Of a stretch of 64,000 nt of DNA, positions 1 to 64,000 are shown piece after piece. Source of the stretch: Methanosarcina mazei S-6 (GTDB lineage Archaea > Halobacteriota > Methanosarcinia > Methanosarcinales > Methanosarcinaceae); the NCBI RefSeq assembly GCF_000970205.1, contig NZ_CP009512.1:3162001-3226000 (forward strand), given 5' to 3'. Within the stretch, counting starts at the first letter, position 1, and every line of letters begins with the position of its first letter. The position numbers were made by a program, and so were the translations under genes. Below the pieces are notes generated by a model. The model did not search any database. It was given only the letters and a program-made list of their open reading frames with translations, and was not told the origin of the DNA.

Positions 1-353
1 CGCAATCAAATAAAATACCAAAATTAAATATTGGTATGCCTAAAGAAGATTTTAGTGTAACAGCAAACTCAGTCTGAAAAACCTTGTAATTTAACTTTGA
101 ACTCAAAGGCAAATGAATCACATGCTGAGCTCATCTCAAAACCAATTTTATTCTCAAATAATGAAAGTTTCAGAATTATAGCTCATGATTCGAAAATCGA
201 TTGAGTATCATGAGTTCGAGATTTTGAGGAGCAATTTTGAGTTTTAGGATCAACTCGTTATTAAATCGAAACAAAAGGATTGGCAGTAATTTTTCTGTAA
301 AATTACAAGAAAAAATAACATAAACTTCTGATAGATATAGAAAAAAGTCTGGA
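1..353. other. AT-rich spacer, no gene seen
   Basis: This end of the window is AT-rich and has no convincing open frame on either strand. In several archaea an rpl18e-rpl13-rps9 operon follows the tRNA-Leu gene, but nothing of it is visible before the window edge. Confidence 0.6.
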
Positions 354-438
354 TGCGAGGGATGGGATTCGAACCCACGAATTCCTACGAAACTAGGCCC
401 TCAACCTAGCGCCTTTGACCTGGCTGGGCAACCCTCGC
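354..438 (-). tRNA. tRNA-Leu (anticodon GAG)
   Basis: This is a class II tRNA with a long variable arm. The 7-bp acceptor stem GCGAGGG/CCCTCGC is complete, and the T arm contains the GGTTCGAATCC core. The anticodon loop TTGAGGG gives anticodon GAG, which reads CUC/CUU leucine codons. The discriminator base is A. The genomic bases after it are TCC, so CCA is not encoded. The gene is about 85 nt long. It lies downstream of a second, nearly identical copy and of rpoD on the same strand. Confidence 0.95.
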
Positions 439-532
439 ATTTCGATTAAGCAAATGAATTGGCTTTAATGATTTTAAAAATTTTTTTATTAAAATACATT
501 GATTTTAAGTTAAACAGAATTAAGAAATCTGG

Positions 533-617
533 TGCGAGGGATGGGATTCGAACCCACGAACTCCTACAAGACTAGGCCCTCAACCTAGCGCCTTTGACCT
601 GGCTGGGCAACCCTCGC
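533..617 (-). tRNA. tRNA-Leu (anticodon GAG), second copy
   Basis: This near-identical duplicate of the tRNA-Leu at 354-438 has the same acceptor stem, D arm, GAG anticodon and T arm. The few differences lie in and beside the variable arm. It sits 94 bases upstream of the first copy on the same strand. The copies may be co-transcribed, because the AT-rich DNA between them shows no clear promoter. CCA is not encoded. Confidence 0.95.
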
Positions 618-682
618 ATCGTGTTTTCCTGTGAATTATGGCGCGCCTTGCGCCCTGCACTTCCTCACAATATCATGGATAA

Positions 683-690
683 TATATAAA
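683..690 (-). promoter_or_regulatory. TATA-like box for the tRNA-Leu pair
   Basis: On the minus strand this reads TTTATATA, about 66-73 bases upstream of the mature 5' end of the second tRNA-Leu. A start about 25 bases downstream of it would leave a short GC-rich tRNA leader. It is inferred from sequence and spacing only. Confidence 0.4.
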
Positions 691-858
691 CGTTTCGAGT
701 CATGAGTGGCGCTGACAATAATTGCCGAAAGATCCTGCAATAAAAGAAATGGTCTCGGAAGTAATCATGTAAAGAAAATCCTCTGTGCAGAGAGTTTTCC
801 GGAACCAGAAAATAGGCTCCGAAAAAATCGGTTTGAACTCTCTGGTTTAACCAGGGGT

Positions 859-1659
859 TCAGAGCTGGTCCAGAATTGCCAGAAGTTCCTCGGCTTTACC
901 TTTAATGACGTTTGCGGCATTAATGGTAAGGTCTTTAGCAGTATATGAACCATCGGACTCCATGGTAAAAACAAAAGCGTTTTCGTAGAAGTCCACTTTT
1001 ATAGCGTTAATGTCACATACCTGTTCACAGAGCCTGCAGAGGGAACATTTTATAAGGTCGTCCTCAGCAATCCTTGCTCCTGCTTCTTCAACCCGGATAA
1101 TGCCTTTAGGGCATTCTGCCGCACAGTGTCCGCAGGCATCGCAGTTCTCAATGGTTATAACAGGTACGTTCTTGTAGCCACAGGCAACGCCTGCCTGCCA
1201 TTTTACGCTGTCTCTGCCGTAGCCCATATGGGCAATAGCCTCGAGCACGAGCTTCTGTCCCTTTTTCAGCTCAACAATCGGGATATTAGGATCTGCCGGC
1301 TGGATCTTGGGATCAGAAGAGATAAGGTCACGCGAATAAACGGTACCAGGACCTTCTGCACTGAGGGTTAAGGAGACCTCGCAGGCAGGGCAGCCTTCTC
1401 CTCCGCAGACCTCACACTCAGCCTGAGGCATATACGTCTCTATATCCGTTACAAGCGGGATTAAGGAGAGACGGAGAGCCAGCTGTTCATCATAGAGCAC
1501 GGAGGTATTGTCGTAAAGGTTTACATACTCGATTGCAAGAGTGGGTACATCGGCGATCATGGCACGCCGTACGCCGTTAGCAAAAGCCATGCTTACCCGG
1601 GACAGCACAAACTTTGCAGATCTGTCCGATAACTCCAGAATGTCTACTTCCATCGTCAT
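859..1659 (-). CDS. rpoD: DNA-directed RNA polymerase subunit D (Rpo3) with two ferredoxin-type Fe-S motifs
   Basis: This subunit of the archaeal RNA polymerase assembly platform corresponds to bacterial alpha and eukaryotic Rpb3; it pairs with subunit L and nucleates enzyme assembly. At 266 residues it has the full family length. The N-terminal dimerisation region (about 1-45) contains SMAFANGVRRAM. A cysteine cluster lies at about 82-93. An inserted ferredoxin-like domain has two complete Cys-x2-Cys-x2-Cys-x3-Cys motifs, at C173/176/179/183 and C205/208/211/215. Both motifs are complete, so two [4Fe-4S] clusters are expected, as known for Methanosarcina. A second ATG at 1653 is an alternative start. 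It is the last protein gene of the alpha-type operon after rps13, rps4 and rps11. Confidence 0.97.
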   Translation of the reverse strand: MTMEVDILELSDRSAKFVLSRVSMAFANGVRRAMIADVPTLAIEYVNLYDNTSVLYDEQLALRLSLIPLVTDIETYMPQAECEVCGGEGCPACEVSLTLSAEGPGTVYSRDLISSDPKIQPADPNIPIVELKKGQKLVLEAIAHMGYGRDSVKWQAGVACGYKNVPVITIENCDACGHCAAECPKGIIRVEEAGARIAEDDLIKCSLCRLCEQVCDINAIKVDFYENAFVFTMESDGSYTAKDLTINAANVIKGKAEELLAILDQL

Positions 1660-1731
1660 ATACCTTAATTCCCCTGAATTTTGAACACATTAAAAAAAGA
1701 GAATTTTGAAGAATTCTCTGAACAATTTTTA

Positions 1732-2780
<1,049 letters not shown>

Positions 2781-2795
2781 TCACCAACCGAAAAA

Positions 2796-3571
<776 letters not shown>

Positions 3572-3654
3572 CGCCGAGGGGGAGATTCGAACTCCCGAGG
3601 GGCTAAGCCCCACAAGCTTTCCAGGCTTGCGCCCTACCACTAGACTACCTCGGC
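3572..3654 (-). tRNA. tRNA-Ser (anticodon GGA)
   Basis: This is a class II tRNA with acceptor stem GCCGAGG/CCTCGGC, discriminator G, and an extended variable arm. The anticodon loop CTGGAAA, flanked by CAAGC/GCTTG, gives anticodon GGA, reading UCC/UCU serine codons. The T arm carries GAGTTCGAATCTC. CCA is not encoded. It lies between cbf5 and rps13 on the same strand. Confidence 0.95.
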
Positions 3655-3695
3655 ACAGAGCGTATGGCACGACTTATACCATAACGGAATAGTGA

Positions 3696-3703
3696 TATAT
3701 AAA
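3696..3703 (-). promoter_or_regulatory. TATA-like box upstream of tRNA-Ser
   Basis: On the minus strand this reads TTTATATA, about 42-49 bases upstream of the tRNA 5' end. That is compatible with an archaeal TATA box and a short trimmed leader. The inference rests on sequence and spacing only. Confidence 0.5.
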
Positions 3704-3773
3704 TCTTATTCTAGGAAAGAATGAGAAAGAAAGAAGAGAGAACTTTAAAAGAGATATTGAGAAATTTGAAAGG

Positions 3774-4790
3774 TCAGAACTGTACCTTTTCTTCTTTTTT
3801 AGTCCAGCCTCTTGGATAAGTTCCTGCTTCCATAAGTACACGGATGGGAGAAGCTGCAATACCCGCAGAGGCTTTGAGGATCTCCTCAGTGGTCATTTTA
3901 GCCTTTGCAAGAGCAACAAGTTCCCCTTTTAAAGTAAATAGCCCTGTGAGTTCTCCTTCAGCCAGATTAGAGTCGAGACCTGTAATACCAGGGACTGCCA
4001 GGGAAGCTCCTGAACAGATAGCATCCACTGCACTGTCCCGCAGGATAATTTTGGGGAGGTGGGATACGGCGGATTCCATCGGCCTTATAACCCTTCTCAA
4101 TTCAGACTCGTCCCCGTCTTCCTTCCAGAAAACATAAGCATCCTTCAGTTCGTGGAGGGTAATAAGCGTCTTTTCCGTAAACGGACCTGCTTTGGTCCTG
4201 CGGAGCCCCTGCATATGTCCGCCGCAGCCCAGAGCGAGCCCTATATCGTGGCAGAGTTTCCGGATATAAGTCCCTGCTTCACACCCAACACGGAAGAGCA
4301 CAGACGTACCCTCGATCTCAAGCACTTCCAGATAGTAGATTGTCCTTACCCTTATAACGCGCTTAACAGCGGACTTGATAGGGGGCATCTGGTAAATAGG
4401 GCCAGTAAACTCCTCACATACCTGGCGGACCAGCTTCTGGGGCATAGCCCTGTGAAGCTTCAAATGGCAGATGTACTCTTTTCCCGAGAGGCGCAGGGCT
4501 GGCACGGCAAGGGTAGCTTTTCCGAGCAGTGTTGGCAGAAGACCTGTAACCTTAGGGTCAAGAGAGCCTGCGTGTCCTGCCGTGTGTACGCCAAGGATGG
4601 CTTTTACCCAGGCTGCAACTTCATGGCTTGTAGGTCCTCTGGGCTTGTCAATATTCACAACTCCCTTCTCAATATATTCATGGATGGGGCGCTTTTCCGG
4701 AGGACAGCCGTAGGCTGGATTTGTCCAGGCGCCGGACTTCCGGACAAGGGTTCTTTCAACTTCTGATGGCAGTTTGCCGGCGGATGACAT
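3774..4790 (-). CDS. truB: tRNA/rRNA pseudouridine synthase, Cbf5/TruB family
   Basis: This is the catalytic subunit of archaeal H/ACA ribonucleoproteins, which convert uridine to pseudouridine in rRNA under guide-RNA control and can also modify tRNA U55. At 338 residues it has the archaeal Cbf5 length. The catalytic loop HAGSLDPKVTGLLP has its Asp at about residue 78. A KPRGPTSHEV segment precedes it, and a C-terminal PUA-like domain (about 255-330) contains EGELTGLFTLKGELVALAKA. It sits in the conserved cmk-cbf5-rps13 neighbourhood. The N-terminal 40 residues, with NPAYGCPPEKRPI, are typical of archaeal members. Confidence 0.95.
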   Translation of the reverse strand: MSSAGKLPSEVERTLVRKSGAWTNPAYGCPPEKRPIHEYIEKGVVNIDKPRGPTSHEVAAWVKAILGVHTAGHAGSLDPKVTGLLPTLLGKATLAVPALRLSGKEYICHLKLHRAMPQKLVRQVCEEFTGPIYQMPPIKSAVKRVIRVRTIYYLEVLEIEGTSVLFRVGCEAGTYIRKLCHDIGLALGCGGHMQGLRRTKAGPFTEKTLITLHELKDAYVFWKEDGDESELRRVIRPMESAVSHLPKIILRDSAVDAICSGASLAVPGITGLDSNLAEGELTGLFTLKGELVALAKAKMTTEEILKASAGIAASPIRVLMEAGTYPRGWTKKEEKVQF

Positions 4791-4968
4791 GGTAATTTTA
4801 AACTCCTGGGTATGGTATATTCAATTAGCGATCTGTGACCAGTATGTGTTTATAAGGCTTCAGAATAACGGATGTCCCCCTGTTCACACAAGATAATATC
4901 CGTGTTCGGAAGATAAAAACCCGCGCTGATGTAAAACCTGTTTAAACTCCCTCTGGGGCCGGTGAAAG

Positions 4969-5511
4969 TCACTCAGGCCCGACAAGAGCGTCAATAGCGA
5001 CCCTCAGGATATCAAGAGTCTGGTACTGGTTCCATTTTTCAGAATCAATGACAATATCATAAATAGACAGGTCAGTAATATCAATCCCATAATAATTCTT
5101 ATACCGGAGGGTTTCGGACCGTTCCCTTTCAACCGTTTTTTTCAGTTCTTCATCAAATGAGATCGTTTTCTCGCGCCTCTGGATACGCTTTACCCTGGTC
5201 AACAGGGGGGCTTTTATCCAGATTTTAATCACATCAGATCTTCCCTGAGCCATATGGCCTGCAAGCCGACTTTCAAGAATAATATTCTCCCGGCTGTGAA
5301 TAATAGCTTTCTGGTTTTTGTCAATATCAAGGTCAATGGAAGGGTCTCTCTCAGCCAGGGCTCCGAACTCAGCCAGGCTCATCCCTCTTTCTCTAGCCAT
5401 TCTTCGGAAAATTTCCCCCGAAGAAATCAGCTCGAGGTCATAACACTCAGCAAGGAGCTTTGAGAGAGTGGAAGTGCCGCTTCCTGGAAGCCCGCTCACT
5501 GTGATCTGCAT
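4969..5511 (-). CDS. cmk: cytidylate kinase, archaeal type
   Basis: The enzyme phosphorylates CMP and dCMP to the diphosphates with ATP, for pyrimidine nucleotide recycling. At 180 residues it has the short archaeal form. The P-loop GLPGSGTST is at residues 7-15, and an arginine-rich lid region lies around 125-140 (RVKRIQRREKT). The start ATG overlaps the stop of the upstream EMC3-like gene by one base, so the two are coupled. Genes in other euryarchaeal versions of this cluster between cmk and cbf5 (for example L14e) are absent here; the 178-base gap to cbf5 is too short. Confidence 0.93.
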   Translation of the reverse strand: MQITVSGLPGSGTSTLSKLLAECYDLELISSGEIFRRMARERGMSLAEFGALAERDPSIDLDIDKNQKAIIHSRENIILESRLAGHMAQGRSDVIKIWIKAPLLTRVKRIQRREKTISFDEELKKTVERERSETLRYKNYYGIDITDLSIYDIVIDSEKWNQYQTLDILRVAIDALVGPE

Positions 5512-6239
5512 CAGACCCCACCGATATTAAGGGCTTTCCTGACAAGCTGGCTGACTCCAAGAGAGGAGATGAAGTACCAGTAGATCCAGTGCTGGAAAGG
5601 ACCAATAGCTGAAGTGGTTAGAAGCTGCTCACCCCAGAAAGGAAAGACCATGGTAGCCGCTTCGTGCCCGCTGATGAAATAATAAGCCCACATGAAGAGA
5701 GGCAGGGAGATAATACTTATATAAGCCATGGGCTTGAACTGCTGCTTGGACATCTTCATCTGGTCTTCCATCATCTCTTTACGCTGGTCTTCAAGTTTTT
5801 TCAGCATATATGTATTCTGAGAAAGCTGTGCCTCCCGGAACTCTTTCTGGAAAACCTTCATGCGCTCCTGAGTATTCCTCATCAGGTCCCAGTCCATGGT
5901 ATATTTCTGGATAAGGGATGCATAAATGGCAGTGATGGCAGCCATGACTAAAAGGATCAGATGGAAGTTCTGCTCCCCGACCAGCATGAGAACGGGGTCC
6001 ATAAAGATCCCTACTGCTTCTCCTACAGCCTGCCTGAATTCCTGCCCAAGGAGCATTATCCCGAACATAAGGGAAAAACCGAAAGCCAGAAGGAAACGGT
6101 CAATTTGCTTTTTTAATGTCTCTGTAACCAAGTTGTCCTCACCATTAAGGTTCGATAGATTTAATTTAAATTGTTTCAAGCGGGAGAGTATTACCGGATG
6201 AGCTTGAACGAATAAATCCCGAAAATGATTTGATAACAA
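5511..6239 (-). CDS. DUF106/EMC3-like membrane protein, YidC/Oxa1-related
   Basis: This 242-residue integral membrane protein belongs to the archaeal DUF106 family, related to EMC3, TMCO1 and YidC/Oxa1 insertases. The visible layout matches. A first membrane segment (about 52-70, FLLAFGFSLMFGIMLLG) is followed by a second (about 90-115). Next is a charged, coiled-coil-like cytoplasmic stretch rich in Met, Gln, Lys and Glu (about 120-165). Two more hydrophobic segments follow near 170-190 and 205-230. It presumably helps insert membrane proteins alongside SecY, encoded in the same supercluster. The family assignment is firm; the insertase role is inference from the family. Confidence 0.88.
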   Translation of the reverse strand: MLSNHFRDLFVQAHPVILSRLKQFKLNLSNLNGEDNLVTETLKKQIDRFLLAFGFSLMFGIMLLGQEFRQAVGEAVGIFMDPVLMLVGEQNFHLILLVMAAITAIYASLIQKYTMDWDLMRNTQERMKVFQKEFREAQLSQNTYMLKKLEDQRKEMMEDQMKMSKQQFKPMAYISIISLPLFMWAYYFISGHEAATMVFPFWGEQLLTTSAIGPFQHWIYWYFISSLGVSQLVRKALNIGGV

Positions 6240-6676
6240 TAAGCCCGAAGTGATTAAATTAGCCGTAAACCAGCCATAATCCGGCGCATAAATTGCTCAA
6301 TGAGTCAGCTCATGATGAATGAGCTATTTAAGACATCATACAGGGTTTTCTGTTAATAAGTTTCGATGTATATATAAGTTATACTATTCGGAAATATTAT
6401 ATCAGGTTCATGCTGCAAATGCCTTTTATTCCTGTTTCTTATGCGAACATTGTTTCTGACATTATCTGAGAAATTGTATTCCTTTTCCGGTTTCCAAAAA
6501 ATTCCTGAATAATTTTTTAAAAATTAAGACCAAAACATAGCTTTAAATAAGTTATCATAATTTATCATAAAAAGAATCGAGATACAGGACATGGAGCCTG
6601 ACCTGGGAGAACCATAGCAGATTTATAGAAATGATCCGCTAGAAAGCGCTTTCAGGTATCAAAAAGGAGTTTAGAA
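6240..6676. promoter_or_regulatory. divergent intergenic region between the EMC3-like gene and gamma carbonic anhydrase
   Basis: This AT-rich spacer has genes diverging from both ends, so it must hold at least two promoters. TATA-like candidates include TATATATAA-type DNA near 6368-6376 and TTTAAATA near 6542-6549. The carbonic anhydrase ATG at 6677 has GGAG about 7 bases upstream. No open frame or structured RNA was recognised. Confidence 0.5.
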
Positions 6677-7222
6677 ATGCACCTTCCAAACCCCCATAAA
6701 CAGCACCCGAAAGTCAGTAAAAGGGCATGGATATCAGAAACTGCAGTAATAATCGGAAATGTGAGTATTGCAGATGATGTGTTCGTAGGCCCAAACGCGG
6801 TTCTCAGGGCAGATGAGCCCGGGTCATCCATAACAGTTCAGAGCGGCAGCAATGTACAGGACAATGTTGTTGTCCATTCCCTCTCACACTCAGAAGTCCA
6901 CATAGGCAAAAATACATCTCTTGCCCACGGGTGCATTGTACACGGGCCCTGCAGGATAGAAGAAAACTGCTTTATAGGGTTTGGAGCAGTGGTGTTTGAC
7001 TGCAATATAGGGAAAGATACTCTTGTCCTCCACAGGTCCGTAGTCCGCGGAGTAAATATTTCTTCGGGCAAAGTGGTACCTGACGGGAGTGTGGTTACAG
7101 GCCAGGGATGCGCTGACACCCTTGAAGGAACCACAAAAGACCTTAATGAGTTTAAAAGGTCCGTAGTCAGGGCAAATGTTGACCTCGTAGAGGGATATAT
7201 CAGGCTTGTAGAGGAAAGCTGA
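6677..7222 (+). CDS. gamma-class carbonic anhydrase (CamH-like), left-handed beta-helix protein
   Basis: The family reversibly hydrates CO2 to bicarbonate in trimers with metal bound between subunits. At 181 residues the protein shows hexapeptide repeats across about 15-130 (for example VSIADDVFVGPNAVL). The three metal-ligand histidines appear as H67, H84 and H89 (VVHS, LAHGCIVHG). Supporting residues R44, D46 and Q61 match those conserved in the prototype Cam enzyme. There is no signal peptide and no acidic loop, so it resembles the cytoplasmic CamH form rather than secreted Cam. It is the only plus-strand gene inside the ribosomal supercluster. Activity is inferred; some family members are inactive or are binding proteins. 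Confidence 0.88.
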   Translation: MHLPNPHKQHPKVSKRAWISETAVIIGNVSIADDVFVGPNAVLRADEPGSSITVQSGSNVQDNVVVHSLSHSEVHIGKNTSLAHGCIVHGPCRIEENCFIGFGAVVFDCNIGKDTLVLHRSVVRGVNISSGKVVPDGSVVTGQGCADTLEGTTKDLNEFKRSVVRANVDLVEGYIRLVEES

Positions 7223-7319
7223 AAACAAAGGGATGCAAACTCTCCGAAACTGTCAAAAACAGAATAATATCATGAACCGAATGGAAATTTCCGGAGACAT
7301 TCAGGAATCCATGATGAAA

Positions 7320-7402
7320 GAAAAAGAGTAAGAAGGAAAAGAGTAAGAAGGAAAAGAGTAAGAAGGAAAAGAGTAAGAAAAAAAGAGTAAGAAGAAAAAA
7401 GT
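7320..7402. repeat. 15-bp A/G-rich tandem repeat
   Basis: About five consecutive units of GGAAAAGAGTAAGAA and close variants lie just after the carbonic anhydrase gene, between two convergent genes. One strand is purely purine apart from the T. It can be read as lysine/serine-rich on one strand and phenylalanine/leucine-rich on the other, but no gene start supports translation. It is probably a slippage-prone simple repeat. Confidence 0.85.
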
Positions 7403-7429
7403 AATTAGATAAGAAGCTCATGACCGGAG

Positions 7430-7708
7430 TTAAAGATATTTTCCCTCCAGTTTTTCCAGAACCTTTTTTCCATTATCCGTAAGCATGTATTTTTTCCAGG
7501 TCGTTTTTTCAGGGGTCAGGCATTCGATTAAACCTTTATCTTCAAGCTCTTTCAAAGCGCGGCTAATATTCTGCGTGGACCTGTTTGTTTCATGGGCGAT
7601 ATCCGAAGCCCTTACTGCAGTATGCCTTTTCATGGATTCCATCAGTATCAGGCGGCGGTCAACGCTGATGACCCACTTTATCAATTCGTCTGTCAATTTT
7701 TCAGTCAT
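7430..7708 (-). CDS. winged-helix transcriptional regulator, MarR/ArsR-like
   Basis: This 92-residue protein is a single DNA-binding winged-helix domain. A helix-turn-helix is visible at about 34-57 (ASDIAHETNRSTQNISRALK), followed by EDKGLIECL and a basic wing, and the C-terminal helix is LTDNGKKVLEKLEG. It has no ligand or metal-binding extension, so it is a minimal regulator. Neighbours are the convergent carbonic anhydrase gene and purE upstream. It may regulate itself or one of these, but no operator was recognised. The ribosome binding site is weak. Confidence 0.85.
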   Translation of the reverse strand: MTEKLTDELIKWVISVDRRLILMESMKRHTAVRASDIAHETNRSTQNISRALKELEDKGLIECLTPEKTTWKKYMLTDNGKKVLEKLEGKYL

Positions 7709-8090
7709 ATTAATTCAGATTCTCCAGCAAAAGCTTCCTAGTGAAATAAGCAGTCACATAATATTTAAAATTTAATCACTGTGTCGTGCAAAGAATCAAC
7801 TGTGAAAGACTGTTCAGGCATTTAATGAGGTTCTAAAGAACGGTATTCAACAATGAATTGATTATTGGAAGTAATGAGTAGTCAAAATAGTATGGGATCT
7901 AAAATTAAATAACTGTTGCTGAAAAATAACGAGCTGAAAGAAAAAAGGCTGGAGAATAGAGCTGCAGAATTCTTCAAAGGAAAACTGAACAGCTTTATCT
8001 TTCTAACCTCGAGTCAGCCCCTGTTACAGAAAAACAGCTTGCTTCCCGATCTTTCCTGTTACCTATCAATTCAGCCTCTGTAATAGATTA
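7709..8090. other. spacer downstream of purE
   Basis: No open frame is convincing. The part nearest purE (about 8030-8090) contains scattered partial matches to the CAGCTTGCT core of the adjacent tandem repeat, suggesting decayed older copies. The AT-rich part next to the regulator gene would hold its promoter. Confidence 0.5.
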
Positions 8091-8181
8091 TCAGCTTGCT
8101 GCCCTGAAGAGAGGATCAGCTTGCTGTCCTGAAGAGAGGATCAGCTTGCTGTCCTGAAGAGAGGATTAGCTTGCTGCCCTG
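8091..8181. repeat. 25-bp tandem repeat overlapping the 3' end of purE
   Basis: Three full units, beginning TCAGCTTGCTG(C/T)CCTGAAGA, occupy 8091-8115, 8116-8140 and 8141-8165. A partial fourth (8166-8181) contains the last codons and TAA stop of purE. The unit length is not a multiple of three, so copies downstream of the stop are not coding extensions. The array looks like repeated duplication of the gene's own end. Confidence 0.9.
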
Positions 8182-8675
8182 CCTGCAGTGACAAGCTCGT
8201 CCATCAAGCTTTCTGCGTCCTTCTCAATCATCTCGACAAGCTCTTTTCGATAATTCGAAAGCTTTTCCGCAAGCTCCCCGTTTTCCACTGCCAGCAGCTG
8301 AACGGCAAGAATTGCAGCATTATCCCCTCTTCCGATTCCCACACAGGCAACCGGAATTCCCGTAGGCATCTGGGCAATAGACAGGAGGGCGTCAATCCCA
8401 TCAAGTGCTGAGTTTACAGGGACTCCGATTACAGGTTTTATAGTGCTTGAAGCCACAACTCCTGGAAGATGGGCTGAGAGCCCGGCAATAGCAATAAATG
8501 CCTTTACGTCGGTTTTATGCGCAGTTTCAATTATTTCAGCAAGCCTCGCAGGGGTCCTGTGTGCGGATGCAACAGTGATGGTATATTCAATACCAAACCT
8601 GTCAAAGACTTCGGTTGCCTTTCTTGCTACTTCTTTATCGGATTTGCTGCCAAGGATTATTACAACATCAGTCAT
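8166..8675 (-). CDS. purE: PurE, N5-CAIR mutase / AIR carboxylase catalytic subunit
   Basis: The enzyme acts in de novo purine synthesis, forming 4-carboxy-5-aminoimidazole ribonucleotide, either by rearranging N5-CAIR (class I) or by carboxylating AIR directly (class II). At 169 residues it is a single PurE domain. The phosphate and substrate loops GSKSDKEV (about 9-16) and [10 protein letters not shown] (about 38-47) are clear, as is the [15 protein letters not shown] segment (about 62-76). No PurK lies next to it, so the class is undecided. The ATG is preceded by GGAG. The coding end overlaps a tandem repeat. Confidence 0.93.
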
Positions 8676-8857
8676 GTATACTCCGTAATCATGTGTATGA
8701 GAATATATGGTAATATATGAGAAATTATTTAAGCTTTTACCTTAAGAGAATTCAATCAAGGAGTAAAAAACCAAAAACAAAAACAGAAACAAAAACAAAA
8801 AGGAAAGCAAGAATAAACAAACAGAAAAACAAAAACAAAAATAAGAGGAAAAGAAAT

Positions 8858-9505
8858 TCAGGCAAATTTTGCCAGAACTGCTTTTATATCCTCAAAGACC
8901 ACATTTATGTCCTTTGTGCCGTCAAGTGTGACAAGAATGCCCTTTTCTTCATAATAATTGATAAGAGGCTGGGTCTGCTTCTTGTAAACGTCCAGACGGT
9001 TCTGGACAGCCTCTGCTTTGTCGTCGTCCCTCTGGTAGACTTCGCCGCCGCAGATATCGCAGATATTGTCCTTCTTTGGTGGGTTGGCAATTGTGTGGTA
9101 GCTTGCCCCACATTTGCACATAAGGCGCCCGCTTATCCTTTCCACAAGCACTTCATCAGGAACCTCAAGGTTGAGGACGACATCGATGGGCTTGTCAATT
9201 TCATCAAGGATTGTTTCCAGGGCGTCAGCCTGAGGGACAGTTCTCGGGTATCCGTCAAGAATGAAGCCTTTTTTGCAGTCTTCCTCATTAAGGCGGTTTT
9301 TGATAATGCCTATAAGTACGTTATCAGGGACAAGTTCTCCTTTGTCCATGTATGCCTTGGCTGCAAGTCCCAGTTCCGTTCCTTCTCTAACATTTGCCCG
9401 CAGGATATCTCCTGTGGAAATCTGCGGAATTCCGTAGAAGTCAACCAGTTTTTTGGCCTGGGTACCTTTGCCGGCACCCGGGGGCCCGAAGAGTATTATA
9501 TTCAT
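8858..9505 (-). CDS. adk: adenylate kinase with zinc-binding lid (bacterial-type Adk)
   Basis: Adenylate kinase interconverts ATP plus AMP and two ADP. This 215-residue protein is the long form. The P-loop GPPGAGKGT is at 7-15, the AMP-binding segment is TGDILRA (31-37), and DGYPRT lies at 84-89. The lid (about 123-160) carries four cysteines at C130, C132, C149 and C152, as in zinc-stabilised bacterial-type lids. Archaea often use a short, unrelated AMP kinase at this position next to secY, so the bacterial-like form is notable but known in Methanosarcina. The start has GGGG upstream. Confidence 0.95.
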   Translation of the reverse strand: MNIILFGPPGAGKGTQAKKLVDFYGIPQISTGDILRANVREGTELGLAAKAYMDKGELVPDNVLIGIIKNRLNEEDCKKGFILDGYPRTVPQADALETILDEIDKPIDVVLNLEVPDEVLVERISGRLMCKCGASYHTIANPPKKDNICDICGGEVYQRDDDKAEAVQNRLDVYKKQTQPLINYYEEKGILVTLDGTKDINVVFEDIKAVLAKFA

Positions 9506-9597
9506 CGAAGATCCCCTTTTTGCATCCTTTTATTTGATTGTTTTCCCTTAATCATCTATCTTTTTCAGTTAGCCCTGCAATAAAAAGTTATAAAGTT

Positions 9598-11073
9598 TCA
9601 TTGCTCCCCAAAGAAAGAACGAATCATCGGGTGCATCTCCATCATCTGCTCGGAAGCTATATCCTCATACAGACGGTACACAATACTTACAGTCAGCAAA
9701 AGCCCCGTACCTCCAGCACTTCCAAGAGTACCGAGCAGGCTCGCAATCAGGGTCAGTAATCCTATAAAAGCCCCGCCTATAACGGTAACCTTTGGGATAT
9801 AACGCTGCATGACTTTTTCAATACTGCTGATGTTCCGCCTGAAACCAGGAATCTGCATACCTGAGTTGAAGATCTTCTGAGCTGTCTGTTTAGCACCCAT
9901 GCCTGTAGTCTCTATCCAGAAGAGGGCAAAGATAATACCTCCTGCAATCAGAAACGTGGCATCTATAAAGACATGCAGTGCGATCTGCCACATAGCCGGA
10001 GCGGTTGCCCCATAGCTTGCAAATGATTGCTGTACCAGGGACGGGATCCAGTCATATGGGCTGTTTATAGGAGACAGATAATACATGATCCCGTTCAATG
10101 GGGTTGAGCCGCTGAATTCTCCGAGGAAAGTAATCCCTCTGCCGGAAAGAATAATCCCTACCATCTGGATGTTAGCCTGAAGAGCCCTGACAAGGATCAT
10201 TGGCAGGACTGATGCGTAAATAAGTTTGACCGGGAAGCGGCCCCTTGCTCCTCTAACTGCACTGTGAGCGAGAGGGATTTCTATTCTTGTACTCTCCACA
10301 TACACCACGAGCAGGAAGATAGCAATCGTACTCAGGAGAGCAAGAATGCCTCCACTGACCAGCATGAATAAAAGGCCTTCACCGGATAAGAGGTAGCCTG
10401 CATCGGTATTCTGGGCTATGTAAATCCATTTGGGAATAAGACCTACAGGGAGCCCGTTTTCCATTTCCCAGTTAAATATCCCTGTAACGATCTGCTGAGA
10501 GATTCCCGCAACTATGAAAAGCCCGACTCCTGAACCGATACCCCATTTGGAGACCACTTCGTCCATGAAAAGAACCAGCACGCCTCCAATAAAGATCTGG
10601 ACAAGGAGCAGTAAAGTGATCACTCCCAGGCCTACACCAAGAGTAGAAGCAAGCCCCGGATCCGGCTGGATGTATCCACCAAGAAGCTGTGGAAGAGCTT
10701 CCAGAATAATCATAACAAAGACAAGGAACTTCTGAGATCCCTGGAAGAATGACTGATCTCTGGGGTCCGAAAGGTCCAGTTTGATAATGTCTGCCCCGAC
10801 AAGAAGCTGCAGGACAATGGAAGCCGTAACAATTGGACCTATACCAAGGAGAACTAAAGTTCCCGAAGCCCCGGCAAAGAAGGCACGATAAGATTCAAAA
10901 AGGTCAATAGAATCCTGAGACATTCCGAAGAGCGGCACATTTGCAAGAGCAAAATACAGCACCAGAATTCCCAGAGTCCACCAGAGTTTATCTTTAAAGT
11001 GGACATGTTTTTCCGGACTTGCTACTGCAGGTAACTTATTAAAAAACGGTTCTAAGGTATCCCTGAGAGTCAT
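9598..11073 (-). CDS. secY: preprotein translocase subunit SecY (Sec61 alpha)
   Basis: This is the channel-forming subunit of the Sec translocon in the cytoplasmic membrane, working with SecE and Sec61beta. The 491 residues are compatible with ten membrane helices. The first follows a cytoplasmic N-terminal amphipathic segment ending near residue 31, and the plug region follows it. The fourth and fifth cytoplasmic loops, which bind the ribosome, are recognisable around 265-290 (AHSAVRGARGRFPVK) and 385-420 (KQTAQKIFNSGMQIPGFRR). It follows rpl15 and precedes adk, the classic archaeal spc order. Confidence 0.96.
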   Translation of the reverse strand: MTLRDTLEPFFNKLPAVASPEKHVHFKDKLWWTLGILVLYFALANVPLFGMSQDSIDLFESYRAFFAGASGTLVLLGIGPIVTASIVLQLLVGADIIKLDLSDPRDQSFFQGSQKFLVFVMIILEALPQLLGGYIQPDPGLASTLGVGLGVITLLLLVQIFIGGVLVLFMDEVVSKWGIGSGVGLFIVAGISQQIVTGIFNWEMENGLPVGLIPKWIYIAQNTDAGYLLSGEGLLFMLVSGGILALLSTIAIFLLVVYVESTRIEIPLAHSAVRGARGRFPVKLIYASVLPMILVRALQANIQMVGIILSGRGITFLGEFSGSTPLNGIMYYLSPINSPYDWIPSLVQQSFASYGATAPAMWQIALHVFIDATFLIAGGIIFALFWIETTGMGAKQTAQKIFNSGMQIPGFRRNISSIEKVMQRYIPKVTVIGGAFIGLLTLIASLLGTLGSAGGTGLLLTVSIVYRLYEDIASEQMMEMHPMIRSFFGEQ

Positions 11074-11213
11074 CGATTACACCATTCAAAACATAAATTT
11101 TTTTACTATTTTAAATATTAGATTATGCTTTTACCGTAAAATAATGGTATATAGCACACCTAATATAAAAAGTTACTAAAAGAATGAAATAAGTAGGGTC
11201 GAGATGACACTAC

Positions 11214-11636
<423 letters not shown>

Positions 11637-11646
11637 TTAAACCACC

Positions 11647-12739
<1,093 letters not shown>

Positions 12740-12748
12740 TTAATCACC

Positions 12749-14719
<1,971 letters not shown>

Positions 14720-14733
14720 TTCCTGTTCCCTCC

Positions 14734-15126
<393 letters not shown>

Positions 15127-15136
15127 TTAAATCACC

Positions 15137-19513
<4,377 letters not shown>

Positions 19514-19518
19514 TCACC

Positions 19519-19941
<423 letters not shown>

Positions 19942-19944
19942 TCA

Positions 19945-20664
<720 letters not shown>

Positions 20665-20671
20665 TCACACC

Positions 20672-22716
<2,045 letters not shown>

Positions 22717-22769
22717 TCAATTGAAAACCAGTCCCTCCGGTCGGAGCAACAAAAGTGACAAAAGAGAAA

Positions 22770-22985
22770 TGCTCTGGATTCCCCGAACGCTACCAGGTGG
22801 GGGAGGGATGTCATCAGACCTGCCGGCACAAAGCCTCGAGCAGACCGGAGTTCTGTACTCCTGGTACCCTACATTCCTTCAGGCATCTGCAGATATTCGA
22901 ATCCCTCGTTCCTGCCTTGCAGGAAACCTCTAATTGAGGGACCGACCTTACGATCCTGGCAGACCCAAATCCAGGCACTTGGCCC
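22770..22985 (-). ncRNA. GC-rich hairpin-dense block upstream of rpl3 (structured leader or small RNA)
   Basis: This block is visibly richer in G+C than the surrounding spacer. It carries several strong inverted repeats: 22903-22940 (CCCTC/GAGGG enclosing a 7-bp TTCCTGC/GCAGGAA stem), 22844-22865 (GGAGT/ACTCC with flanking ACC/GGT), 22955-22975 (CCTGG/CCAGG), and 22794-22822 (CAGGT/ACCTG). It matches none of the common archaeal RNAs I know (SRP RNA, RNase P RNA, tRNA). It lies where the long 5' leader of the rpl3 transcript would be. The strand is assumed from that. Confidence 0.4.
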
Positions 22986-23005
22986 TGATTTGAAACATAT
23001 AGCAA

Positions 23006-23083
23006 TCTGATTTTGAAACTTCAGTATTCAGTAACCTGATTCTAATTCAGCTAACCTGATTTGAAACTTCAGTATTCAGTAAC
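23006..23083. repeat. 29-bp direct repeat, two copies
   Basis: The two copies at 23006-23035 and 23055-23083 share CTGATTTGAAACTTCAGTAT and the following ATTCAGTAAC, with one extra T in the first. A shorter third match, CCTGATTTGAAAC, occurs at 22984. They lie between the candidate TATA site and the hairpin block. Confidence 0.85.
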
Positions 23084-23380
23084 TGCAACCGCAACTCATC
23101 GAAAACCTGAAACAGTTTCGTGCGATTTAGACGCCTCCGGGGCGCCAAAAGCGGGCGTTTCAAAGCATTGGCCCTTTGACACTAATGTTGATCCGACTTT
23201 TCTCACTGGCTTGTATTCAATGCAGGAAATTCAACCGCAAAAACGGTAGAAAACCCTTACTTCCGGAGATTTCCGGGAGTTTAGCATTAAGCATCACATT
23301 GATCTGATTAAACGCTTCAAGCATGAAGATGCCTGAAACTTCACATCTCTGATGTACTTTGCCTTTAAAGGGCACATCTA

Positions 23381-23390
23381 TTATATAAAG
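23381..23390 (-). promoter_or_regulatory. candidate TATA box for the rpl3 operon
   Basis: On the minus strand this reads CTTTATATAA, a good archaeal TATA box with purine-rich DNA just upstream. If used, transcription would start about 25 bases further along and leave a leader of roughly 650 nt before rpl3. Closer promoters cannot be excluded. Confidence 0.4.
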
Positions 23391-23655
23391 CCTTTGCAGA
23401 GCAGGATAAAAAATAAAAAAGAAGAATCAATGGCAGGGGAAAAGAAATAAAGTAAACTGGGAAGTTAAAGACTTCCTAACTGCCCGTACCCGGAGAATAT
23501 ACAGAAATCTGCAACACACAAATGTAAATTGCTCTATATAATACATTCAGGGCAACAAACCTTCTCTGTTTGTAGTCCTGAGTGGACCGGGGAACAAAAA
23601 ACCCCTGAAAAAAGAAATCTTGAAGATTTCCAGATTGGATAGGGTTAGAAAGAGT

Positions 23656-23919
23656 TCAGAACTCTGCCTGTTTTTTGGCAGACTCCCTTTTTACAATTCT
23701 TGGAATTTTCCTGCCCCTGAAATTGATCCCGCCTGCAAGTGCTACCCCTTCTGTTTTTCGTATTAATTCGGCATAACTGCTGTCGAAGCTTGCAATGAGT
23801 GTTTTTCCTGCTACCATTTCAATCCGCCCCCCGGTTTCCAGAACCAATTTAAGGAGCTTCTGGACCTGAAAGGCTGTAGCATTATCTGTAACCTTTATAA
23901 GATACGTTTCAAATGGCAT
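23656..23919 (-). CDS. small protein of the PASTA cluster, predicted alpha/beta fold, unknown function
   Basis: This 87-residue soluble protein is not firmly recognised. Its pattern suggests beta-alpha-beta-beta-alpha-beta: ETYLIKVTD, a helix FQVQKLLKLVLETGG, strands RIEMVAGKTLIASF, a helix SYAELIRKTEG, and a final strand. This is compatible with the ferredoxin-like fold of inhibitor I9/subtilisin propeptides, but the likeness is weak. The C-terminal tail is basic. It starts 16 bases after the PASTA gene stop and is surely in the same operon. No signal peptide or membrane segment is seen. Confidence 0.75.
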   Translation of the reverse strand: MPFETYLIKVTDNATAFQVQKLLKLVLETGGRIEMVAGKTLIASFDSSYAELIRKTEGVALAGGINFRGRKIPRIVKRESAKKQAEF

Positions 23920-23934
23920 TGAAAAACCTGCAGA

Positions 23935-25524
23935 TCAAAGCTTAATCCTGGAAATTGTATTGCTGCGCAGCTGGGTCACAGGTGCCTGTTTTGAAACCCT
24001 AAGGCTGACTGGGACTGACAGATCAACTGCAGAGCCTGCACACGGATTCTGGCTTATAACTGTTCCTGCAGCAGCTGTAGAAACAGCTTCAGATACTGTT
24101 CCTGCTTTTATCTCCTGAGCCCCAAGTAAGGAGATAGCTTTTTCAAGAGGCATTCCGACAAGATTAGGAACCGGTTTAACTGAGGGCTCGGCCTGGGCTC
24201 GGACCTGAGGCTCTGCAGATGCTTTCACCTGAGTTTCTAAAGGCGCAGTCGATGGAGTTTCACCTGAAACTTTAAATGTAGTTTCAGGCTGCAGCTTTGA
24301 TGCGGTTTCGGATAAAATTTTATTTACAGGTTCTTTAGCAGCAGTTTCGGGAAAAGTATTCAAAGGCGCTTCAATAACTGATCCTATTTTCCCTGCTGAA
24401 ACTACGAGATCAATTTTTGAATTTTTTTCCACTTCAGCCCCGGGTTTAAGGCTCTGTGCAAGGACAATGCCCGGCTTCCCGCTGCTAACGAGCTGTTCCT
24501 TGATACTGCCAGGCAGGAGTCCGGATTTATCTATTAACTGCTTTGCGCTCTCAAGCTCAAGTCCAAGCAGGTTAGGGGCTTTAAAAACCGCCACCGAAAC
24601 CGTCAGGACAATTGCAGTGCCAACACTGACTTCAGAACCTGGAGGGAGGCTCTGTGCAAGGACTATGCCAGGGGTTTTATCAGAAGGTTTTTCTTTGACC
24701 CCTTCAAGCCTGAGCCGAGATTTTTCAATGAGAGCTTTTGCAGCTTCGAGACTGAGACCTGAGAAGTCCGGCACTTTTAATGAAATTATTTTCGAAATGA
24801 TAAGATCCACAGCTGCCCCCGGTGCTGCGAGGGAGCCTTCCGATGGGAGCTGGCCTATTACCGTGCCCTGGGAGGTGCTGCTTTCTTTTTCGAGAATCTC
24901 TCCTGCCTTAAAACCTGCCTCCTGAAGTTTGCTTTCTGCTTCTTCTTTTGAAAGCCCGACAAGGCCAGGGACTTCTTTACACGAGGCAATATCCGGCTTT
25001 TCAGGAACAGCTTTTAAAGAGAATTCTATTGTGCTGAGGTTTTCGGGACTGATAATATCGTCGGCTTCTGGCATCTGGAACCTCAGTTCCTCCCCTTCCA
25101 GAGCAATATTTGTTTTAAGGGTCACGTTCATACCGCTGACAAGGTACTTTGGACCTGACTGGATTTTCTTCAGTCCTTTATCCATTTCCGCAAGTGAGGA
25201 AGCAAAAGAGCTTACAAGGTTCGAAGAAGAAAGCACAGGCCTGCTCTTCTGTAAAATGGAGATTTTTGCTTCAAGTCCTGCTTTTTCATTTGAGAGCTTT
25301 GCCACCTGTGCTGCAAGACTGCTTTTTTCCCTTTCAAGGACAAGTTTTTCTCCAAGAACCTTATCCAGATTTTCCTTATAAGTAAGGGCTTCTTTCTGTA
25401 TGGATTGAATTTCTATTTCGGTATAATTCAATTTATTCAGAATGCTGGTATAGCTGCTGGCATCTATTGTCCCGGCTTTCCTGAAGGCTTCCAGGTTGCT
25501 CTTTATATCACCTATATTCGTCAT
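23935..25524 (-). CDS. coiled-coil protein with four PASTA repeats, no signal peptide
   Basis: This 529-residue protein has an N-terminal helical/coiled-coil region (about 30-95, rich in Glu, Lys and Leu) and a middle domain (about 100-175) with a helix LVSSFASSLAEMDKGLKK followed by beta-rich sequence. PASTA-type repeats begin near 184 (VPGLVGLSKEEAESKLQEAG), 249, 317 and 449. A low-complexity Ala/Glu/Pro/Thr linker lies at about 382-447. PASTA domains normally lie outside the cell on kinases or penicillin-binding proteins. Here there is no kinase, no transpeptidase, no signal sequence and no membrane helix. It has a strong GGGAGG ribosome binding site. Function unknown; probably an assembly or scaffold protein. 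Confidence 0.85.
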   Translation of the reverse strand: MTNIGDIKSNLEAFRKAGTIDASSYTSILNKLNYTEIEIQSIQKEALTYKENLDKVLGEKLVLEREKSSLAAQVAKLSNEKAGLEAKISILQKSRPVLSSSNLVSSFASSLAEMDKGLKKIQSGPKYLVSGMNVTLKTNIALEGEELRFQMPEADDIISPENLSTIEFSLKAVPEKPDIASCKEVPGLVGLSKEEAESKLQEAGFKAGEILEKESSTSQGTVIGQLPSEGSLAAPGAAVDLIISKIISLKVPDFSGLSLEAAKALIEKSRLRLEGVKEKPSDKTPGIVLAQSLPPGSEVSVGTAIVLTVSVAVFKAPNLLGLELESAKQLIDKSGLLPGSIKEQLVSSGKPGIVLAQSLKPGAEVEKNSKIDLVVSAGKIGSVIEAPLNTFPETAAKEPVNKILSETASKLQPETTFKVSGETPSTAPLETQVKASAEPQVRAQAEPSVKPVPNLVGMPLEKAISLLGAQEIKAGTVSEAVSTAAAGTVISQNPCAGSAVDLSVPVSLRVSKQAPVTQLRSNTISRIKL

Positions 25525-25561
25525 CTTGTTCCTCCCGGAAGAGCGTCTCCTTAAAAGGGCA

Positions 25562-25966
25562 TTATCCCTCCCTAACCTTTGAAGAGGCAGGTATGGACAC
25601 TATTTTTGCTTTGATGCAGCTTGAGCCCTGAACATCATAACTGTAAAGAGAGTTATAAGAGGCATTGAGAGGAGAAGCGTTGAGGACAGGCCTGTAGCCC
25701 CGGATCCGGTTTCTGGAGTCCCTTTCCTCTTCAAGCTTCACAGTTAGCGACATTTTGAGTTCAAGGTCTACCTCCGGGATATGATACCATGTAGCCTGTA
25801 TATCATATCCGCGGAGGGCTTTTTCTTCGTCAATTTCTATCTGGGTCTTTATGGAGTTCAGGTCAAGAGCCCGCTGGGTCTCAGCAACAGAACGCCCAAC
25901 TTCCCCCAGAAGCCTGGAAAGAGGGGTGATAAGTATTTCTCCGATTTCTTCCCCGTTGTTTGCCAC
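25562..25966 (-). CDS. hypothetical protein B, paralogue of the 26131-26751 product
   Basis: This 134-residue protein has no signal peptide or membrane segment. The N-terminal amphipathic segment ITPLSRLLGEVGRSVAETQR followed by ALDLNSI closely parallels residues 11-35 of the neighbouring 206-residue protein. The rest is beta-rich, with WYHIPEVDLELKMSLTVKLE resembling the EPRFYEFTESIIEVKMTITM part of that neighbour. The start is GTG with GGAG upstream. The PASTA gene follows 37 bases later. The layout recalls DUF2589-like proteins (N-terminal helix, then two beta-rich stretches), but that likeness is tentative. Function unknown. Confidence 0.8.
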   Translation of the reverse strand: MANNGEEIGEILITPLSRLLGEVGRSVAETQRALDLNSIKTQIEIDEEKALRGYDIQATWYHIPEVDLELKMSLTVKLEEERDSRNRIRGYRPVLNASPLNASYNSLYSYDVQGSSCIKAKIVSIPASSKVREG

Positions 25967-26130
25967 AATTACAACTCCTTTAAATAAGTTTCGGAATGAA
26001 TATGAAAAAACACATCAGTGCAGACATCATGCAAGAAGTATATTTAAAGCCTTACATGCCGCGACTGCAGTCAGAACCTCATATTAATTAAAACATCCTG
26101 ACTGCAGCAAGAAACATTTTACGGAAAATT

Positions 26131-26751
26131 TTAATTCGGGCTGGCTGGGGCAGCAGCCTTGACTGTCACTTTGGGAATTGTCCTCTCAGGGGCAGGGACA
26201 GGCCTCAGGGTTGTCCTCAACAGGCTTGTACCTTCTTCCTTGAAAGAATATTTTGAACTGTATTTTGCATTAAAAGTTGAAGTATAAGCAACGGTTGTTG
26301 TGTTTTCAATGCTCCCCTTGCTCTTTCCAAAGAGCAGTTTTGCAAGCCCTCCTGATTCCATGCTGCCGGTGACCTTTGATTCATTGGTCAGCTTAAACTC
26401 ACTGCCGTAAGTGAGCTCAGTTGACGATTCCCTCATCATGGTGATCGTCATCTTAACCTCGATAATAGATTCCGTAAATTCGTAAAAACGAGGCTCAAGC
26501 CCGTAAGTCAGAAGCGACATTGGCTGGTCATTAGTAACAACATCGCTCGCAGTAACGTTGCCGTCAGCGTCCGTTGTCTCTTCAATGTACATTACAACGC
26601 TTCCGGCATCAAGCTTTGTCCCTGCAAGGGCCTGTGCAACCTGCACGGAATTCATGTCCAGAGCCATCTGTCCCTCTGCAATCGCAAGGGCCATTTCTTT
26701 AATCATTTCCCCAAAAGGAACGTTCAATAGTTCCTGACCGACACTTACCAT
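26131..26751 (-). CDS. hypothetical protein A, first gene of the PASTA cluster
   Basis: This 206-residue protein has no signal peptide or membrane segment. The N-terminal helix carries LNVPFGEMIKEMALAIAEGQ followed by MALDMNSV. A beta-rich body follows (about 50-190), with long stretches of Ser, Thr and alternating hydrophobics, and a Pro/Ala-rich tail (APERTIPKVTVKAAAPASPN). The shared N-terminal motif makes it a paralogue of the next gene (25562-25966). The ATG has GGGG upstream. The family is not identified with confidence; a DUF2589-like relationship is possible. Confidence 0.8.
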   Translation of the reverse strand: MVSVGQELLNVPFGEMIKEMALAIAEGQMALDMNSVQVAQALAGTKLDAGSVVMYIEETTDADGNVTASDVVTNDQPMSLLTYGLEPRFYEFTESIIEVKMTITMMRESSTELTYGSEFKLTNESKVTGSMESGGLAKLLFGKSKGSIENTTTVAYTSTFNAKYSSKYSFKEEGTSLLRTTLRPVPAPERTIPKVTVKAAAPASPN

Positions 26752-27006
26752 ATTATTTATCCCCTTAGATTTTACAAAACTGAGTAAAAAAATTAATACA
26801 TTTATGATATAAAATACTTTGTCAAAAAGTCAGATCTCATTAATAAAAGAGTAAACGTATCTACTCTAATATCTGGCTGCTGTTCTTGAAGATAGTAACT
26901 GCAAAACCAGAAGAAGATAAGCCACCAACAGAATAAAAATATTATAGGATAAATATTAAAAAGAGAAAGGAAATTAATTACCCTGTTACAATAAAGTAGA
27001 ATAGAT

Positions 27007-27162
27007 TTATGCAGACACTCCGGAGAAGACCTTTTCTCTCTTAACCTTTCCCTGAGCTGCTGAAAGGCATTCAAGTGTACAGTAAATTGCCTTATCCTCC
27101 ACTTTTTTAAGGACTATAAACTCATTTCCACAAATCGGACAAATTTTCCTCACATACTCCAT
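27007..27162 (-). CDS. small zinc-knuckle protein, 51 residues
   Basis: This short frame reads MEYVRKICPICGNEFIVLKK, with a second cysteine pair CTLEC near residue 31, then a Lys/Arg-rich tail ending FSGVSA. The Cys-x2-Cys...Cys-x3-Cys pattern predicts a small treble-clef or zinc-knuckle fold. The ATG at 27160-27162 has GGGTGA about seven bases upstream. It lies about 255 bases upstream of hypothetical protein A on the same strand. The role is unknown; nucleic-acid or protein binding is possible. Confidence 0.7.
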   Translation of the reverse strand: MEYVRKICPICGNEFIVLKKVEDKAIYCTLECLSAAQGKVKREKVFSGVSA

Positions 27163-27526
27163 AAAATATCACCCACTTACTGTTAACTTTCATTCAAATA
27201 ATACATTCTACAGGCAGCTACTGCACATTTTATTCCTGATAAAGGAATTAAAAGCACAGAAGAATATTATTAACCATCTGAAAACTTTGAGCGTAATAAT
27301 ATTAACTCATATTTCTAAGTTTCTATAATTTTGTTCGGACCTATCATTTAATAATAAAAGTTTGTAGATAGTAGACATTAAATGAGTAAATAACATTAGG
27401 AAAAATAGTTTCTGAAAATTGTTACTGAAAAAATAGGAGTTTCCGGAAAGATTTAGAAATGGATTTAATAAATAAAAAAAGAAAAAAATTAAAAAAAGTT
27501 AAAGAAAAGAAGAGCTGGGAGGGAAA
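27163..27526. other. spacer between the zinc-knuckle gene and the first PEF-CTERM gene
   Basis: AT-rich, no open frame. A run of A and T next to the PEF-CTERM stop (about 27465-27512, T-rich on the minus strand) could act as a transcription terminator for that gene. Confidence 0.4.
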
Positions 27527-28057
27527 TCACAGACCTTCTTTCTTACGCCCGAAGATGAAAACTAATCCAAGGATTGCTGCTACAGGGAGAGCAACGGTTG
27601 GGAACTCTGGAATCTGAGAGTTTACTGTCCTCGAAGCTGCTCCAAATTCAATACTAGTTTCAGATCCAGCTTTAATTGTAACAAGGTAACTTGCACCAGC
27701 CGGCCCATTATTGGTAAGTGTTATAACTCCTACATCAGTGTATGAGCTAGCGGTTGGGTGAAAATTCGGATGGACAAACCCAACAGTAATGTCAGTAGTT
27801 TTTGCTTCGGCAGGAGAACCAGCTTTTACTGCAACCGTAGAAGTATAAGGTAAATCCGTATCAACAGCTTCCTCTAAAATGCCTGTTCCTCTGAAGCTAA
27901 GAACTACAGATTGTCCAGGAGCCAAAGTTATAGGATTTGGTGCCTCTGCAGTACCTGCTGCATTCAAGAGACTTGGATCAAATGGAGCTGCCATTGCGGA
28001 TCCGGCCATACAGGCGATTAATAAACCGCTCACTATTAGTAACAAAATTTTCTTCAT
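27527..28057 (-). CDS. PEF-CTERM surface protein, 176 residues
   Basis: This secreted protein has an N-terminal signal peptide (about 1-23, MKKILLLIVSGLLIACMAGS then AMA) and a single beta-sandwich-like domain. Its C-terminal sorting signal comprises Pro-Glu-Phe at 150-152, a hydrophobic helix, and a basic end GRKKEGL. PEF-CTERM tails are recognised by archaeosortase C, which is expected to cleave and anchor the protein, often with a lipid. An artC gene lies at 34423-35259. The signal peptide and leader closely match those of the next PEF-CTERM gene (28806-29330). The role of the mature domain is unknown. Confidence 0.9.
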   Translation of the reverse strand: MKKILLLIVSGLLIACMAGSAMAAPFDPSLLNAAGTAEAPNPITLAPGQSVVLSFRGTGILEEAVDTDLPYTSTVAVKAGSPAEAKTTDITVGFVHPNFHPTASSYTDVGVITLTNNGPAGASYLVTIKAGSETSIEFGAASRTVNSQIPEFPTVALPVAAILGLVFIFGRKKEGL

Positions 28058-28069
28058 AATCTACCCCTA

Positions 28070-28103
28070 CTTTCCAGATATTTTCTTAATTTTTTTTGGA
28101 AAG
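28070..28103 (-). promoter_or_regulatory. conserved 5' leader hairpin of the first PEF-CTERM gene
   Basis: A 7-bp perfect stem CTTTCCA/TGGAAAG with a 20-base A/T loop starts 12 bases upstream of the start codon. The same stem occurs at the same place before the second PEF-CTERM gene (29344-29379), with an unrelated loop. This suggests a shared RNA control element. Confidence 0.55.
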
Positions 28104-28805
28104 TTATAACATTTAGACATATTATAAATGTTTAATCAGGTAAATCCACTAAAAAAGTCAGTATTTTCCTTGAATATTCATAGACTCGCCTACACAAGTT
28201 GCAATAATCATGCGGTGTACAACCAGACTTTCCTTTAACGAGGCAGGGTCCGGGAAGAAATTGAAAGGGAGGGAGTATTCTAGGGAAAAAATACCAACCG
28301 GATAATGGATTGCGCCAATTTTGAAATTAAGCATTTTATAATGTCATCCAATATATCTATCACGAAATATATAAGGGTGTTCAAGATTAATATATAATAC
28401 AAGATTTCTTAAGTTTTACTCGGAGAAATATATAATTATGAAATATATATTACATACAGAATATGATAGATTGTAAGCTTCAAAAGCGAAACTTTCAAAA
28501 AACAACAGTAACTACTATTTATATATGAATTCATCAAAGAAGGGAATTTTTGCTTATTTTCTATATTTTAGAAACTTAAAGGTAGTCATATTATTCAGAA
28601 ATACAGATCTTTAGTGATACTGAGATTCCCCCAAATTTATCTTAACAAAAAATAAATATTCTGCCAATATTTTAAAAGCTGAGGGAAATATGTAATAAAA
28701 TTATAAATCAGTTTAGCCTGCTTTTTTAAAAATACTGAAGTTATAAATTTCAATATTTAAGAGCTGTGCGAAAGAAAAAAATAAAAGAAAAAAGGCAGGA
28801 AAACT
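28104..28805. other. long AT-rich upstream region of the first PEF-CTERM gene
   Basis: No coding frame. It holds the conserved block 28322-28403 and many TATA-like ATATATAA motifs. The part next to the second PEF-CTERM gene is A-rich on the plus strand and may serve as its terminator. Confidence 0.5.
28322..28403 (-). repeat. conserved upstream block, copy 1 (PEF-CTERM genes)
   Basis: About 80 bases are similar to 29588-29672, sharing CATTTTATAATGTCA and AATATATAAGG(G/A)TGTTCA. It ends 265 bases before the first PEF-CTERM start; copy 2 ends 258 bases before the second. The preserved distance and TATA-like content suggest a duplicated promoter region. Confidence 0.7.
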
Positions 28806-29330
28806 TCACAGCTCTTCTTTCTTACGACCAAATACGAAAACAAGTCCGATCAATGCTGCCACAGGGAGGGCAACGGTTGGGAATTCGGGAACTGATACAT
28901 TAACAGATTCTGCCGAATAAACAGAATATGATTTTGTAGTCGAATCCCCGGTAGATTCGGAATAGGTTGTTACGGTTACAGTCCCTGGCTTTGTTCCTTT
29001 TATGTACAGGGTTCCGCTATAGGTCTCTACTCCAGAGGTAAAAGAAGAACTTGAAAGAGATGTCCCAGAGCTTGCCCAGTTACCGGAACTGCCCACTGCA
29101 ACTGGAGAAGAGCTTTCAAGATATGCAAAAAGCCCGTCAGTCGCAGTAAGTGTTACATGGTATGTCCCTTGAGTGTTAATTCTTATACTTGTAGCGACGG
29201 AGGCTACAGAGTCTCCATCCGGAGTTATAGTTACGTCATCCGGTGTCAGTACGGTATTGCTGGCTCCTGCCGGCCCGGCGATACAGACTATCAATAAACT
29301 GCTCACTAATAGCAACAACATTTTTTTCAT
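28806..29330 (-). CDS. PEF-CTERM surface protein, 174 residues
   Basis: This secreted protein has a signal peptide (about 1-23) and a Ser/Thr-rich beta-sandwich domain, probably heavily glycosylated (for example SSSSFTSGVETYSGTLYIKG). The C-terminal PEF signal begins at about residue 148 (PEFPTVALPVAALIG...), followed by a hydrophobic helix and RKKEEL. The tail is almost identical to that of the 27527-28057 protein, while the middle domains differ. It is a likely archaeosortase C substrate. The strings of Ser/Thr fit a surface protein exposed to the glycosylation machinery encoded downstream. Confidence 0.9.
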   Translation of the reverse strand: MKKMLLLLVSSLLIVCIAGPAGASNTVLTPDDVTITPDGDSVASVATSIRINTQGTYHVTLTATDGLFAYLESSSPVAVGSSGNWASSGTSLSSSSFTSGVETYSGTLYIKGTKPGTVTVTTYSESTGDSTTKSYSVYSAESVNVSVPEFPTVALPVAALIGLVFVFGRKKEEL

Positions 29331-29343
29331 AAATATACCCCTA

Positions 29344-29379
29344 CTTTCCAGATTTATCTACCCGTTAATTATTGGAAAG
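29344..29379 (-). promoter_or_regulatory. conserved 5' leader hairpin of the second PEF-CTERM gene
   Basis: This has the same 7-bp stem CTTTCCA/TGGAAAG as at 28070-28103, starting 13 bases upstream of the start codon, with a different 22-base loop. The flanking CCCCTAC next to the stem is also shared. The stem is conserved while the loop is not. Confidence 0.55.
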
Positions 29380-30113
29380 CTTTCAGCGACACATAAAATG
29401 CTTAATTTCAGGGTTCCTTAAATGTCAGGACTTTTTCGAAATATCAAGGTACTCGAATCGAGAGCCACGTCCTTAAAGTTTGAAAAATCAGGAGCCTTCT
29501 TACAAAGGCAACTCCTGGAATCAAACACAAAGGACCAGGGATATCCCGGAAAAGGATACTAATCATGAATAATTTATAACCAATTTTTAAATTAATCATT
29601 TTATAATGTCAACTGTTATATTAAATAATAAATATATAAGGATGTTCAGGCTAAATATATAAAATAAGAAGACCGCGGCCGATTAGAAAAATTAAAAGAT
29701 TAGAATATAAAAGAATTTTAGAGTTTAAATTTTTAATTTAGGCCATATATCATTATAGAAAGTCGCTTGATATACAACATATATATACATTTATATATCA
29801 AATTCGTCAGTCATAAAATTATAATCTGACATTAAAAGTAAATATAAAGAAATTCTGGACTTTTTTTACAAAAATGATAGTTCTGAAATTATAACTTATC
29901 ATTTATATGTTCCTTGGTGAGTATAATAGAAAAAATGAAAACTTCAAGAGTGAGTTGATACCTATAATAAAATAATAACTGAGTTTAGCGGCAATTTTAA
30001 AAATCAAATAATATGAATCAAATAATATAAATTTAAGGATGTAAAAAACATAGAAGAAAATAGTGTCAGTTGATCAAACTGGCATTGTACAGATTATCCA
30101 GCAAAGCAACCGC
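29380..30113. other. long upstream region of the second PEF-CTERM gene
   Basis: No coding frame is convincing. It holds conserved block copy 2 (29588-29672) and many AT-rich TATA-like stretches. The final 100 bases lie downstream of the DUF1616 gene and may hold its terminator. Confidence 0.5.
29588..29672 (-). repeat. conserved upstream block, copy 2 (PEF-CTERM genes)
   Basis: Partner of 28322-28403, with matching order of motifs and similar distance to the start codon of its gene. The two copies have diverged by scattered substitutions and small indels. Confidence 0.7.
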
Positions 30114-32537
30114 TCAGCCAGAATGGTCAACTATAAAAGTGGTGTTGCCTGTCATCTGTTCGGATTCCAGGTCATAACCATTTACCGATACTTTATGTTC
30201 TCCTTCGTTCAGTTCGGACTTAATTCTTGCTTTATAGTAGTAAGACCCGTCCGAGTATGTCAGATAGGTGACATTAACCGCTGGACTACCCGAGACTGAA
30301 ACTGAGGGTTTGGATTTTAAAGTGGTTGAGGGAGTAACGTTGATTTCCAGGTCTCCCTTATTTATGGTTCTGGGGGTAAGCTCAATTGTAAAGTTTGAAA
30401 TTGAGCGATCGACAAAGAGTTCATCGAGAGTGGAGACCGTATTTCCAAAGACATCCGTACACACAGCTTCTACTCTGAAGTAGTCTCCGTTCCTTGCAAT
30501 GTAATTACCCGTCCATGTAATGTTATCCGAAGTTGTCAGCTCGCAGGATTCGGACTCAAAACCGTCCCTTGTAACCAGGCATACTGCGGACTGGAGAGGC
30601 ACCGGATATGTTACATTAAAGGTTGTGGCAGTCTTGCAGGGGTTAGGGAAGATGTCCAGCATGACCCTGGGGGCGCCTGTGTAAATTTGAGTCCGGGCAT
30701 CAGGTTCCGGATGCTCAGGCTCTTCATTGCCTGCCCTATCAACAGCTCTTGAACGGAAGTAATAGGTCTGGTTATCCTTTCCGCTAAAGCTGGAAGAGTT
30801 ATCTGTTGTCTTTGAAATCCATGGCTCCCAGTTAACCCCGTCAGTGCTTGAGTCTATGGAATAATAAGCAATTCCAGAAAGGTCATCTGTCCCGTTCCAG
30901 GAAACCGTAAAGGTTTTGTTGTCCGTGAATGCCGGGAGCTCCAGCACACTTGAGGTTGGAGGTACGGTTTCGACAGTATTTGTCTCCGAAATATAAGCAG
31001 ATAGTTCTGAAAGAGGTTTAAAGGAAATTCTATCCCAGAAAACGTCAACAGGTACGATTTCACCCGGCATCTGCCTCAAACCGAATGAGAGGTTGTTCTC
31101 TCCTGCCTGAAGAGATACCGGAATTTCAAGGTGCTGCCACCCTTCCGCTTCGCTGACCCCGTCTGTCCACACGGTGTCTCCATTAACTGCAACGTATTTT
31201 AGCTGAGAGTCTTCCTTAGAAGTTAAGTTGAAGTTATCTATCACGTATGCCGAGAGCACAGCCATGGTGTCTTCATCACATGTTATATTTTGAGAGATTT
31301 CACCGGATTGCCCTGGCTGATCAAAAAGGCTTCCATTATAGGAGCTGCTTATTCTGTATGCGAGGGAGGAGTTTACTCCGGACCCACTTACATAAGAACC
31401 TGTTATATACTCAGTATTTGAAGTAAAGTTCCATATTTCTGAAGATTCCATCTCTCCATTTTTAATCACCGGAAGCGATGAGGCATCAGTGTACTTCTCA
31501 TCGACCAGATGAGTGAAGGTGTTATTATTATCCAAATAAAGATGGACAGACCTGTAAGAGAAATAATCCGGTTTCTCCTTAAAAAGAGCAAACTCAAGTT
31601 TGGACCTGTCATTTTTCAGGCTGTGACGCGTGTAAGTCAAATTCTTCTGCCATACCTCTCCGTCTTTCAAAGGAACATTAAGCTCCTGAATTACCTCCTC
31701 ATCGATTTTCATCTGGAGGATATAGTTTACACTCTGAAGCTCATGGTTTTCAATTCCTACTGTAACATTAACAGGAACATTGATGAAGCTCTCATCAGGA
31801 TAACCTTCGGCTTTTCCGTCGGGACCAAGGAGATAAAGCATGGTAAAAGTCTCCTTTTCCCGGGTCATCTTGGCGTATGCTAGCATTGCACTTGAGATAA
31901 TAATAGAGCCTATCAAAGCAATTACGAGAGCCTTTTCAATTTCCGGAGGCAGGGGCTTTTTTCTGGTATCAGCCCCTTTCCCTGTGATGGACGGGTACTT
32001 CAAACCCTTTGCTTTAACTTTGCTTTTTGACCTGTGAAAACGCCTGACTTCAACTGGAGAAGTCATTTCTTCAGGCTCTTCGGACTCTTCAGGCTCTTCA
32101 TCAACCTCATCAGACTGAATGGATTTTATGAATTCTTTTAATGAAAAAGAGAACTGCTCGCTTTCATCTTTTAATTTTCGTGTAAAAATTGCAAGAATAC
32201 TGAAGAAAGTCGTGATCCCAAGAATGGATATAACTATCGGGGCAGGGCGATAACCCCAGGGAAGCAGGCTTATTAAAAAGCCGTCAAAAACTGTAAGTAC
32301 AAGACTGAAGCCAACACTTAATGTAAAACGTTCTATCCCGCTGATTTCTTTATTACCAGGAAAGAGTGCGGATATAAAAGCATAACCGGGAACGAAAAAA
32401 AAGAGGGACAGCGCTACAGGAATTCTAAGAAATGTTTCATTGAATGGAGGAACAAGTACAAAAATAACTCCCAGACATGAAAGAATAGTAACTGCAAGCA
32501 AATCGTCTACAAAAACACATTTTTTTAAGTGTGGCAT
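30114..32537 (-). CDS. DUF1616 membrane protein with large extracellular beta-rich region
   Basis: An 807-residue protein. The N-terminal DUF1616 domain shows four membrane segments, at about 13-30, 37-57, 71-91 and 99-119. A charged cytoplasmic loop with Glu/Pro-rich EEPEESEEPEEM and basic stretches follows, then a fifth membrane segment near 200-222. The remaining 580 residues are external. They include a concanavalin-like stretch (about 330-500) and a fibronectin-III/Ig-like segment with PEPDARTQIYTG (about 540-615), then a final beta-rich domain. DUF1616 proteins occur beside archaeal glycosylation and polysaccharide genes, as here. Its precise role is unknown; surface-glycan anchoring or export is plausible. 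Confidence 0.8.
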   Translation of the reverse strand: MPHLKKCVFVDDLLAVTILSCLGVIFVLVPPFNETFLRIPVALSLFFFVPGYAFISALFPGNKEISGIERFTLSVGFSLVLTVFDGFLISLLPWGYRPAPIVISILGITTFFSILAIFTRKLKDESEQFSFSLKEFIKSIQSDEVDEEPEESEEPEEMTSPVEVRRFHRSKSKVKAKGLKYPSITGKGADTRKKPLPPEIEKALVIALIGSIIISSAMLAYAKMTREKETFTMLYLLGPDGKAEGYPDESFINVPVNVTVGIENHELQSVNYILQMKIDEEVIQELNVPLKDGEVWQKNLTYTRHSLKNDRSKLEFALFKEKPDYFSYRSVHLYLDNNNTFTHLVDEKYTDASSLPVIKNGEMESSEIWNFTSNTEYITGSYVSGSGVNSSLAYRISSSYNGSLFDQPGQSGEISQNITCDEDTMAVLSAYVIDNFNLTSKEDSQLKYVAVNGDTVWTDGVSEAEGWQHLEIPVSLQAGENNLSFGLRQMPGEIVPVDVFWDRISFKPLSELSAYISETNTVETVPPTSSVLELPAFTDNKTFTVSWNGTDDLSGIAYYSIDSSTDGVNWEPWISKTTDNSSSFSGKDNQTYYFRSRAVDRAGNEEPEHPEPDARTQIYTGAPRVMLDIFPNPCKTATTFNVTYPVPLQSAVCLVTRDGFESESCELTTSDNITWTGNYIARNGDYFRVEAVCTDVFGNTVSTLDELFVDRSISNFTIELTPRTINKGDLEINVTPSTTLKSKPSVSVSGSPAVNVTYLTYSDGSYYYKARIKSELNEGEHKVSVNGYDLESEQMTGNTTFIVDHSG

Positions 32538-33035
32538 TCTACTATGAAGTAATTCAACAAAAGATATAATATTTTCCCAATATTAAAAATATTTTTCCGA
32601 GACTTTATAACCCGGGAGCAAAAACCTGTGACCTGTAGTCTGACAAAGTATAAAAACCCGGATGATCAGAGTGAATAAATATTTGTGAGGATAGAAAGAC
32701 GGAGAAGTAAATGTAATTATTAAGTAACCTGAAGTGTATCGAGCCTTCATCCGGAGATTTCTATTCGAAAAGTATTTACTTTCTTGAGAATTACTGCCTA
32801 CAATTACATTATTAAGAAGACAGATATCACAGAGAAAGCCCCTTTAAAAAGTTAAGCTTTTTATTATTTCATCAATATTTTTGGTATAAGTAATTCAAAT
32901 AACAGATGAAAAATCTACATGTAAAAAACAAATCTACGTTTAAAAAATCTACATGTAAAAAACAAATCTACGTTTAAAAAATCTGCATTAAAAAACAAAT
33001 TTGCGTTAAAAAACAAAAAGCAGGGGGACATATAA
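32538..33035. other. divergent spacer between the DUF1616 and HtpX-like genes
   Basis: The genes diverge, so promoters for both must lie here. The half nearest HtpX holds a 34-bp tandem repeat (32909-33015). No gene or RNA was recognised. Confidence 0.5.
32909..33015. repeat. 34-bp tandem repeat upstream of the HtpX-like gene
   Basis: About three units, each with AATCTACATGTAAAAAACAA or a variant and then ATCTACGTTTAAA, repeat with a 34-base period (matching bases at 32915, 32949, 32983). The last copy has drifted. The array ends about 20 bases before the ATG, inside the untranslated leader. Confidence 0.85.
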
Positions 33036-34217
33036 ATGACCGGATCCGAAATGCCTGAATCTTTTAATTTTTCTTCAGCCCTCTCAGGCGAGGTTGCAAT
33101 AGAAATTATTTTGATTGTTGCAATAATTGCAATTTCAGGGTTCCTGCTGTATGCTTACATATATTTCTCAGGCAGCAAATGGATCCTCAGATGGTATGGA
33201 GCACAGAAGGTCAAGAGGAGCGAAAAACCTCTTCTTTACTCACTCCTTGAGGACCTTTCTTCCAGAGCAAAAATTAATCCCCCCGAAATATACAGTTTTG
33301 AGTCCAGAATTCCCTCAATATTTACAGTTGGTCACACAGGTAAATCTTCAATCGCTATTTCGACATCCATGCTGGAGATGTTTGGAGAACTGGAACTGGA
33401 AGCCCTGATGGCGCATGAGATCGGACACATACAAAATGGGGATGTGGGCAAAAATACGTTTATAGCACTTATTGCAGGCACAATAATGTCGTTTCCTAAC
33501 TTTGCAATGTGGTGCTCCATGCTCTCCGGTTTCGGACAGCCCGATGACCCTGCACCCAGGTTCTTCAGGTATATAGGAACTGCTATTGCCGCTCCGCCTG
33601 CAGCACTTCTCATACACCTCACAAACCCTGCCAGAAGAGAACTCGAAGCCGATGAAGTAGCAGTGAAATTAACAAAAAACCCTCAGGTCCTGGCAAAGAC
33701 GATAGAGTACCTTGAAAACTACATCCCCCTCCAGCCTGTATCCACCAGGTTTAACCCGGGCCATTTCCACCTTTTCAGCACACACACCCAGCAGGTGAGA
33801 GGATACCTGTCTATATTCATATCCCTATTCGACACTCACCCTGAAACCGGAGACAGAGTCGCACGCATCCTGAGCCATACAACTTACTCTAAAAACGAGA
33901 ATATCAGCAATAACTTCTCAAGAGTCCCAGGCTTTTTTGATGTGAAAAACTGGAGGCTTTCACTTGGTATAAGCTTTGTATCTTATATGGCTTTCCTGTT
34001 TGTGGTTATCGTGGGGGTCACGTTTGCAATCAAAGATTTCAATTTCCTTGTGAACGGAGGAATTGCCGCAGTATATACAGGTGCAGTCGTACTGCTTATC
34101 GGAGCTACTGCGAAACTCTCCAGAAGGAAGACTTATTTTAAAGGTCCTTCTCTAATTCGCAAAAGAATTATTTTGAACTCTGTACAGGCTTTCAAGCATT
34201 TGATGAAAAGAGAATAA
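33036..34217 (+). CDS. HtpX-like M48 zinc metalloprotease, membrane-bound
   Basis: This integral-membrane protease family degrades misfolded membrane proteins. The 393-residue protein has an N-terminal membrane segment (about 20-45). The active-site motif HEIGH lies at 127-131, and the third ligand Glu is within ELEADEVAVKLT (about 202-213). C-terminal membrane segments lie near 310-335 and 343-362. The ATG has GGGGGA upstream. It stands next to sortase, surface-protein and glycan genes, which may point to surface quality control. A precise substrate is unknown. Confidence 0.9.
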   Translation: MTGSEMPESFNFSSALSGEVAIEIILIVAIIAISGFLLYAYIYFSGSKWILRWYGAQKVKRSEKPLLYSLLEDLSSRAKINPPEIYSFESRIPSIFTVGHTGKSSIAISTSMLEMFGELELEALMAHEIGHIQNGDVGKNTFIALIAGTIMSFPNFAMWCSMLSGFGQPDDPAPRFFRYIGTAIAAPPAALLIHLTNPARRELEADEVAVKLTKNPQVLAKTIEYLENYIPLQPVSTRFNPGHFHLFSTHTQQVRGYLSIFISLFDTHPETGDRVARILSHTTYSKNENISNNFSRVPGFFDVKNWRLSLGISFVSYMAFLFVVIVGVTFAIKDFNFLVNGGIAAVYTGAVVLLIGATAKLSRRKTYFKGPSLIRKRIILNSVQAFKHLMKRE

Positions 34218-34422
34218 AGTCTATTCATTTCAACTCTAACCACCTGATCCATAGAAAAAAATCGGATCAGAAGGAAGAGAAGAAAAGCGAGATATTATAA
34301 GAAAAATACCTTGAGATAATCTTCTCAAGTAATGCATGTCAAATAATCAAGTAATATAATTATCAAATAAGAAAGAATGAATAAAACAAATAAGAAAGAA
34401 TGAATAAAAAACGCTGATTATT

Positions 34423-35259
34423 TCACCTTTTTAATTCTATAAAATACATTATACCTGCTGCAACACCTGCAAAAATAATCCAGCCTATATGTGTGTGTAC
34501 AAGCATCATCGTTTCCTCCCCGTAATAATAGGCAGTCAGGTAGAGGACAATTACCCTGAACAAATTAGATATGTAAGCGACAGCAACACAGAACCCGAGC
34601 ATCATAAAGGTCCTGTTAAAGTCCATTTTTTCAATTTGGCTGTACCCAAAAACGATTCCTATCAGAAGGAACATAGAGTACAGGCCCGAACAGGGACCCC
34701 CAATGACCATAGTCATTTCTTCAACACCACTGATCCTGACAGTTTCCGTAGCAATTACCTCAAGAGGAATCCCCATCAAGCCGATTATCTTTACAGTTGG
34801 AAGAAGTATCATATAATGGTCGAACTTGTGCAGGAAATCAATGTTAAGGAAAGCAAACATGGAATAGAAGATAAGGTAGAGCACAACAAAAACCGATGAG
34901 ATATACGCTCCGAACTTTGAGACGCGGGCGATCTGCGGGTTCTGGAGCTGGGTGCCGATTAAAGAGGCTCCGAAGAACAGAGTCATAACGTCCAGGGTCC
35001 CGAGTTCTCCGCTGTTTTTAAAGTTATAATAAAGGTCGGCTGAAACGATAAAAACTCCGATTACGAAATAGGTTTTCGATTTTTTCAACAGGCCGGAATC
35101 TCCCAGATGCTTGAAATTAATTTGTGTAAGCAAGAAAACGGAAATAAGGAAAAGAATAACTCCGACAGCAGTAGAGCCTTCGCTGACCTCAACTGCCATT
35201 CCTGTGAACAATGCAAGAACAAGTAAAATCAGAACCAGGTTTTTGTTTTCGCTGTCCAT
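34423..35259 (-). CDS. artC: archaeosortase C (PEF-CTERM-processing transpeptidase)
   Basis: This multipass membrane cysteine protease/transpeptidase of the exosortase/archaeosortase family is predicted to process PEF-CTERM tails and attach the protein to a membrane lipid. The chosen ATG at 35259 gives 278 residues; a GTG nine bases further upstream lies in the ribosome binding site. The catalytic triad is visible: Cys in IGGPCSGLYSM (about 190), Arg in YISNLFRV (about 235) and His in VHTHIGW (255 or 257). About eight membrane segments are apparent. Three PEF-CTERM substrates lie at 27527, 28806 and 44859. It is divergent from the polysaccharide operon starting at 35579. Confidence 0.93.
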   Translation of the reverse strand: MDSENKNLVLILLVLALFTGMAVEVSEGSTAVGVILFLISVFLLTQINFKHLGDSGLLKKSKTYFVIGVFIVSADLYYNFKNSGELGTLDVMTLFFGASLIGTQLQNPQIARVSKFGAYISSVFVVLYLIFYSMFAFLNIDFLHKFDHYMILLPTVKIIGLMGIPLEVIATETVRISGVEEMTMVIGGPCSGLYSMFLLIGIVFGYSQIEKMDFNRTFMMLGFCVAVAYISNLFRVIVLYLTAYYYGEETMMLVHTHIGWIIFAGVAAGIMYFIELKR

Positions 35260-35578
35260 TGTACCCACTCTTTACATGCATATATAATTGAGCAAATTAT
35301 TTAAAAACTTTTCTAAAAGTTTCAGGCAATCTCCCTGGCAACTATTATAAAAAAAATACAAAATAGTAAGAAATATATATTAAATGCACGACATTCTAAG
35401 CCAAAAAATAAATTCAGAAGATACCTTCGAATTTATCAGCCGGAATTACAAAAAATTCAGATATTAAAAAACCTATTCAGAATTATGAATACTTAAACTG
35501 AGGAAAAATTGAAAATAGATTCAAATGGACTGAAATTGAGAAAGGAACAAGGTTCAGGCCAAAAACGGGGGCGTCAAA
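35260..35578. other. divergent spacer between artC and the polysaccharide operon
   Basis: AT-rich. Candidate TATA motifs include AAATATATATTAAA near 35368-35381. It must hold a promoter on each strand. No gene was recognised. Confidence 0.5.
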
Positions 35579-36391
35579 GTGAGGGACTTTACTTTAACAA
35601 AATACGAAAGCCTGCTGCAGGCGATCAAAAAAACAAATTACTCTACCTGCACAGTACACGATTTTCTTAAAAACGAATCCGAAAACTGCATAATCCTCAG
35701 GCACGACGTCGACCGTGCAGTTAACAGGAACCTCGCTATGGCAAAACTTGAGCACAGATACGGAATAAAATCGACATATTATTTCCGCCATATCGAAGAG
35801 ACATTTAAACCCGAAATTATACGCCAGATGGCAAGAATGGGCCACGAGATCGGCTTTCATTATGAGGTTATGGATAAAGCAAACGGGGATATGGACAGGG
35901 CAATTGAAATCTTTAAAGAAGAACTTGAAGACCTCAGAAAAGCTACTGAAAAAGTTACCAAAATAAACACGGTATGCATGCATGGAAACCCTCTCAAACC
36001 GTGGTCAAACCGGGACCTGTGGAAGAAATATGATTTTAGGGATTTCGGGCTTATCGGGGAACCATACCTCTCAATTGACTATAATAAAGTCTTTTACCTT
36101 ACAGATACGGGGAGGACCTGGGCTGATTTAAAGATCAGAGTAAAGGATATAATTGATAACCCCGGAGCAAATGAAAAATCGGACCTGAGGTCAATTTCTT
36201 CTACTGATGATGTAATCCACCTGATTCAAACTGAAAAAATGTCCCAGATCTGCCTGCTTGTCCACCCTAACAGGTGGTGCGAAGACCTTGGCGGCTGGAC
36301 AAAAGAACTGCTGTTCCAGAACGTGAAAAATGTAGGGAAGGCAGGGATTGTGTGGTACAGAAATATTCAAAGAAAAGAAATAACTCACTGA
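35579..36391 (+). CDS. polysaccharide deacetylase-like protein, NodB fold
   Basis: This 270-residue protein shows RHDVDRA (about 39-45, the metal-binding Asp motif) and GHEIGFHYEV (about 89-98). The final third has HPNRWCEDLG. The family removes acetyl groups from N-acetylated polysaccharides, using metal-bound water. Bacterial PEP-CTERM loci carry a related deacetylase, which fits the neighbouring archaeosortase. The start is GTG. It is first in a plus-strand operon and is followed two bases after its stop by the FemAB-like gene. The substrate is unknown. Confidence 0.85.
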   Translation: MRDFTLTKYESLLQAIKKTNYSTCTVHDFLKNESENCIILRHDVDRAVNRNLAMAKLEHRYGIKSTYYFRHIEETFKPEIIRQMARMGHEIGFHYEVMDKANGDMDRAIEIFKEELEDLRKATEKVTKINTVCMHGNPLKPWSNRDLWKKYDFRDFGLIGEPYLSIDYNKVFYLTDTGRTWADLKIRVKDIIDNPGANEKSDLRSISSTDDVIHLIQTEKMSQICLLVHPNRWCEDLGGWTKELLFQNVKNVGKAGIVWYRNIQRKEITH

Positions 36392-36392
36392 T

Positions 36393-37466
36393 GTGGGACT
36401 GATGGATATAAAAGTAGAACTTTTATCAGAGAAAAATGAAGCAAAATGGGAAGAATTTGTATCGCTCCCGAATAATGCAGGGGTCTGGCATACTCTAAAG
36501 TGGAAAAGAATTATAGAAAAAGAGTATGGATTCAAGCCTTACTACTTACTGGCAATTGATGGAGCAGAAGTCTGCGGAATTCTTCCACTTTTTCAGGTTA
36601 AGAGCTTGATTACTGGAAATAGAATCGTTTCTCTGCCTTTTTCTTATAATTGCGGCCCGGTTGCGAACTCGGACGAATCTTACACTTTATTAGTTAATGA
36701 AGCACAGAAATTAACAGAAAAACTGAAGTGTGAATATCTGGAGTTGAAAATGGGAACATCACTCCCGGCTGACTCAATCGAACAGAACCAATTGATTGAA
36801 AGTAAGTTTTTTTACACGAGCGTGTTAAACCTCACATCGGATCCCGAAGTAATCTGGTTCAATATGGATGCCAGAAGGACAAAATGGGCAGTAAGGAAAG
36901 CTATAAGAGAAAACGTAAAAATACGAACGGAAACAAATCAAGAAGACATTCAGATACTACACGATTTAAAGGTCAAAACAAGACAAAAACATGGCTCACC
37001 TGCTCCTTCACTCCGGTTTTTTCAAAAAATAATGGAAGAATTCGGGCCAACAGATATTGTGAAACTATGGGTCGCTGAATATGATAACAGGATAGTTTCA
37101 GCTCTTATGTTTTACGCTTTTAAGGACACAGTAATGCCCGCATATATCGCTTCCGATGATGACTACAAATCCCATATGCCAAATAACCTGCTTTACTGGC
37201 AAGCAATAGAATGGGGATGTAAAAACGGTTACAAATACTTTGATTTTGGCAGGACGGAACCCGAGAATGAGACATTGCTGAAATTTAAAAGTAAATGGGG
37301 CTGCCAAAATTACAAGATCCCCTATTATTACTACCCCAAGCAACCGAAATTGCTTTCACAAAACAGGGATTCTTTCAAGGTTAATCTTGTAACTAATTGC
37401 TGGAAAAAAGCACCTGTTCCTTTGCTAAAAGTACTGGGACCTCATCTCCTAAAACATGTCGGATAA
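36393..37466 (+). CDS. FemAB/GNAT-type aminoacyl or acyl transferase
   Basis: This is a FemAB-related protein with tandem GNAT folds. The 357 residues show TLKWKRIIEKEYGFKPYYLLA near the N-terminus and DFGRTEPENETLLKFKSKWG near the C-terminus, the latter typical of the FemAB/BioF2-like clade. Bacterial PEP-CTERM loci encode related proteins. The reaction is unknown; transfer of an amino acid or acyl group onto a sugar or peptide is plausible. GTG at 36393 and ATG at 36402 are both possible starts; neither has a decisive ribosome binding site. It is in the deacetylase operon. Confidence 0.8.
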   Translation: MGLMDIKVELLSEKNEAKWEEFVSLPNNAGVWHTLKWKRIIEKEYGFKPYYLLAIDGAEVCGILPLFQVKSLITGNRIVSLPFSYNCGPVANSDESYTLLVNEAQKLTEKLKCEYLELKMGTSLPADSIEQNQLIESKFFYTSVLNLTSDPEVIWFNMDARRTKWAVRKAIRENVKIRTETNQEDIQILHDLKVKTRQKHGSPAPSLRFFQKIMEEFGPTDIVKLWVAEYDNRIVSALMFYAFKDTVMPAYIASDDDYKSHMPNNLLYWQAIEWGCKNGYKYFDFGRTEPENETLLKFKSKWGCQNYKIPYYYYPKQPKLLSQNRDSFKVNLVTNCWKKAPVPLLKVLGPHLLKHVG

Positions 37467-37490
37467 ATAAAATTAGCTCGGGTGTTTAAC

Positions 37491-38657
37491 ATGAGGCCAG
37501 ATCCTTACTTGATTCCACGATTCAACTTTGATTATACATTAACCGATTTCTCTATCAGTATTGGATCTCTTTTTAAAGGAGAATCTAACCTAGAGCCTTT
37601 ATACTCAACTTTCGGCCAGAAGGATTTTTTCTTTACGAACTATGGGCGGACAGCCCTTTATGTAATACTCAAATCGCTGCACTTGCCTCCAAAATCAAAA
37701 ATTGGTGTCCCACTATATTGCTGTACTGTAGTGTTTGATGCAATAATCAACGCCGGACACATCCCCAGATTTATTGATATAAATAACAATTATACAATGG
37801 ATCCGGAAGACCTGAAAAGTAAGATAGAGGATTTAAGTGCTGTTGTGGTTATCCATACCTTTGGCCGGCCTGCAGACATGGATTCAATAAAAAAAATAGC
37901 AGGAAGGACCCCTATTATAGAGGACTGTTCCCATTCCTTACTCAGTGAATACAAAGGGAAAATAACCGGCACAATAGGAGATATGGCAATTTTTAGCCTC
38001 GCAAAATATCTTTCTGCAGGAGGAGGGGGCTTACTAATTGTAAACAACAACTCCTTTACAGAAAATATTCAGGAAGAAATGAAGAATTTGCAGGAACCTT
38101 CTGCTTTAGATGAAATTCAGTACATTACTACAGCATATATGAGATCATTCTTTTACCACAAGCCATGGTTCGGACTTTTTGGCTTACCTATAGGCCTGAT
38201 GCTGGAAAACAAAGTTGACCTGATGACTAAAAAAAGTTCAAGGATGACAGCCGGCTACAAAACCTATACAGATATATCTTCAAAGAAATTGAGCAGCTTC
38301 AAAAATAAAGTTGAGATGCAGAGAAAGAACTCTTTTTTCCTGCTTGATAAATTGAAGGATAGTTCTTTAATTTTACCCCGTGAAGAAAAAAGCACATATT
38401 GTAATTATTATTTATTTCCTCTTATAGTGAAAAACCGTGATAAAACCTGTGAACACCTGCGAAAAAACGGAGTCGATACGACCAAACTTTTCAGCCAAAC
38501 TCCAGAAGTTGCAAAAGCTATTTACGATTACAAAGGCGATTGCCCCAGAACTGAGGAGATTTCAAAGAGCATAATTACCATACCAAATCACTATGTACTT
38601 AAGAAAAAAGAATTAGAAAAAGTGGCTGGAGTTATAACTGCCTGTCCGTATGTGTAA
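37491..38657 (+). CDS. DegT/DnrJ/EryC1-type sugar aminotransferase
   Basis: This PLP enzyme converts a keto-sugar nucleotide to the amino sugar. The 388 residues from ATG 37491 begin MRPDPYLIPRFNFDYT. A GGTG sits six bases upstream; the earlier GTG at 37482 lies inside that site. The PLP lysine is in FSLAKYLSAGGGG (about residue 172), and EDCSHSL carries the PLP-binding Asp (about 145). It shares the operon with a formyltransferase, so an N-formylated amino sugar is a reasonable product. Confidence 0.87.
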   Translation: MRPDPYLIPRFNFDYTLTDFSISIGSLFKGESNLEPLYSTFGQKDFFFTNYGRTALYVILKSLHLPPKSKIGVPLYCCTVVFDAIINAGHIPRFIDINNNYTMDPEDLKSKIEDLSAVVVIHTFGRPADMDSIKKIAGRTPIIEDCSHSLLSEYKGKITGTIGDMAIFSLAKYLSAGGGGLLIVNNNSFTENIQEEMKNLQEPSALDEIQYITTAYMRSFFYHKPWFGLFGLPIGLMLENKVDLMTKKSSRMTAGYKTYTDISSKKLSSFKNKVEMQRKNSFFLLDKLKDSSLILPREEKSTYCNYYLFPLIVKNRDKTCEHLRKNGVDTTKLFSQTPEVAKAIYDYKGDCPRTEEISKSIITIPNHYVLKKKELEKVAGVITACPYV

Positions 38658-38673
38658 AACTCAGGGGAATAGA

Positions 38674-39426
38674 ATGTACAATAATATTTCAATATTCACA
38701 ACCGATTCATTATATTCATATATTCTGCTAAAGGATTTTATTCATAACCATCATAAAAATATCAGTGCGATATATATATCCAAACCACTGAAAAGGCAAA
38801 AATATCATAAATTTTTCTTTCGAAAGGTAATAAACGGGTTGGGAATCAGATATTATTTACAACGTGTAATTCACGATATTAAAAACAAAAATAGTGAGAG
38901 CACAATAATTAATCTTGCAAATAAATATAATATTCATACAATTGATGCCCCTAATATAAATGATACAAAAATAGTGAACAAGGTTAGAGAAGATAAAACT
39001 GACATTATTATTTCAGGGTATTTTGATCAAATAATAAAGAAAGATTTAATAAAAATTCCCTCTTTTGGGATATTAAATATACATCTGTCAATGTTGCCAG
39101 AATACAGAGGAGTGAAACCTGTCTTTTGGGTACTCAAAAATAATGAATCTAAGACCGGGATTACAATTCATATTGTAGAGGAAGGCCTAGACACAGGAGA
39201 CATCGTAATCCAAAAAGAAGTAGATATATTATCCAGTGATTCAGTTGACTCCCTAACAAAAAGAATGTCCATAGTAGGAAGTGAAATTCTACAAACTGCA
39301 ATTGAAAATATTCAATTAAACAAACTTGAACTTAAAAAACAAAATTTGGGGTCTGGTTCCTACTATTCACAACCAACTAAAAAAGATCTGACCCATTTTA
39401 AAAAACAAGGGAAAAAGTTCTATTAA
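38674..39426 (+). CDS. sugar N-formyltransferase, Fmt-like
   Basis: This formyltransferase domain protein would transfer a formyl group from 10-formyl-tetrahydrofolate (or a tetrahydromethanopterin analogue) to an amino sugar. The chosen ATG at 38674 begins MYNNISIFTTDS, with GGGG upstream, and gives 250 residues. The catalytic motif NIHLSMLPEYRG has N135 and H137, with D173 in GLDTGDI. There is no tRNA-binding C-terminal domain, arguing against methionyl-tRNA formyltransferase; archaea also initiate without formyl-Met. AT content is high. It follows the aminotransferase gene directly. Confidence 0.87.
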   Translation: MYNNISIFTTDSLYSYILLKDFIHNHHKNISAIYISKPLKRQKYHKFFFRKVINGLGIRYYLQRVIHDIKNKNSESTIINLANKYNIHTIDAPNINDTKIVNKVREDKTDIIISGYFDQIIKKDLIKIPSFGILNIHLSMLPEYRGVKPVFWVLKNNESKTGITIHIVEEGLDTGDIVIQKEVDILSSDSVDSLTKRMSIVGSEILQTAIENIQLNKLELKKQNLGSGSYYSQPTKKDLTHFKKQGKKFY

Positions 39427-39443
39427 ACTTTAGTAGGGATTGG

Positions 39444-40481
39444 ATGAAAAAACTGAAATTGATGCTGGACATCGGGCACCCAAAAGATATTAACACCTTC
39501 AGGAATGTGATCTACCTACTTCATGATCATGGTCATGAAGTAAAAATAGTAGCAAGATCCAAAGAAAATATAAAAGAAATAATAAAGAATTATGGGTTAG
39601 AATGTGATTTTAGTCCTTATTACAAAAATATTATTGGAAAAGTTTTTGGAATTTTAATTAACGATTTATGGCTTTATAAAAAAGCCAAAAAATATGATCC
39701 AGATATTTTTATCAGCTTTGGGTCTCCGTATGCTGCCCATGTTAGTCGACTTCTTGGGAAAATACATTTAGCATATATAGATACCGAAATCGCAGTACCT
39801 GCTATAAAATTAATGTTGCCTTTTACCGATAAAGTATACACGTCTTCAAGTTTTTACACTGACCTTGGACCAAAGCAGGAACGTTTTAACGGATATTACG
39901 AATTAGCATACCTGCATCCAAAGTACTTCATACCAAATCCGGAAGTCCTAAAAAAGTATGACCTAGAAGAATACATCATTCTACGTTTATCAGCTCTGGC
40001 TGCTCATCACGATATAAATGCAACAGGAATGAACTTTAAAACAGAAGAAGAGCTACAAGAATATATAGATCAACTTGAAAAGTACGGGAAAGTATTAATT
40101 TTTTCTGAGACTGCAGAATGGCAGACAATAAAAAATCATCAGTTAAAAATTGATCCTAAAGATTTGCATGACTTGATCTCTTTTTCTTCCCTATGTATCG
40201 GAGAAGGAGCAACAATGGCATCTGAAGCATCCATCTTAGGCACACCTTCAATATATGTATCAAATACTCAACGGGGATACTTGAATGAGCTTGAAAAAAA
40301 ATATGGATTAGCATATACGGTCCAAAAAAGAGATGAAGGTCTGCAAAAAGCAATTGAAATTTTAGAGAATAAATCCTTTAAAAAGGAATGGAATCTAAAG
40401 AGAGACAGAATGTTAAGCGAAAAGATAGATATTGTCAAATTTGTTGTGAAAAGCATTGAATCATATGTAAACACAAAATAA
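39444..40481 (+). CDS. DUF354 family glycosyltransferase-like protein
   Basis: This 345-residue protein has the archaeal DUF354 layout, a GT-B-like fold related to UDP-GlcNAc 2-epimerase and MurG. The N-terminal LMLDIGHPKDINTFRNVIYL is diagnostic. The C-terminal half contains IGEGATMASEASILGTPSIY, a nucleotide-sugar binding loop. It starts 17 bases after the formyltransferase. It may transfer or epimerise a sugar; the substrate is unknown. Confidence 0.83.
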   Translation: MKKLKLMLDIGHPKDINTFRNVIYLLHDHGHEVKIVARSKENIKEIIKNYGLECDFSPYYKNIIGKVFGILINDLWLYKKAKKYDPDIFISFGSPYAAHVSRLLGKIHLAYIDTEIAVPAIKLMLPFTDKVYTSSSFYTDLGPKQERFNGYYELAYLHPKYFIPNPEVLKKYDLEEYIILRLSALAAHHDINATGMNFKTEEELQEYIDQLEKYGKVLIFSETAEWQTIKNHQLKIDPKDLHDLISFSSLCIGEGATMASEASILGTPSIYVSNTQRGYLNELEKKYGLAYTVQKRDEGLQKAIEILENKSFKKEWNLKRDRMLSEKIDIVKFVVKSIESYVNTK

Positions 40482-40665
40482 CAAAAAACTAACAAAATAC
40501 ATAATTATCGAAAAAATAGCAGAATCTGATAATAATATTAAATATTATACTGAAACTGAATTCAACCTATAATTTTTGTAGCTTATTACAGCTGAAGGGA
40601 ACTGAAGATTTGTCAATGCAGTTTACTTAAAATAAAAGAATAATTCCCAGCAAAGTAGGAGTAAG

Positions 40666-41559
40666 ATGACTAGAAAATCTAATTATGTTTTAATGACCCC
40701 ATGTAAAAATGAGGAAAAATCTCTTCCAAAACTTGCGGAATCCATAATTAATCAAACATTAACACCTAACCTCTGGCTTATTATAAATGACAATAGTACA
40801 GATAATTCTCCCGAAATATTAAGAGAGCTTGAAAAAGAAAATAGCTGGATTCGTGTAGTCACCTCTAAGGGAACTAAAAGAGATCTAAGTTTTCATTACG
40901 CAAAAGTGGTTAATGATGGGTTCTCGTTGATCCTACAAAAAAGTTCTATCGAAAAAATCTCCTTTGAATATATGGGTCTTATTGATGCAGATATGATATT
41001 AGAGAACAATTTTTTTGAAAAGATAATAGATAGGTTTGAGAAAAACCCCAGTCTAGGTATTGCCAGTGGAAATGCAGTATATTACAATGGTGATAAATTA
41101 ATTGCTGAAGAAGGCAGAGAAAATCTTCCCATTGGTGGCTTGAGAGTCTGGAAGAAAGAATGCTTTATAGAAACAGGAGGCTTTCCAATAAGCTACTCCG
41201 CAGATTCCGTATCAAATGTTCTAGCTATTTTACGTGGCTGGGACACAAAAAAATTCAATGATATTGTAGGAATTCAAACAAGAAGAACCAGCAGCGCTGA
41301 AGGTTTATGGAAAGGATACAGGACTAAAGGCGAATCCGACTATTACAGAGATTATCATCCTCTCTATGTTATTTTCAAGTTTATAAAATATAGTCTAACA
41401 AGTCCTTCATATATAGGAATTGCATATTTAGGAGGGTATATAAGAGGGATTATAAAAATTAGAAATAAGATCGACATTCCAGAAGTTAGAAAATACTATC
41501 GAAATAAACACCTTGAAGTTGGAAGGTACTATGCAGGGAAATTCAAGTTCAAACTTTGA
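40666..41559 (+). CDS. family 2 glycosyltransferase
   Basis: This GT-A fold transferase of 297 residues begins MTRKSNYVLMTPCKNEEKSL. The nucleotide-binding NDNSTDNSPEIL and the DxD-type motif IDADMIL (about 105-111) are clear. There is no C-terminal membrane helix. The ATG has GGAG four bases upstream. It overlaps the next gene by 29 bases, so both belong to one transcript. Confidence 0.88.
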   Translation: MTRKSNYVLMTPCKNEEKSLPKLAESIINQTLTPNLWLIINDNSTDNSPEILRELEKENSWIRVVTSKGTKRDLSFHYAKVVNDGFSLILQKSSIEKISFEYMGLIDADMILENNFFEKIIDRFEKNPSLGIASGNAVYYNGDKLIAEEGRENLPIGGLRVWKKECFIETGGFPISYSADSVSNVLAILRGWDTKKFNDIVGIQTRRTSSAEGLWKGYRTKGESDYYRDYHPLYVIFKFIKYSLTSPSYIGIAYLGGYIRGIIKIRNKIDIPEVRKYYRNKHLEVGRYYAGKFKFKL

Positions 41560-43072
41560 TATTCAATATAATCCAAGTAGAAGAACCAAATTTCTGTTAA
41601 TGGGTTTGTTATTAGCATTGAATATCATAATTAGAATCCCCAGCATACCACATGAAAAAGGTTATGATTCCTTCTTTATACATAACTTAGCAAATTCATT
41701 AACAATATTTGGTTCTGCAAAATGGTGGATAAACTGGTTGTCTGTCTTTGGATTTTACCCGGATTCATATTCCAGTGCTGTACCTTTCACTCTTTCTGGA
41801 ATGTCCCAAGTAATGGGAATTGAAATGGAAAAAACAATTCTATTATTTTGTATAATTATAGGGATTTTTGGAATATGTACCATATATGTTTTTGCAGAAC
41901 GTATTTACAATAGCTTTCAGTTTAAATATATAATGAGTCTATTTTTGTCTCTAGCGCCAGGTTTCATGTTATTTACCACATGGGAAGTAAGTACCAGAGG
42001 ACAATTTATAGTTTTTTTCCCATTATTCCTTTACATATTATTGAAAGAAGAGTTCAAATTTAAAAAATATATTTTATTACCTACTTGTCTTATATTTATT
42101 TTTTCGACCCATCATTATGCATTTTTTTTAGTACCAATTAGTATAATATACATATTCCTTAAAGCTATTCAGAATGTGAAACCGGAACTCTTCAAGATAT
42201 CATATCTAAATTATGTACTTTTAGTATTCTTTTTAATAGCTCTAACATGTCCTTTCTTTACAGGATTATTCATATCATCTGGATCGAGATATACATGGAT
42301 ATTGAATGCCATAATTACAAATATAAGACAAACCGGACCATTAGTACTGTTTATACCAGGAGGCTTAGCTTACTTATTCCTAAAAAAGAAGACTTTTGAA
42401 GGAATGTTCATGTGCCTAACTATAACTGTGTTGGCTCCAATATTCTATTCTCAAATATATGGACCATTCGTACTCATACTTATTAGTATTTTTATAATAA
42501 GCATTGCGTTTAATAATTCATTAAAACTTATGATCACTCATAAGAGCAAATTACTGACAATAGGTATTGTAGCAACCATTCTTCTTTTTGTATCATTTTC
42601 AAGCTTTTACAACCATTATCGAACTGGAAGTTCAGATTCTTTTTGGTATATGCAAGAAAGCACTTATGCTTCTGGCACATGGGCAAAAAATCATATCCCT
42701 GAGAATGCTCGTGGATTGGATACAGGAATGGAAACTTCCCGATTTCTTGCAATATCAGAAGCACATCCAATAACTACATCTGAAGATATTTTAAATCTAG
42801 TTTATGGTTGGACGAACGAAAGCGATATTGTTAGCGTAAAGAATTCACCTTTAAGTTTACAATATTATTTTGAAGGACCATATTCTAAAGGCGGTAGCTC
42901 ATTCTCTGGAAAAATGGAGTGGATAAAATACGCTGGAACGAGTGGAAGTCTTAGAAACTTTGATTATTTTATTCAAGATAAATACCAGTATAAACCAATA
43001 ATTGACAAGGTAAAGATCGAATCAAACTTAATCTATGACAGCCCTCGGATTTCTATCTGGGAAATAGCGTAA
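41531..43072 (+). CDS. GT-C-like membrane glycosyltransferase or oligosaccharyltransferase-like protein
   Basis: The product is a 513-residue multipass membrane protein with about ten hydrophobic helices in residues 20-360 and a C-terminal soluble domain. Residue pattern KGYDSFFIHNLANSL after the first helix resembles the acidic first loop of GT-C enzymes, and FTTWEVSTRGQF and STHHYAFFLVP are typical loop signatures. These use lipid-linked sugars outside the membrane. The ATG at 41531 has AGGT upstream and lies inside the preceding GT2 gene. It is the last gene of the operon. Specific function unknown. Confidence 0.78.
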   Translation: MQGNSSSNFDIQYNPSRRTKFLLMGLLLALNIIIRIPSIPHEKGYDSFFIHNLANSLTIFGSAKWWINWLSVFGFYPDSYSSAVPFTLSGMSQVMGIEMEKTILLFCIIIGIFGICTIYVFAERIYNSFQFKYIMSLFLSLAPGFMLFTTWEVSTRGQFIVFFPLFLYILLKEEFKFKKYILLPTCLIFIFSTHHYAFFLVPISIIYIFLKAIQNVKPELFKISYLNYVLLVFFLIALTCPFFTGLFISSGSRYTWILNAIITNIRQTGPLVLFIPGGLAYLFLKKKTFEGMFMCLTITVLAPIFYSQIYGPFVLILISIFIISIAFNNSLKLMITHKSKLLTIGIVATILLFVSFSSFYNHYRTGSSDSFWYMQESTYASGTWAKNHIPENARGLDTGMETSRFLAISEAHPITTSEDILNLVYGWTNESDIVSVKNSPLSLQYYFEGPYSKGGSSFSGKMEWIKYAGTSGSLRNFDYFIQDKYQYKPIIDKVKIESNLIYDSPRISIWEIA

Positions 43073-43480
43073 TAAGAGAATGTTAGACTAATTTGAGTAG
43101 GTATCAACAATTCTAGTATCAATTTATTTTATATTAATAAGGATTCCAGATCACATTACATAGGACTTACGCATTTGAGATTCAAAATCAGGGCCAGTGG
43201 ACCTTGCTGTGAAATCGTTGGTTTAGACAGTTGAAGGTTTAGAGCCATTGTTTTTCAGTTCAACCGCGTAAGTCCTAATTACAGACAAAAACACGAATAA
43301 TTACTAAAATTGAAAATATTAAGACTTGACATTGAATTTTAGATAAAATCAAAAATCATAAATAGTAAAATTTTGCAGGTTATTGGCATATTTGCTTAGG
43401 AAATACGGATAGATTAGGACAGAAAAAAGCGCTTTTTAATATTGATTACTTATAATTAGATAATAAAAAATAGGGATAGA
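43073..43480. other. spacer with a miniature inverted-repeat element
   Basis: Apart from the 117-base element at 43161-43277, the spacer is AT-rich and holds no gene. The last 100 bases carry the promoter of the following glycosyltransferase, whose ATG has GGGA five bases upstream. Confidence 0.6.
43161..43277. mobile_element. 117-bp miniature inverted-repeat element with 6-bp target duplication
   Basis: The ends are perfect 12-bp inverted repeats, TAGGACTTACGC and GCGTAAGTCCTA, with imperfect similarity continuing inward for about 15 bases. The flanks carry ATTACA directly at both sides (43155-43160 and 43278-43283), as expected of a target-site duplication. There is no coding sequence, so it must depend on a transposase elsewhere. 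Confidence 0.85.
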
Positions 43481-44626
43481 ATGGAAGACTCTTCACAAAA
43501 TATATGTTTACTCTCAGTTTGTGACGCAACTCCTAATAGTTTTGGTTCGTTTGAAGAGTTTTTAGTTACATTATCAGAAAAACTCAAACAAGACGGATGG
43601 ATGCATGTAATTATTTTCAGAGAAAGACCTATTGAAGAAGTAGAAAAATCCCTTTTGAACCAAAATGCACAAATAAGGATTATGAAACCCTCAAAACTTG
43701 GAATAATTAATTTTGTACAATTATATCAGATAATAAAGGAAATCCAACCAAACTATGTACATTTTCATTTTTATCCGATTTTTTCTGTGGTGAACTACTT
43801 ATCATTTTTATTTAATATAAAAATAATATACACTGACCATATGGGTAGCAGAAAACCAAAATCAACATTCAAAAAAATCATGCGAAAACCATACTACTTT
43901 ACATATTCGAAACTGTATAGTTGTGGTATTGAAAAAGTTGTTTGCGTTTCCGAGTTTGTTAAATTAAAATACTTTAAAGAATACGGAATAAATCCCAAAA
44001 AAATGTGCGTTATCCATAATGGAATTAATACAATAAGGTTCCAAAAAAAGTCAGATATAAAAGAAATAAGGGAAAAATACAACCTAAAGGAAAAAATAAT
44101 AGTCACCTGTATAGGCTTGAGATTTGACAAAGGTCCTCATTGCCTGATCAAAGCTGCCCCATTAATACTTCAAAAAATTCCAAACATAAAGTTTGTTTTA
44201 GTAGGAGGCGGAGATTTCAGGGATTACCTGGAAAAGTTAATCGAGGATCAAAAAATAAAGGACCATGTTTTGATTACAGGAATTGTGACAGATGTCACAG
44301 ACATTTATAATATTTCTTCTTGTGTGGTAGTTCCTTCAGTATGCGAAGAAGCCTTTTGTTTTATTGTAGCCGAAGCTATGGCTATGGAAATACCTGTTGT
44401 TGCATTTGATTCTGGTGCAATAAAAGAGGTCGTTCATAATGAATCACAGATAGTACCCAAAAACTATACATTGCTAGCGGATAGAGTAGTCGAAGTGCTT
44501 TCAGAAGAAGATGATATTTTCCGTAAGAAAGAAATGAGAAATCACATTATTGAGAATTTTCCTCTTGAAAAGTGTGTGAATGAATATTTCCAATTATATA
44601 AAAATATATCACAAAACAAAAAATAG
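43481..44626 (+). CDS. family 4 glycosyltransferase
   Basis: This GT-B fold retaining glycosyltransferase of 381 residues has the C-terminal Rossmann domain with LRFDKGPHCLIKAAPLIL, the VLVGGGDFRDYL loop and the nucleotide-binding motif SVCEEAFCFIVAEAMAMEIP (Glu-x7-Glu pattern, near residue 290). The N-terminal domain has FGSFEEFLVTLSEKL. It lies alone downstream of the miniature element and probably adds a sugar to the surface glycan or S-layer oligosaccharide. Confidence 0.88.
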   Translation: MEDSSQNICLLSVCDATPNSFGSFEEFLVTLSEKLKQDGWMHVIIFRERPIEEVEKSLLNQNAQIRIMKPSKLGIINFVQLYQIIKEIQPNYVHFHFYPIFSVVNYLSFLFNIKIIYTDHMGSRKPKSTFKKIMRKPYYFTYSKLYSCGIEKVVCVSEFVKLKYFKEYGINPKKMCVIHNGINTIRFQKKSDIKEIREKYNLKEKIIVTCIGLRFDKGPHCLIKAAPLILQKIPNIKFVLVGGGDFRDYLEKLIEDQKIKDHVLITGIVTDVTDIYNISSCVVVPSVCEEAFCFIVAEAMAMEIPVVAFDSGAIKEVVHNESQIVPKNYTLLADRVVEVLSEEDDIFRKKEMRNHIIENFPLEKCVNEYFQLYKNISQNKK

Positions 44627-44858
44627 ATTGTCAAGTAATAAACCGCACAAAAACCGGAAGGTATATTCTCATGGTAAAAGACTTTAAAAAACCAGCTATG
44701 GTAAAAAGGCTCTTAAAATACTTGTAATAAATATTTCCTTCACATTCAAATATTTCATATTCAAAAACCATAGAGACACAATGAACAAAAAAGCAAGATA
44801 GAAACTTTTAATAAAAATATAGTTGAAGGGAAAAAACAACTATTCCAGTAATCATTAA

Positions 44859-45569
44859 TTATTCTTTTCTACATCCAATGATGGCAATAATACCAAGAAT
44901 TGAAACTACAGGCAAAGCAATAGAAGGAAACTCTGGAATCTCACCTCCAAATTCTATGAGTTTCTCTGCACGCACATCATTACCTCCATATGGAACGCTC
45001 ACTTTTAAAATACTAGGTTTATAATAATCAGGTAGGCTTACAACAAAGTTCGCTATTCCTTTATCATCTATTAGTGCTTCACCTTGACAAAGAACGTCAC
45101 GTGGATCTCCTACTTCATAGTATAAAGTTCGATGAAATGAGGGATTCGATACATGAACAGAAACAGTAAAATCCTGATTGTATACTGGGTTACTTGGATT
45201 TATGGTTATACTATCAATTGAAGGTTTATAAATATTTATATATTGTTGTCCGGTCAGTACAATGTTGCCTTGACTATCATGTATAAGATAACGTAACGTA
45301 CTTGGTTCAGTGGAATAGTAATCCATTATCGATACATCAAAATTCGCTATCCCCTCACTGTCAATTGGTGCATAACCCGACCCTTCAGTCATCCCCCCAA
45401 TTGAATAGATCATAAACCCTCCTTCTGGAGGGTTCAAAATATGAACAAAAATAGTAAATTCTTCATTATATATTGGATTACTTGGGTTTGTATATATACT
45501 ACTAATTGAAGTTTGGTCAGCGCTTGCAGTGCTCACTAACGCCACTATTAATAAAACTGTTACTCCCAA
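44859..45569 (-). CDS. PEF-CTERM surface protein with two repeated Ig-like domains; start unclear
   Basis: This 236-residue secreted protein has two similar domains of about 90 residues (from ISSIYTNPSNPIYNEEFTIF and from IDSITINPSNPVYNQDFTVS). The PEF-CTERM tail begins at about residue 212 (PEFPSIALPVVS...). The TTG at 45569 is the first candidate start, but the frame stays open upstream to about 45620. It would give a complete signal peptide, KNHTLIRVLGV before the hydrophobic stretch, if an ATA codon (about 45599) were the start. No ATG or GTG is present before the upstream stop. So either a non-standard start is used or the gene has lost its start. Confidence 0.75.
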   Translation of the reverse strand: MGVTVLLIVALVSTASADQTSISSIYTNPSNPIYNEEFTIFVHILNPPEGGFMIYSIGGMTEGSGYAPIDSEGIANFDVSIMDYYSTEPSTLRYLIHDSQGNIVLTGQQYINIYKPSIDSITINPSNPVYNQDFTVSVHVSNPSFHRTLYYEVGDPRDVLCQGEALIDDKGIANFVVSLPDYYKPSILKVSVPYGGNDVRAEKLIEFGGEIPEFPSIALPVVSILGIIAIIGCRKE

Positions 45570-45954
45570 AACCCTAATGAGAGTATGATTTTTTTGTATT
45601 TTATTAGATGCTGTCTCTTTCGTCTAAGATCCCTTCGTTATACTTTCAGCAACTTTATCTAATTAAACTTTGCTTTTTTGTTCCAGAAATTATAAATATT
45701 AACAAATTATTACAATATATTTGAAAACTGAGAATAAATATACACAAATATAAAAAGTGTAAAGTAATTAAGGAAAAAAAAGGCAAAATTACAAATTAAA
45801 ATTATTATTAAGATGATCAGGAAAAAAGACAGGATAAGCAACCTTAAGTCGTGCACAATAGTTATATGTTACAAGTTCAGAGTTTGATTAAGATTGAACT
45901 CAATAAGACCATAAATCCAAATATTTATAAATAAATTGAACATTATAAATTTTT
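45570..45954. promoter_or_regulatory. divergent spacer before the 45955 glycosyltransferase
   Basis: AT-rich, no gene beyond the frame extension noted for the PEF-CTERM protein. A TATA-like TTTATAAATA at 45924-45933 lies about 22-31 bases before the ATG at 45955, and there is no ribosome binding site, so this gene may be leaderless. Confidence 0.5.
45924..45933 (+). promoter_or_regulatory. TATA-like box, probable leaderless transcript
   Basis: TTTATAAATA lies 22-31 bases before the ATG of the 45955 glycosyltransferase. With archaeal spacing the start of transcription falls close to the ATG, consistent with the lack of a visible ribosome binding site. Confidence 0.45.
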
Positions 45955-47088
45955 ATGTTTGAAGTTGTATACTATTATCCTATCAAGAACGGTGCGCCTT
46001 CAGAAGTGGGTAGGAATTTATTATTGGGACTTTTAAACAAGAGATTGTCTTTTAAAATTTTGTTATTCTCTCAGTATAAAAAAGAAAATCAATGCCTAGA
46101 AAAAAAGTACACTAATTTAGATGTACTGTCCTTTCTTGACTTACTCAGATTAAATAAGAGTTATATTGTTCACTTTTCTGTAGAGCCACTTACATTTCCA
46201 AACAGAAAATTTTTGCTATACTTAGTGTCAATTACAAATAAAAAGATGTTTAGAAGAAATAAATTAATAATTAATTATCATGGAGATCCAAGAACTGAAT
46301 TCGAAATCAAATTAAAGAATAGAAGCTATTTGGCTTGTCTTTTGTTATTACCGGATTACTTATTGACTTCCTTTATAATGAAAAATGCCGATGCCATTGT
46401 TGTTAATTCTTACTCAATGAAAGAACTACTTCATTCAAGGTATAATATCTCGAATTTAGTTGTAATTCCAAATGCTTTGGATAACTCTTGGAGAAATGAA
46501 AATAAAACTCTAGATCTGAAAAATAAAAAGAATACAGTGAATTTATTTTATCACGGAAGACTTGCTCCTGAGAAGGGAGTTGACTTACTGATTAAAGCTT
46601 TTTCCTATAATTCTAGGAAAGGAGAAATTCAATTAAAACTCTATCTTGCAGGGCCTCAAGGAGATAAAAAATATGTAGGCTTTCTCAAGAATTTATGCAT
46701 AGACTTAGGAATTGATAAAGATGTAATATTTTTGGGATCTTTACCGATAACACAATTGAGATCATATTTAAACTCTGTTGACGCTGCAATTTATCCTTCA
46801 AGATATGAGCCATTTTCACTTGCAATTTTGGAGGCTTTTAGAATTGTAAATGGCCCTGTTTTTTATTCGAATAAAAGCGGAATAAATGACTTCGTGATAA
46901 AGGAAGGTTATAAATTTTACACGTTTGAGCCTTCAGTAAAGGAAATTGCGAATGCTATTAAAATGTTACTAGAAAAAAGTTACGATAATAAGATATTATA
47001 TAAACAGAAAGAATTTGCTGCTATGTACACATGGGAAAAAATAGCCGATAGATATATAGAATTGTACAAAGAAATGCAGAATCAATGA
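45955..47088 (+). CDS. family 4 glycosyltransferase
   Basis: A GT-B fold protein of 377 residues. The C-terminal domain has YHGRLAPEKGVDLLIKAFSY, FLGSLPITQLRSYLNSVDAA and the PSRYEPFSLAILEAF motif, the Glu-x7-Glu equivalent. It lies outside the polysaccharide operon, divergent from a PEF-CTERM gene. AT content is high and codon use follows the neighbours. The substrate is unknown. Confidence 0.87.
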   Translation: MFEVVYYYPIKNGAPSEVGRNLLLGLLNKRLSFKILLFSQYKKENQCLEKKYTNLDVLSFLDLLRLNKSYIVHFSVEPLTFPNRKFLLYLVSITNKKMFRRNKLIINYHGDPRTEFEIKLKNRSYLACLLLLPDYLLTSFIMKNADAIVVNSYSMKELLHSRYNISNLVVIPNALDNSWRNENKTLDLKNKKNTVNLFYHGRLAPEKGVDLLIKAFSYNSRKGEIQLKLYLAGPQGDKKYVGFLKNLCIDLGIDKDVIFLGSLPITQLRSYLNSVDAAIYPSRYEPFSLAILEAFRIVNGPVFYSNKSGINDFVIKEGYKFYTFEPSVKEIANAIKMLLEKSYDNKILYKQKEFAAMYTWEKIADRYIELYKEMQNQ

Positions 47089-47211
47089 ATAATCATTCTG
47101 CGTGTCAGTTTTCATATTCATATGAGGGATATAAGCCAGTGATGTACAGCTAATTCATGATACCAAAATTATCTACTTTAGTCTAAGAGAGAATTTCCTC
47201 TCTGTTACGTC

Positions 47212-47361
47212 CTAAGAGTTCAAGAGTTCTATAAAGAACTCTTCATGAAACTTTTCAAGATTTAAGATATCGAGAATCTCTTTCTGATTTAACCATTTAC
47301 CAGCTTCTTTGATACTTCTTTTTTTTGAAAAAAAAGAGCATATAGGGTTTCCAAGTTCCAT
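47212..47361 (-). pseudogene. short open frame or coding relic, 49 residues
   Basis: An intact frame from ATG at 47361 to TAG at 47212. It reads MELGNPICSFFSKKRSIKEA and continues with helical sequence GKWLNQKEILDILNLEKFHE. No ribosome binding site or neighbour supports it. It may be the remnant of a larger gene, or a small protein. I do not recognise the family. Confidence 0.3.
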
Positions 47362-47406
47362 ACTACGAATAATATAAAACCTTATAAGCCATCTATAAAC
47401 CGAGAA

Positions 47407-47523
47407 TCACTGTCCATTTGCTATAATGTCCGCAGACCCATTATAGCCTAATTCTGTACCTTTTGGTTTAAGCGTGTCAACCCGTTTTCGCCCATTGACT
47501 TCACGATTCTTACGAGGATTCCT
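47407..47523 (-). pseudogene. coding relic, 39 codons, no start
   Basis: The frame reads RNPRKNREVNGRKRVDTLKP and continues KGTELGYNGSADIIANGQ to a stop at 47407-47409. It begins just after an in-frame stop and has no initiation codon. The basic, glycine-containing sequence looks like a truncated protein-coding end, possibly of a mobile element. Family unknown. Confidence 0.3.
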
Positions 47524-47882
47524 TTATGTTCTTCATAGTATCTTTATTCTAACCAATTATCAAAGTCAAGTTCCTTGAGTTCTTGGTATTGTCATGTGAG
47601 CTTCAAACACAAACATAACCATTTATGCATGTCACAGTAGGATTACCTCTAATGGAAAGGTAGCTTATGACGCAATTCATTGTATAGCTTCTTGTCGCAC
47701 CTGCGGAAAGTCAGTTGAAAAAGCGAAGATACAGATTTTCAGGAGAACTTCTGTAAAAGTGAAGAGAATTTCGAAAAACCCCAGTTTATGACTGGTTGCT
47801 TATAAATGGGATATAAGCAGCTTCTTAAAATTAGAGGTTTTTTGAAATTCTCTGAAATTTAAGGAAGGATCGATAATTGTTC

Positions 47883-49133
47883 TCATATATCTATTAACAT
47901 TTGAAGGTGTTCTCCCGCACGCAATGCCAAATTCCTCATATCTGGTATTTTATCGTCCAAGAGTCTCCGAATAGTGGTGGCATTTTCAGATATCGATATG
48001 ACCCTCTCGGCAACCGAAAGCGCATTTAAATTGTCTGATCTGAGAACATAAGATTCATCTCCAAATATATCTCTATTGATCCCTAGTGCTTTGATGCTGT
48101 AAGCGAGGCTCAGCGTAGGCACTCCCGTTGAAAGGGCGGCGATCGTGGAGTGGGTCCGTGCTCCGGCGAATATATCCATTTGACTGATAATCCACTTTTG
48201 TTCAGCGGCACTAAATGCTGGAACAATTGTAACGCTCTTTTTAAATTTATCTTCCATCAAAGAAACTGCATTTTGCATAAATTCATAGTCATTTGAACCT
48301 GAAATAATTACATGTGGAATCAAATATACGGGCATCTCTGTTTTTTTCATCACATCTGTAATTATTTTTGCTGCAATTTGTGTCCATTTTTTTTGATCTC
48401 CTCCAGTTACATAATATCCCATTAAGGGACTCAGGTTGAGTCCAATTGCCCCCGTTTCAATGGGAACTTTATCTTCGATATGTGGGGGTTTTATGGGATC
48501 CAAGAGGAATGCTGGGTCTGCAACGGGGTAGACGTTGTTGACGACACCAATAGTTTTGAGATATTCGATAGTAGACGATTCTCTGGCGAAGATTCCAGAA
48601 ACTGATTTGAGATGGCTACTCATAGATAATTCAAACTCTGGAATTGCATTGAATGGGCCAACCGATGCTCCCCAGAGCACGAGTTTTTTTCTCTTTTCAA
48701 GGACTACATCATCGAGATTAGTGAAAATCGTAGGATATTTTGATGCAATGCCATAATTATCTCCTCCAATAGAAAGGACCGCTTTTGCTTCGTCAAGATG
48801 CGGGTATATTTTCTCGTATGTCCAATATTTCAAGGCATCGGGATTGAAGAAACGTTGATATAAGTGAGTCCATGTTGAGGGTTTCCAGAATCTTCTTATC
48901 ACTTCTCTTTTTCTCACTCTATTAACTGCTTGATGGACAATATCGGGGTCAGTCTCAGATTGGCACTGCTTCAGATACTGATTGTCGGAATCAAAATGAC
49001 TTAGACAAACAAAACGGGGATCCCGGAAGTACTCCCGCAAAATTTTCGTTGTTCCCCGAACGATCGCCTCGCATCCTCGGTTTTCGTAAGGCCCGTTACC
49101 AGCTAGAATAAACAGTGGTCTTTCTTTATCCAT
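47883..49133 (-). CDS. polysaccharide pyruvyl transferase family protein
   Basis: This 416-residue protein belongs to the WcaK/CsaB-like family, which transfers pyruvate from phosphoenolpyruvate to a sugar as a ketal. The N-terminal LFILAGNGPYENRGCEAIVR and the C-terminal FAGARTHSTIAALSTGVPTL are diagnostic. The ATG at 49133 has GAGGTGA upstream; an earlier in-frame GTG lies within it. The start overlaps the FrhB-like stop by 8 bases. With the next two genes it forms an operon whose base composition is richer in G and C than the neighbouring glycan genes. Confidence 0.87.
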   Translation of the reverse strand: MDKERPLFILAGNGPYENRGCEAIVRGTTKILREYFRDPRFVCLSHFDSDNQYLKQCQSETDPDIVHQAVNRVRKREVIRRFWKPSTWTHLYQRFFNPDALKYWTYEKIYPHLDEAKAVLSIGGDNYGIASKYPTIFTNLDDVVLEKRKKLVLWGASVGPFNAIPEFELSMSSHLKSVSGIFARESSTIEYLKTIGVVNNVYPVADPAFLLDPIKPPHIEDKVPIETGAIGLNLSPLMGYYVTGGDQKKWTQIAAKIITDVMKKTEMPVYLIPHVIISGSNDYEFMQNAVSLMEDKFKKSVTIVPAFSAAEQKWIISQMDIFAGARTHSTIAALSTGVPTLSLAYSIKALGINRDIFGDESYVLRSDNLNALSVAERVISISENATTIRRLLDDKIPDMRNLALRAGEHLQMLIDI

Positions 49134-50505
49134 GATACTCACCTCTTATTTTCCCCTGAATATACTGAAGAATTCTTATCGAAAATGTGATAATTTTTGA
49201 GATCTGTCTCCCGGCTGTCAATTGCCACAAATACGGCCTCATGATCTCCTGAAGGCGCTCTGCGTCTATCGCATTATTACTCCAGACCTCTCTGCTTTCC
49301 GTCCTCATCTTTTCCTTCAAAAAAACTTCTCGCCGAAGGATAGGGTTCCCCTCGCTCTTCGGTTCCACTCGCTTCTTCGGAATCTTTGTTCCTTTTTTAC
49401 AATAAAGGTTAAGCCGGTACGCCAAATGCTCCCGTTTGACAGTTAGAACCCCTCCCTGACTCTTCACCACCTGATCAACAGAAATATGATCAAGACAAAC
49501 ACCCTCCCCCCGCTCAATCACACTCTGCACCTGTGGTGACCGCACCAGCACGAGACTCGTGCCCCGACTATCTCGCGAATAGTCTGGCAACCAAGCATCC
49601 ATGCAGGTCACATCAGCACACTCGGCAAAGACGTCGTCGCAGTAGTTGCAGGCATTCAGCGTGAACCATCGGTTTGTCCAAGCCTCGGCGATCCCCTCCT
49701 CCCAGAAGATCCTCTGCTCCCTGCAATCTGCGGTAATGAATGTATAGTGAGAATTACTAGCGGGATGGTCAGAACTCTTCCTACGACAACACACCGCCAT
49801 CACTTCTTCCTTCACGCCGGCAAGGGAGGCAATGTAGTCGGTAAAGTGCCTGCTCTTCAATTGCCCGCATGTAAGGCCTACAGTGATGACAACCCGCTCC
49901 CGCAGTTTTTTGTTCTGCTTCTGGGCAAGTCGGATCGCTTTGAGGAAACAGGGGAGACCGGTGATGGCATACCGCCCCGGTACTTCAAGTATCTGCCGGA
50001 TCACCCTCGAAATCTCCACCGGATAGTATGCTGAGCCAGCTCCAGTACATACACCATCTTGGGCATCGAAAACCTGGAAGTCAAAAAGCCTCTTAGAGTC
50101 GCTGGTAGGTATGACGCAGACGACATGGTCGATAACACCCTCACTGAGCAGTGCTTCCAGAATCCAAGTAGCCATCCCGCCCGAAGCGCTGGTCAGCCGA
50201 TGCTTCTCTGAGTAGCCGACGTAGGAGGCAAGGTAATATCCGGTCTCGGAGCGATGATGTATACCTGATACACCACCATAAAGTTCTCTTCCGATCGTGT
50301 CCTCGTTCTCTTCAGAATTGGTGAAGGGGCAGACCCTCAAGCAGAGACCGCACTCCCTTGTGCAGGATGTTACCTCTACCGGGTTGTACTCCCCATAGTG
50401 GTTCCACCGCATTGAAAGAACGCCATATGGACATAAAGCAACGCAGAGGCCGCAGCCGATGCAGAGGTCGTGCTCGACGACTTTGGTGATGACAGAAGAT
50501 TTCAT
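49126..50505 (-). CDS. F420 hydrogenase/dehydrogenase beta-subunit family protein with two [4Fe-4S] motifs
   Basis: A 459-residue protein. The N-terminal ferredoxin domain carries two cysteine sets, C15/18/21/25 and C48/52/55/59 (LCIGCGLCVALCP and CTRECGLCLRVCP). It is followed by the FrhB/FdhB-like N and C domains (GGMATWILEALL, then ITGLPCFLKAIRLAQ and GLTCGQLKSRHF). Members next to polysaccharide pyruvyl transferases are common in exopolysaccharide clusters; here it likely does a redox step on a glycan precursor, possibly with F420, rather than hydrogen metabolism. GC-rich codon use differs from neighbours. The ATG overlaps the flippase stop by four bases. Confidence 0.86.
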   Translation of the reverse strand: MKSSVITKVVEHDLCIGCGLCVALCPYGVLSMRWNHYGEYNPVEVTSCTRECGLCLRVCPFTNSEENEDTIGRELYGGVSGIHHRSETGYYLASYVGYSEKHRLTSASGGMATWILEALLSEGVIDHVVCVIPTSDSKRLFDFQVFDAQDGVCTGAGSAYYPVEISRVIRQILEVPGRYAITGLPCFLKAIRLAQKQNKKLRERVVITVGLTCGQLKSRHFTDYIASLAGVKEEVMAVCCRRKSSDHPASNSHYTFITADCREQRIFWEEGIAEAWTNRWFTLNACNYCDDVFAECADVTCMDAWLPDYSRDSRGTSLVLVRSPQVQSVIERGEGVCLDHISVDQVVKSQGGVLTVKREHLAYRLNLYCKKGTKIPKKRVEPKSEGNPILRREVFLKEKMRTESREVWSNNAIDAERLQEIMRPYLWQLTAGRQISKIITFSIRILQYIQGKIRGEYHG

Positions 50506-52055
50506 GCAATAATTCTCCTGAGCGCTAGAGGCAGGTAGGATTCAAAGATCCTGCGTTCAAACTCGTTGAGACAAAACGCCCAGACCACCACAAAGTAGAC
50601 GAGAGTAACGACCGCACCGGCAACGACAAGTGTCATCAAGGTAAGAGACGGGAGGAACACACTAAGAACCTCTGCCATGACCCCGATAAGAATAGTTGCC
50701 ACAATACCTAGGAGTATCGACTTGGTGAAGGTATGGGCACCGACCCCGAGCACCCTCGTCGCGTACCAAGGAGTGAAAAGGGCGTTTTTTAGAGTGAGGA
50801 CGATCGCTCCCGCAATCGCAACCCCATAGTAACCCCAGCCGTTTAGAAGCGAAAGAGTGATTGCAAGGCCGAAGTTCCCGATACCCATGAGTAACGTCAC
50901 TAAACCGGGAATCTGCACCTTGTTGTAGGTCACATTGATAGAGAAGAGGGGTAGCACCGCGAGGTTCACCGCAAAGTGTACCGTCAAGAGGATCATGAGA
51001 GGAGCGAGAAAAGCGTATTCATTGCCTACCCAGACAGTGAGGAGCTGAGGAGCAAAACCACAGACGAGACCGATCGGGAGGGCCATAGCTAGTCCCATCA
51101 ATCTGACGGCGCTCTTCGTGACCCGAATCAGAATCTCGGTCTGCCCCTTTGCATAGTAGGTGAGAACCATTGGGGTCAGCACTCCAGAGAGCACCCCTGA
51201 GATCGCACGCAAAAGTACAACCCACTGCAAAGCAATTGCATACTCTCCGGCAGATGTCGCCCCGAAGAGCAGGTTCACGACGATGAGGTCGATCTGGAGG
51301 AAGAGAATAGAGCCGATCTGGTTGATGACTACCCACCCTCCCATCCCGCAGAGATCCTTCACTCTCCTACGGTCAAAGGAGTGGATCGAAACTCGGAGAA
51401 AGGGGCAGATCCGCCAGGCAAGAATGATCGAGATAGCAGATGCTACGACAGCCCCGACTAGATACGCCTCGCCGACAAGGCAGAGGTCGGGGCCAAGTAG
51501 AGTGAAGAGGAGGATGATCAACCCAGTCTGAACAAGGAGATTCGTAAGGTTGACCAAATTCTGGAGGTCGAGGCGGTTGTAGGCGAAAAGCTGGACGGCG
51601 AAATTTCCGCTCCACGAACGGATCAAAAATGCGGCGGAAACGCCAAGAAAAAGGAGGACTGCACTAGTTTCCTGCTCGGTAGGGACATTGAAGATTGCTG
51701 GGACAAAGTAAGCGACCACAAGGATGAAAGGAACTATAATGAGGATAATCGCAGTGAACCCGAAGAGAGCGGTGTTGAACGTCTTATTCGCTGCTACATA
51801 GTCCTCCCGCTGGAGGTCGACGGTGAGGAATCGAGATACTGCAGTGTTTAGGGACTGGACCATGATTGCCACATACCCACTAACCGAGGTTGCGAGCGGG
51901 ATGAGACCATAAGCCGCAACCCCGAGGGTGGAGATGAAATACGGCACCAAGAGGACACCGATAACGACGTTCACAAGGAAGTAGACGATGTTCGCTGCAA
52001 GGTTGCGGGGGAACTGCGCCGCAAAACGGCGGTTTGTGTCTGTCTCTGTCTGCAC
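50502..52055 (-). CDS. polysaccharide flippase, Wzx/MATE-like
   Basis: A 517-residue integral membrane protein with 12-14 predicted helices spread over the whole length. The N-terminal FPRNLAANIVYFLVNVVIGV and the helix-loop pattern fit the Wzx/MATE superfamily that flips lipid-linked oligosaccharides across the membrane. The start is GTG with GAGG upstream. It shares the operon with FrhB-like and pyruvyl transferase genes; together they suggest a glycan with a pyruvyl modification. Codon choice favours C- and G-ending codons (many CTC, ATC, GTC), unlike neighbouring AT-rich genes. Confidence 0.85.
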   Translation of the reverse strand: MQTETDTNRRFAAQFPRNLAANIVYFLVNVVIGVLLVPYFISTLGVAAYGLIPLATSVSGYVAIMVQSLNTAVSRFLTVDLQREDYVAANKTFNTALFGFTAIILIIVPFILVVAYFVPAIFNVPTEQETSAVLLFLGVSAAFLIRSWSGNFAVQLFAYNRLDLQNLVNLTNLLVQTGLIILLFTLLGPDLCLVGEAYLVGAVVASAISIILAWRICPFLRVSIHSFDRRRVKDLCGMGGWVVINQIGSILFLQIDLIVVNLLFGATSAGEYAIALQWVVLLRAISGVLSGVLTPMVLTYYAKGQTEILIRVTKSAVRLMGLAMALPIGLVCGFAPQLLTVWVGNEYAFLAPLMILLTVHFAVNLAVLPLFSINVTYNKVQIPGLVTLLMGIGNFGLAITLSLLNGWGYYGVAIAGAIVLTLKNALFTPWYATRVLGVGAHTFTKSILLGIVATILIGVMAEVLSVFLPSLTLMTLVVAGAVVTLVYFVVVWAFCLNEFERRIFESYLPLALRRIIA

Positions 52056-52920
52056 GATCTGTCCTCAGGGATGGAATATTTTCACATTATCGGATTGAAA
52101 AAGAATAAGATTTTATTCTTTTAATGTATGCCCGTTTTTGCCGCCCCATCCGAGCCCAAGAGACAAATTATCGACCTAGACTTCCGGTTCCACCACATTC
52201 CTGTCGTCGATGATCGCCGGATGCGCACGCCCTTCTTGAGCTTCATCATTCATCGGGTTATGGAGCAATATTCTTGTAGGTTTAAGGCTCTTCGCTATTT
52301 TATGTGGGTTGAAAATAACCGCTTAGTTAGCAAGTAGTCAGGCCAAAAAGAAAAACATCAATCTTGAATATGATTTTCACCAATAAATGTTTCTAAATTT
52401 TGGAAATGCTACTTCAACATTTAGGGGATAAATGTAAGTTACCCACTCGAAATAGAGAAGAACCAGATTTAATTATAACTCCTGTATTTTTCGCACTTAT
52501 GCTAATTTTAAATATTTTATTGGGAGCTTTAGGGAAAGATAATATTTTGGAGATATGACGGTCTTGAATATTGCACAAATTATATATCGATTGTGGTTTT
52601 TCTGCTGTAATAGAAAAAGGATCTCAAATTAGCTTAAAAAATCGGTAATCTAATTTGAGAATCGCTTCTCAAAGTGTGACTGAGCTACTAAAGATTCAAT
52701 TTTTAACTCAAAAAAAGACCATATTTCGACTTTCACTTCTTATTCTTCAAATATCGAATTTTGGTGCTCCATAAACATCTAGTGGGCATTATATTAGATG
52801 ACATAATATTGATTAATGGGAAAAAGAGCAGTAAAACCAAAGTTTCTAAGATATCAAAAAATAAAGGCTCTTGGCTATGATTATTTACAGTATAACAAAA
52901 AATTAATTAAGCTGATTACT
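52056..52920. other. spacer upstream of the flippase operon with a GC-rich fragment
   Basis: Promoter of the flippase operon should lie in about 52060-52120 on the minus strand. A GC-rich patch at 52128-52260 contrasts with the AT-rich remainder and can be read as a 69-residue frame with no recognisable family; it may be a fragment of the imported DNA. The rest, to 52920, holds nothing I can support. Confidence 0.5.
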
Positions 52921-53916
52921 TCAACTTGGGATATACTCCCCAAGTTGGAGTTTTGTAAAGATCTCAGCAGTTTCTTTGTTCATTTCCTCTACGATAAACT
53001 CTGGATTTTCCCTTTCTTTTCCATTATATACCAATCCCATTCTTATCTTTTCAAGATTATCGGCCAGCTTTTGAATTGTTAGCTCATGGTCGTCGATCAG
53101 ATGAAGCAAATAATTGTGTAGCAGTAACCCCATTACACAGAGAAACACATGAGCTCTGATTTCACATCCTTTCTGATATACACAGGCTTTACCGGTATCA
53201 GTAACTCGTCTTTCAGTTACCTTATGTCCTCTTCAATCATGTTTCTGGAAATCATACATGTCCGCAATTTCTTTTGTTGCAAGATTATCCTTATCGGTAA
53301 ACACAACAGTCTTTCCCATCCCTAAAAGAAACTCTTTTTATGACCATCATTTAAACTAAAATTAAATTGTAACTCTCCATCTTTTTCAACGATATTGTAA
53401 TCAAAGAGACCTCTATATTGCTTTGGAATTGCATCAACTACACAATTCATGAGACCTTTTGCAGTCATTTTTCTGCCTTTCCATTTACGGTTAAGTTTTG
53501 ACCCTATTTCTTCAATCTTCTTCAGAATATCATATTTTTTAGCTTCCCACTCATGTATCTGTTTTCGAGTGGTGATCTCAGTGTATTTTATGACTCCAGT
53601 AAACTCTTTACCATACCATTCTCTTTTACACGATGAGCTTTGATGAGATTCTTTTTTCCATTCTCCCATTCTTCTTCAAAATCCGACAAAGGAACCTGAA
53701 ATAAATCTTTGCACATAGAAGAAGGCAAAGCTCCGACAACATGCATTTTGTCCAAAACGTTTCTATGTTATCTGTAGAGTTCATCCCTCTATCAAAAACA
53801 ATTGTTACTTCCTTGAGAGGGATCCCTATCTCGGCAGTGTTCCAATTTTTCTGTAAAATTAAAAATTTTAAGAGCCTTTTGAGTAAAAATTCAAGATCAG
53901 TAGAGTATTTTCTCAC
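52921..53916 (-). pseudogene. degenerate IS1634-like (IS4-superfamily) transposase
   Basis: Three fragments in different frames. The oldest upstream piece (53626-53916) has EVTIVFDRGMNSTDNIETFW, a DDE-type catalytic block. The middle (53322-53669) has SKLNRKWKGRKMTAKGLMNC and VVDAIPKQYRGLFDYNIVEK. A bridge at 53150-53330 on the minus strand reads KTVVFTDKDNLATKEIADMY and LLIPVKPVYIRKDVKSELMC in shifted frames. The end (52921-53148) has FLCVMGLLLHNYLLHLIDDH, the typical C-terminus. At least three frameshifts make it non-functional. A miniature element at 53831-53968 interrupts the upstream end. Confidence 0.8.
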
Positions 53917-53968
53917 ACAGTATCCAAAAATTGGTTTCGAATTTACAGCAAATTCGCGACACTGCCGA
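53831..53968. mobile_element. 138-bp miniature inverted-repeat element, copy 1
   Basis: The ends are TCGGCAGTGT and ACACTGCCGA (10 bp perfect) and similarity extends inward to about 30 bases (…CTGTAAA…). It carries no gene. It lies inside the IS1634-like relic. A second, more diverged copy in opposite orientation lies at 58012-58157. No clear target duplication is seen. Confidence 0.7.
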
Positions 53969-54777
53969 AAAGTCTATAATTTTGGAAGGAAACAGTTGAA
54001 AAGTCACAATAAATGTGGTTATCAATTAAGAGAAACAGAAGTTATAGAATAAGAAATCGAATAAGAATCTTTAAGATCAAGGTAAGATTGGAAAAAATGG
54101 AAGGATAATAAAGAAAAAGAAGTTAATGTGACAATGTCAAGATTGAAGCAAAAGAGAGTATATATATAGGATGATTATTATTTTTACTGTAAAAATGTAA
54201 AATGTGAGTAAGAGAAGGGTTCCCAAGAGAAGTTATACCCTAATTGCGGTGGAGTTAGGGTTTTAAATGAGTAGGAATGACTAATGGGTGAAATAAACTA
54301 CGGCAAGCATGGATACCTATCGGTCAAATGGGAGCTTAGAAAATAGTAGCGGGATCATAAATGGAAATACTGGTCCAAGTGTTATAGAAAGAGAACCTTG
54401 CCCCAACATTAAAATATTATTATACTGATTATATCAATTTATTTACATAATACCAGGAAAAGCGAAAAACGCTCGTGTGCATTAAACCACAACCTTTGTT
54501 TCCCTGCCTTTATTTCTCCACCTAAGGGGACTGAAATCCACTTATTTTCTGATTGCCGGTTCTGACCGGTTTGGTTAATTGAGGAAAAAATCTATACCGA
54601 AATTCCTTTTGCTTCTGTGAATAGTAAAAATATAGAAAGAATCCTAAACTCTGGAAAATATATTTCAAGAGGAGGATTCTATAATTGGAAGTAGTAAATC
54701 AAAGCCCATGGTAAAAATTCATTAACTTCATATAGAATTTGTCTCCATCTAGCTTGAAATTATAAGATGATGTTCGT
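53969..54777. other. spacer before the acyltransferase gene
   Basis: No complete gene. A mixed-composition patch at about 54215-54410 differs from the AT-rich surroundings and may be the end of a mobile element or a structured RNA, but nothing specific is recognised. The promoter of the acyltransferase would lie near the end. Confidence 0.4.
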
Positions 54778-55875
54778 ATGATGAATGCTATAAGTAACAA
54801 ACTCTTGATAAAAAGAGACGAGTCTTTTGATGCTCTTCGTGGAATTGCAATAATAGCCGTTGTAGCAATTCATGCGAGTGGTTATATTTTTGGTTCAGAA
54901 GTCGTTTCTTCAGCTAGTAATGATTTTAACGTAGCGTTCTTATATCGACAAATTTTAAATTTTGCAGTCCCGGTATTTCTTTTTATATCTGGATATTGGA
55001 TGTCCAATAAAAAAGTCGACTCTTTTGAGGGATATAAGCAATTTTTGATACAACGATTAAAACGAATTGTTATACCATATTTATTTTGGTCCATATTTAT
55101 TTTGTCATTCGTGACGACTAGAACTCAAGTTTTTGATGCACAAGAAATATTGTTTAAGCTCCTAACTGGAGGTGCAATTGGACCGTACTATTTCATAATA
55201 TTAATTGTCCAGTTTTATATGTTAACACCAATATTCCAGCGTGTTAATAAGAACTTATACGGTTTCATTTTAATATTACTTATTAATTTTTTAAGTCTTT
55301 CATTTTCATATATTACTAGACTATATTTTGGTTCGTCTTTTTTTTCATCATTATCTGTATATGCAATGCCTTTTTATGCATGGATTATTTTTTATGAACT
55401 TGGACTAATATATAGAAACTTTGACAAATATAAAATATCTAACCATGCAGCCACTTTAATAGTGATATCAATTATTTTTGCACTTGCAATGAGCTTATTT
55501 GAAGCGAAAATTGTCTTCACAAAATATAATAATTTAGAATTCGCTACATCTGCGGTAAAATTTTCTTCATTTTTATACTCTGGATGTTTCATCACAGGAT
55601 TTTTGTATATTAGACAAAAAGTGAGTAAATGGCCAAATCTACTTATTTCACTTGGAAACTATTCATTTGGGATTTACTTGATACATATTCCGGTTCTTTG
55701 GGCACTTGTAGATTTTTTGAAAGACACTATTTTCAGAGATGGTATTAACTACATTATTCAACCTGTTTTCCAATTAATCGTTGTCTTTATGACTATAATT
55801 ATATGCTGTGTTTTTATATTCACAAGTAAAAAAATATTACCAACGAATATTCACAACACGTTATTAGGTTTTTAA
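54778..55875 (+). CDS. acyltransferase family 3 membrane protein (OafA-like)
   Basis: A 365-residue membrane protein with about ten helices. The N-terminal motif SFDALRGIAIIAVVAIHASG contains the conserved Arg (about 21) and His (about 32) of the acyltransferase-3 domain. Such enzymes O-acetylate or otherwise acylate surface glycans or lipids. The gene is flanked on both sides by mobile-element debris, and its codon use is very AT-rich, so it may have been acquired. No partner is apparent. Confidence 0.87.
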   Translation: MMNAISNKLLIKRDESFDALRGIAIIAVVAIHASGYIFGSEVVSSASNDFNVAFLYRQILNFAVPVFLFISGYWMSNKKVDSFEGYKQFLIQRLKRIVIPYLFWSIFILSFVTTRTQVFDAQEILFKLLTGGAIGPYYFIILIVQFYMLTPIFQRVNKNLYGFILILLINFLSLSFSYITRLYFGSSFFSSLSVYAMPFYAWIIFYELGLIYRNFDKYKISNHAATLIVISIIFALAMSLFEAKIVFTKYNNLEFATSAVKFSSFLYSGCFITGFLYIRQKVSKWPNLLISLGNYSFGIYLIHIPVLWALVDFLKDTIFRDGINYIIQPVFQLIVVFMTIIICCVFIFTSKKILPTNIHNTLLGF

Positions 55876-56318
55876 TTTATCATACTCTATTTTATATTTT
55901 TGTACATCCAACTGATTTTTAAGTACCCAAAAATCGGTTTGATGATTCACTTACAAAGTAAAAAAGTTGAAAACGAAAAATAGGCTACATGAAATTGGAG
56001 ACTGAAAACGGATACTTTTTATCCTGACTTTGACAGTTATATAACCCAAGTTTGACAGAAACACACATTGTGTAATGTCAAAATGGGCTTCATGCCTCTG
56101 TTTTCTTTAGACAATTCTAGTTTTTTTCTTGCATCTTATGATTATTTGAAATTTTTCATTTTATCAAAATGTAGTGTGCCAGTGCAACGTGTTTTGTGTA
56201 ACAAAATACTATATGAATTAGTAGAATCTGTCAAATTAGGGATAAAAATAAGTGCTTTCTGTTTTGTGTTATTCGGTCCAATGAACATCACAAAACAGAA
56301 AGCATTCCCTACAACCCA
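55876..56318. other. spacer between the acyltransferase and the nested mobile element
   Basis: AT-rich with no supported gene. A 93-codon frame (56068-56349) has no recognisable motif and overlaps an inverted repeat arm. Confidence 0.5.
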
Positions 56319-56475
56319 CTTTCCGCAGATGTCCTTTCAATTTTCATAATTTTTCCTGCTATCGTTTTTTCTGAAAATTGCTCTGGTAACTCAAACATAT
56401 GTTTTCGAAATATCCCCCAATTTTTGACCTTTTGCCTTCATTAAAATACTTTCAGTTCCCATTTCCAAAGCTTAA

Positions 56476-57347
56476 GAACCTATCCGAAAAGTCCTGCTGC
56501 TCTGAATGTTATCCATGTACATGCGAAATGAAGCATAGCAAGGTAATTTTCAATTTTCTTTTCCCATCTTATAAGCAGTCTTCTGAATCTATTTAACCAA
56601 GAATGTGTCCTTTCTACAACCCACCTTCTTGCCCTGAAACCTGGTATCTCTATTCTTATGTTTTCTTCTCCACGACTTTTTATATGGGCAGTATAACCAT
56701 ATTCTTTAACCAATTCTCAGATATCAGGAAAATCATATCCTTTATCCATACAGACATTCTGAATTCCCTCATCTGTAGACGGTCTTTTAATAATTATGGA
56801 ATCAAAAGTCTCTTTTACAAGCTTTTTATCGTGGCGATTTGCACCATCAACAGTTACTGAAAGTGGCATACCTTTACCGTCTGTTAAAATACTCCTTTTT
56901 GTACCGGTTTTACCACGATCAGTTGGATTAGCTCCGGTTCCTGATCCACCTAATGGTGCTTTTGTCATAGCGCCATCAATTGCTTGCCATTCCCACTCCA
57001 ATCCATTTTTAGTATCGTACTCCATTAGACCAGCTTGCCACATGTTCTCAAAAAATCCAGATTTTTGCCATTCCTGAAATCGATCGTGCACAGTGCTTGG
57101 AGCTCCATAAAATCGGGGCAAAGATTTCCATTGGCAACCAGTACGAAGAAGATAGAAAATACCACTCAGGATTCTCTTATCATCTTTTCTAGGTCTTCCA
57201 GGCTTCTTTTTGGGTTTAGGGAGAGGTAATAATGGTTTGATTTTATTCCAAAGCTCATTAGAGATCTCGTAGTCAGGTACGTTTTTTCGTGTTGCCACTA
57301 ATCAATATTACCATAAAAGATAATTATTCTACTTTTCGGATGGGCTC
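56476..57347 (-). mobile_element. IS5-family insertion sequence, 872 bp
   Basis: The ends are near-perfect inverted repeats: GAACCTATCCGAAAAGT at 56476-56492 and its partner ACTTTTCGGATGGGCTC at 57331-57347 (15 of 17 match). TAA lies directly outside both ends, as expected for a 3-bp target duplication. It carries one transposase reading frame on the minus strand, split by a stop codon. It sits inside an older inverted-repeat element. Confidence 0.88.
56480..57298 (-). pseudogene. IS5-family transposase with in-frame TGA stop
   Basis: The N-terminal part (57298-56717) has 193 residues: helix-rich DUF4096-type region (ELWNKIKPLLPLPKPKKKPG to about 90), then DDE residues in WQAIDGAMTKAP, LSVTVDGANRHDKK and CMDKGYDFPDI. 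The TGA at 56717-56719 interrupts the frame. The second part continues in the same frame with ELVKEYGYTAHIKSRG and RRWVVERTHSWLNRFRRLLI, holding the catalytic Glu. A single change CGA to TGA explains it (the family has DIRELVKEYGYT there), so this is a nonsense mutation rather than programmed frameshifting. Confidence 0.88.
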
Positions 57348-57436
57348 TAAGTTGAAATAACGACTGCAAATTTTGAATAATTCTCCAAAAACGATAGCAA
57401 GAAAAATGTTATTTTTTTGAAGACTTCTGCGGAAGG

Positions 57437-58011
57437 TCGATAATAGATTCAAGATTATATAAAACTAAGTCAATGATTTAGGGACACGACCCAAAAATGG
57501 AAAGACCATTCATCCCTCGAAAATTACTGTAATACAATGACATAATATTATACTCATCTCAAAACGTAATATCCAATTACAAATAAATTCATTGAAGACA
57601 ATGAAATTATAAAACTGCATATTCTAAATTTTTTCTGCTTAAAGGAGGTAACTAAAGAATTTATTTTATATATAACAAATTTTTGCCTTAAGACGCTATT
57701 GAGGGCGTTTTTGTTAGTAAAACAATGTCTAGTATAATAATCATGGGGGATAAAGGGCGAAGTATTTGGGTCTCAGCCCTTTTTGAAGGAATGAAGAGAT
57801 AATCAAGTTTCTGTTGCTCAGATATCCTTAATCTACGCGATTGAAACTTTGCTTTTGGCATCCTCTGAAAATTCCTCAATATATTGCTTGATTGTGTAAA
57901 AGGTTACATTTCCAACGGGTTGATGGAATTAAAAGAAAAGATGCAGAGGATTCACGGGATGCCGAGATGAAGACCGATATACTCGTGACCTTTAGCACTT
58001 ACGAAGCAACG
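57437..58011. other. spacer with degraded mobile-element DNA
   Basis: No supported gene. Short frames on the minus strand (57688-57879) and plus strand (57892-58182) have no recognisable motif; parts read as scraps of a transposase. Tandem-like GACGCTATTGAGGGCGTTTT near 57693 could form a hairpin. Confidence 0.4.
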
Positions 58012-58157
58012 AGGCAGTGTCACGAATTTGCTTTAAATTTACAGCAAATTTTTGAATACTGTTGTAAAACTGATCTACTTATCTCGGATTCTGGACTCAA
58101 AAATCTCTTAAAATTTGTAATTTTACACAAAAATTGTAATATTGCCAAGCAACATAG
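58012..58157. mobile_element. miniature inverted-repeat element, copy 2 (opposite orientation)
   Basis: Similar to 53831-53968 when read on the other strand, with ends GGCAGTGTCACGAATTTG and AAAATTGTAATATTGCC. The copies share CGAATTTGCT(G/T)TAAAT and other blocks but have diverged. It lies about 80 bases before the large surface protein gene. Confidence 0.6.
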
Positions 58158-58235
58158 TTATGATTTTCTGCAGACATCTTAATAGAAAAGATTAAAAAGT
58201 TTAGTTTTAAAGATGTCTAAGAAGGGGGGGAGAGC

Positions 58236-61200
58236 ATGTTCAAAGCTAAACATTTAATTATACTTTGTATTATAACTTTATTTTTTATTTATCCATGTAA
58301 TGCTCAATATATAGACTTAGCTCCAACTGAAGATTCGAACACATACAGTAACTATGCTACCACAAACTATGGAAATTCTCCATATTTGGAAACTAAGTAT
58401 AACGAGAAAAGTACATATCTAAAATTTTATGTTCCTACTTACGTAAGTTCAGCCAAACTTAATCTATATTGTACTGAGGCAACTGGTAATGCATATGTAT
58501 ATGCAACCTCTCCTGATTGGAATGAAAGCGGAGTGACCTGGAATAATCCCCCAAGTGTGGAATACCCTACACGATTATCTGAAATCCCAATGCCAACGAC
58601 AAACACTTGGTACACAATTGATGTTAGTTCTGTAGTGTCGGAGCCTGGGTATTACTCGTTTGAGTTAAAGTCACAGTATGCAAGTCGGCACACGTACAAT
58701 TCATCAGAAGCTTTAGCAAATACTCCTTATTTAAAAACTGAACCCTCTCCATACACAGATATAATTTTCAATAATAAAACGAATGATACTAACCGCACAT
58801 TCCTAGTTAATACCGACGACTGTATCAGATTCTCGATAACTCCTCCGGATTCAGAAAATATAACTACTTATCAATGGCAACTAAATAAAACAGATCAGCC
58901 TGCGACATCATCATATTTTGATTTTATAGTTCCAGCTTATGATGAAAGACAGCCCTCTACGGGTATCTGGGAAATTTGGGTAAATGCCACTTATACAAAT
59001 GGGACGAGTATATACAAAGAATGGCTAATTTCTTCATTACCTGAGTCAGAAGCCCCTGACTACATAGAATATTTTAGCGATCTGAATAATACATTTAGAC
59101 CTGGATTCGCTGCTGATCCTTGGGGAAGATATCCGCCTTTTTATACTACAAGCAATAATTACATTTCAAAAGGTTTCCTTACAGGGTCAAGCTCTTCTTC
59201 TGGAACAACCATGCTTATAGATAACAATTTTGACATTACATATGGCACATTTAAATTCAAGATTAGAAATCCTGGATGTGTTGATGTAGTATACTTCAAA
59301 GTACTCGGAGAGTATGGAAATTGGAATTATGTACCGGATGGAAACGGGTTCCATGATTATTATGCTATATTAAATGGCGAAATATCGGAGAAAAGCTACA
59401 TACCAATTTCAAGAAGGTGGATAGGACAAGCTCCTTCAATGCATTTTTGGAGAACGGATGATGCTCAATGGAAAGAAATCACACTTATACATACCTGTGA
59501 TGATTGGTGGAGTGCATGGGATAATGGAGTTCAAATTCCAGGTAATTATCAACATTTCGCGGATGCATTTTCAAACGCAATAACATTAACAATGACTGCG
59601 AACAATCTTCTTGAAATGGACTGCATAGAAGTTTATAAAGACAAATATCTTTACCCAAATTCAAGAATCAGCTATGGCTCATATCCAAAATGGTGGTGTG
59701 TAGCAAATCCATCTGATGGATTCTTAAACCCAGTTGAGGAAAACGGTATCATAGCTTTTGGCCAGAATCTTACATTGGAATCAATTTCAGATTCAATAAA
59801 TAATGACAGCCTTATGACTTATGACACCGTTACAAATACAGCAATAATAAAAACAAATCTTTTCATCGAAGCAGGTGGCAAATTAAATATTACGGATGAA
59901 ACATTACTATTCGACACGTCTACTAATTCGCTTGATATAAATCTAATGATACATTCAACTTTCAATGTTGAAAATTCTACAATTTCCACGATTGGCAATA
60001 ATCCGATTAGGTGGAATCTAGCAAGCGCAGCAACCGTTAGTGTATTCAACCCGAACATTACTAAAAGCGAAACAGACAGAACATCATCGTTGTATTATGA
60101 AAGAAAAAATTCCATATATGATTTTGGTGGTCGTTTTATTATACAAAATTCTATGATAAATAATACTTGTAATTTATTCCTTGATGGTGCTTCTGAAATT
60201 GTACTAAACAATGTAGTGTTTTCTAATCATAGTAGTAGCGATTATGGAGATTACACATTACGTGGATCATATTACGGACATAATAATGCAAAAAATCAAT
60301 CAAAAGGTGAAAAAGCATTATGGATAGTTCCAAGAAACGATCTGGCAAATTTCATGATTAATAACATATCTTTTGTAAACCCTAAATCAGACATTGATCT
60401 GAAAGTAGTTGGCGGCGAATGGATATTCAATTCTACAACTGTAAAAAATTGTGATTTGTCAGGTGTCGATATCAGCACAAAAAAAGCATACAAGATGGTA
60501 TATTTCGTCCATTATTGGAATCTTACAGAACATTCAGATTTCTCACTTCTAAACTGCAAATTCAATGAGAGTAAATTAAACGTAGAAACAAACCATTCAA
60601 AACTTGAAACAAAATATTATGCTGATATAGTTGTAAAAGATGCATCAGGAAATCTCATACGAAATGCAGTAATTACCCCAAATGCTTCAAATGAAGAATA
60701 TGAAGCTGAAAATCTGCATAAATGGGATTGGTACATTTCAGATGGATATGGCCCAGGGCAAGGGGGTGCATCTGATTATGCACCGGGATACTATGATGAA
60801 AACGGAACTTTAGTAGGAAATATTCAAAATATTACATATTCAGGCGGGTCATATGTACGCTGGTATAACGCACAACCTTTAATTTCTGCTACTACAAATA
60901 CAGATGGTAGAACTTCTTTGCCATCTGAAAACGTGAATAATTCAGTAGTTCTTACCGATTATGTGTTAACAAACGAAACAGGAAAAATATCGAAAGAATC
61001 AATAGAATATGACTTTGCGATAAGATCTCCGGATTCAAAATCGGTCTACCTCCAAGGCGTGAACCCAGATCCAACTTGGTACAGGCAAAACCCTTCCTTA
61101 AGTACGTACACCATCACAGCAATAATTCCAGATAACTCAACGGGCCCACACATAACCGGTTTTGCACCAGCTAAAGAAAACCCATTCAACTCAGGAGAGA

Positions 61201-62831
61201 AGAAAAACTTCAGGATCTGGACTGATGAACCTCTAACCAGTATGGAATGGCGTGTTAATGGATCATCTGTTCTCAAAGGATCCCTTAATTATACATGGAC
61301 TGTAACAGACAGGAATACTACAATTGAATTCATAGGGTCCAATTCCAATGGTACTGTCAACCATATCTGGCCGCTGGGTGAAAGTCCCGATGAACCTTCA
61401 GTCCCGGATGATAACCCAGCTCAGGAAATTCAATTCTCACCTTCGGACTCGGAGATTACCCTGAACGTAAGCGAAAAAACTCTTTTCAGCGTCAGCCCGG
61501 ATGTCTTCACAACAAAAGAATGGTACATTAATGGATATCCGATCCAGAACAACACAACTTCCATGACCAGGTGCTGGAGCACAGCAGGCACTCATGATGT
61601 AACATTCAAAGGGGCCGGAAGCGAGGAACCCGTATCACATACCTGGACTGTGAACGTAGTTGAAGAAAAGAAAAACGATGAAGAGAGTACCGAATCAATA
61701 ATCGCAATAGCTCCTGAATACCAGATCGTTAAGCCGAAACAATCTTTTGGTCTGGATATAACTGTTGATCCCTCAGCCCCAATCATCGGCACACAGCTTG
61801 ACTTCGAATTCAACAGCTCAATGGCATCAGCAAACAGTGTAATCGAAGGAGATCTCTTCAAACAGAAGGGAGCGTCTACTTTTTTCAACGAGGGAGATAT
61901 TAACAGCAGTGAAGGGATAATCAAGCATATTTACGGCCTCATAATAGGCACATCAAACGTATCTTCACCCGGAACTTTTGCAACTGTCAACCTGACTGCA
62001 GGAAACAGGACAGGTATAGCAAAATTCAGCCTATCGAACGTGCTCATCAGCGACATAAATTCAAAATCCGTTCCGTATACTGTTACAAATGCGACCGTGC
62101 TGATAGACACTGCTCCGGCAATAGACCCTATCTGCTGCCCGAAATCAGTTGATGAGAAGAGTAACCTGGCTTTCAAAATAAGCGCTAAAGACGCAGACGG
62201 AGACAGGCTCATCCTTTCAGCATCAGGGCTTCCTGAAGGTTCAAGCTTCAACAGAACATCCGGAGCATTTGCCTGGACGCCGGCTGTAGGGCAGGCTGGA
62301 GTTTACACGATCACCTTCAAGGTAAGTGATGGGTACCTCACAGATTTTGAGAATGTCACTGTGACAGTAAACAAACTGAATAATCCTCCAGTCATTAATT
62401 TCTTCGAACCCATTAACGGCTCGTCCTTCAGCGAAGGGGAAAGGATCGGGATTTCAGTAAACGCAACCGATGCGGAAAAGCAGGCACTGAACTACTCTAT
62501 CAAAATCGATGGAGTAATGTACAGCTCCGATCCCGCCTATATCTGGGAAACAGACTATTCCAGCAGTGGAAACCACACCATAGAAATATCGGTAAGCGAC
62601 GGCATTGATGAAGCCAAAATGCAGCACATAATCTCCATAACCGACTGCCACCCACGCTACGACGTAAATGAAGATGGCGTGGTAAATATTCTGGACATAA
62701 CAAACGTAAGCAGGGAATACGAAACAACCGTTAGCAAGCCATACCCACGCTACGACACAAATCAGGATGGAGAGATAAACATACTGGACCTCACTCTGGT
62801 AGGACACCATTTCGGGGAAAAGGTAGAATGA
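58236..62831 (+). CDS. giant surface protein with DNRLRE-like, beta-helix, cohesin and dockerin domains
   Basis: This 1531-residue protein has a signal peptide (about 1-24). In order there follow: a DNRLRE-like domain (about 25-170, with APTEDSNTYSNYATTNYGNS) known from Methanosarcina disaggregatase-related proteins; an Ig-like part (180-280); a concanavalin-like part (280-450); a repetitive beta-helix region (about 490-800); Ig/PKD-like parts to about 1145; a cohesin domain (about 1155-1291); cadherin-like and PKD-like domains (to about 1465); and a C-terminal dockerin (about 1469-1531). The dockerin has two calcium loops, YDVNEDGVVNILD and YDTNQDGEINILD. Cohesins bind dockerins, so the protein could polymerise or recruit partners. 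The 5' two-thirds is AT-rich, the last third is not. Confidence 0.88.
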   Translation: MFKAKHLIILCIITLFFIYPCNAQYIDLAPTEDSNTYSNYATTNYGNSPYLETKYNEKSTYLKFYVPTYVSSAKLNLYCTEATGNAYVYATSPDWNESGVTWNNPPSVEYPTRLSEIPMPTTNTWYTIDVSSVVSEPGYYSFELKSQYASRHTYNSSEALANTPYLKTEPSPYTDIIFNNKTNDTNRTFLVNTDDCIRFSITPPDSENITTYQWQLNKTDQPATSSYFDFIVPAYDERQPSTGIWEIWVNATYTNGTSIYKEWLISSLPESEAPDYIEYFSDLNNTFRPGFAADPWGRYPPFYTTSNNYISKGFLTGSSSSSGTTMLIDNNFDITYGTFKFKIRNPGCVDVVYFKVLGEYGNWNYVPDGNGFHDYYAILNGEISEKSYIPISRRWIGQAPSMHFWRTDDAQWKEITLIHTCDDWWSAWDNGVQIPGNYQHFADAFSNAITLTMTANNLLEMDCIEVYKDKYLYPNSRISYGSYPKWWCVANPSDGFLNPVEENGIIAFGQNLTLESISDSINNDSLMTYDTVTNTAIIKTNLFIEAGGKLNITDETLLFDTSTNSLDINLMIHSTFNVENSTISTIGNNPIRWNLASAATVSVFNPNITKSETDRTSSLYYERKNSIYDFGGRFIIQNSMINNTCNLFLDGASEIVLNNVVFSNHSSSDYGDYTLRGSYYGHNNAKNQSKGEKALWIVPRNDLANFMINNISFVNPKSDIDLKVVGGEWIFNSTTVKNCDLSGVDISTKKAYKMVYFVHYWNLTEHSDFSLLNCKFNESKLNVETNHSKLETKYYADIVVKDASGNLIRNAVITPNASNEEYEAENLHKWDWYISDGYGPGQGGASDYAPGYYDENGTLVGNIQNITYSGGSYVRWYNAQPLISATTNTDGRTSLPSENVNNSVVLTDYVLTNETGKISKESIEYDFAIRSPDSKSVYLQGVNPDPTWYRQNPSLSTYTITAIIPDNSTGPHITGFAPAKENPFNSGEKKNFRIWTDEPLTSMEWRVNGSSVLKGSLNYTWTVTDRNTTIEFIGSNSNGTVNHIWPLGESPDEPSVPDDNPAQEIQFSPSDSEITLNVSEKTLFSVSPDVFTTKEWYINGYPIQNNTTSMTRCWSTAGTHDVTFKGAGSEEPVSHTWTVNVVEEKKNDEESTESIIAIAPEYQIVKPKQSFGLDITVDPSAPIIGTQLDFEFNSSMASANSVIEGDLFKQKGASTFFNEGDINSSEGIIKHIYGLIIGTSNVSSPGTFATVNLTAGNRTGIAKFSLSNVLISDINSKSVPYTVTNATVLIDTAPAIDPICCPKSVDEKSNLAFKISAKDADGDRLILSASGLPEGSSFNRTSGAFAWTPAVGQAGVYTITFKVSDGYLTDFENVTVTVNKLNNPPVINFFEPINGSSFSEGERIGISVNATDAEKQALNYSIKIDGVMYSSDPAYIWETDYSSSGNHTIEISVSDGIDEAKMQHIISITDCHPRYDVNEDGVVNILDITNVSREYETTVSKPYPRYDTNQDGEINILDLTLVGHHFGEKVE

Positions 62832-63022
62832 AACAGACAGGCACAGGCGTAATAACCTGTGCTTATCCGCTATTTTGCATTTCGATGGAAAACTGGGAGG
62901 GGAAACCATCGACCCGGATGCTTGACAAAAATATTAAGTCGTAAATCATGAAGTAACCTGATTAAAAGGATTAAAAAAATCAAATCGTAACCTTTTAGAA
63001 AAACAAGATGGGAGTGGGATAA
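62832..63022. other. spacer between the two cohesin genes
   Basis: Short region with the leader of the next gene; GGGAGTGGGA lies just before its ATG. No independent promoter is obvious, so the genes may be co-transcribed. Confidence 0.4.
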
Positions 63023-63586
63023 ATGAGAAAAAGTATAGTCAGTAAAAGTATAGTCAGTCTAATTGCACTAATAGCAATTCTTGCCTTCTTGAGTTCAACT
63101 GCAGCAGCTGCATCAAAAGTAACACTTCAGCCGTCATCTAAAAGTGTCTATGCAGGGGAAAATATCACATTGAATGTCGTCGTAACTCCGGATACTCAGA
63201 TCTCAGGCATACAGTTCGACCTTGAATATGACGGTTCATTATTCCAGGCAGCAGATGTGACTGAAGGCAACCTGTTCAGCCAGAGCGGTCAGAAAACATT
63301 TTTCAGCCCCGGGCAGACCGGAAACGGAAGGTTCAGTAATATTTACGGCTGTGTCCTTGGGAGTTCAAGTGTCTCAACTCCTGAGACCTTTGCAACCATA
63401 ACCCTGAAAGCAAACACCGGGGTGCAGGGCACTTCTCAGTTTTATCTGAAAAACGTAACTATAAGCAGCTCCGCATCAAAGCCTGTGGATGTAAGACTGG
63501 TAAATACAGGTATTACAATCTCGGATTCGGAGGCGAAAAAACCAAGGGGACTGCTGGGGAAACTGATTGAAGGCATTCTGGGTTGA
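63023..63586 (+). CDS. small secreted cohesin-domain protein
   Basis: A 187-residue protein with a signal peptide (about 1-30, with a duplicated KSIVS unit) and one cohesin domain (about 33-165). The segment ISGIQFDLEYDGSLFQAADV matches the cohesin of the preceding protein (TQLDFEFNSSMASANSVIEG), and NIYGCVLGSSSVSTPETFAT aligns with HIYGLIIGTSNVSSPGTFAT. There is no dockerin or sorting tail; the C-terminus ends GLLGKLIEGILG, a short amphipathic stretch. It could cap or anchor dockerin-bearing proteins such as its neighbour. Binding is inference from the families. Confidence 0.86.
   Translation: MRKSIVSKSIVSLIALIAILAFLSSTAAAASKVTLQPSSKSVYAGENITLNVVVTPDTQISGIQFDLEYDGSLFQAADVTEGNLFSQSGQKTFFSPGQTGNGRFSNIYGCVLGSSSVSTPETFATITLKANTGVQGTSQFYLKNVTISSSASKPVDVRLVNTGITISDSEAKKPRGLLGKLIEGILG
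63029..63058 (+). repeat. 15-bp tandem duplication inside the signal peptide
   Basis: Two identical units AAAAGTATAGTCAGT encode KSIVSKSIVS at the beginning of the cohesin protein. The unit is a multiple of three so the frame is kept. It lengthens the basic start of the signal peptide. Confidence 0.85.
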
Positions 63587-63686
63587 ATCTGAAGATCTAA
63601 TTCTTCAGATTTTCAAATTTTCACTTTTGAAATACCCTGTTTTTTCTAGAATTTTAAAATTTTAAGACGATCTAATTTTTAACCAT

Positions 63687-64000
63687 TTACACCCTTCCCG
63701 GAAGTACAATCCCCATAATACAGAAAACAGAGGTCAACAAAAACATTGCATAAGTTGCCTGCTTTTCAGTTACCCTGTAGTAGTAAGGCAGGACCCATTT
63801 AAGAGTAAGAGGGTTTGGGACTTCCAGGGTGCCGTCTTCCCTGACTTTTCCGAACTTGACATGCGGATATTTTTTAATTTTCCAGTAAACATACATAAGG
63901 AAATTAACCGTATGTGGGATCAGCATAATAAAACCGCTTATGATGAAGCCCTGGATGACGATAATCGTCCCGATAGCTGCCCCTACGGTAAGTGACCCGA
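63687..64000 (-). CDS. GlcNAc-1-phosphate transferase-like membrane protein (glycosyltransferase family 4), C-terminal part
   Basis: The minus-strand frame is open to the window edge and continues beyond it, so only the last ~103 residues are visible. They include IGTIIVIQGFIISGFIMLIP, a membrane helix, then KIKKYPHVKFGKVREDGTLE, and a final pair of hydrophobic segments before GRV and the stop. This is the C-terminal half of the MraY/WecA/AglH type enzymes that transfer GlcNAc-1-phosphate to dolichyl or polyprenyl phosphate. It fits the surrounding glycan theme. An internal ATG at 63926 is not taken as the start. Confidence 0.75.
   Translation of the reverse strand, partial: GSLTVGAAIGTIIVIQGFIISGFIMLIPHTVNFLMYVYWKIKKYPHVKFGKVREDGTLEVPNPLTLKWVLPYYYRVTEKQATYAMFLLTSVFCIMGIVLPGRV

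Follow-up and report, generated by a model that had tools for sequence, protein, structure and literature searches.

Trypco2 (PF19631) is the name that Kaur et al. 2020 gave to a domain found next to trypsin-like peptidases in VMAP conflict systems (PMC7159879), and it has elsewhere been described as an adaptor domain (PMC10907252). The A. fulgidus genes AF0414-AF0417 are reported to be related to DUF2589 (PF11655) and up-regulated on lactate (PMC3949148), and the PASTA repeats of known kinases bind peptidoglycan fragments (PMC5786024). In the open-access literature on DUF2589, DUF4332, Trypco2 and archaeal PASTA proteins we found no description of the whole module reported below, and the gene set, to which four neighbouring genes of Methanosarcina mazei S-6 belong, is apparently undescribed so far. 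Homology at the profile level suggests that the module is a variant of the Trypco2/DUF2589 adaptor kind.

The four genes, P1 to P4 (Table 1), lie in the window, the whole 64,000-nucleotide stretch of DNA that was analysed, upstream of the uL3 gene and beside the archaeal ribosomal protein operon, where their neighbours encode ribosomal and small secreted-type proteins. An earlier sequence-only reading had described four minus-strand genes in one tight group; the ORF list agrees on the four genes, and the tight packing holds for P2, P3 and P4 (gaps of 37 bp between P2 and P3 and 15 bp between P3 and P4) but not for P1, which is 164 bp from P2. The P1-P2 gap is much smaller in other genomes, for example 41 bp at locus L072. 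All four are real genes, with dN/dS values for P1 to P4 of 0.05, 0.08, 0.16 and 0.23 against genome G130 and of 0.04, 0.07, 0.18 and 0.29 against G044; the values speak for strong purifying selection in the case of P1 and P2 (0.04-0.08) and for weaker selection in that of P3 and P4 (0.16-0.29). P1 matches named Methanosarcina records at up to 93%.

Table 1. Positions of the module genes and of the parts of P3 within the window.
Feature	Position	Strand	Description
P1	26131-26751	minus	206 aa; ORF list
P2	25562-25966	minus	134 aa, GTG start; P1 paralogue without the long hairpin insertion
P3	23935-25524	minus	529 aa; coiled coil / shared domain / PASTA protein
P3 residues 82-182 (P3mid)	24979-25281	minus	shared Trypco2-like domain; AlphaFold, hhalign
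P3 PASTA repeats 1-3	24379-24978	minus	about residues 183-381; Pfam PF03793
P3 PASTA repeat 4	23989-24189	minus	about residues 446-512; placed by sequence reading
P4	23656-23919	minus	87 aa, alpha/beta

Single-sequence Pfam searches assigned no family to P1, P2 or P4, and single-sequence scans of Pfam, NCBIfam, PHROGs and PADLOC found nothing beyond PASTA for the four proteins. The features that had been read from the letters of P1, P2 and P3 were borne out: the N-terminal motif common to the two paralogues is present in P1 (VPFGEMIKEMALAIAEGQMALDMNSV) and P2 (TPLSRLLGEVGRSVAETQRALDLNSI), and the coiled-coil protein P3 carries PASTA in four stretches (PF03793, E=1e-54), the fourth following a low-complexity linker. 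P3 likewise has neither a clear membrane helix nor a kinase or penicillin-binding partner; none of the four proteins contains a clear transmembrane stretch (the maximum 19-residue Kyte-Doolittle mean, 1.78, falls within a PASTA repeat), and from this absence we infer a cytoplasmic location for P1-P4. The likeness to PASTA kinases and penicillin-binding proteins is confined to the repeats themselves, whereas P3, with no kinase or transpeptidase domain and no clear membrane anchor, falls outside both classes. PADLOC matches were restricted to PASTA regions and coiled coils (the PD-T4-6 match to the PASTA repeats), which does not place the module in a known anti-phage system.

Profile comparisons point to one domain present three times in the module. 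P1 and P2 are, by their profiles, true paralogues (hhalign 99.9%, 2.9e-31), a similarity that sets their motif apart from a general amphipathic helix. P2 aligned with P3mid at 77% (2e-5) in one direction and 67% in the other, with scores of 30-32, while none of 16 unrelated families exceeded 20.5; over all the shared-domain comparisons, the controls, which also included reversed and shuffled profiles, gave a best score of 25 (reversed). This alignment sets helix on helix, Y-x-I-P-E-V-x-x-E-L-K with Y-x-V-S-x-M-x-V-x-L-K, and last strand on last strand, and it supports the view, already suggested from layout, that P3mid carries the same domain as P1 and P2. P4 shows no relation to the other three by the same comparison (hhalign <1%). 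Twelve positions are invariant in a 47-row alignment of P1 (A25, Q28, D32, G84, P87, F89, Y90, F92, I97, E98, P184 and P186). The AlphaFold model of P1 has an N-terminal helix (residues 13-44) and beta hairpins (53-73 and 90-116/159-184) with a variable tip, with block means of pLDDT of 83-94 over residues 11-100 and values below 50 at the tip; that of P3mid (pLDDT 78) has a helix and four strands (H19-38, E45-54, E58-62, E65-69, E84-92). A PDB sequence search and Foldseek searches of PDB and of viral models returned no credible match. Two resemblances were discarded, namely that of the long P1 hairpin to pore-forming toxin hairpins (E>0.3) and that of P4 to Inhibitor_I9, suspected from reading and seen by Pfam only at E=0.19 in one member.

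The same approach links the module to DUF2589, a relationship that the sequence-only reading had considered possible. P1 aligned with the DUF2589 profile at 91% (1.2e-6) and a score of 48.7, against 24.9 for the reversed profile and 20.9 for the best shuffle; the highest score of an unrelated family was 18. The homology is thus seen between profiles, and the Pfam model itself finds no match in the genome of P1, which lies below its detection. Archaeoglobaceae-like genomes contain three-gene DUF2589 clusters, and because the third protein aligns with P3mid (54%), these clusters may be a PASTA-less counterpart of the module. Both have adjacent paralogues, whereas no PASTA, coiled coil or P4 was seen in the DUF2589 clusters. 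Among 247 Halobacteriota genomes, DUF2589 occurs in 16, P1 in 23 and both in none, where about 1.5 would be shared by chance; this mutual exclusion, which is suggestive only, extends even to the inside of one genus.

P3mid and P2 also appear to be distantly related to Trypco2. P3mid aligned with Trypco2 over its full length (85%, 5.8e-6, score 35, 79 columns), as did P2 (58%, 1e-4, score 30, 81 columns), and Trypco2 scored at most 14.8 against the 16 unrelated families; these links, like those of P3mid, are profile-profile scores of 54-85% and not sequence-level significance. When an HMM of P3mid that contained no Trypco2 sequence was run on the ORFs of four fresh loci, it recovered each of their four Trypco2 proteins, one at E=0.034 and the other three clearly. 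Pfam gave a single P2-type protein a weak Trypco2 match (E=0.014), short of the cut-off. Because single-sequence Pfam scans listed no Trypco2 for 44 P3mid domains, we read the relationship as remote homology rather than Pfam membership: the profile similarity exceeds the controls and the Pfam gathering score is not reached.

Trypco2 and the module have in common a helix-plus-strands layout, and the P2 fusions described below resemble a Trypco2 protein from a myxobacterium that is fused to a TIG domain. The annotated neighbours of the Trypco2 genes that we fetched encode serine proteases, a MoxR ATPase and CHAT proteins; Trypco2 adjoins CHAT or serine peptidases, and a CHAT gene also lies close to the module at one locus. 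In contrast, the module has several paralogues per cluster together with PASTA and a coiled coil, its proteins lie far outside single-sequence detection, and it includes no MoxR, vWA, VMAP, trypsin or other peptidase gene, which separates it from the MoxR-vWA/VMAP ternary conflict systems, whose adaptor is Trypco2. The Trypco2 relation and the bacterial effector context lie beyond what the sequence-only reading had claimed.

That reading had proposed a system rather than a chance group, and the separate occurrence of its genes in most genomes would have spoken against it. The P1 profile matched 23 of the 247 Halobacteriota genomes and the P3mid profile 22, every one of them P1-positive, while the sole P1-positive genome without P3mid holds a fragment near a contig start. 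P4 was found in 18, of which 17 were P1-positive, while in the eighteenth a remnant that includes a PASTA tail lies at the edge of a contig; in none of these genomes does P4 stand apart from the module other than at a broken contig edge. With 22/22 and 17/18 P1-positive, the genes are therefore not found apart in this set, and their near-perfect, obligate co-occurrence agrees with a system. Gene order is conserved as well, and recurs in unrelated archaea and bacteria: P1-P2-P3-P4 in 23 loci, P4-P1-P2-P3 in 6 and, in bacteria, P2-P3-P1-P1 in 9. In each of the 16 genomes examined (16/16) there is one cluster, which holds all the paralogues of that genome, and clusters contain 2-7 of them.

A search of 84,980 species genomes by two peptide patterns only yielded 110 confirmed P1 relatives. 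The archaeal ones belong to Methanosarcinales, Methanocalculus, Bathyarchaeota and Halorubrum, and the bacterial ones, Proteobacteria among them, to Aquificota, Syntrophaceae, Burkholderiales, Myxococcota, Clostridia, Spirochaetes, Fibrobacter, Chloroflexota, Gemmatimonadota and others; several of these genomes are metagenome bins whose taxon labels may be wrong. Type A, that of the window, has the order P1-P2-P3-P4; some archaea and bacteria have P4-P1-P2-P3 instead. Type B, known from Clostridia and others, consists of a DUF4332-P2-PASTA fusion, a protein that joins a coiled coil to P3mid, the two proteins P1a and P1b, a disordered protein that varies, and two TPR proteins. In type C (Pleionea, Archangium, Gemmatimonadota) a single cluster can gather as many as seven paralogues and shows weak Big_1-type Ig-like matches. 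In bacteria the core is joined by DUF4332, TPR and Ig-like partners, and PASTA is carried by P3 in one type and by the DUF4332-P2-PASTA fusion in another. The number of PASTA repeats ranges from 1 to 14 across loci, which fits a putative fast-evolving ligand-binding arm.

In some bacteria the module is associated with enzymes that act on the cell envelope. Three of the 14 Amidase_2 genes in 14 bacterial genomes lie near the module (20-kb windows; about 0.1 expected), and both DUF6765 genes in these genomes directly adjoin it (about 0.01 expected), the expectations being simple arithmetic for families picked after the loci were inspected. Other neighbours occur once each (GH108 plus holin, CHAT, LysM-CAP and SUKH genes); for each family the association comes from a small number of loci, and annotation is the only source of the effector roles. 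An AAA ATPase beside the divergent module of genome G111 (L079) was judged coincidental.

Since the bacterial core, with its DUF4332, TPR and Ig-like parts, lies beside enzymes that attack the cell envelope, an effector-handling role suggests itself, and the module may be a scaffold for envelope-attacking weapons. Our preferred reading, held tentatively and with a little less than even confidence, is that of a conserved adaptor/scaffold complex, probably assembled in the cytoplasm, which handles effectors in a conflict-type system. P1, P2 and P3mid would each supply one copy of a Trypco2/DUF2589-like domain composed of an N-terminal helix and beta hairpins, by which the three would most likely join in a hetero-oligomer. 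P3 would contribute a coiled coil and 1-14 PASTA repeats as multivalent ligand-binding arms, P4 would be a small accessory subunit specific to the version in the window, and the assembled module would position, hold or release effectors. A wider claim, which we consider rather unlikely, is that of an undescribed multi-subunit machine of archaea and many bacterial phyla, built in the cytoplasm from 2-7 Trypco2/DUF2589 paralogues and PASTA arms, that deploys envelope-attacking effectors with no phage-tail part.

The archaeal loci have no linked effector, NTPase or peptidase, which counts against an effector scaffold, and their neighbours are housekeeping genes, namely those for ribosomal proteins, pyruvate/indolepyruvate oxidoreductase-type proteins and aconitase; the oxidoreductase-type genes and aconitase were rejected as partners, being lineage-specific in archaea. 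The module could instead encode a house-keeping cytoplasmic scaffold, related to stress, the envelope or ribosomes, with PASTA repeats as protein-binding modules and no role in conflict. The slow evolution of P1 and P2, its stable place next to the ribosomal protein operon of Methanosarcina and of Methanolobus, and the lack of an immunity gene or toxin at the archaeal loci are all consistent with such a role. We nevertheless regard it as unlikely: patchy presence and fragments within Methanosarcina suggest dispensability, the module occupies unrelated genomic places in other families, and its bacterial loci adjoin hydrolases and SUKH-type genes. In the adaptor/scaffold reading, the archaeal form would retain the core with its effector unlinked, and because no effector is linked there, the role of the archaeal version is one that we can only infer.

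At the Pleionea locus, a GH108 lysozyme and a GTA-type holin follow directly after the cluster, an arrangement that would suit a particle or filament assembled in the cytoplasm and released by lysis, bearing PASTA wall-binding, Ig-like and enzymatic parts to other cells in the manner of tailocins or extracellular contractile injection systems, yet not derived from phage. Parts such as PASTA, Big_1-like and LysM typically belong outside the cell, but the core proteins in the window show no membrane anchor; clusters of 2-7 paralogues would fit a particle made of several subunits; and some bacterial modules, like those systems, adjoin lysis genes or envelope hydrolases. Such a particle is nonetheless improbable, given that no tube, sheath, baseplate, PAAR or other structural tail gene was seen among the annotated neighbours, that the holin is present at one locus only, and that fold searches were negative. 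No P1 homologue was found in 50,697 phage records (INPHARED) or in IMG/VR, and a phage origin of P1 was rejected on this ground. Least likely of all, and to our minds very doubtful, is a cytoplasmic sensor of muropeptides or cell-wall fragments in which PASTA binds the fragments, as in known kinases, and P1 and P2 relay the signal, for although wall amidases adjoin the module in three bacterial genomes, Methanosarcina has no murein and yet its module has four PASTA repeats, and the module contains no kinase, penicillin-binding protein or transcription regulator.

Genes without annotation, such as five 'hypothetical protein' genes on a Sphaerotilus plasmid, become a defined module that spans archaea and about ten bacterial groups, and one proposed superfamily would bring two unnamed families together with DUF2589 and Trypco2. 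The proteins that co-occur are small and lend themselves well to co-expression, structure determination and gene removal. PASTA repeats gain a context that involves no kinase, penicillin-binding protein or cell wall, and Trypco2-type adaptors gain the hypothesis that they may assemble with paralogues and serve effectors.

Beside the module in the window, both small secreted proteins carry a PEF-type signal at the C-terminus (VPEFPTVALPVAAI...RKKE), and the location of this pair and the DUF1616 gene next to the module is kept in several genomes of Methanosarcina and its relatives. Two genomes from a different genus of the Methanosarcinaceae have, alongside the normal module, an additional, giant copy of the PASTA protein with ~12-14 PASTA repeats.

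Features in the window, in fetched loci (L) and in other genomes (G:contig)
Feature	Location	Strand
Small secreted protein, PEF-type C-terminal sorting signal	window 27527-28057	minus
Second small secreted protein, PEF-type C-terminal sorting signal	window 28806-29330	minus
DUF1616 membrane protein, next to the secreted pair	window 30114-32537	
Giant PASTA protein, 1324 aa	L065:11050-15024	
Giant PASTA protein, 1526 aa	L066:6081-10661	
Conserved 360-380-aa protein heading large clusters	L178:3197-4315; L176:3031-4116; L194:5662-6798	
P1 homologue, 560 aa, Pleionea	L178:5014-6696	
1578-aa protein following the Lachnospiraceae cluster	L244:11971-16707	
P1-like, 308 aa, Ig-like-looking tail	within L079:5896-8235	
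P2-like, 106 aa	within L079:5896-8235	
DUF4332-domain protein, 243 aa	within L079:5896-8235	
P1 fragment, Methanosarcina	G036:C1:3307041-3307238	
P1 fragment, Methanosarcina	G028:C85:109-309	
P1 fragment, Methanosarcina	G105:C9:117156-117419	
P1 fragment, Methanosarcina	G070:C1:899669-899830	

For the protein heading the large clusters, Pfam gives a sub-threshold match (E=0.0013), a weak resemblance to the ribosomal protein L7/L12 C-terminal domain, and in the Pleionea homologue of P1, the longer of the two paralogues, a ~320-residue insertion near the hairpin tip splits the domain. At the start of the Lachnospiraceae 1578-aa protein stands a stretch like that of HExxH zinc metallopeptidases (IAHEVCHLRRQ), and an amidase comes after this protein. 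In the Archaeoglobaceae-like DUF2589 clusters (L110-L116), an unnamed third gene aligns with the middle domain of the PASTA protein.

Within Methanosarcina, L079 represents a divergent gene set in a genome without the standard module. The P1 fragments in four other genomes fit a module that has decayed or been lost in Methanosarcina.

Follow-up and report, generated by a model that had tools for sequence, protein, structure and literature searches.

What is the function of a cohesin and a dockerin that sit on one giant archaeal protein, and of a free cohesin encoded next to it? This question is raised by a 64,000-nt stretch of the Methanosarcina mazei S-6 genome (the window; contig NZ_CP009512.1, positions 3,162,001 to 3,226,000), on which the gene of a 1531-residue protein (the giant) is followed by a single-cohesin gene (Table 1). 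PMC5244752 and PMC9012536, in their accessible parts, describe the purpose of archaeal cohesins and dockerins as unknown or unclear. Among the papers listed in literature searches, no title or abstract opening describes the locus; a description is possible in Peer 2009, Bayer 1999, Haimovitz 2008 and Voronov-Goldman 2011.

Table 1. Positions of the two genes and their modules in the window
Feature	Residues	Window positions	Strand	Evidence
Giant Coh-Doc protein	1531 aa	58236..62831	+	ORF; signal-peptide-like N-terminus judged by eye; C-terminal hydrophobic helix absent
CBM96/DNRLRE domain	25-166	58308..58733	+	CBM96 84.4 bits; DNRLRE 69.5 bits
Conserved region X1	172-480	58749..59675	+	Common to five genus-g11 homologs
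Conserved region BH	481-795	59676..60620	+	Possible beta-helix, putative
Conserved region X2	871-990	60846..61205	+	Stretch common to nearest relatives begins about here
Two Ig-like segments	983-1047 and 1067-1139	61182..61652	+	Own profiles
Internal cohesin	1156-1290	61701..62105	+	PF00963 profile, BLAST, model fold
He_PIG Ig-like spacer	1294-1379	62115..62372	+	54.6 bits
Big_7 Ig-like spacer	1385-1450	62388..62585	+	31.1 bits
Dockerin	1475-1524	62658..62807	+	Dockerin_1 (PF00404) profile
Dockerin calcium loop 1, DVNEDGVVNILD	1476-1487	62661..62696	+	D1-N3-D5-G6-N9-D12 complete
Dockerin calcium loop 2, DTNQDGEINILD	1507-1518	62754..62789	+	D1-N3-D5-G6-N9-D12 complete
Free single cohesin	187 aa	63023..63586	+	ORF 191 bp from giant; signal-peptide-like N-terminus by eye
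Cohesin domain of free cohesin	33-166	63119..63520	+	PF00963 69 bits (genome search) and 68.4 bits (protein scan), cut-off 24.1
C-terminal tail of free cohesin	21 residues	63521..63583	+	No hydrophobic helix, no dockerin

The modules named in the initial annotation were recovered on the giant with one exception. Its C-terminal dockerin matched PF00404 with 44.3 bits in the genome search and 39.9 bits in the protein scan (cut-off 22.9). The key calcium residues, whose loss had been named as evidence against the initial interpretation, are complete in both loops, and 13 of 24 positions are identical between the two dockerin halves by hand count. The internal cohesin scored 29.4 bits with PF00963 in the genome search (cut-off 24.1), is absent from the hmmscan output for the full-length giant, and is 36% identical to the free cohesin over 149 aa in BLAST (E 2e-22). 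A single-chain AlphaFold2 model of residues 1150-1531 has mean pLDDT of 85.6 and pTM of 0.56, with the dockerin residues at about 58-70 only. In this model the internal cohesin is predicted to adopt the cohesin fold, with 6kgd_A as the best solved cohesin (Z 17.5, rmsd 2.1 Å) and Archaeoglobus fulgidus 2xdh at Z 16.8 and rmsd 1.9 Å. The DNRLRE-like part was likewise found, as the N-terminal CBM96/DNRLRE domain. The beta-helix part is the exception and is kept as a putative label: Pfam at E up to 1 gave no family on it except a weak Mucin_bdg match (residues 779-817, E 0.046), and the AlphaFold2 model of residues 168-985, computed from a four-sequence alignment, has pLDDT of 40. Short repeated strands at residues about 507-590 of that model do better, with block pLDDT mostly 60-86. 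A profile search of the head against solved structures returned a single row with E 2.1.

The neighbouring gene encodes a single cohesin akin to the internal one, with a secretion signal judged by eye, as had been claimed. It had also been proposed as cap or anchor of the giant. Of the two, the cap is favoured on the predicted tail properties, because the tail has no hydrophobic stretch: its peak hydropathy is 0.18 vs 2.22 in the A. fulgidus-type protein L162. Such a stretch is present in 28 of 37 small cohesins, a chosen and not random set. An amphipathic anchor was considered and rejected, since shuffling leaves the tail just as amphipathic (fraction 0.48); the fractions of 0.047 in G084, 0.053 in G083, 0.025 in G003, 0.17 in G016 and 0.34 in G017 are too weak and too few to be read as a trend.

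Pfam profiles and, at E up to 10, broader alignment-based profiles were run on the genome (4.14 Mb, single contig). They found a single dockerin and just two cohesins, all in these two genes; the only other dockerin row, from the broader profile, had E 0.26. The scan for further dockerin proteins, suggested with the initial annotation, yielded none beyond that of the giant, which leaves the internal cohesin with no other visible partner in the genome. A cellulosome is ruled out by this content of one dockerin and two single cohesins with no multi-cohesin scaffold.

Related genomes have a further protein at this locus, composed of a cohesin, PGF-pre-PGF and a C-terminal hydrophobic tail (the anchored cohesin). 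At the syntenic site it is intact in six of seven relatives and a broken remnant in the seventh, and the M. mazei S-6 genome has none there. In 27 of the 31 genomes with a retrieved Coh-Ig-Doc (cohesin, Ig-like, dockerin) ORF, the anchored cohesin matched over its full span (E up to 1e-50); G000, G083, G009 and G016 had no such match. Genome-wide in M. mazei S-6, no anchored cohesin was found, either among the 23 first-pass candidates, all of which were scored, or at E up to 1e-50; apart from one row with E 0.19, the cohesin half of the protein matched the two known cohesins alone, and 18 other rows matched the PGF-pre-PGF half. That a membrane-anchored cohesin is usual at this locus and missing in this genome is a new observation. 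The remnant in G083 is the PGF-pre-PGF half alone. A 135-residue cohesin ORF of G083 (L076:8333-8740) was considered as the front of the broken gene and rejected, as BLAST groups it with the free cohesins (65% identity to that of G083 itself). Methanosarcina sp. 2.H.T.1A.6 (L075/L138) shares with the window the locus, the downstream genes and the Coh-Ig-Ig-Doc tail, with 63% identity over 647 aa in the tail of the giant and 47% over 180 aa between the free cohesins. It differs in the head of the giant and in having the anchored cohesin gene. The PGF-pre-PGF protein probably serves as an anchor, and the direction of change would be loss of the anchored cohesin in the M. mazei lineage.

The Coh-Ig-Doc tail is conserved in Methanosarcinaceae while the heads vary, which is also new. 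Among the 37 retrieved ORFs in which the cohesin precedes the dockerin, the spacing between them is 178-182 residues with two Ig domains in 26, 90-96 residues with one in six, and 361 residues with four in one; the remaining four had no Ig profile match there. The spacing shifts in whole Ig-domain steps. Eleven Ig-Doc-tail proteins, the giant included, were scanned with Pfam. Four of them have a Disaggr_assoc head, three of these with Disaggr_repeat too, and the other seven heads, that of the giant among them, are not disaggregatase-related (at least two are unassigned). In one relative (L102), Disaggr_repeat and DNRLRE match one stretch, residues about 911-1091. The head of the giant matches DNRLRE/CBM96 but not the Disaggr domains, with no Disaggr_repeat or Disaggr_assoc match at E up to 1; elsewhere in the same genome Disaggr_repeat has 14 matches. 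The disaggregatase of Methanosarcina mazei degrades methanochondroitin, according to the accessible part of PMC12369344. In the literature searched, papers that mention dockerin, cohesin and Methanosarcina together make no mention of disaggregatase.

In the cohesin tree (142 columns only, deep order unsure), internal cohesins form one clade of 35 rows and one chimeric fragment with support 99/93. A recent duplication between the internal and free cohesins is disfavoured by the separate clades and the 36% identity. The free-cohesin clade has ten rows: four Coh-Doc adaptors (L120, L121, L122, L179), two proteins with decayed-dockerin-like tails by eye (L096, L104) and four with short tails (window, L075, L076, L097). 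The window free cohesin may have lost a dockerin or may have lacked one from the start.

A cohesin-dockerin gene pair of this kind is already known from A. fulgidus, where the order of a Coh-Doc protein gene and then a single-cohesin gene (AF2375/AF2376) is the same and the system is non-cellulosomal. The two small cohesins are of about equal size with similar domain position. However, the A. fulgidus Coh-Doc protein has 506 aa with the cohesin adjoining the dockerin, whereas the giant has two Ig spacers between them, and the A. fulgidus small cohesin carries a PGF-like hydrophobic tail. The two small cohesins do not look orthologous: they fall in separate supported groups (100/98 and 99/86), and a sequence profile of the free-cohesin clade did not retrieve 2xdh (E up to 1), so binding is not transferable by orthology. 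In ANME archaea, as far as the accessible text of PMC9012536 goes, some proteins combine one dockerin with as many as five cohesins and others are dockerin substrate-binding proteins, and many cohesin and dockerin copies per genome are given for ANME-1 and ANME-2a in that of PMC5244752. Cohesin and dockerin thus share one archaeal protein there too, but the M. mazei genome has one dockerin and two cohesins only. In G075 (L126), a single cohesin also adjoins a dockerin protein, but this dockerin is N-terminal on a protein that by eye is ABC substrate-binding-like; a close copy of the G075 cohesin (L125) matched PGF-CTERM above the Pfam cut-off and below the NCBIfam cut-off. The best solved-structure sequence matches of the window dockerin are the cellulosomal type II cohesin - X-dockerin structures 3kcp and 2b59 (CipA). 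They likewise have an Ig-like module directly before the dockerin. In a cellulosome, a scaffold with several cohesins carries a set of dockerin-bearing enzymes, unlike what was found in this genome.

The reading that we prefer, tentatively and a little short of an even chance, is a reduced plug-and-socket system of the archaeal cell surface, in which the giant would be a matrix protein that associates with itself in a calcium-dependent way and is kept in place by polysaccharide, and the free cohesin would be its cap. The giant would be secreted, and its CBM96/DNRLRE head and further domains would bind the extracellular polysaccharide of the cell. Its dockerin would fold around two calcium ions and plug into a cohesin. 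In relatives, the anchored cohesin may hold such giants on the membrane or S-layer; with this protein missing, the dockerin would be left with two soluble sockets, the internal and the free cohesin. Binding to the internal cohesin of another copy would give head-to-tail chains with two Ig spacers, and the free cohesin could terminate a chain or occupy a dockerin. The product may be a calcium-dependent, polysaccharide-bound mesh that helps to hold or shape cell aggregates. Binding, chains, capping and the matrix location of the giant are all predictions from sequence. Chain formation is plausible, and sharpened because the dockerin is the sole one found and the spacing follows Ig steps. A role in a carbohydrate matrix gains from the CBM96/DNRLRE head and the disaggregatase-related heads of relatives. 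The A. fulgidus genes, which stand in the same order and encode a binding pair, also speak for the preferred reading. Against it stand the low confidence of the dockerin in the model, the dockerin-bearing giants of relatives that have no internal cohesin, the seven of eleven scanned heads, that of the giant among them, with no disaggregatase relation by Pfam, and the Methanolobus-type loci L070-L074, where the 9-15 kb retrieved hold no cohesin gene beside the giant, so adjacency is not universal. Rather doubtful is the wider proposal of a lineage shift from the anchored system to a soluble self-polymerising giant, in which the free cohesin, as kin of adaptors, would limit chain length.

Without chains, the dockerin could bind the free cohesin only, as a one-to-one receptor pair with the internal cohesin as an inert spacer or leftover. 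We consider this unlikely, although it has a precedent: in the accessible part of PMC9705933, the A. fulgidus dockerin (Doc75) binds the neighbouring cohesin (Coh76) as a strong and specific pair. The low identity and different clades of the two window cohesins agree with such a pair, as do seven dockerin-bearing giants without internal cohesin (L099, L100, L101, L106, L107, L108, L109), in view of which this module may be accessory. Against such a pair, the internal cohesin is found in 33 retrieved ORFs as a single clade, with invariant positions across 26 aligned, which suggests that it is kept for something, and the dockerin of the giant is the only endogenous partner found for it. That cohesin and dockerin do not interact, being merely Ig-like and calcium-binding building blocks, is quite improbable. 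The top Foldseek match of the tail model, 2w1n, is a cohesin module of a glycoside hydrolase and not of a scaffoldin, but the canonical calcium-loop residues are complete and cohesin and dockerin genes adjoin in many retrieved Methanosarcinaceae and Archaeoglobus-type loci.

The internal cohesin or the dockerin could also act as an intercellular adhesin and meet partners on another cell or species, such as dockerin or cohesin proteins of neighbouring methanogens. Many related genomes have several cohesins and dockerins, the modules look soluble here, and cell-to-cell contact is proposed for the ANME modules in the accessible part of PMC5244752; yet the adjacent pair could serve itself and no partner organism is known, which makes this improbable. 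Hardly probable at all is closure in cis, where the dockerin folds onto the internal cohesin of its own chain and the free cohesin opens the giant. Both modules do sit on one chain, but two Ig domains with short links lie between them at the spacing kept in most ORFs; the single-chain model, with pTM of 0.56 and low dockerin confidence, gives weak evidence on this point.

Genetic tools are available for Methanosarcina. As a single dockerin and a pair of cohesins were found in this single-contig genome, the question of what these archaeal modules do comes down to three of them, which a small number of binding assays could cover. Some relatives have disaggregatase-related heads on this tail, and most giant-bearing genomes have an anchored cohesin; both point to the cell's own coat, and not to biomass breakdown, as the place where the modules may act.

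The 1531-residue cohesin-dockerin (Coh-Doc) protein, here called the giant, and its 187-residue neighbour, the free cohesin, are both present as described in the initial annotation. The internal cohesin of the giant was not picked up by hmmscan on the whole protein. It scored 29.4 bits in the genome-wide profile search and is 36% identical to the free cohesin over 149 aa (BLAST), and its identity as a cohesin is also backed by comparison of a predicted model with solved structures. Both calcium loops of the dockerin are complete, its halves are identical at 13 of 24 positions (hand count), and its top sequence matches among solved structures are the scaffoldin dockerins 3kcp and 2b59. The free cohesin consists of a signal-peptide-like start, a cohesin domain, and a 21-residue tail.

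Features of the giant, the free cohesin, and other genes in the window
Feature	Position (strand)	Remark
Giant	58236-62831 (+)	
Signal-peptide-like start	giant N-terminus	judged by eye
CBM96/DNRLRE domain	giant residues 25-166	family profile matches
He_PIG	giant residues 1294-1379	Pfam match
Big_7	giant residues 1385-1450	Pfam match
Dockerin	giant residues 1475-1524	Pfam match
Free cohesin	63023-63586 (+)	
IS4/5-family transposase	56717-57298 (-)	just upstream of giant; apparently shortened, DDE part matches positions 8-87 of 200 only
Surface-polysaccharide gene cluster	34.4-55.9 kb	upstream of giant; glycosyltransferase, DUF354, pyruvyl transferase, polysaccharide-export-like, acyltransferase
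Archaeosortase C	34423-35268 (-)	464 bits
Three PEF-CTERM proteins	27527-28057, 28806-29330, 44859-45569 (-)	same window as archaeosortase C
529-aa protein	23935-25524 (-)	scores 130 bits (cut-off 450) with the C-terminal part of a PASTA kinase model from bacteria; matched part presumably PASTA

The window genome is a single contig of 4,142,816 bases and encodes one dockerin and two cohesins (Pfam, E up to 0.001). Broader alignments with E up to 10 again gave one dockerin and two cohesins, with an extra dockerin row at E 0.26. When an anchored cohesin of the relatives was used as query, 18 places were matched via its PGF-pre-PGF half; on its cohesin side, the matches were the two cohesins already counted, plus a single row at E 0.19.

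These anchored cohesins are about 390-460 residues long and have a cohesin followed by PGF-pre-PGF (TIGR04213, found in all three scanned) and a C-terminal hydrophobic stretch; their genes adjoin the giant in several relatives. From the downstream genes of the window, a glycosyltransferase family 4 gene among them, the locus can be recognized in seven further genomes: G084 (Methanosarcina sp. 2.H.T.1A.6), G083, G098, G095 (Methanosarcina sp. KYL-1), G006, G007, and G008. Six of the seven have an intact anchored-cohesin ORF there. In G083, it is reduced to a remnant of the PGF-pre-PGF half, which over residues 228-395 shares 81% identity with its G084 counterpart and has one internal stop; beside this remnant lies a second, truncated free-cohesin copy. 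The free cohesin gene was found in the window, G084, and G083; none lies between the giant and the anchored gene in G095, G006, G007, and G008, and none is visible in G098, where the contig ends at that point. In the window, the interval from the free cohesin gene to the glycosyltransferase gene is only 100 bp, too short to accommodate the anchored gene. By hand count, 43 of 111 genomes have a match over the full span of the anchored protein (from query residue ≤19 to ≥356, E ≤1e-50). Among the 31 genomes from which a giant was fetched, 27 have such a match; the four exceptions are the window genome (G000), G083, G009 (230 contigs), and G016 (76% complete), which carries a 405-residue cohesin ORF. 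Because the gene is present in outlying relatives, we infer that the window lineage lost it, rather than never having had one.

The cohesin tree was computed from 124 domains of the fetched loci with 142 usable columns, omitting L129, a duplicate, and any match no longer than 100 residues, such as the internal cohesin of locus L162; with so few columns, the deep branching order is unsure. Giant internal cohesins form one supported group of 35 rows and one fragment (99/93), anchored cohesins a group of 12 rows, 10 of them so labelled (100/94), and Archaeoglobus-type small cohesins a separate group of 11 rows (99/86). The window free cohesin groups with nine others (100/98); of these 10 rows, four have a dockerin, two a decayed-dockerin-like tail (by eye), and four a short tail. 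In Methanosarcina sp. Ant1 (G085; L145/L098), the giant is fragmented and a cohesin part follows an anchored-cohesin-like start, which may reflect recombination between cohesins. G075 and G084 each have a single cohesin ahead of an N-terminal-dockerin protein (L125:4548-6499, L126:4259-6267 (-)) that by eye resembles a substrate-binding protein for metal or cobalamin.

Cohesin was found in 68 and dockerin in 61 of the 111 genomes of the family, and cohesin in 153 of 392 genomes of the phylum sample. Full-length homologs of the giant, with 46-48% identity, are encoded in five genomes of another, Methanolobus-type genus, g11; the fetched stretch of Methanolobus-type loci L070-L074 shows no cohesin gene next to the giant. 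The nearest relatives, G084 (64%) and G083 (58%), share with the giant only the part from residue ~886 onward, so by sequence the head differs and the tail is kept. Cohesin, Ig-like (PIG) domain, and dockerin are carried together by 33 ORFs from 31 genomes, as counted using profiles that were themselves built from the fetched ORFs, at loci picked from lists of matches and not at random; seven fetched dockerin-bearing giants have no internal cohesin. In 37 ORFs with cohesin before dockerin, small adaptors included, the spacing is 178-182 residues in 26, 90-96 in six, and 361 in one, with no Ig match in between in four; the spacing thus shifts by whole Ig domains. Among 11 Ig-Doc-tail proteins scanned with Pfam (window, L070, L075, L076, L088, L096, L099, L102, L103, L105, L106), Disaggr_assoc was found in L099, L102, L103, and L105, three of them also with Disaggr_repeat and all but L099 with a cohesin. 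Neither model matched the other seven, the giant included, and kinship of its head to the disaggregatase family is at the DNRLRE/CBM96 level only. According to PMC12369344, methanochondroitin and disaggregatase take part in Methanosarcina aggregation and dispersal; its main text makes no mention of cohesin or dockerin.

Hydrophobic C-termini were recognized, by our own threshold, in 28 of 37 small single-cohesin ORFs (a chosen set, duplicate L129 dropped); two of the nine under the threshold are cut short (L098, L178), and L126 is just below it. The single cohesin is therefore usually anchor-like, but the window copy is not. A third gene, of ~190-225 aa with a dockerin, lies beside the anchored cohesin at Archaeoglobus-type and some other loci (L163-L167, L170, L172, L173, L175). 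Locus L162, which we take to be that of A. fulgidus DSM 4304, encodes a 506-residue Coh-Doc protein and then a 190-residue cohesin. The gene order is like that of the window, but the small cohesin has a PGF-like tail, whereas the window free cohesin is without an anchor-like C-terminus. PMC9705933 places the dockerin of A. fulgidus ORF2375 at 432-506 and the cohesin of ORF2376 at 29-162, reports their strong, specific binding with reference to earlier work, and makes use of the pair. Proteins of ANME archaea that combine a single dockerin with as many as five cohesins have been described (PMC9012536).

In the absence of the anchored socket, the dockerin would have only three possible partners: the free cohesin, the internal cohesin on its own chain, or that of a second copy of the giant. 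Closure within one chain is mildly disfavoured because the spacers are fixed. The favoured reading is that copies of the giant would associate head-to-tail, with the free cohesin as a cap, and that the head would hold the assembly in the polysaccharide coat; binding, ligand, and location are all putative. The initial annotation, which had proposed chains capped or anchored by the free cohesin, is confirmed in its observation and partly supported in its interpretation. The cohesin-dockerin arrangement is already known from the A. fulgidus order and the ANME proteins, and the gene pair in the window is a variant of it without the anchored cohesin.
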